Shown: positions 1 through 22,633, counted from the stretch's first letter. The stretch is DNA of 22,633 bases from a virus (IMGVR_UViG_3300021440_000127:1-22633), one strand, 5' to 3'. Notes: generated by a model from the sequence alone, not told the origin. Program-made: numbers and translations.

Positions 1-1888
1 TGGTCATGGCCCCAGGGGCAACATAGGTCAGCACGTTGCCAGCGTTCAACGAGTGCTGGCGCGCGCCATCGGACCACGCGCTGGGCGTTGTCGCGTTCGC
101 GGCGACTTCTTCGAGTTGCAGCCGCGTGGCGAACAGGTAGCTGTCCGTGTAACCCGGCTTGGTGTTGTACTTGCGCACCTGAACCTGCGCATACGCGGCG
201 CCGCTGATAGCGGTGTAGCTGGCGTACTGCCGCTTGTAGTTTGCCAGCGCGTTGCCAAAGCCGACTCCCTCGACCTCCATGTCGTTTGAACTCCACGCCA
301 CACCATCGTCGATCAGCGTGCCGGATGCGTTGTAGACGCGCATCATGATGACGACTTCGCAGCGGTGCGCCTGCGTGTATCCGCCCAGGATGTATCGTGC
401 GCCGGCCGTGATCGGCACACGGTTGGCAGACACCAGAGCGTAGTACGAACTCCCCGCTGTGCCGCTGGTATCGCGGCCCGACTGGTGCGAGCTGTGCACG
501 TTCGTCCACGGCGCCCCGACCGGAAGCAGGCGCCAGTTAGGTGAGTAGAGATTGATGCCGACCGCGTCCGGGCTGATGACGTAGGTCTCGCTGTATTCCC
601 ACCCATCCATCCCAGCCTCGAAGGCCGAGTTGTAGATGAGGTTGACACCTGTTGGCACGTAGTCGTTGCGCAGCGCACTGGACGCATTGATGGCGGCCAG
701 CGGATAGCCTGAACCCAGGATGGGCGCGCCGGCCCCGTCGCGGATGATCAGCCCGTTGCCGTCGATCTGCGACGCCACCAACTGGCCGCGGATAGATGCC
801 GCCGCAAATTCCGCCGTTCCATCCGCGTTGATCGTCCATCCCGACGAGCCAGATACATAGGACGTGCTGCGGATGTACGAACCGACGCCGATGCTGCCGG
901 CCGTGAGCTTGGCCGCGCTCACGTCGGCGATCTTGGCGTTGTCGATCCAGGCATTGCCCAGCCGGGCGATCGAGGCCGTCAGGTCGTAGATGAAAGCCGA
1001 GTCCATGTAGACGCCGGCAGGGATCGATACGCCATTGATCGTCGTCGGCGCCGTCTGCACGAGGAACGGCAGCGGCACGTTGAACGGCTGCCAAGCGGCG
1101 CCATCCCAGCGCTTGGTCACAGCGGTGGACGGCTTGAACCACAGTTGCCCCACGGCCGTGCCGGTCGGCGTGGCCTCTTGGCTGAAGTCGGCATCCGCCG
1201 CGATGTAGAACTGGTCGGCGCGGAAGGACACCCGGCTGTACGGCAGCGACGTGTCCGTGGCCGCCTGCGAGAGCACGTCGAGCAGGTGGCGCACGTCCTG
1301 GCCGGTTTGGGCCTGCACGCCGTTCGTGCCGCCTGCCGGGCTCGAAGACGCGACGCCATCGACGGTTGCGAACTTGGCCCAAATGTGCCAGCGGATATTA
1401 GGCTCGCTCGGGATCGATGCGATGGTCAGAGGGTGCGTCGCCTCATAGACCAGCACCGCATCGGCGAATACCGGATCGGCATCCCCTGGGTTGCGCTGCG
1501 CCGCGTAGATGCGCGTCGTGGCTGGGCCGTGGCCTACAGAGTAGCTCGCCACGTCCCATTCGACGATGACATGGCTGATGGCGGCCGTGGCCGACAGTCC
1601 GGTGACGCTGGGAGGCGGCGTGAGGTCCGGCACGTAGGCAGTCCCCGTGCCTGGGTCCGCGGGCGGCAGCACGATGGGGCCGGGCGGAACCCCGCTGCCC
1701 GGACGGCGGATGGCCGACAGGTCGATCATCCCGGCATCCACCAGCGAGCGGTACGTTACCGCCATGTCCAGCGGGTCTCCGAGGAACCCCATGAAGCGGC
1801 GCAGTTCCTGCTGGATGCGCTCGAAGGGCTGCCGGGTGCGCTTGTCGAGCGCCTCTGCCGGAAGTTGGGGAAGGTCTTGCGCTGCCAC
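1..1888 (-). CDS. Tail protein with FnIII-like, J-protein-like central and carbohydrate-binding-like regions (C-terminus cut by window)
   Basis: The frame starts at GTG 1888, sharing one base with the TAG of the upstream gene, and stays open for 629 codons to the left edge. Residues 1-60 are charged and helical. A Pro/Gly linker follows, then a fibronectin type III-like stretch (about 90-190). Next comes a region (about 205-370) resembling the central part of lambda-J-type tail proteins, with the pattern DNAKIADVSAAKLTAGSIG followed by SGWTINADGTAEF. After about residue 400, NLIYNSAFEAGMDGW is the usual opening of a jelly-roll carbohydrate-binding module. It probably contacts the host surface or joins the receptor-binding proteins to the tail. 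This architecture is better known from long-tailed phages. The domain calls come from pattern memory; exact function unknown. Confidence 0.75.
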   Translation of the reverse strand, partial: MAAQDLPQLPAEALDKRTRQPFERIQQELRRFMGFLGDPLDMAVTYRSLVDAGMIDLSAIRRPGSGVPPGPIVLPPADPGTGTAYVPDLTPPPSVTGLSATAAISHVIVEWDVASYSVGHGPATTRIYAAQRNPGDADPVFADAVLVYEATHPLTIASIPSEPNIRWHIWAKFATVDGVASSSPAGGTNGVQAQTGQDVRHLLDVLSQAATDTSLPYSRVSFRADQFYIAADADFSQEATPTGTAVGQLWFKPSTAVTKRWDGAAWQPFNVPLPFLVQTAPTTINGVSIPAGVYMDSAFIYDLTASIARLGNAWIDNAKIADVSAAKLTAGSIGVGSYIRSTSYVSGSSGWTINADGTAEFAAASIRGQLVASQIDGNGLIIRDGAGAPILGSGYPLAAINASSALRNDYVPTGVNLIYNSAFEAGMDGWEYSETYVISPDAVGINLYSPNWRLLPVGAPWTNVHSSHQSGRDTSGTAGSSYYALVSANRVPITAGARYILGGYTQAHRCEVVIMMRVYNASGTLIDDGVAWSSNDMEVEGVGFGNALANYKRQYASYTAISGAAYAQVQVRKYNTKPGYTDSYLFATRLQLEEVAANATTPSAWSDGARQHSLNAGNVLTYVAPGAMT

Positions 1889-3543
1889 TACAGCGCCTTG
1901 AAGTGCCCGGCGTGCCCGGCCAGTCGAACCGAGGTCACTTCGACGGCGGACGACACCTGAATTTCCACTGATTCGGCGAGGAAGCCGCTCTTGAGCGCGA
2001 ACGCGCCGGGGCCGGTCAGGCTGCGGGTTTCGACCACGGAACGCGCCACGCCATCGTCCGGGTCATTCCAGCGCGACGTGATCTGCACCCCCACCGGGTA
2101 GCTCGCCGCGATGACCTTGGCGAATCCGAAGTTCGAGGGCTGGGTTTGCAGGAAGCGCTTGCTGTTGAAAGTCGCCGTCAGGTTCGAGCCGGCGGCGAAC
2201 TCGCGCACGTTTCCGCCTTCCAGCACAAACAGCGCCTGGCTGATGTCGTCGTAGTGGCAGGCGTCGAATCCGTTCGACAGCCAGAAGATCGACCCCGGCC
2301 GCTTCGGGTCGAAGATGAATCCCTTGCTGCTGCCGTCGTTGTAGGCGCACACGTAGAACCCGCGCCAGCGCCCGGCGATCATCGTCGTCGGCACCAGTGC
2401 CCGCCATTGCTCCGGCGTCAGCACTCCCGCGGTCAGGATGCGCTGGCCATCGTCGCCGATCCACGCCAATCCATCGTTCGAGGCCCAGGCCACGCCATCG
2501 GCGAACGACACCACGCTGCGCGCCGAGCGGCAAGGATGGTTCAATCCCGGCGGCAGCGGCGCCATGCCCAGCGGATCGAGGCCCTGATACACCACTGGCT
2601 CGGCCGTGGTCAGCACCACGAGGTTTTGCCCCCACTTGCCCAGCGCCACCGCGGCCGACTTCAGCGACTTGTCGTGCTTGGTCGGCCAGGCGTAGGGCGC
2701 ATTCGGCACGCACAGGTGCAGCATGTTGCTGGACAGCATGGCGTGCATGCCGTTCCACAGCGCCAGCACACCGAAGCCGGCGGCCGGCGGCGGCAGCCAG
2801 GACGATCCCGCCGTGCCGTCGTAGGTCGCCAGCAGCGCGCCGCGTTCGCGCGCATCGTCCTGCGTCGTGGTCGTGGCCGCCGAGACTTCGCGCAGGAAGT
2901 AGAAATCCGTGTCGCTGCCGGTGCCGGGCTGCGTCACGTAGATGCGCCGCGTCGCAAAGCCGTAGTTGCCGGCCGGCGGGGCGCCGAGTGCCGTCAGGTC
3001 CACGATAGCGCCAGGCATGCACAAGATGCCGGCGCTGGGCCCGCTCGGCGCTGATTCCCATCCCAGGTCGTTGACGAAGGTCTGCACATAAAAACGGTAC
3101 GCCGCCGTGCCTGTGCCAGGCGTCACTTCGGTGGCGGTCGGCACCGAAGTTGGGGCAGGCACGGCCAGCTCGCGCAAGGCCTGCGGGTACGGTGGGCCTC
3201 CCCCAAGTCCGATGACGTTGTTCGTCCACTTCGGCGCGCCGTCGCCCGCGATGAGGGTGCGCTCGGTCGTGTCGGTGCCGAACGTGCGCGCGTAGGTCAC
3301 GACGTTGGAATTCGTCAGCCAGTAGTTGGCTGGGTCAACCACGTCGCGGCCCATGCGGTGCAGCGACAGCCGCTGCGGGCTGGTCGATACCGTCGTGCGC
3401 GTGACGCGCGCCTTCAGCGGCACGAAGCGGTCGCGGCCGGGCTCCATGTCCACGGCGTTGACGCCCACCGATTCAGGCAACGCGTGGGCGTCGAGTTCTA
3501 GGTTTGATCCTTTGAACCCGGCCAGGGTGATGGGCGACGGCAT
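1888..3543 (-). CDS. Beta-rich virion protein, possible tail or stabilisation protein
   Basis: 551 residues from ATG 3543. The frame can be extended to GTG codons or to a TTG at 3570, but MPSPITLAGFKGSN is the kind of N-terminus I recall for this phage family. Residues about 50-70 contain SLHRMGRDVVDPANYWL. The rest alternates beta-strand patterns with repeated W/G/D turns, for example GVAWASNDGLAWIGDDGQR and GFIFDPKRPGSIFWLSNGF, which suggest a beta-propeller-like fold. No signal peptide, membrane segment or enzyme motif is seen. It lies between a small Ig-like protein and the J-like tail protein, so it is most likely a structural part of the short tail, perhaps at the nozzle or fibre attachment. 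A 46-bp gap separates it from the upstream gene. The virion role is confident; the precise role is inferred. Confidence 0.7.
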   Translation of the reverse strand: MPSPITLAGFKGSNLELDAHALPESVGVNAVDMEPGRDRFVPLKARVTRTTVSTSPQRLSLHRMGRDVVDPANYWLTNSNVVTYARTFGTDTTERTLIAGDGAPKWTNNVIGLGGGPPYPQALRELAVPAPTSVPTATEVTPGTGTAAYRFYVQTFVNDLGWESAPSGPSAGILCMPGAIVDLTALGAPPAGNYGFATRRIYVTQPGTGSDTDFYFLREVSAATTTTQDDARERGALLATYDGTAGSSWLPPPAAGFGVLALWNGMHAMLSSNMLHLCVPNAPYAWPTKHDKSLKSAAVALGKWGQNLVVLTTAEPVVYQGLDPLGMAPLPPGLNHPCRSARSVVSFADGVAWASNDGLAWIGDDGQRILTAGVLTPEQWRALVPTTMIAGRWRGFYVCAYNDGSSKGFIFDPKRPGSIFWLSNGFDACHYDDISQALFVLEGGNVREFAAGSNLTATFNSKRFLQTQPSNFGFAKVIAASYPVGVQITSRWNDPDDGVARSVVETRSLTGPGAFALKSGFLAESVEIQVSSAVEVTSVRLAGHAGHFKAL

Positions 3544-3589
3544 GGCGCCATCGTCCACCACGAACCGCAAAAATCAACGAGTCACGCCC

Positions 3590-3949
3590 CTACGTCATAA
3601 AAACGACGATCACGCCAGCAGTCCCGGCGCCCATACTGATCGTGACGGTAACGGGCGCGCCGACAGCGACCCCATCAACGTAGAGTTGGTAGTCGAAGTC
3701 GGTGCTGGGGCCAAGGTAGGAAAAGGACCCGTCCTCGTAGGCGAAAAACACTCCTGCGGCGGGGGCTCGAGTGATGAACCCGCGCACTTCCTTGTTGGCA
3801 TCAGCGGGCAGGCTCAGATCGTTGTACAGGTACGAAGGCCGACCCCCTTCGCCCGTGCTTGGCACTTGCGACCCGAGTACACCCAGGCCACGGTTGCCGA
3901 CGACGCAGGCGCCGGCGATCAGACTGGCGGTTCCAACGCGGCAGCTCAT
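3590..3949 (-). CDS. Small Ig-like structural protein
   Basis: 119 residues. I chose ATG 3949 because it lies just after the upstream stop and gives the N-terminus MSCRVGTASLIAGACVVGN. A start at 3991 would add 14 residues and overlap the upstream gene by 35 bases. The C-terminal two thirds (SLPADANKEVRGFI, YEDGSFSYLGPSTDFDYQLY, VDGVAVGAPVTVTI) read as a single Ig- or cadherin-like beta-sandwich, common as decoration or spacer modules in phage tails. There is no clear Shine-Dalgarno at 3949, so translation may be coupled to the gene before it. The function is not established; its setting among spike and fibre genes implies a virion part. Confidence 0.7.
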   Translation of the reverse strand: MSCRVGTASLIAGACVVGNRGLGVLGSQVPSTGEGGRPSYLYNDLSLPADANKEVRGFITRAPAAGVFFAYEDGSFSYLGPSTDFDYQLYVDGVAVGAPVTVTISMGAGTAGVIVVFMT

Positions 3950-3956
3950 GGCATCA

Positions 3957-4955
3957 TCATGTGGCGGTGAGAGTTTCCATGCCCTCGGCACCGCCGCTGG
4001 TCATGCGCCAGATCACGCGGTAGGTCGTGGCAGAGGCCAGCGCCGAATCGCCGAACGACACTACTGCGGTCGTGGCGTGAGTGGTCAGCCCTGTCTTCTT
4101 GACTACCAGCGCGCCCGTGCTCGGATCGTGGACGAACGACTCACACCCCGCCGCGGTCAGCAGCGTGCCGGTGTTGTTCTTCAGCGGCGAACTGGTCAGC
4201 ACGGCCGGCAACGCGGCGGACGCCGCCGCTGCGCCGGTCGCGGTGCCTGCCAGTGGTACGCCGTGGCTCAGTGGACCCGTCGCGGTCGAGGTAGCTGCCG
4301 CCGCTCCGGCCAGGTCCTTAGGTACAGCCGCCGACTTGATGGCCACCAAAATGCCGCCTGACCAAGACGCGCCCACCGTCGCCGTGCCTCGCTCCCCACT
4401 CCCACCTGACGCGGAATTCTTGTGGTGCACGTAGGCGTAGACGGGGCCTGGTGTTGGCGACGTTTTCGGCGTCCATCCAGACATCGTGATGGAGCCAGGA
4501 TCACGGTCAATGCCGTGGAACGCCAAAGTCTCCGACCCGGATTCGATGGTGATCCCGGATGCGCCAGCCGCATAGGCTGTTGTCCCGTTGGTCTCTGATA
4601 TTGAATCCGAAGCGCCCACCACTGACGATGTAGGAACCCCGGTTATTTCATAGGCGAACACCATCATGCCGGTGTTGTTCGACGATGCTTCGCTGACCGT
4701 GATGGTGGTCGAGCCTCCGCTGATGTTTTCCTTCACCCAGCAGAAAAGCTCGGACCCGCCCGGCGACATATGCGGCGATTGAATCGATGCGCCATAGCTG
4801 CCGTTGACATTGTCGGCGCAGGTCAGTGCGTATATCGGGGTGACGTTGACTGCGAACACCACAATGGTTGATCCGGCTGCGCAGGTCTTCGCGGTCAACG
4901 CCAGCGAGGCAGTCGCCCCTGATGCCGGTGTGAACTCAAGTACGGAGATAGCCAT
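3957..4955 (-). CDS. Virion protein with jelly-roll-like N-domain and Ala-rich LAG repeats
   Basis: 332 residues from ATG 4953-4955. The upstream stop TAA is part of a good ribosome binding site (TAAGGA, about 7 bases before the ATG). Residues 1-210 form a beta-rich domain ending in SWSGGILVAIKSA, a pattern typical of lectin-like or jelly-roll domains in phage proteins. Residues 214-255 carry two Ala-rich repeats beginning DLAGAAAATSTATG and PLAGTATGAAAASA. The C-terminal part (PLKNNTGTLL, STGALVVKKTG, ASATTYRVIWR) is a small beta domain often found at the ends of phage surface proteins. It probably belongs to the adhesion apparatus. A related Ala-rich repeat is found near the N-terminus of the beta-helix spike at 6500-8422. 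Confidence 0.75.
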   Translation of the reverse strand: MAISVLEFTPASGATASLALTAKTCAAGSTIVVFAVNVTPIYALTCADNVNGSYGASIQSPHMSPGGSELFCWVKENISGGSTTITVSEASSNNTGMMVFAYEITGVPTSSVVGASDSISETNGTTAYAAGASGITIESGSETLAFHGIDRDPGSITMSGWTPKTSPTPGPVYAYVHHKNSASGGSGERGTATVGASWSGGILVAIKSAAVPKDLAGAAAATSTATGPLSHGVPLAGTATGAAAASAALPAVLTSSPLKNNTGTLLTAAGCESFVHDPSTGALVVKKTGLTTHATTAVVSFGDSALASATTYRVIWRMTSGGAEGMETLTAT

Positions 4956-4964
4956 TGCTGTTCC

Positions 4965-6503
4965 TTAAGCCGCCGGCTTGAACGCGAGCGGCGGCTGCGC
5001 GTTCTGCTGGAAGATGATGACTCCAAGGTTGTCGAAGTATTTGCCCTGCCGGCTGAAGCCAGGCTTGAAACTTGGCTCCACCGTCACGCCAGGGGCGAGT
5101 GCTAGATTTACCTGAGTGACGGTGTAGTTCGCTGGATTGGTGGGATCGGCCGGGACATCGAACCTTGCGAATCTCACGGTGTTGGTGGCATCACCGTATT
5201 CAATCCATACCATGAACACGCGCCCATAGCTGCCAAAGTTGGGAGAGTAGCCAAACCGCACAGGATTTCGATACTGAATGCTCAAGCCCCTAGGCGCCAA
5301 CGGGAGCGAATACATCGTGCCGTTCTCGAAGTCCACTAAGAGCAAAGTTGACGCCGACGGAATGTCCGGTTGCGTCCCTGGCGCCTGCAGTATGTAGATC
5401 AAATTCCGGCCTTGAGGATGCCCCTCAAGCGGGCAGCACCCCGCGTCGTAGTTGTACCCAAATGGCCCGCCCCCATTGGGGTAGGTCAGCTTTGTGTAGT
5501 TGCTGCGCGTGACGCCAGCCAGCCCGTTGGTGTAATCGTGATACCACCAGTACTCGTCCTTGAAACTGTACGTCCGCTTTTGACTCCGGTTTACCAATAC
5601 ATGTGGCCCGTAGTCGTTCGGCGCCGGGGCTAGGAATGCATGATTCGGAGCATTCAAAAGACGCTGCCACTGCTTCGTGCTGGTGCTCTGCGCCTGCAAG
5701 TAGAGCTTGTCCCCGCCATCGGGCCACACCTCATCGACATACATCGAGGCCGGATAGGTTTTGCCAGGGCCCACATATGCGGATGGCTTGCCAGCGCCGC
5801 CTTGGTAGGGGCCAGCGAATGAGTCAGGGTCGCAGATAATGGCCCCGCTCCCCGTCCCCGTCATGCTGCTCGGGATGAATACCGGGTGGTCATAGCGCAT
5901 CGAGAAACTGGCCCACTGGTACAGCGACTGCCGCGACTTGCACCACATGATCCAGCCTGTCGTTTGTGGTTGCGGAGGAGTATTGGGCCAACTGTAGACA
6001 ATCGGAAATTGTCCGTTCCACGTTCCAGCAGCAATTGCGTTTGTCGTCTGCAGCGGGTAGTCAATCAGCCTCTGCGCGGCCTCTGCCGGGTTGTAGTAGT
6101 AGTCGGCATTGTTGGCCTGCGCCTCAGCCAGTGTCGTCGCATAGGTCGGCGGATACCAGATGTCCCAGGTCGGGATGTCCTGCGAAATCTTCAGGCAGTT
6201 CATGTTGTTGGAAAACGTGAACTCGCCCGTTGCCGGATATACCAGCGTTCCAAATGCCCCGCTCTGGTCCTCTACATGGATCGCCCCGCTGTAGATGGCA
6301 TGGGTGCGATATTCCTCGTCGCCCTGACCGAACATCGTGGGCTTGGAGCCACCAGGCCAGATACCCGCGTACTTTGGTGGCAGGTCCACCACCGAGGCGT
6401 GCGATGTCACGTAGTACAGCGTGTTCGCCTGCTGTATGTTGTTCACCCACGCCGGCAACTGGTTAGTACGGATGCGGTTGATGGTACGGGTCCAATGCGT
6501 CAT
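4965..6503 (-). CDS. Large beta-rich protein of the host-recognition region, function unknown
   Basis: 512 residues, starting at ATG 6501-6503 in an ATGA overlap with the spike gene before it. I do not recognise the family. The sequence is rich in Trp, Tyr, Pro, Gly and Asn, with many short strand-turn units, for example LLLVDFENGTMYSLPL and YGRVFMVWIEYGDATNTVRF, as in beta-propellers that bind or cleave carbohydrates. No signal peptide or membrane segment is seen. Cysteines are few, including a CC pair in DAGCCPLEGHPQG. Directly after a beta-helix tailspike, it could be a second receptor-binding or glycan-active spike, or a chaperone-like partner. GC content is lower here than in the packaging genes (31 of 60 in one line counted by hand, 5221-5280), suggesting separate acquisition. 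Confidence 0.7.
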   Translation of the reverse strand: MTHWTRTINRIRTNQLPAWVNNIQQANTLYYVTSHASVVDLPPKYAGIWPGGSKPTMFGQGDEEYRTHAIYSGAIHVEDQSGAFGTLVYPATGEFTFSNNMNCLKISQDIPTWDIWYPPTYATTLAEAQANNADYYYNPAEAAQRLIDYPLQTTNAIAAGTWNGQFPIVYSWPNTPPQPQTTGWIMWCKSRQSLYQWASFSMRYDHPVFIPSSMTGTGSGAIICDPDSFAGPYQGGAGKPSAYVGPGKTYPASMYVDEVWPDGGDKLYLQAQSTSTKQWQRLLNAPNHAFLAPAPNDYGPHVLVNRSQKRTYSFKDEYWWYHDYTNGLAGVTRSNYTKLTYPNGGGPFGYNYDAGCCPLEGHPQGRNLIYILQAPGTQPDIPSASTLLLVDFENGTMYSLPLAPRGLSIQYRNPVRFGYSPNFGSYGRVFMVWIEYGDATNTVRFARFDVPADPTNPANYTVTQVNLALAPGVTVEPSFKPGFSRQGKYFDNLGVIIFQQNAQPPLAFKPAA

Positions 6504-8422
6504 CCAATCCCCCGCAGGTTGTTATTGCGCTGCACGGCGCCATGCGGGAACACGAAGCTATAGGTGTTCACGGCAGGGCCTGTGGCTACAGGCGCCCCGG
6601 CCTTCAAACGGTAGTCCAGCGCATAGGGAATCATCCATGCCTCATCGCCCGGCGTGTAGGTCACTGACGAGTTATTTGTGCTCCAAGATGGGCTTCCTGG
6701 ATAAATGCCGTGCGGCGGGTGGATGATCCACGCCGATGGATTGTTGTTCAGGTGCGAACCGATGTTGTCGTAAATCTGTACATCGGGCTCCGGCTCTACT
6801 GGCACGGTGTAGAAAGCCCCATTGGCCGGATCGTTCAAATACCCCCTATAGTCCTGCCAGATGTTGACCATTGACCCAGGCCAGTTAATGTCGTACACGA
6901 CGTAGCGGTTGATAAACACATTGCGCCGAACAATCAGCCTGTGCGTGCGCGAATTCCAGTCAAACGGCGCGATGTTCCAATGAATCGACTCGTCTGAATA
7001 GCGAAGAAGCCCACGCGCCGAGTGCGGGCTATTCGAGTTGATGAAAGCGCACCCTTGTACGGTGTAATCACCTCCGTTCGCAATCTGCAGCAGCGCCGTG
7101 TGCTGCGATGTGGTGGTGTTTCCGGTGTTGGCATCTGCGCCAACCATCCCGAGCATAGACACCGGGGCGTTTTCGTAGGTGTCAAAAATGCACCCCTCAA
7201 ACAACCCCCCAGCACATCTCGTCTTTACCAGATGGCCCGTCCCGCTGCTGCCGGGATGCCACGCCATGTCCTCATCCATCCACGTCCTGCGGCTTCGTGT
7301 GGTTCTTACCCCCCGCATGGTGACAAAGCGACCAGACAAGTAAAAATTGTGCTCGGTGCTGCCGCCGCAGTCGAAGACATGCCCGTTTTCAAAAAGCAGA
7401 TTCTCGGAAGCGCACAAAAAACCGCTGCCTGAACCTGCTCTGATGTCAGTCTTGCCAACTTTGAAATTGCGGAAAGACAGCGACGCGTGATAGTCGTTCC
7501 AGCTCGTCGAGGGGTCGCTTCCGTCAGTGTTATAGAACTGCCTGACCCGAACCCCGTAGGCGTCAGCCGAAACGCCCCACCAATCGAAATCAAACCCCTC
7601 GACGGTGATGGTTTTCCGGCCACCCAATTCAGTGGGCGCCCCAATCAGCAGCCCGCTGGCATAGCTCACCTGTCTATTGTTTGCGTCTGTCGGGCGTCGC
7701 AGCTTCCACCGTCCCCGCCCCGGAAAATTTTTAACCGTTATGTTGTCCGCTCCGACCACCGCATCAATGGACCCAGGCCGCAGACAAACCAGCGCGTTGT
7801 CCGCGCCCCAGAAACCGGCGCCAGTCCAGTTGCCTCCGTCTGGCGCGACATATCCAGGAGAAATGCAGACGGTGTCGCCGGTCTGCATCTGATCGACGGC
7901 GACCTGAATGGAGTAGTTAACGCTATACCCAGGTCCGTACATCACCCCGGTACGCATGTTCTGCGCCACCGCGTAGTCGCTATCCATGACCTCGATGCGC
8001 CATTGCTCGCCGATGGCAAGCGAAGACCTGTCGTGGTCTATCGTTGGGACATCCGCGTTTCCGACGAGATTAAGCGCGCTGCCGCTGAGCTGCAGGGTCT
8101 GGCCGCGGATCAGGTCAGGGCTGGCGTAGGCAATTGCACCGCCTGGCACCCCAATGGCAAGCTGAGTCGTTGTATTGGCGCCGGTGTTGAGGGTGTCGTT
8201 GTCGGCGATGAGCCAAGTGAAATCCCCAGCCAGCGAGCCCTGCGCAGCGCTTGCAGCAGCAGCCGAGCCGCTCAAGGCCACGTTCTGCGGTACCGCCAGT
8301 GTGGCGCTGGCCGTACCTGCGCCGCTTGCCATGCCGGCGAGGTCGGCCGCACCGGACCAGCGGCCGGCGTACATGGTTACGCCACTAGTGCCAACGTATT
8401 GATCTGGTGTTGGAGTAGCCAC
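6500..8422 (-). CDS. Beta-helix tailspike protein
   Basis: 640 residues from GTG 8422, ten bases after the previous stop. A longer form from GTG 8461 is possible but overlaps that gene by 29 bases and adds an Arg-rich stretch that looks like out-of-frame sequence. Residues 27-66 are Ala-rich with LAG motifs and may anchor the spike to the tail. From about 110 to 560 there are rungs typical of a right-handed parallel beta-helix: NITVKNFPGRGRWKL, KTITVEGFDFDWWG, LLFENGHVFDCGG, FVTMRGVRTTRSRR, GLFEGCIFDTYENAPV, YTVQGCAFINSN and LIVRRNVFINRYVVYDI. Such spikes usually bind or cleave capsule or O-antigen. I cannot assign catalytic residues. The final 80 residues look like a short C-terminal cap. 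Two lines counted in this part of the window gave about 52-53% GC. Confidence 0.85.
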   Translation of the reverse strand: MATPTPDQYVGTSGVTMYAGRWSGAADLAGMASGAGTASATLAVPQNVALSGSAAAASAAQGSLAGDFTWLIADNDTLNTGANTTTQLAIGVPGGAIAYASPDLIRGQTLQLSGSALNLVGNADVPTIDHDRSSLAIGEQWRIEVMDSDYAVAQNMRTGVMYGPGYSVNYSIQVAVDQMQTGDTVCISPGYVAPDGGNWTGAGFWGADNALVCLRPGSIDAVVGADNITVKNFPGRGRWKLRRPTDANNRQVSYASGLLIGAPTELGGRKTITVEGFDFDWWGVSADAYGVRVRQFYNTDGSDPSTSWNDYHASLSFRNFKVGKTDIRAGSGSGFLCASENLLFENGHVFDCGGSTEHNFYLSGRFVTMRGVRTTRSRRTWMDEDMAWHPGSSGTGHLVKTRCAGGLFEGCIFDTYENAPVSMLGMVGADANTGNTTTSQHTALLQIANGGDYTVQGCAFINSNSPHSARGLLRYSDESIHWNIAPFDWNSRTHRLIVRRNVFINRYVVYDINWPGSMVNIWQDYRGYLNDPANGAFYTVPVEPEPDVQIYDNIGSHLNNNPSAWIIHPPHGIYPGSPSWSTNNSSVTYTPGDEAWMIPYALDYRLKAGAPVATGPAVNTYSFVFPHGAVQRNNNLRGIG

Positions 8423-8432
8423 GGAAGCTGTG

Positions 8433-8618
8433 TCACCCTGCTGCCGAGTGCGTCGCGCCACCTGCGTCGATGGCCGCCTGCAGCTCGCCGATGGCAGTCG
8501 TCAGTTCGGCGTCAAGCGCGCCGGTCACGTTGACCTCGGCGGCTCCAGACTGCTCGGCCTCAGTGATGGCTGCTGAGAGTGCGTCGCGCAGCACGCGCGC
8601 TTGTTCGATCTGCATCAT
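8433..8618 (-). CDS. Small acidic Ala-rich protein
   Basis: 61 residues. Two adjacent ATG codons (8618 and 8615) overlap the stop of the lipoprotein gene, so translation is probably coupled. The sequence is mostly helical and acidic (IEQARVLRDALSAAITEAEQ, then LTTAIGELQAAIDAGG), with no membrane segment, signal peptide or cysteine. This argues against a holin even though the gene sits beside a lipoprotein gene. It could be a small chaperone or accessory to the spike that follows. I do not recognise the family. Confidence 0.6.
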   Translation of the reverse strand: MMQIEQARVLRDALSAAITEAEQSGAAEVNVTGALDAELTTAIGELQAAIDAGGATHSAAG

Positions 8619-8992
8619 TTGTCTCCCAGTACGGTAGTCATGCGGGCCACAGCCGACTCGATGCGAGCAAGTTGCTCCGGGTCCGGCTTGTCCTTGGTCG
8701 GGCACGCTGCGCGCGCGCCCGCTTGCGCCTCGCGCGCGGCATCGGCGACAGTCTGTGCCTGCGCAGCGTCGATGCGCCCCGCAGCCAGTTGGCGCCGCGC
8801 CTGGTGCGTGCCGACGATGGCACGGGTCTGCAGCGGGGCGATGGCGGCCTCACAGGCGTTGGTGGACAGCGTCGCCACCCACACAGATCCGCTGCCGGCG
8901 CTGCCGGCCAACGGTTGCGGAGTCGCTTGCGGAGTCGAACACGCGGCCAGGGTCAGCGTGACGACGGCCAGGGCAATCAGGCGGGTCATCAT
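8615..8992 (-). CDS. Predicted lipoprotein
   Basis: 125 residues, starting at ATG 8992 or the adjacent ATG 8989. The ribosome binding site (GTGAGG) overlaps the stop of the preceding gene. The N-terminus is a lipoprotein signal: short basic start MMTR, hydrophobic LIALAVVTLTL, lipobox L-A-A-C with the acceptor cysteine at residue 18, then Ser-Thr-Pro. The mature part is mainly helical (ACEAAIAPLQTRAIVGTHQ; ARIESAVARMTTVLG) with two more cysteines (47 and 97) that could pair in the periplasm. Possible roles are an outer-membrane spanin used in lysis or a protein that blocks superinfection. It is longer than a typical Rz1-type spanin and no inner-membrane partner overlaps it, so the spanin role is only a possibility. 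Confidence 0.7.
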   Translation of the reverse strand: MMTRLIALAVVTLTLAACSTPQATPQPLAGSAGSGSVWVATLSTNACEAAIAPLQTRAIVGTHQARRQLAAGRIDAAQAQTVADAAREAQAGARAACPTKDKPDPEQLARIESAVARMTTVLGDK

Positions 8993-9000
8993 GTCCGGCC

Positions 9001-9513
9001 TCACTGCAGCGTCAACGTGGCGGCTGCGATGGCGAAGCTCACCGTGTCGCCGCTGTTGATGGCCTTGTTCGTGGTCAGCGCAGCGCGCCACAGCAGGTTG
9101 CCGCCGCTGCTGGCGTCGAACACGCAATACTCGACCACGGTTCCCCAGCCGGCGCTGGGCGTGGCGAAATTGATGGCGATGTTGTTGCTGGTCTGCCCGC
9201 CGGTGCCACTCGAAGCCGACGTGCTGCCCGCCGACTGGGTGCCGGCGTAGTTGGTCAGCGATGCGGTGATTGACGCGCGTGCGTAGCTGCCGCCCGAAAC
9301 CTCGGTGCCGCATGCCGAATCGCTGCCGCTGGCTGTAGCCAGCGCGTAGTAGTGCGTGGTCGGCGCGGTGAATGCCTGGCCGCGGGCGAGTAGGTCGATG
9401 AGCTTGTTTTCGGCGTAGTCGCTGAGGGCCTGTGCCTGCGCGGGCAAGCCGACAAATGCGGCCAAGGTCACAGCAGCGGACAGGAACAGGGTGCGGAACT
9501 TCAGGCTTTTCAT
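9001..9513 (-). CDS. Phage tail-fibre-family domain with an N-terminal Sec signal peptide
   Basis: 170 residues from ATG 9513, with GGAA six bases upstream; an ATG four codons earlier (9525) is also possible. Residues 1-29 form a textbook Sec signal: MKSLKFR, the hydrophobic core TLFLSAAVTLAAFVGL, then PAQAQA with a likely cut after Ala29. The mature part begins LSDYAENKLIDLLARGQAF and continues with PTTHYYALATA, GGSYARASI, WGTVVEYCVFDASSGGNLL and NSGDTVSFA. This is the pattern of a small phage tail-fibre domain family that, as far as I recall, normally starts directly at the LSDY-like segment. Two cysteines (68 and 130) could form a disulfide after export. Export would be unusual for a virion part. 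The next gene encodes a lipoprotein. Confidence 0.75.
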   Translation of the reverse strand: MKSLKFRTLFLSAAVTLAAFVGLPAQAQALSDYAENKLIDLLARGQAFTAPTTHYYALATASGSDSACGTEVSGGSYARASITASLTNYAGTQSAGSTSASSGTGGQTSNNIAINFATPSAGWGTVVEYCVFDASSGGNLLWRAALTTNKAINSGDTVSFAIAAATLTLQ

Positions 9514-9542
9514 GGTGGCTTCCATTGGTGGGTTGAGATAGA

Positions 9543-10154
9543 TCAGGCCAGCGTGCGGGTGTATGTGATGGTCACGCGAAGCCCAAGACATGACGAATTT
9601 GCTGATGCGGTAAACACAAGATCGTCTCCGGCGGCCCACACATTCGCGCTCGAATGTGTCTGCGATGTTTTTGTCGTGCTCACGCTGTTGGCGGCGCCGC
9701 CGAATGCGGTGGCGTTGATCTTCCCGGTCAGCGTGCAGGTTCCCGAGGTGCAATCCGTCGTGACCTTGGTCACGGTGCCGCCATACGCCTCCATCGGCAG
9801 AATGACGACATCGCCATCGGCCACGTTCAGGATGAAGAAGGTGATCTGCCCTGTCTGCGACGTAGACGCTGCGGCCAGCGACGAACGCTGGGCCGCCGCG
9901 TTGGCTCCGGTCAGTAGTGCGCGGCCGGCAGCGGTGGAGTCGCTGATGGCGGTTGATACGTGCGTATGCCCGACATCCGACTTGCCGGTGGTGCGCGCAT
10001 CCACTGCCGAGTTGAAGTCCGTGACGTTGCTGGCCGTGTGGCTATGGGAGGTGTTGGCCTTGGCCGCTACCTGCCCCTCCAAGTCGGTGAAGTTTCCGTC
10101 CAGCTCGGCATGGGTCAGCGCGGACCCCTTGACGAGTCGCTTGGTAATGGTCAT
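9543..10154 (-). CDS. Fibre-like structural protein
   Basis: 203 residues, start ATG 10154 in an ATGA overlap with the adaptor gene. Residues 30-70 contain the repeated pattern SHSHTASNVTDFNSAVDART and VGHTHVSTAIS, typical of phage fibre shafts that start trimeric segments, followed by an Ala-rich coiled stretch (GRALLTGANAAAQRSSLAA). The C-terminal 100 residues form a beta domain with cysteines in CTSGTC and NSSCLG, ending VTITYTRTLA. It is probably a short tail or head fibre, or a connector between the tail and larger receptor-binding proteins. Placement right after the adaptor genes supports a fibre at the base of the tail. There is no signal peptide, in contrast to the next gene. Confidence 0.75.
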   Translation of the reverse strand: MTITKRLVKGSALTHAELDGNFTDLEGQVAAKANTSHSHTASNVTDFNSAVDARTTGKSDVGHTHVSTAISDSTAAGRALLTGANAAAQRSSLAAASTSQTGQITFFILNVADGDVVILPMEAYGGTVTKVTTDCTSGTCTLTGKINATAFGGAANSVSTTKTSQTHSSANVWAAGDDLVFTASANSSCLGLRVTITYTRTLA

Positions 10155-10543
10155 GGCGTGGCCTCGAAATAATCGGCATCGACATAGGTGTCAAGCACGT
10201 ATGTGGACCCGTCGTCAACAACGGATGTGTCGGGCAGCAGATAGAACAGCGACGGGTCGCGCACGCGCACGCGCGACACTTCGACGCGCGAATCGCCGTC
10301 TACCGTGGTTGCCTCGACCCCGATGACGTAGACCCGGCCTATGGTGCCGCCGGATACGCGTAGGTCCAGCAGGCCTATCGTCGTCATGTTCGACGTGACC
10401 GTGATGCCGGTTTCGTTGCGCACGGTGAACGTGATGTCCTCGGGCGCCACGCCCTGCAGGCCCACGGCCGCCACGAAATCGCGCAAGTCGAATTGCGCAT
10501 CGATCACGTCGCTTGGACGCTTGATGTAGTTGGTGGCGTACAT
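10151..10543 (-). CDS. Putative fibre-tail adaptor protein
   Basis: 130 residues from ATG 10543, two bases after the preceding stop. The N-terminus (IKRPSDVIDAQFDLRDFV) followed by strand pairs (EDITFTVRNETGITV, IGRVYVIGVEAT, SRVEVSRVRVRD) matches the pattern I recall for small phage fibre-tail adaptor proteins. It should sit between the tail connector and the fibres. No enzyme or membrane feature is present. The name rests on remembered pattern and on gene order between the connector and fibre-like genes. The longer frame running upstream to 10954 is an out-of-frame read of the neighbouring gene. Confidence 0.6.
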   Translation of the reverse strand: MYATNYIKRPSDVIDAQFDLRDFVAAVGLQGVAPEDITFTVRNETGITVTSNMTTIGLLDLRVSGGTIGRVYVIGVEATTVDGDSRVEVSRVRVRDPSLFYLLPDTSVVDDGSTYVLDTYVDADYFEATP

Positions 10544-10545
10544 GG

Positions 10546-11166
10546 TCAGAAGAAGGTGACGCGCGACGGCTGCGACGAGCGGCCGAATCCGCGCTGCACC
10601 TTGGCGGCCACCACTGCGACGCGGCGCTCGAACTGCTCGCGCTGCGCCGTGGCGTAGGGCTGATTGGCCCATGTCGCATTCGGCAGCGAGCACAACGTCC
10701 ACAGCGCGCCGTGCACGATGTCGCTGACGTGATCGTCCATGTCCTCGGGCCAGCGCGTGCTTGTCAGCTTCGGCTTGACGGCCACGTCGAGCACGATCGG
10801 CAGGTCGTCCGTGGTCGGCGTCGGGATCAAAGTGAAGTCCTGCGTTCCGCGCAGCACGCACTGTTCGCCGTTGATTGCCATGTTGCCCAGGCGGGAGTCT
10901 TGACGGCCGCGCACGCCGGTAGGGATGGCGTACTCGCGGCCATCGACGGTGCACAGCAGCACGCGCACCACTTCCTCATCGTCGGCAATCTGCAGCGTGT
11001 AATCGGCTACATCCTGAGCGCTCAGAATCGGCCGGCACGAGTAGTTCCAAACCAATGTCCGCGCGCAGAAGACGCGCGCAGCCTTCACCAGATGATCGAT
11101 CGCCAGCGCATCCGGGCAGCCATGCACGGACGGCAGGACATGCGGCAGCATGTCATCCCACGTCAC
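10546..11166 (-). CDS. Phage connector/adaptor-like protein
   Basis: 206 residues starting at GTG 11166 in a GTGA overlap with the gene before. Proteins I recall from related phages begin with the same pattern (MTWDDMLPHVLPSVHGCPD, then A-x3-F-C), which supports the GTG over the ATG five codons later. The N-terminal third is helical, the middle has strands (VADYTLQI, EVVRVLLCTVDGREY), and the C-terminal part is helical again (HVSDIVHGALWTLCSLPNA; REQFERRVAVVAAKVQRGF). This helix-strand-helix layout with a DDHVSDIVHGAL segment is common in head-to-tail adaptor proteins. Gene order between another adaptor and the fibre-tail adaptor supports a role in closing the connector. The exact role is inferred. 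Confidence 0.65.
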   Translation of the reverse strand: MTWDDMLPHVLPSVHGCPDALAIDHLVKAARVFCARTLVWNYSCRPILSAQDVADYTLQIADDEEVVRVLLCTVDGREYAIPTGVRGRQDSRLGNMAINGEQCVLRGTQDFTLIPTPTTDDLPIVLDVAVKPKLTSTRWPEDMDDHVSDIVHGALWTLCSLPNATWANQPYATAQREQFERRVAVVAAKVQRGFGRSSQPSRVTFF

Positions 11167-11960
11167 GCCGCCGCCCCGATGGGTTCAGGCGCGAATGGCA
11201 GCAGCTTCAGGTTCGGATTGGCCCCTGTCAGGGCCATGACCTTCCCATTCAGCGAACTGAGGAACTGATTGGCGAAGTAGGCCGCCTTGTTCGCGTCGGC
11301 CCACTCCTGATCCTTCATGTTGCAGCGCGCAACGATGTAGTTCACGATGTCGTCGATGAACTCGTCGGGCAGCGGAATCGTCGCCGTACTGGCGCCGTCC
11401 GACAGGTACAGCTCGGCTCCCGGAGTTCCGGTGTTGGGCACCTTCTGCGGCTGCGCGTTGTAGGCCAGTTCTACCCACACTTGCGTGCTCGCATGCACCG
11501 GTGGCGTGGTGTAGAAGTAGCGCGGCATTTGCGGGTCGAAGGCAAATGACTTGATCGCTGTGGACGCCCGTGTGGACAAGTGCCAATCCGGGTCTTGCGC
11601 GTCCAGCATCTTGCGATCGACCACGCGCACCGTGCGGCCAGGCGTCAGCCCATCGGCCCCCATGTTGCGCACGACACCGAGCAGATTGATGCCGAGGATG
11701 GGCGCCGTCGGCGTGCTGCCGTCACCAGGCTTGCAGTAAGACGCAGCGATTGACTCGATGCTTTGGCGTGTGCCCGGAAGCAGCCGCACGGCATCCAGCC
11801 GCGACCCGGCGGCCGGAAGGAATTTGACGACAGCCATGGCGGCGTCGTTCAGGAAATCGACGCACTCCTGCTCGGGGTGGCGCTGAAACTGCGGGGTGAT
11901 GTCGCCGAGCAGCTTGGATGCTCGCCGCAGGGCCTCGCGAACGAGAATCGTGCCGGCCAT
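11163..11960 (-). CDS. Phage adaptor protein (DUF6682-like)
   Basis: 265 residues, ATG 11960, one base after the preceding stop. The N-terminus (ILVREALRRASKLLGDI, then QECVDFLNDAAMAVVKFLP) and the middle (KMLDAQDPDWHLS, QMPRYFYTTPPV, WVELAYNAQPQKVP) match the pattern of the adaptor-like family I know as DUF6682. The C-terminal helix (PDEFIDDIVNYIVARCNMKDQEWADANKAAYF) is typical of proteins that dock under the portal ring. It probably stabilises packaged DNA and connects the portal to the short tail, comparable in role, not in proven homology, to P22 gp4. Neighbours on both sides are small connector proteins. Confidence 0.7.
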   Translation of the reverse strand: MAGTILVREALRRASKLLGDITPQFQRHPEQECVDFLNDAAMAVVKFLPAAGSRLDAVRLLPGTRQSIESIAASYCKPGDGSTPTAPILGINLLGVVRNMGADGLTPGRTVRVVDRKMLDAQDPDWHLSTRASTAIKSFAFDPQMPRYFYTTPPVHASTQVWVELAYNAQPQKVPNTGTPGAELYLSDGASTATIPLPDEFIDDIVNYIVARCNMKDQEWADANKAAYFANQFLSSLNGKVMALTGANPNLKLLPFAPEPIGAAA

Positions 11961-11961
11961 T

Positions 11962-12204
11962 TCAGTCCTCGTGCAGCAGTTCGAAGTAGTGCGAGACGAA
12001 GGCCTTGCAGTTCTGCCGCAAGCGGTCCTCGCTCAATCCATCCACGTCGCGGGGGAACACGCCGATGCGCTGGGCATGTCGCCGCAGCGCATCGCCGCTC
12101 ATCAGGTCCACGTTGGCATCGAACCGGACGGGGCCGGTGTCGATGTCAACATCGGGCGGCTGCGCGGACGCAGCTTGCACCGCTCCGCGCTGGCCGCGCC
12201 GCAT
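11962..12204 (-). CDS. Small protein of the head-tail region, unknown function
   Basis: 80 residues. The start is ATG 12202-12204, sharing one base with the preceding stop (TGATG). A longer frame running to 12447 is a misread of the upstream gene. The second half is helical and charged: SGDALRRHAQRIGVFPRDVDGLSEDRLRQNCKAFVS, with a possible helix-turn-helix-like or SAP-like arrangement. The first half is disordered. I do not recognise the family. Its place between a capsid accessory gene and the adaptor gene suggests a minor virion or assembly protein. Confidence 0.6.
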   Translation of the reverse strand: MRRGQRGAVQAASAQPPDVDIDTGPVRFDANVDLMSGDALRRHAQRIGVFPRDVDGLSEDRLRQNCKAFVSHYFELLHED

Positions 12205-12662
12205 CAGACGCCCTCGGACTGCGGGCGCAGGACGAGCGTGGCACGCATCACCGCGCCGGATGTCGCGGCGGACACGGTCGAGGCCACGAAACCCCAGCTG
12301 CGGTCGCCCGTGGTCGGCGCGACGCGCCCGCCGCCGACCACGCTCATGCGCAGCACACTGGCCGTGCCGAGCGCGCTTGCCGCGATGAACTCCGCGCCGC
12401 AGGTGCGGGTAGCCGGATCGCCGTAGGAACCGGACAGGATGCCCCAATCGGCCGTGACCGTGGTACCCAGGTCGGCGTTGTCAACAATCAGGTCCACGGG
12501 CACATAGCCCGCGGGGATGGCGCCCATCTCGCACACGTCGGCCGAAGCGAAGCCCGAGGCCGGCACGACGAAGTCGGCCACGCTGAAGATGAGCCCGGTC
12601 GCGCCATCGGCGCTCGGGATCGGCACCCGAGCCGTGACCTGGGTAGATTTGTGCAGTGCCAT
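12204..12662 (-). CDS. Probable capsid accessory or decoration protein
   Basis: 152 residues with a strong ribosome binding site (AAGGAG, eight bases before ATG 12662). It is the first gene after the major capsid protein, 32 bases downstream of its stop. The sequence is almost entirely beta-rich, with no long helices: STQVTARVPIPSADGATG, LIFSVADFVVPAS, GYVPVDLIVDNADLGTTVTADWGILS, VMRATLVLRP. In phages with N4-gp56-type capsids a protein of this size and character usually follows the capsid gene. A decoration or stabilising role on the capsid surface fits but is inferred from position and composition. The independent strong ribosome binding site suggests high expression, as expected for a protein made in capsid-like amounts. 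Confidence 0.65.
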   Translation of the reverse strand: MALHKSTQVTARVPIPSADGATGLIFSVADFVVPASGFASADVCEMGAIPAGYVPVDLIVDNADLGTTVTADWGILSGSYGDPATRTCGAEFIAASALGTASVLRMSVVGGGRVAPTTGDRSWGFVASTVSAATSGAVMRATLVLRPQSEGV

Positions 12663-12694
12663 TTGCGATGCTCCTTGTGGATTGCGCGGTCAGG

Positions 12695-13819
12695 TCAGAT
12701 CGAGGCGCCGGGGGCCAGCGTGTAGGTGTGGTCAACGGAGATCACGCCCATGTCCATGCCGTTGTAGCGGCACTTTTTGTAGCCGGCGATGACGCGCATC
12801 ACCACGACTTCTTCCTCGCCGTGGTCAAGGTCGGACTCCGACAGCTCGTAACGGGTCTTGCGCGATTGGCCCTTGGTGCCGTAGGCCACAGCACAGGCGT
12901 GGGCGCCAATCAGCAGCGAGCGCGTCGCCAGCACAGTGCCCGCACCGGCGTCGTTGAACTTGACCGGGGTTTCGACTTCGTCGATCAGGGCGCCGTTGTA
13001 GAGCGCCTTGCCGCCGGTGAAAATCAACGACTTGCTGCCCTCCGCGGCGGCACGCGCCTTCTCGACGGTCAGCCAGCCGGCCTCGCCCACTTCACGGCGC
13101 AAGTCGAACATCGATTCGGCGCTGGTCATAAACAGCCAGTGCGATCCGCCCTCCACCGCGCACATTTCCATGCGTGCGGCCTTGCCCTCGCGGACATTGC
13201 CGATCATCTTCTTGGCCTTGAGGATGGCCGAATCGACCACGGCCGTCTTCAGCGTGTGCGTTGCCGCCACCAGCGAGCCGTAGGCCACGCTGCCGTCATA
13301 GACCTGTCTGTGCCCGGTGTCCGGCGCCAACAGTGCGTTCGGGAATCCCGCGTACCCGCTCGGGTAGAGATGGAACTCATCGCCCACACCACGCGAACCG
13401 GCGAGGTTCATCGTGATCTGCTCATCGTGCATGTCGGCCGCGTAGTCGGCAACACGCATCTTGACCTGTTCGGCAATGTCGTAGGGGACGCGCTTCTGGT
13501 CCATGACATCTCCGCAGTTCACGGCCTTGCGGTGCTTGTCGATGCGCAGCTTGTCGGTGTAGTGGTTCAGCCGATCCTCGAAGCCGGCGATCTTCTCGCT
13601 GCCCTCACGCGGCTTGCCGGTGAGCTTGGCGATCAGGTACATCGTGACTTCGTCGCCCGGCCCGGATTCGAGGCTGGTCTTGCGAACGACCGGCATCGAG
13701 TCCTTCTCGGTGCCGGTCATCTTGGTGTACTTCGACCGCTTGTTCGTTTCGGTGGCGACTTCGGTTTCCCAAATCTTCACCGCGCCAGCGTCGGAAGGTA
13801 GGATGGTGGTACGAGCCAT
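12695..13819 (-). CDS. Major capsid protein, N4-gp56 family
   Basis: 374 residues from ATG 13819. Family hallmarks as I recall them are AVKIWETEV near residue 13, PGDEVTMYLIAKLTG near 54, LNHYTDKLRIDKHRKAV near 84-100, and DQKRVPYDIAEQVKMRVADY near 107. The C-terminal half contains LLIGAHACAVAYG and VVVMRVIAGYKKCRYNGMDMGVISVDH. The product forms the HK97-type shell of the head. It follows a scaffold-like gene and a CsrA-like gene, and it is preceded by a 108-base leader, one of only two long leaders in the late region. The leader carries a promoter-like motif shared with the terminase leader, a conserved hairpin, and a second hairpin that places the GGAG of the ribosome binding site in a loop and the AUG in the stem. 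Confidence 0.9.
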   Translation of the reverse strand: MARTTILPSDAGAVKIWETEVATETNKRSKYTKMTGTEKDSMPVVRKTSLESGPGDEVTMYLIAKLTGKPREGSEKIAGFEDRLNHYTDKLRIDKHRKAVNCGDVMDQKRVPYDIAEQVKMRVADYAADMHDEQITMNLAGSRGVGDEFHLYPSGYAGFPNALLAPDTGHRQVYDGSVAYGSLVAATHTLKTAVVDSAILKAKKMIGNVREGKAARMEMCAVEGGSHWLFMTSAESMFDLRREVGEAGWLTVEKARAAAEGSKSLIFTGGKALYNGALIDEVETPVKFNDAGAGTVLATRSLLIGAHACAVAYGTKGQSRKTRYELSESDLDHGEEEVVVMRVIAGYKKCRYNGMDMGVISVDHTYTLAPGASI

Positions 13820-13845
13820 GTGTCATCTCCAGTTGCGACACACAG
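13816..13845 (-). promoter_or_regulatory. Hairpin over the ribosome binding site and start codon of the capsid gene
   Basis: On the minus strand CTGTGTGTC (13845-13837) pairs with GACACATGG (13824-13816), giving nine pairs of which two are G-U. The 12-base loop GCAACTGGAGAT holds the Shine-Dalgarno GGAG, and the AUG (13819-13817) lies in the stem. A GGA in a hairpin loop at a ribosome binding site is the classic shape of a CsrA target. The core here is CTGGAG, so the preferred A-N-GGA context is not exact. The pairing is seen; regulation is inferred. Confidence 0.55.
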
Positions 13846-13872
13846 CACTCCTGCGCTGTAGGGGGTTGCTTT

Positions 13873-13890
13873 CACCAGCTACTGCTGGCG
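13873..13890 (-). promoter_or_regulatory. Conserved leader hairpin upstream of the capsid gene
   Basis: On the minus strand CGCCAGC pairs with GCTGGTG (seven pairs, one G-U) around the loop AGTA. It starts 11 bases after the CGTTGAC-N10-TCCCCCTGA motif. The same two arms with a different loop occur at 19918-19938 in the terminase leader. It is not followed by a T-run, so it is not an ordinary terminator. Confidence 0.6.
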
Positions 13891-13901
13891 CACGCACATA
13901 T

Positions 13902-13927
13902 TCAGGGGGATTTTTGGTTTGTCAACG
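13902..13927 (-). promoter_or_regulatory. Promoter-like late control motif, copy 2 (capsid leader)
   Basis: On the minus strand this reads CGTTGAC, ten A-rich bases, then TCCCCCTGA. TTGACA matches the sigma-70 -35 consensus exactly, but the expected -10 site (AATATG at 17-base spacing) is poor. The same 16 fixed bases with the same spacing occur at 19948-19973. It begins immediately after the stop of the CsrA-like gene. It may be an activator-dependent late promoter or an operator. Confidence 0.6.
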
Positions 13928-14119
13928 TCATCCAGCCACGGGTTGCGCCGCGCCTCGGTGGATGATGACTGCTTCGTCGGCAGTGATGCGCAGGCGGGCG
14001 CGGTGCCCCGCCTTGCGTTCGAGCGTCACCGTGATGCGCTGGTCGGCCTGCCCGAGCTTGGGTGCCAGCAATTGCAGGCCGTCTCCGGCCCGCACCTCGA
14101 TTACGACACTGCGCTTCAT
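13928..14119 (-). CDS. CsrA-like RNA-binding protein (putative)
   Basis: 63 residues, close to the usual CsrA size of about 61. The ribosome binding site GAGGGA overlaps the scaffold stop, eight bases before ATG 14119. Residues 29-55 (ITVTLERKAGHRARL, then RITADEAVIIHR) align by eye with the core of CsrA: the strand VTVTVLGVKG, QVRIGVNAP, and the AVHR end with its key arginine (here R55). The N-terminus (MKRSVVIEVRAGDGLQLL) differs from the usual LILTRR opening, so the RNA-contact strand is altered. CsrA proteins bind GGA in hairpin loops and block or activate translation. Its position just before the capsid leader, which has a GGAG-loop hairpin, suggests control of capsid translation, but this is inference. 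It could instead be an unrelated small beta protein. Confidence 0.55.
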   Translation of the reverse strand: MKRSVVIEVRAGDGLQLLAPKLGQADQRITVTLERKAGHRARLRITADEAVIIHRGAAQPVAG

Positions 14120-14127
14120 CGGGTCCC

Positions 14128-14985
14128 TCAGTGCGTCGGCATGGTCGAACGGCGCAACTGGTCGCGCCTGGCGGCCGGCATGCGTTCCAGCATCGCCTCG
14201 GCCGCATCAGGGTCGTCCAGCGCCGAGAATTGCGTCATCAGGTCGTCGCCGACTGGCGGCGCTCCGGCCTGCGGAAGCCCCATCAGCGTGGGCGGCACTT
14301 GGCGCGGCACTTTGGGCGCTGGGGGCGCCGCGACTGCCGGTGCAGCAACAGCAGCCGGTTTCGGCGCCACGATGCCGCGCTGCGCCAGCACCATCGTATG
14401 GGCCTTGTCGGCGAGCCTGTCGAAGTTCATCGCTGCGTTGGCCTTGATCGACGCCACGAATTGCAGGGCCGCATTGAATTCATCGGCCGCCGCCGGATCG
14501 CTGTAGTCAATGCTGCCGTCCTGCTTAGCGGCCTGCGCGATGGCGGCGAGCTTCGCCTCTTGTGCTGCCAGGCGGGTCTGTTCGTTCGCCTGCTGCAGCG
14601 TGCGCTGCGCGGTCAGCTCTTCGAGGCTGTCATCCACCCGGCTCTCGATGGCTAGATAGGCGGAGCGGTCAATGACGCCCTCATCGAAGTCGCTGAACGC
14701 CTTCTGCTTCTCGGCGCGCAGGGCGGCGCGCTGGTCGGCGATAGCCTCTTTCGTGAGCGTGCGGTACGGGTCAGCCGGCGCGGCCGGCGCAGCATCCTCG
14801 GCTGCTCCGGCTGCGGCAGTTTCGGCGGGCAGATCATCAGCAGCCGGCGCTTCCTCGCCCACCACAGCCTGCAGCGCCTCGATGCTCGGCGCCTCATCTT
14901 CTTCGACTGGCGGCACATCCTTGGCGGCGCGCGACAGTTGAAGAGCTTCCAATTCGTCGGGGGTCAGGTCGTCTTCTGGGTTCAT
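14128..14985 (-). CDS. Probable scaffold protein
   Basis: 285 residues. The start is ATG 14985 in an ATGA overlap with the small gene before it; a longer frame to 15132 reads through that gene. The N-terminal 70 residues are very acidic and Ala/Pro-rich. Residues about 75-160 are charged helices likely to form coiled coils (KEAIADQRAALRAEKQKAF; LEELTAQRTLQQANEQTRL). A Pro/Ala-rich linker follows. The C-terminus is short and basic (LERMPAARRDQLRRS), as expected for a scaffold that touches the inner face of the coat through a basic helical tail. The order portal, scaffold, capsid is standard. No enzyme motif is visible. The scaffold role rests on composition and gene order. Confidence 0.75.
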   Translation of the reverse strand: MNPEDDLTPDELEALQLSRAAKDVPPVEEDEAPSIEALQAVVGEEAPAADDLPAETAAAGAAEDAAPAAPADPYRTLTKEAIADQRAALRAEKQKAFSDFDEGVIDRSAYLAIESRVDDSLEELTAQRTLQQANEQTRLAAQEAKLAAIAQAAKQDGSIDYSDPAAADEFNAALQFVASIKANAAMNFDRLADKAHTMVLAQRGIVAPKPAAVAAPAVAAPPAPKVPRQVPPTLMGLPQAGAPPVGDDLMTQFSALDDPDAAEAMLERMPAARRDQLRRSTMPTH

Positions 14986-15182
14986 GCTAACGCTTCCTTG
15001 GTTGTGCCGGCAACGGCCTTCAGCTCGGCCAGCTTCTCTGTTGCGCAGGCCTTGGCTGCAGCCAGGCGCTTCGCGTCCTTCTTGATTTCCTCGGCTTGGG
15101 CGAGCACGCGCATGTCGCTTTCCGCGCGCCACTCTGCCTCTTGCTTGCTGATCCCTGTCGATTTCATCCCTGTCGATTTCAC
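14982..15182 (-). CDS. Small helical protein with duplicated N-terminus
   Basis: 66 residues. The start is GTG 15182 in a GTGA overlap with the portal stop, with a strong ribosome binding site (GGAGAAGG) about six bases upstream. The first ten codons are a perfect duplication that gives MKSTG twice. An ATG at 15167, at the start of the second copy, is an alternative start. The rest is a charged, probably coiled-coil helix (EAEWRAESDMRVLAQAEEI; RLAAAKACATEKLAELKAV). No family is recognised. Lying between portal and scaffold, it may help in head assembly. Confidence 0.65.
   Translation of the reverse strand: MKSTGMKSTGISKQEAEWRAESDMRVLAQAEEIKKDAKRLAAAKACATEKLAELKAVAGTTKEALA
15151..15181 (-). 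repeat. 15-bp tandem duplication at the start of the small gene
   Basis: On the minus strand TGAAATCGACAGGGA occurs twice in direct succession. The first copy overlaps the portal stop TGA and the GTG start; the second carries an in-frame ATG. The period is 15 bases, so the reading frame is kept and five residues are doubled. Confidence 0.8.
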
Positions 15183-17344
15183 GGTTGACCTTCTCCGGTT
15201 GGTTGTTCGATCACTCCGTCTGGCGCCGGAGTCTCTATGCCCTGCATGCCGTCGTCGGCCTGCTGCAGTTCTGGCATCGGTGTTTGCGCCGGCACCTGCG
15301 GCACTGGCGCGTCAATGACTCGGGGTGCGCCGCCGTTCTGGTCCTCGAAGCCGACCGACTTCGCCAGTTCGTCGGCCACCGGCGCCGCTCCCGGTGCCGT
15401 CATCAGCACCTGCGCCGCCTGCGCCGCCATGTAGAGCGTCTCCAGCCGCTTCGCCATCGCCTCGGCCTCGACCTTGGCGCCCTTGGCCTCGGCCTCACGG
15501 ATGACTGCCTGCGTTTCGCGCAGTTGCAATTGCATCTGCTGCTCGGCCAGTTGCGCCTTCTGCGCCTGCGCGGCGCGGTCCTGCGGCGAGTCGGCATCGG
15601 GATCGCTCATGCCGGTGGCCTGGCGGATGCGCTGCAGGATCGACTGCTTGTTCGGCATGTCCGACCACTCGAACACCAGATCGAGGATCGACGTGACCAC
15701 TTGCGGGGCCATCGGCGCGAGCTGCGCCAGCATGTTCATCGCGCTGTCGAAGGACGCGGAAGCCATCGACTGACGCCACGGCGCATCGCCGATGACGAAT
15801 TGCGCCTGGTGCGCGGTCACGTCGTTGATCTTCGCGCCCGTCGCCGGGTCGATGTCGTTGATGACCTTGTAATCCAGCTTGTAGCGCTCGCCCGTGACCG
15901 AAAACACCTTCTTCTCGGTGTAGTACTGCTCGATCAACGACAGCTTCAACTCGCCTTCCAACTGGTGAGCGAACAGCAGGTTGTCGAACAACTCTGCGGT
16001 CTGCACGCTGCCGCGGTCGGCCTTGGCATCCATCGCCACGCGGCTGGTCGCATTCGACTGCAGGCCGCGGTTTTCCTCGTTCACGCCTCCCGTCGATCTG
16101 ATCGCTGCGATGTTGCGATCGGCGACGGCCAAGTGACCGGCGGCCATGTCGCCATGTTCCCGCACCTGCACCTTGTTCCCGGACAGCGCACCGTTGGCGA
16201 ACTTGACGATCCCGTTCGGGTCGTTCATCTCATCGCGGATTTCTTCGGTGTCCATCACTTCTTCGTCGATGGCACCTGTTTCCAGCCGTAGCTGGTTCAC
16301 GTTCAGCAGGAAATTGGCCTTGGAGAACCGCTTGTTCAGGTCGTCCTGCGGGCCGCGCACAGGTCGCACCGGCCCGTAGGGCATGCGGTCCTTCTTCCTC
16401 CGGTATGCCCACAGCGGCACGAACGGGTATCGATTGTGCTTGTAGGGCGACCATTCCTCGATCAGCGTGTCGTGCTCGGTCATGATCGACACGCGCATGC
16501 GCATCCTAGCGCGGTCGTGGACACCGGCGCCCTGCTTTGTCGAGCCCGTGAACGGCTCGTAGTTCCAGCACTCGATCAGCAGCACGCGCTTGCGTGGGTT
16601 GTGGAGCCATGCATTACTGTCGTAATGCATCCACTTCGCCGGCATTGCCGCCGTGCCCATGAATCCGTCCGTGGGCCAACCCGACAGCCATCCGCTTTGA
16701 AACATCGTGCCGTCGTCCATGCTCGACGCGCGGGCCAGTTCCAACTGCTTGTCTGGGAAATACGCCTGCGCGATGTCAAGGTCCACCTCGCGGAAGCGGA
16801 ACAAGAACCGCGCATCGCTCAGGTCTTGCCGCGTCGCCAGCGGGTCATAGACGATGTTCCGCCACGATTCGGCGATGGTGTAAATCGGCTCGTCCTCGGG
16901 GTCGGAGCGCACGCCGACCTCGATCCAGCCCATGCCGGCCTTCCAGCAGTCGTCCACCGCCTGCGAGCGTTCGAACGGCTCGCGGTTGACGTCGCTCAGG
17001 TACTTCAGCAAGTCCGTCTTGATCCCGGCATCCGCTGCTGCCGCCTCGTCGCCGTTGTTGCGGTTCAGGACCTTGAAATCCCGGCGCATGCGGCGCTCGG
17101 TGCCGATCATCCAGTCAATCGTCGGCTTGACCTCGTTGTAGACGATGGGGTTCTGGCCGCGGCGACGCACTGCCGCGGCTTCCTCGGCGGTCCACTGCAG
17201 CGAGTCGTAGTAATCCTCATCCAGCGCCATCTGATAGCGGTTGGCCTCGTGCTGGGCCATCGCCATCGAGAACCACATCTTGCGCTGGGCGAAGCGCTTC
17301 TTTGCGTCCTCATCAGGGCTGCTGCGCGTGGGTTTGCGGGCCAT
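15179..17344 (-). CDS. Portal protein, P22-like
   Basis: 721 residues, almost the length of the P22 portal. The start is ATG 17344, one base after the preceding stop. Family features include NPIVYNEVKPTIDWMIGTER near residues 65-84, CWKAGMGWIEVG near 133-144, SWRNIVYDP, and GPQDDLNKRFSKANFLLN in the middle. From about residue 589 there is a long Gln/Ala-rich coiled coil (AQAQKAQLAEQQMQLQL; REAEAKGAKVEAEAMAKRL), matching the helical barrel of P22-type portals that projects into the head. A Pro-rich acidic tail follows. Twelve copies form the vertex through which the terminase packs DNA and to which the adaptors and tail attach. The order TerS, TerL, portal, scaffold, capsid is classic. Confidence 0.9.
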   Translation of the reverse strand: MARKPTRSSPDEDAKKRFAQRKMWFSMAMAQHEANRYQMALDEDYYDSLQWTAEEAAAVRRRGQNPIVYNEVKPTIDWMIGTERRMRRDFKVLNRNNGDEAAAADAGIKTDLLKYLSDVNREPFERSQAVDDCWKAGMGWIEVGVRSDPEDEPIYTIAESWRNIVYDPLATRQDLSDARFLFRFREVDLDIAQAYFPDKQLELARASSMDDGTMFQSGWLSGWPTDGFMGTAAMPAKWMHYDSNAWLHNPRKRVLLIECWNYEPFTGSTKQGAGVHDRARMRMRVSIMTEHDTLIEEWSPYKHNRYPFVPLWAYRRKKDRMPYGPVRPVRGPQDDLNKRFSKANFLLNVNQLRLETGAIDEEVMDTEEIRDEMNDPNGIVKFANGALSGNKVQVREHGDMAAGHLAVADRNIAAIRSTGGVNEENRGLQSNATSRVAMDAKADRGSVQTAELFDNLLFAHQLEGELKLSLIEQYYTEKKVFSVTGERYKLDYKVINDIDPATGAKINDVTAHQAQFVIGDAPWRQSMASASFDSAMNMLAQLAPMAPQVVTSILDLVFEWSDMPNKQSILQRIRQATGMSDPDADSPQDRAAQAQKAQLAEQQMQLQLRETQAVIREAEAKGAKVEAEAMAKRLETLYMAAQAAQVLMTAPGAAPVADELAKSVGFEDQNGGAPRVIDAPVPQVPAQTPMPELQQADDGMQGIETPAPDGVIEQPTGEGQP

Positions 17345-17345
17345 C

Positions 17346-17813
17346 TCAGAGCACCGATTCGTTGATGACGCGGCCGTTCGCGTCCTTGGCGGTCATCTCC
17401 ACCAATGGCTCGCCGACCTCGGCACGGCGCACGGACGGCGGCGCAGGCGGACAGCGGATCAGGTCAGGCGTGTGCCTGATGATGATGTCCAGCAGTTGAT
17501 GCACCTCGGCGTCCAGCTTCGCCCGGCCCAGCACCGGCAGCGCGCGCAGCACTTCGAGCACGGCTTCGCGCGTCGGACGTCCGTTGACCTCGGCGTACTT
17601 GCCGATGGACGACAGGCAGATCCCGAAGGCGCCGGCCGCGCGCCCGCCCTGCTGCGACCAGATGAGCATGATGGGCTCGCAGGTGCGTCCGTCCTGATCC
17701 CACTCGATGCTGACGGTGTAGCCGCCGGAGTGGAACGTCTGCCAGGCCAGGTCGCCGCCCATGCGGAAAAGGTTGCGACCGGTGGGGCCGATGATGAGTG
17801 CTTGTCGGTTCAT
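17346..17813 (-). CDS. Protein between terminase and portal, unknown function
   Basis: 155 residues from ATG 17813, four bases after the terminase stop. The first 60 residues look like a small beta domain (MNRQALIIGPTGRNLF, GGYTVSIEWDQDGRT, PIMLIWSQQ). The middle is helical (TREAVLEVLRALPVLGRAKLD). The C-terminal 40 residues are Pro-rich and basic, then end in NGRVINESVL. No enzyme motif, signal or membrane segment is seen. The family is not recognised. Its place in the packaging block and tight spacing suggest a role in head assembly or packaging. Confidence 0.65.
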   Translation of the reverse strand: MNRQALIIGPTGRNLFRMGGDLAWQTFHSGGYTVSIEWDQDGRTCEPIMLIWSQQGGRAAGAFGICLSSIGKYAEVNGRPTREAVLEVLRALPVLGRAKLDAEVHQLLDIIIRHTPDLIRCPPAPPSVRRAEVGEPLVEMTAKDANGRVINESVL

Positions 17814-17817
17814 GGGG

Positions 17818-19281
17818 TCAAGAGGTTTTCCAGTTGCGTTCGCGGCGCGGCCTGTCTCGCTCGGGCTCGCATCGCGCCAGCGCTAAGCCGGACATCACGA
17901 GATAGCGCGTGGCGTCCATCAGGTGGTCGTGCTCCTTGACGATCGCGCCCTTCTCGTCGCGCCGATAGATGCGGTACTCTGACAACCAGTTGCTCAGGCT
18001 CTTGGCGACCTTGAGCCGGCCCGAAGACATGCGCTGCCACACTTCGTAGATGCCCGCCTCGCGTGCGTTGTCTGCCGGCGTCAGGCGAAGACCACGCTCG
18101 GTGTAGATGCGCAGCAGTTGCTCGCCGTCGTCCTGACTGCGGCCACGACTGGCGGGGTCGATCACGCCCATGATCCACTTGCCGCGGGCCTGTATGGCCT
18201 CGACGTGCAATGCCGGCTCGGCCTGCCCTCTGTAGTGCTCGCTGTAGAGGTGGACGACATCGTTCTCGCGGTCCCACGCGCCCCAAATGCAGGCGGTTCG
18301 GTTCCACCCGACATCCAGCGCGTAGCAGCGCGGCCAGTGGTCGGGGATGCGGAAATCGTCCTCGACGATGTCCGACTCTGGGACCGGATAGATCGCACCG
18401 GCACCCAGCGCGGGGACTCCGCGGGTACGCGCATCGCGCTGGTAGGGCATGAGCTTGGAAAGCAGCGTGGCCTTCGCCGACTCATCCAAGTGCGGCACGT
18501 CATCCCATCCGCATTGCGTGATCGATGGAACTCCGACCCCGCCGACGTGCGCCCGCGTCTGGATCGACTGCACCAGGCGCGTCAATCCCTTCAGCGGGGT
18601 GAATGTCAGCGTCGAGATGCCGCGCACGGTCAGCAGCCGGACCATGCCTTCCTCGTAGACCTCTTCCGGGCATTCCTCGTCGGGCCAAAAGATGTCCAGC
18701 TCGAATCCCTGAAAGATGGCTCTCCCCTGTTCGTAGCTGCGCAGCCAGATTTCAGACTCCCCGCCGCTGATGTGGCGCACCGTGGCGCGCTCGATGGCTC
18801 CCTTGACGTGCGGGCGCGGCACGATGCCGACGATCAGGTCGCCGGGAATTAGGCCGGTGCCGATGTTGTCGGGCTTGTCCGTCGTGCCGCCGAGCATCTT
18901 GAGTTGCAGGATGTCGCGGGTCGTTTCGTGCGTGTCTCCGCTGACCAGCATCCGCACCGGTAGGTCGAAGCGCTTGCCCACCCACCAGGCCGGGTATCTT
19001 CCGGTCAGGTGGTAGGTATGCTCCGTGCCGGCGCCGACCGTCTTGCCGACGCGGTTGCCGGCCATGAAGACGCGCTCGTCGTGCGTCGCGCCGGCCTCGA
19101 AAAACGCCAAGTGTTTCGGGTACAGCTCCCGGCGCAGCGGCCCGGCGTCGGGGAACATCGTGGACAGCAGGCGCGTCCTGGATCGACGGTTGATCTCATC
19201 CAGCAGCGCCGCCAATTCAGCGCGCTCGGCCGCCGTCAGGGCAGCCACATCCTGCGGCGCAGACACTACCTGTAGTGTCAT
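17818..19281 (-). CDS. Terminase large subunit
   Basis: 487 residues, start ATG 19281 in an ATGA overlap with the small subunit. The ATPase domain has a Walker A motif AGNRVGKT (74-81) and a Walker B with catalytic acids in DIFWPDEE (196-203). The nuclease domain is RNase H-like: the first Asp in YALDVGWN (D323), a second in GVIDPAS (D375), and a third in HDHLMDATRY (D456). The protein drives DNA into the procapsid through the portal and cuts the concatemer. Length and domain order are complete. The P22-like portal favours headful packaging, but the packaging mode is not proven here. The first codons of the gene lie within one copy of a repeated 16-bp palindrome. Confidence 0.93.
   Translation of the reverse strand: MTLQVVSAPQDVAALTAAERAELAALLDEINRRSRTRLLSTMFPDAGPLRRELYPKHLAFFEAGATHDERVFMAGNRVGKTVGAGTEHTYHLTGRYPAWWVGKRFDLPVRMLVSGDTHETTRDILQLKMLGGTTDKPDNIGTGLIPGDLIVGIVPRPHVKGAIERATVRHISGGESEIWLRSYEQGRAIFQGFELDIFWPDEECPEEVYEEGMVRLLTVRGISTLTFTPLKGLTRLVQSIQTRAHVGGVGVPSITQCGWDDVPHLDESAKATLLSKLMPYQRDARTRGVPALGAGAIYPVPESDIVEDDFRIPDHWPRCYALDVGWNRTACIWGAWDRENDVVHLYSEHYRGQAEPALHVEAIQARGKWIMGVIDPASRGRSQDDGEQLLRIYTERGLRLTPADNAREAGIYEVWQRMSSGRLKVAKSLSNWLSEYRIYRRDEKGAIVKEHDHLMDATRYLVMSGLALARCEPERDRPRRERNWKTS
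19263..19278. repeat. 16-bp palindrome, copy 1 (candidate pac or terminase-binding site)
   Basis: ACACTAC-CT-GTAGTGT has perfect seven-base arms. This copy lies in the first codons of the large terminase gene and touches the small terminase stop. An identical copy lies 55 bp away inside the small terminase gene. Confidence 0.65.
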
Positions 19282-19844
19282 AGGTCGTCAGAACCCTGTG
19301 GCTTGTCTGGCACCGGCACACTACCTGTAGTGTCCAGGGCGCTGATCGTCACGCCCAGCTTCGCCAGCTTGCTGACCAGATCGGAGTCGCTGACCTCGCG
19401 CAGCGTCGTCGTCTGCGTCACATCCAGCTTGTCGCCGTACTCGCGCGGGTTGACCTTGCTCGCCCGCCAGCGCAGGTGATGCGCCGCTTCCTTGGCCTTG
19501 GCTAAAGAGAACGGGTCATCGGCGCGCTGAATGCCGTCCAGGGCCTGATCGTCATACGCAGCAGCGGCGGCCGATCTAGAAGCGCGCGCGCGCGCGGAAC
19601 GCGTAACGTCGGCGGCAAGCCACTGCCGAACAGAGCTTTCATCGGCCAGTTCCAGGGTTTCCGCGATGGCGCGCAGCGACAGCCCGTCCTCAATGAACGT
19701 GCAGATGGCGTCGATGCCGATGGCGTCGAGCTTCTGCCTGGGCGTTTTGTTGGCGGCAGCACGCGGCGCAACCGGCTTGCCGCCACGCTTCGGTGATTGC
19801 TTGGCCGCCACCTTCGGTGCGGCACGTCCTGCGCCCTTGACCAC
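19278..19844 (-). CDS. Terminase small subunit
   Basis: 188 residues if started at GTG 19844, which has AGGG about ten bases upstream. Alternatives are GTG 19853 and TTG 19862, the last lying almost against a GC-rich hairpin. The N-terminus is basic and Ala/Lys-rich. Residues about 44-79 form a helix-turn-helix (GIDAICTFIEDGLSLRAIAE, then SSVRQWLAAD). The C-terminal half has the pattern KAKEAAHHLRWRASKVNPRE followed by YGDKLDV, characteristic of a widespread phage small-terminase-like family. It should bind the phage packaging site and hand the DNA to the large subunit, whose gene overlaps its stop. The C-terminus (LDTTGSVPVPDKPQGSDDL) spans one palindrome copy. Confidence 0.85.
   Translation of the reverse strand: MVKGAGRAAPKVAAKQSPKRGGKPVAPRAAANKTPRQKLDAIGIDAICTFIEDGLSLRAIAETLELADESSVRQWLAADVTRSARARASRSAAAAAYDDQALDGIQRADDPFSLAKAKEAAHHLRWRASKVNPREYGDKLDVTQTTTLREVSDSDLVSKLAKLGVTISALDTTGSVPVPDKPQGSDDL
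19318..19333. repeat. 16-bp palindrome, copy 2 (candidate pac or terminase-binding site)
   Basis: Identical to the copy at 19263-19278. Here it encodes part of the C-terminus of the small terminase (DTTGSV) in a different reading frame from copy 1 (TLQVVS). Conservation of protein sequence therefore does not explain the DNA identity. Confidence 0.65.
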
Positions 19845-19866
19845 GATTCCCACGCCCTGCAAATAG

Positions 19867-19890
19867 CCCGCGGCTGGTGAGGGCCGCGGG
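19867..19890 (-). promoter_or_regulatory. GC-rich stem-loop just upstream of the small terminase gene
   Basis: CCCGCGGC pairs with GCCGCGGG (eight perfect pairs, eight-base loop). On the minus strand it is followed by CTATTTG, only a weak T-run. It could be a weak terminator or attenuator ahead of the late genes, or a 5'-leader structure. A smaller hairpin (CTCCC/GGGAG, loop TTGC on the plus strand) lies next to it at 19895-19908. Confidence 0.5.
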
Positions 19891-19917
19891 CGAACTCCCT
19901 TGCGGGAGATGAGGAGA

Positions 19918-19938
19918 CACCAGCCCCAGCGGCTGGCG
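19918..19938 (-). promoter_or_regulatory. Conserved leader hairpin upstream of the small terminase gene
   Basis: On the minus strand CGCCAGCC pairs with GGCTGGTG (eight pairs, one G-U) around the loop GCTGG. It starts nine bases after the motif at 19948-19973. The arms match those at 13873-13890 in the capsid leader; only the loop and one added pair differ. Confidence 0.6.
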
Positions 19939-19947
19939 GTGTAATCG

Positions 19948-19973
19948 TCAGGGGGAAAACGTGGAAGTCAACG
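19948..19973 (-). promoter_or_regulatory. Promoter-like late control motif, copy 1 (terminase leader)
   Basis: On the minus strand this reads CGTTGAC, ten bases (TTCCACGTTT), then TCCCCCTGA. TTGACT resembles a -35 box, but no good -10 follows (ACGATT at 17-base spacing). It shares all 16 fixed bases and the exact spacing with 13902-13927. It points toward the terminase genes. Confidence 0.6.
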
Positions 19974-19999
19974 AATGGGCGCAAGGCCACCAAACAAGG

Positions 20000-20015
20000 C
20001 AAGCACGAATGCTTG
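20000..20015. promoter_or_regulatory. Palindrome overlapping the -35 box of the plus-strand promoter (candidate operator)
   Basis: CAAGCA-CGAA-TGCTTG has perfect six-base arms. Its right end supplies the TTG of the TTGACA box at 20013-20018, so a protein bound here would block the polymerase. The helix-turn-helix protein at 20560-20844 is a possible ligand. Confidence 0.45.
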
Positions 20016-20040
20016 ACATTAGGCGCAATGAACCTATACT
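20013..20040 (+). promoter_or_regulatory. Sigma-70-type promoter of the plus-strand cassette
   Basis: TTGACA (20013-20018, consensus) and TATACT (20035-20040, five of six consensus) are separated by 16 bases. Transcription should begin near 20047 and run into the genes at 20102, 20336 and 20560. The 5' leader contains a hairpin CGCAGC/GCTGCG at 20049-20066. Confidence 0.75.
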
Positions 20041-20101
20041 ACAGTCATCGCAGCAAGATCGCTGCGGTCCTCGGCCCCAGGCAGTGGGCGGGAGATTGAA
20101 G

Positions 20102-20314
20102 ATGAAGACTCGCTACTCGACGCTCGGCGACGTGCGCGGCCAAGGTCCTGTGCGCTCCTATCTGCAGGCCGCATGGAAAGACCTCATGGACGATCAGAGC
20201 GGATGCGGCGCGCAGGGCGGTTACAGCGACCGTCGCATCGTTCGCCTGGTCGATGGATCGGTAGTAACCGATCTGACCGAGGACGACTGGGCAGAGCTGG
20301 AGCGACTCGGCTGA
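20102..20314 (+). CDS. Small protein of the plus-strand cassette, unknown function
   Basis: 70 residues. ATG 20102 has GGAG seven bases upstream; the longer frame from 19961 runs through the promoter and is rejected. The sequence (YSTLGDVRGQGPVRSYLQAA, then CGAQGGYSDRRIVRLVDGS) has short strands and an acidic helical end (TEDDWAELERLG). Similar small proteins occur in phages and other mobile elements, but I know no function. It is the first gene behind a strong promoter, divergent from the terminase genes, so it is probably expressed at a different time from the late genes. Confidence 0.65.
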   Translation: MKTRYSTLGDVRGQGPVRSYLQAAWKDLMDDQSGCGAQGGYSDRRIVRLVDGSVVTDLTEDDWAELERLG

Positions 20315-20335
20315 TTGGTCTCGGGGGAGATTGAA

Positions 20336-20554
20336 ATGGCAACGATCGAAACGACCGATGGCAATGAGATTTGCGCTGGCCTACAGGGCTGCGACGTTTG
20401 CGACGAGGCGATCCATGCGGCGCAGCGGCATGCGGACGGGCTGCAGGCCGATGTGGTCCTCCACGACGACGATGGCGCATGGCTCGTGCATCCCGCCATC
20501 AACGGCAAGCGCGAGCAGGCCGAAGACATCGACCATCTGTTCGCCGCCGACTGA
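20336..20554 (+). CDS. Small acidic protein with a CxxC pair, unknown function
   Basis: 72 residues from ATG 20336, with GGGGGAG six bases upstream, almost the same ribosome binding site as the gene before. Features are a CDVC pair near residues 19-22, a helix (DEAIHAAQRHADGLQADVV), an acidic strand (LHDDDGAWLVHP), and an acidic end. The cysteine pair could bind metal, but no second pair is present. It sits between another small gene and the helix-turn-helix gene in one apparent transcript. Confidence 0.6.
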   Translation: MATIETTDGNEICAGLQGCDVCDEAIHAAQRHADGLQADVVLHDDDGAWLVHPAINGKREQAEDIDHLFAAD

Positions 20555-20559
20555 CTGAC

Positions 20560-20844
20560 ATGTCCAATCACCCCGGCCGCAAGCCGGGGTCTGCGCAACT
20601 GCGCATGACCCCTGAACAGTTGCGCGATCTGATCGAGCGGGCAGGCATCACGCAGGCCCGCGCCGCCGAGCTGGCGGGCGTCAAAGAGCGCACGCTGCGG
20701 CAGTACCTTGCCGGCGATCGCGCCATGCCCCTGTCGGCATCCGGCCTGCTGTGCCTGTCGCTGATCCTGCTGGGTGCGCCTGCAGGGATGCTGGCGCCGT
20801 GGCTGACAGAGGAAGTTGCTACGGCGCTAGGTGTGATGCCCTAG
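20560..20844 (+). CDS. Helix-turn-helix DNA-binding protein
   Basis: 94 residues from ATG 20560, five bases after the preceding stop. Residues 16-56 form a helix-turn-helix of the XRE/Cro-like kind: TPEQLRDLIERAGITQARAA, then GVKERTLRQYLAGDRAMP. The second half is hydrophobic (GLLCLSLILLGAPAGMLAPWL) and may pack as a dimer interface; a membrane role seems less likely because similar small regulators carry such helices. It is last in a three-gene cassette between the early and late blocks. It could repress its own promoter, which has a palindrome over the -35 box, or control the divergent late genes. The target is not known. Confidence 0.75.
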   Translation: MSNHPGRKPGSAQLRMTPEQLRDLIERAGITQARAAELAGVKERTLRQYLAGDRAMPLSASGLLCLSLILLGAPAGMLAPWLTEEVATALGVMP

Positions 20845-20955
20845 CGGCAATGGCCTTCGCCAGCCATGTCGGTATGCCGGCGACGACAACCGGGCTGATG
20901 CGCTTGCGCCATGCCTTCTGCCTGGCGGAGAATGACTGGCGCTTGCTTCGCTTGC

Positions 20956-21399
20956 TCAAGATTCATTCCCTTTCCTCGCCAAATCCCACACCGACCTAGG
21001 CCCGACATTCTCCGGCGGCGAGCACTCGGATGCGCTCACGATCCTGCGGACGATAGTCGTAACCGTAGCAGGATTGTCCTGCGCTGGCAGCGGCGCGTCC
21101 AGCTCCGACGCTGCGATGCTGCACAAGTCGGCCAAACTCAACAGGTGCGAAGGCTTGCACTTACCCTGCGCCTGCAGCGCCGCAATGGATGATGCGCTGA
21201 AACTGCAATCGGTGCAGTAGTCGAAGGCGTAATTGAATCTTACCGGCTTCCCCGCCTCGAAGATCAGCGGCATGGGCTGTCCGCGCTCAGACTGAGCTGC
21301 TGCACTCGATGTCAGGTACTCGATCCATTCCATGCGCGACGCGAAACAGGGCGGGGCCGGCGGCGCCAGTTGCTTAACCATGTCTAGGCGAGCGCTCAT
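20956..21399 (-). CDS. Cysteine-containing protein of the recombination block, unknown function
   Basis: 147 residues, start ATG 21399 in an ATGA overlap with the HNH-like gene; an internal ATG at residue 7 is possible. Residues 55-82 contain FNYAFDYCTDCSFSASSIAA and then GKCKPS. The set C62-x2-C65 with C81 resembles half of a zinc site, with C93 as a possible fourth ligand. The C-terminal half is polar with one helix (ATVTTIVRRIVSASE). I do not recognise the family. Translation coupled to NinB, RusA-like and HNH-like genes suggests a part in DNA metabolism. It is the last gene of this block; the plus-strand cassette converges on it from the left. Confidence 0.6.
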   Translation of the reverse strand: MSARLDMVKQLAPPAPPCFASRMEWIEYLTSSAAAQSERGQPMPLIFEAGKPVRFNYAFDYCTDCSFSASSIAALQAQGKCKPSHLLSLADLCSIAASELDAPLPAQDNPATVTTIVRRIVSASECSPPENVGPRSVWDLARKGNES

Positions 21400-21689
21400 A
21401 GAAGCGATCTCCCATCCTGGCTCATGCAGGACAGTCTCCTGAGTGTTTCGTTCAGCATCGCCAGCTCGGTCAGCTTGCGCACGCGCATGTAGGTTTTAGT
21501 GCCGTGCAGGCCATTCGGCCCCCTGTGGCAGTCAGGGCACAGGCTAACCGCCGTGAACCATGAGCCCTGTTCGATCTCGTGCGCCTCGGTGATGCCCTGC
21601 GCATCGCAGCACACGCAACCTGCGGCCTTGACCCGCTCGACATGCGCGCGCTCGGCCCTCGTCATCGGCCGCTTGTTCGGGCTATGCAT
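21396..21689 (-). CDS. HNH-like zinc-binding nuclease (putative)
   Basis: 97 residues, ATG 21689, overlapping the RusA-like gene by eight bases. Zinc ligands are probably C25 and C28 (GCVCCDAQG) with C51 and C54 (LCPDCHRGP). Histidines at AHEI (H37), CHRG (H55) and GLHG (H62) are placed as in beta-beta-alpha-metal HNH nucleases and in Ref-like RecA-associated nucleases. It probably cuts DNA during phage recombination or replication. It lacks the long N-terminal extension of P1 Ref and is short for a homing endonuclease. Activity is inferred; the motif and neighbours (RusA-like, NinB-like) support a recombination role. Confidence 0.65.
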   Translation of the reverse strand: MHSPNKRPMTRAERAHVERVKAAGCVCCDAQGITEAHEIEQGSWFTAVSLCPDCHRGPNGLHGTKTYMRVRKLTELAMLNETLRRLSCMSQDGRSLL

Positions 21690-22038
21690 GGATTTCCACC
21701 TTCACCATGCCGCCGATTTCCTCGGACACCGCCAATTGCAGTCGCCAACGGCTGTCATCGCAGCCCATCGTGTCGGCCAGTCCGTCCAGTCCGCTCTTGA
21801 TCGCGCTCAGCATGCCGTCCGCATCCCTTCGCCTCCGGTCAGGTGGATAGAACGTGATCGCCACCAGCGGACGCGCATCTGGCGGCAACCTGATGCCGGC
21901 CTGCACTGCCAGCGTCGCGCAGGCGAAGCGATAGGCGCCCTTGGTGCGAGACAGCGGCGCCCAGTGCACGCGTGCATTCGGGTGCAGCGCCCGCGGCGGC
22001 CAGGGCAGCGTGACGCGCTGTATCGGCTCAGGCGTCAT
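21682..22038 (-). CDS. rusA: RusA-like Holliday junction resolvase
   Basis: 118 residues, the usual RusA size. ATG 22038 has an excellent ribosome binding site (GGAGG, seven bases upstream); the longer frame to 22119 overlaps ninB and is rejected. Features are LPWPPRALHPNARVHWAPLS at the N-terminus, the acidic motif RRRDADG (D72 and D74), the helix MLSAIKSGLDGLADTMG, and DDSRW (D94, D95). These correspond to the metal-binding aspartates of RusA. The motif reads DADG instead of DLDN, as in a recognised phage subfamily. RusA dimers resolve four-way junctions before packaging. The gene lies directly after ninB, as expected for a nin-like recombination block. Confidence 0.85.
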   Translation of the reverse strand: MTPEPIQRVTLPWPPRALHPNARVHWAPLSRTKGAYRFACATLAVQAGIRLPPDARPLVAITFYPPDRRRRDADGMLSAIKSGLDGLADTMGCDDSRWRLQLAVSEEIGGMVKVEIHA

Positions 22039-22087
22039 CGGACGCCCTCCATCTTCTGCCCGCACGAGGCTGCTGCGGCATGCAGGC

Positions 22088-22495
22088 TCACGCCTCGACC
22101 TCCTGCTGCGTTTCGACACCTCTCTCAGCGCAAAACGCTAGCGTGTACTCGATCAGGCTCGACCCGCGCCGCTTGCACATCGCTGCGGTTGATTCGCGGA
22201 TGTTCACGAACTCGCCTTCGAGCCCAGGCACCATCTCTGCGCCCTCTTTCGTCGCGTAGGCGTGCCCGCTCACCAGCAGCACCTTCCACTGCGCGGCGGT
22301 GCGCGGCTTTCCTGCCCACTCGGCGCCACTGCTGGCGATGTCGCTGCACAGTGCGTGGAATTTCGCGTTCTGGTCCAAGCTGCGCTTCTGCGGCTCGATG
22401 ACGACGCGCCAACCTTCCGTCGCATCGGCCACCGCCGACATGGCGCGACGCCGGGCTTCCGGGTGCGCGAGCACGAACAGGCGGCGCTCAGTCAT
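22088..22495 (-). CDS. ninB: NinB-like recombination protein
   Basis: 135 residues, start ATG 22495 in an ATGA overlap with the gene before. NinB family hallmarks are QKRSLDQNAKFHALCSDIA (about 36-54), EWAGKPRTAAQWKVLLVSG (about 59-77), and ESTAAMCKRRGSSLIEYTLA followed by FCAERGV (about 101-127). In lambda the homologue (Orf) binds single-stranded DNA and helps load recombinase, replacing RecFOR functions. The order ninB, rusA, HNH suggests a compact recombination module. Length is near that of lambda Orf (146). Confidence 0.85.
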   Translation of the reverse strand: MTERRLFVLAHPEARRRAMSAVADATEGWRVVIEPQKRSLDQNAKFHALCSDIASSGAEWAGKPRTAAQWKVLLVSGHAYATKEGAEMVPGLEGEFVNIRESTAAMCKRRGSSLIEYTLAFCAERGVETQQEVEA

Positions 22496-22633
22496 GATTG
22501 CGCCAGCTCAAACACGCTCGCCGGACCAAGCTTCACCGGCTTCGTCCACTCGCGCATGATGACCTGGTGCATGGTTTCGCCGCGCTCGTAGCCGTTCGCC
22601 TGCGCCATTTCCTCGGCCTGTTGCTCGAGCTCT
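22492..22633 (-). CDS. C-terminal end of an unidentified early gene (cut by window)
   Basis: The frame is open from the right edge to a TGA at 22492-22494 that overlaps the ninB ATG. The visible 46 residues are EEMAQANGYERGETMHQVIM, REWTKPVKLGPASVFELAQS and a preceding Gln/Glu-rich stretch. It is helical and soluble. The family cannot be judged from this end, but coupling to ninB places it in the same early operon. Confidence 0.65.
   Translation of the reverse strand, partial: ELEQQAEEMAQANGYERGETMHQVIMREWTKPVKLGPASVFELAQS

Follow-up and report, generated by a model that had tools for sequence, protein, structure and literature searches.

The question raised by this locus is what is controlled by a two-part element that occurs twice on the minus strand of a viral DNA fragment, ahead of the small terminase gene and ahead of the major capsid gene. 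The record analysed, a virus fragment from IMG/VR, is 22,633 bases long and is referred to at its full length as the window; on its minus strand lie packaging and head genes of the P22 type, comprising small and large terminase, portal, a scaffold-like gene, a csrA-like gene of 63 aa, major capsid, and adaptors. The first-pass annotation proposed either an activator-dependent late promoter with a 5′ hairpin or a put/qut-like antitermination site. The reading preferred here, to which a probability of about 0.6 is given as a whole, is that of late promoters combined with a translational switch that would be relieved by a phage CsrA-like protein.

The Locus and Its Relatives

The genes required for the argument are the following:

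12695–13819, minus strand: major capsid gene (Phage_capsid_3, Pfam E 2.6e-46)
13928–14119, minus strand: csrA-like gene, 63 aa, product P0001 (phrog_8397, "CsrA-like regulator")
14128–15132, minus strand: scaffold-like gene, upstream of the csrA-like gene (phrog_8246)
19278–19862, minus strand: small terminase gene (TerS), start codon uncertain (Sf6_terminase, Pfam E 3.4e-15)

The scaffold-like gene is putatively named from its position, which equals that of the corresponding gene in Bcep22-like phages. The window capsid is related to those of the Bcep22-like podophages Itty13, JC1, Pavtok, Skulduggery, Parlo, BcepIL02, and LASTA, in which the conserved order is portal, scaffold-position gene, csrA-like gene, about 100 bases, and capsid; its nearest relatives are the IMG/VR contigs L069, L070, L081, and L082, with a capsid identity of about 70–79%. 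Around 130 capsid loci with readable leaders were gathered by scanning viral and bacterial contigs.

Two further features of the window lie near the terminase end. On the plus strand, at 20000–20040 and divergent from the terminase copy of the element, a near-consensus sigma70 promoter (TTGACA-16-TATACT) overlaps the palindrome CAAGCACGAATGCTTG; the plus-strand genes ahead include an HTH protein (20371–20844), and the stretch looks like a repressor/operator region. A small protein encoded at 21689–21396 on the minus strand matches phrog_1588 (3.5e-12) and, weakly, Q-like antiterminators and RecA-dependent nucleases.

The Two-Copy Element

The element was confirmed by direct reading: CGTTGAC-N10-TCCCCCTGA is present at 19973–19948 and 13927–13902, and CGCCAGC-loop-GCTGGTG at 19938–19918 (loop of 7) and 13890–13873 (loop of 4), with gaps of 9 and 11 bases between the two parts, as first described. 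Each part has exactly two copies in the window and none in 100 dinucleotide shuffles, and only two further sites, within chance, appear when up to three mismatches are allowed in the first part; the two-copy element is real, with both copies exact and far beyond chance. Copy 1 sits in the small terminase leader, and copy 2 starts immediately after the TGA stop (13930–13928) of the csrA-like gene, which the first-pass annotation had missed together with a conserved hairpin at 13859–13842, itself a stronger finding than the two-copy element.

A search of IMG/VR for GTTGAC-N9-11-TCCCCCTGA returned 66 matches, none of which (0/66) has the hairpin, and these exact matches are attributed to chance because they lack both the hairpin and a shared context. 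The TCCCCC run is peculiar to this phage and absent from its nearest relatives L069, L070, and L081.

Predicted Late Promoters and 5′-Terminal Stem-Loops

The first part of each copy contains the hexamers of a promoter:

19944–19971, minus strand: copy 1 promoter before TerS, TTGACT (19971–19966), 16-base spacer, GACGAT (19949–19944)
13898–13925, minus strand: copy 2 promoter before the capsid gene, TTGACA (13925–13920), 16-base spacer, GAATAT (13903–13898)

The earlier statement that no good −10 follows the TTGAC box was therefore too strong, since each copy shows, at a 16-base spacer, a −10-like hexamer in which A2 and T6 are present. In the window and its nearest relatives the promoter takes the form TTGAC(A/T)-16-(G/A)A(C/A)N(A/C)T. 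Its −10 reads GACGAT and GAATAT in the two window copies, GACGAT in L081, GAACCT and GACGCT in the two L070 leaders, and AACACT in L069; these hexamers match the consensus poorly except for A2 and T6, which are invariant in all six leaders, and a stricter sigma70 consensus scan of the window listed neither copy.

The wider set of relatives was covered by a sigma70-type scan of the 110 bases preceding the conserved capsid-leader hairpin (hairpin A, described below), with a TTGACA-like −35 and a TATAAT-like −10 placed 15–19 apart; 61 of 69 distinct leaders score above their shuffles (mean 7.8 vs 4.8). The typical promoter of the relatives is TTGCAA/TTGCAT-17-GATAAT, its −35 lying about 5 bases after the csrA stop and the end of its −10 about 13 bases ahead of hairpin A; in the window clade the latter distance is 38–42 bases, owing to the extra 5′ hairpin. 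An exception is L082, without a good promoter between the csrA-like and capsid genes. The assignment of both copies as late promoters of the sigma70 type, with copy 1 serving the packaging genes and copy 2 acting as an internal promoter for the capsid, is thus a well supported prediction from these comparisons; such an element is ordinary in kind.

The second part of each copy is a hairpin:

19918–19938, minus strand: copy 1 hairpin CGCCAGCC-GCTGG-GGCTGGTG, on the TerS message
13873–13890, minus strand: copy 2 hairpin CGCCAGC-AGTA-GCTGGTG, on the capsid message

Transcript starts inferred from promoter spacing fall at about 19937 and 13891, about 7 bases past the −10 and, in both copies, at the foot of the CGCCAGC hairpin; CGCCAGC/GCTGGTG would therefore be a 5′-terminal mRNA stem-loop, and the predicted starts are consistent with the gaps of 9 and 11 bases. 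A hairpin near the predicted start is found in the clade's other leaders too, its sequence being unrelated, so it is the place of the 5′ hairpin, rather than its sequence, that is kept. The stem-loop opening each transcript probably shields the 5′ end from decay. Of the original proposal, the late promoter with a 5′ hairpin is supported, being found at the same place in relatives and with starts predicted at the hairpin foot, while activator dependence is not needed to explain the promoter sequence. A sigma32 reading (TTGAC plus the C run) was rejected, the C run being lost in L081 and L070.

A Conserved Putative Switch Element in Capsid Leaders

On the capsid message, 30 nt further downstream, lies a second element:

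13842–13859, minus strand: switch hairpin A, ACAGCGC-AGGA-GTGCTGT, conserved core GCGCANGA(N)GTGC

Capsid leaders have in common the hairpin GCGC-ANGA(N)-GUGC, located about 35–60 bases ahead of the capsid start. With no preselection, it is present in 66 of 80 distinct capsid leaders and in 3% of shuffles, the criterion being a stem of at least 4 pairs around an ANGA(N) loop, so that variants with exchanged stem bases (TCGTC/GACGA, AGCTC/GAGCT) are counted too. Of the strict motif, 94 occurrences fall in capsid leaders and 42 in the rest of 1.95 Mb, compared with 0–2 and 2–31, respectively, for permuted motifs, and the capsid-leader element is common to about a hundred related phages. The loop in the window, AGGA, contains GGA; in relatives it is ANGA, often AUGA or AAGA, and loops without GGA may reflect a changed specificity or another ligand. 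In Rfam, the element from seven sources gave no family match at gathering score, and the window and L076 leaders gave none at E < 5, unrelated noise aside; the switch element is a new, previously uncatalogued RNA motif, the type of control being already known.

The only other strict copy in the window, GCGCAGGACGTGC at 19834–19822 on the minus strand, is in-frame coding sequence at the 5′ end of the TerS frame with no suitable SD, and was set aside as probably due to chance. Some capsid leaders carry tandem copies of the hairpin (L155:9927 and 9953; L190:9923 and 9966).

The 3′ half of the element is complementary, in the leaders of relatives, to the stretch from SD to start codon, and a duplex fold of the window gives the corresponding helix:

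13815–13846, minus strand: competing helix B, GCTGTGTGTC (13846–13837) with GACACATGGC (13824–13815)

In the window, helix B has 10 contiguous pairs including G-U, covers the capsid start codon, and holds the SD GGAG (13830–13827) in its loop. The window clade thus meets the competition between hairpin A and helix B in another way than other relatives: the arm GCTGT, common to both, can continue through GCTGTGTGTC in pairing with GACACATGGC.

In relatives the two strands of helix B covary: element and spacer types agree exactly in 26 of 46 leaders, where 9.8 are expected and 0 of 20,000 permutations reach this number, and a second variable base, the loop base N, does so in 20 of 26 vs 11.5 (p 0.00025), figures from permutation tests that are inflated by kinship of the sequences. 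By type, the diagonal of the table holds 13/24, 5/10, 6/8, and 2/3, with three off the diagonal. Beyond this, the leaders can hardly be aligned, and most of the capsids share about 29–38% identity with that of the window. Of 46 leaders, 35 are predicted to adopt helix B as naked RNA, with a mean advantage of 8.4 kcal/mol over any fold that keeps hairpin A. The predicted minimum-energy fold of the window leader includes hairpin A and not helix B, and the fold of this leader as a whole is ordinary for its composition (z −0.72). Mutual exclusion is only partly achieved in the enterobacterial/Pseudomonas group, where the arm that sequesters is located on the 5′ side of hairpin A.

The same element is also found ahead of lysis, tail, and giant-virion-protein genes. 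In 27 of 43 distinct extra sites an SD, a start, and an ORF of at least 60 residues follow within 62 bases, as against 10% at random, and the extra sites likewise show an excess of complementarity (5.03 vs 4.21 ± 0.14). The genes, whose names are inferred from position and sequence start, are endolysin-type lysis, tail (MPxIKLxAFTGEQPR), internal virion protein (MGKxSSSAPAPDP), and giant virion protein (MPIVIGLG) genes. In particular, Agrobacterium phage Atu_ph08 has four element sites ahead of four genes, with the csrA-like gene beside the scaffold-position gene and the capsid in another module.

Two arrangements were observed in passing. In L168, L169, L173, L174, L180, L183, L185, and L077 divergent capsid and lysis-type genes each have the element in their leader, and an inverted repeat of 12–15 bases, its copies about 60–80 bases apart, surrounds the promoters. 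In the rhizobial prophages L220 (7266) and L221 (9088), on the minus strand, a further element lies about 30–50 bases downstream of the csrA-like match, and no ORF of more than 60 residues starts within 62 bases of it.

The CsrA-Like Protein and Its Co-Occurrence with the Element

P0001 matches phrog_8397 with E 2.1e-7 and Pfam CsrA with E 0.044, at 14.2 bits, below the cut-off of 27, which is exceeded by the relatives L161, L115, L154, L138, and L122. Its AF2 model has a pLDDT of 87.8, and CsrA/RsmA/RsmE structures occupy the first 11 ranks among its PDB matches, with probabilities of 0.97–1.00, TM scores of 0.56–0.67, and E values of 0.24–1.1, weak for so small a chain. From this model P0001 is predicted to have the CsrA fold.

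A csrA-like gene is adjacent in 78 of 100 loci. Twelve element genomes without an adjacent gene were searched whole, and 10 of the 12 have a csrA-like gene at E < 1e-4; of the remaining two, one gives a match at 0.007 and the other is a fragment of 24 kb. In at least seven of the ten, the csrA-like gene shares a contig with the capsid, at a distance of about 30 kb, and sits in a cluster of four to five elements. Among nine genomes or records behind loci lacking both gene and element, three have a csrA-like match, and those from Acinetobacter and Citrobacter appear to be the CsrA of the host itself.

Proposed Mechanism

At rest, helix B would form between the 3′ arm of hairpin A and the region of the RBS and start codon, keeping translation low. 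The CsrA-like protein, made from the gene just upstream, would bind hairpin A, whose ANGA loop resembles a CsrA site; hairpin A, once held by the protein, would prevent helix B, and the capsid, the presumed target of the element in the window, would be translated. In related phages the same element could coordinate the capsid, lysis, tail, and giant-virion-protein genes.

This explanation is supported, at the level of sequence comparison, by promoter position, the conserved hairpin, helix B covariation, the several targets, and the co-occurrence with csrA-like genes. We infer that the ligand is the CsrA-like protein, acting as an activator and not as a repressor: activation is preferred because hairpin A is invariant and helix B is kept only as complementarity, which is expected if the protein holds A and thereby undoes B. 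The more general proposal, that throughout a widespread podophage family a CsrA-like protein switches on translation of the phage's own late genes via a conserved two-state RNA element, is tentative and put at slightly under even odds. If true, the podophage CsrA-like system would be a phage-borne post-transcriptional late regulon.

Alternative Explanations

Repression is unlikely and survives best among the alternatives; here a CsrA-like dimer would bridge hairpin A and the SD hairpin, block the ribosome, and so delay the capsid or set the scaffold:capsid ratio. The window and its clade do have two stem-loops, with a GGA loop (13852–13849) and an SD GGAG loop, in the classical CsrA layout; however, helix B already covers the RBS, so that its covariation with the arm of hairpin A would be needless, and many hairpin A loops are without GGA.

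That GGA is not kept in all loops also suits a response of hairpin A and helix B to something else, such as host CsrA/Hfq, temperature, or simple translational coupling. This is again unlikely, and ranks after repression: the element is co-inherited with a csrA-like gene even when the latter is about 30 kb from the capsid, with no other csrA-like gene found there.

At the level of transcription, a phage-specific activator that binds TCCCCCTGA and co-recognises the promoter would explain a closer match between the two copies than between either of them and the promoters of relatives. TCCCCCTGA and the 10-base spacing recur exactly in the two copies despite the differing bases between, and the L081 capsid promoter has CCTGACGATT in common with copy 1. 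This reading is nevertheless improbable, given that the TCCCCC run is not kept in L069, L070, and L081, that sigma70 hexamers suffice in most relatives, and that no activator gene was identified; for the Mor/C family, no match was found among the proteins scanned from this 22.6 kb fragment.

Finally, Q- or put/qut-like antitermination, in which the element would load an antiterminator so that polymerase passes a leader terminator as at lambda pR′-tR′, is very improbable: a strong hairpin with a weak T tract (CCCGCGGC-CCTCACCA-GCCGCGGG, 19890–19859, minus strand) does lie between copy 1 and TerS, the TerS leader has a z of −2.94, L070 has a terminator-like hairpin at the same place before TerS, and the protein at 21689–21396 has a weak Q-like match (phrog_6060, E 0.014), but no terminator follows copy 2, the TerS leaders of other relatives share no conserved terminator (the window's entry in this comparison being by sequence inspection only), and both hairpins coincide with the predicted transcript start.

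Comparison with Known Systems

Late promoters of Mu are activated by C, and lambda pR′/qut controls late genes. As in these systems, the late genes considered here appear to be controlled at leader sites; unlike in Mu, no C-like activator or site was found in the window, and unlike in lambda, there is no conserved terminator or antiterminator arrangement. T7 late mRNA and ompA mRNA have 5′ stem-loops, and here too a late or abundant message would open with one; in contrast, the promoter in the window is host-type and the role in stability is putative.

A csrA-like gene is known in the Bcep22-like phages JC1, DC1, BcepIL02, and Parlo (PMC7366521, PMC9144972, PMC8450108, PMC11879866). It has been called a moron, possibly virion-associated on the basis of one peptide (PMC9144972); another proposal is that it targets host pathways, for example CRISPR control (PMC8450108). 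The accessible portions of a survey of phage csrA alleles name no phage target (PMC7366521). In coliphage PTXU04, knockdown of the csrA homologue shrinks plaques (PMC11879866); this phage was not adopted as a model, its csrA being next to lysis genes and its csrA and capsid belonging to another phage group. The present reading thus differs from the phage and plasmid csrA literature, which, in the portions of these papers available, treats the gene as a moron or as aimed at the host and names no phage mRNA target (PMC7366521, PMC9144972, PMC8450108, PMC11879866).

Phage csrA, hitherto explained as an accessory gene or anti-host weapon, is tied here to a repeated RNA element on the phage's own late messages, which turns the reason for its presence into a direct question of binding and reporter assays. 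The tie also suggests that late protein timing in these phages is set by translation besides transcription, and the switch element is an RNA motif open to searching and to inclusion in RNA family libraries.

E. coli CsrA and Pseudomonas RsmA-RsmE control mRNA leaders, for example those of glgC and hcnA; classical CsrA sites need GGA, and on glgC CsrA blocks the ribosome by bridging. The phage system resembles these in the predicted CsrA fold of the protein and in the ANGA/GGA-loop hairpins of the leaders, one of them near the SD. In contrast to them, the protein is phage-encoded beside its putative target, the hairpin loop is often without GGA, the hairpin arm is shared with an RBS-covering helix, and an identical element is found on several late genes.
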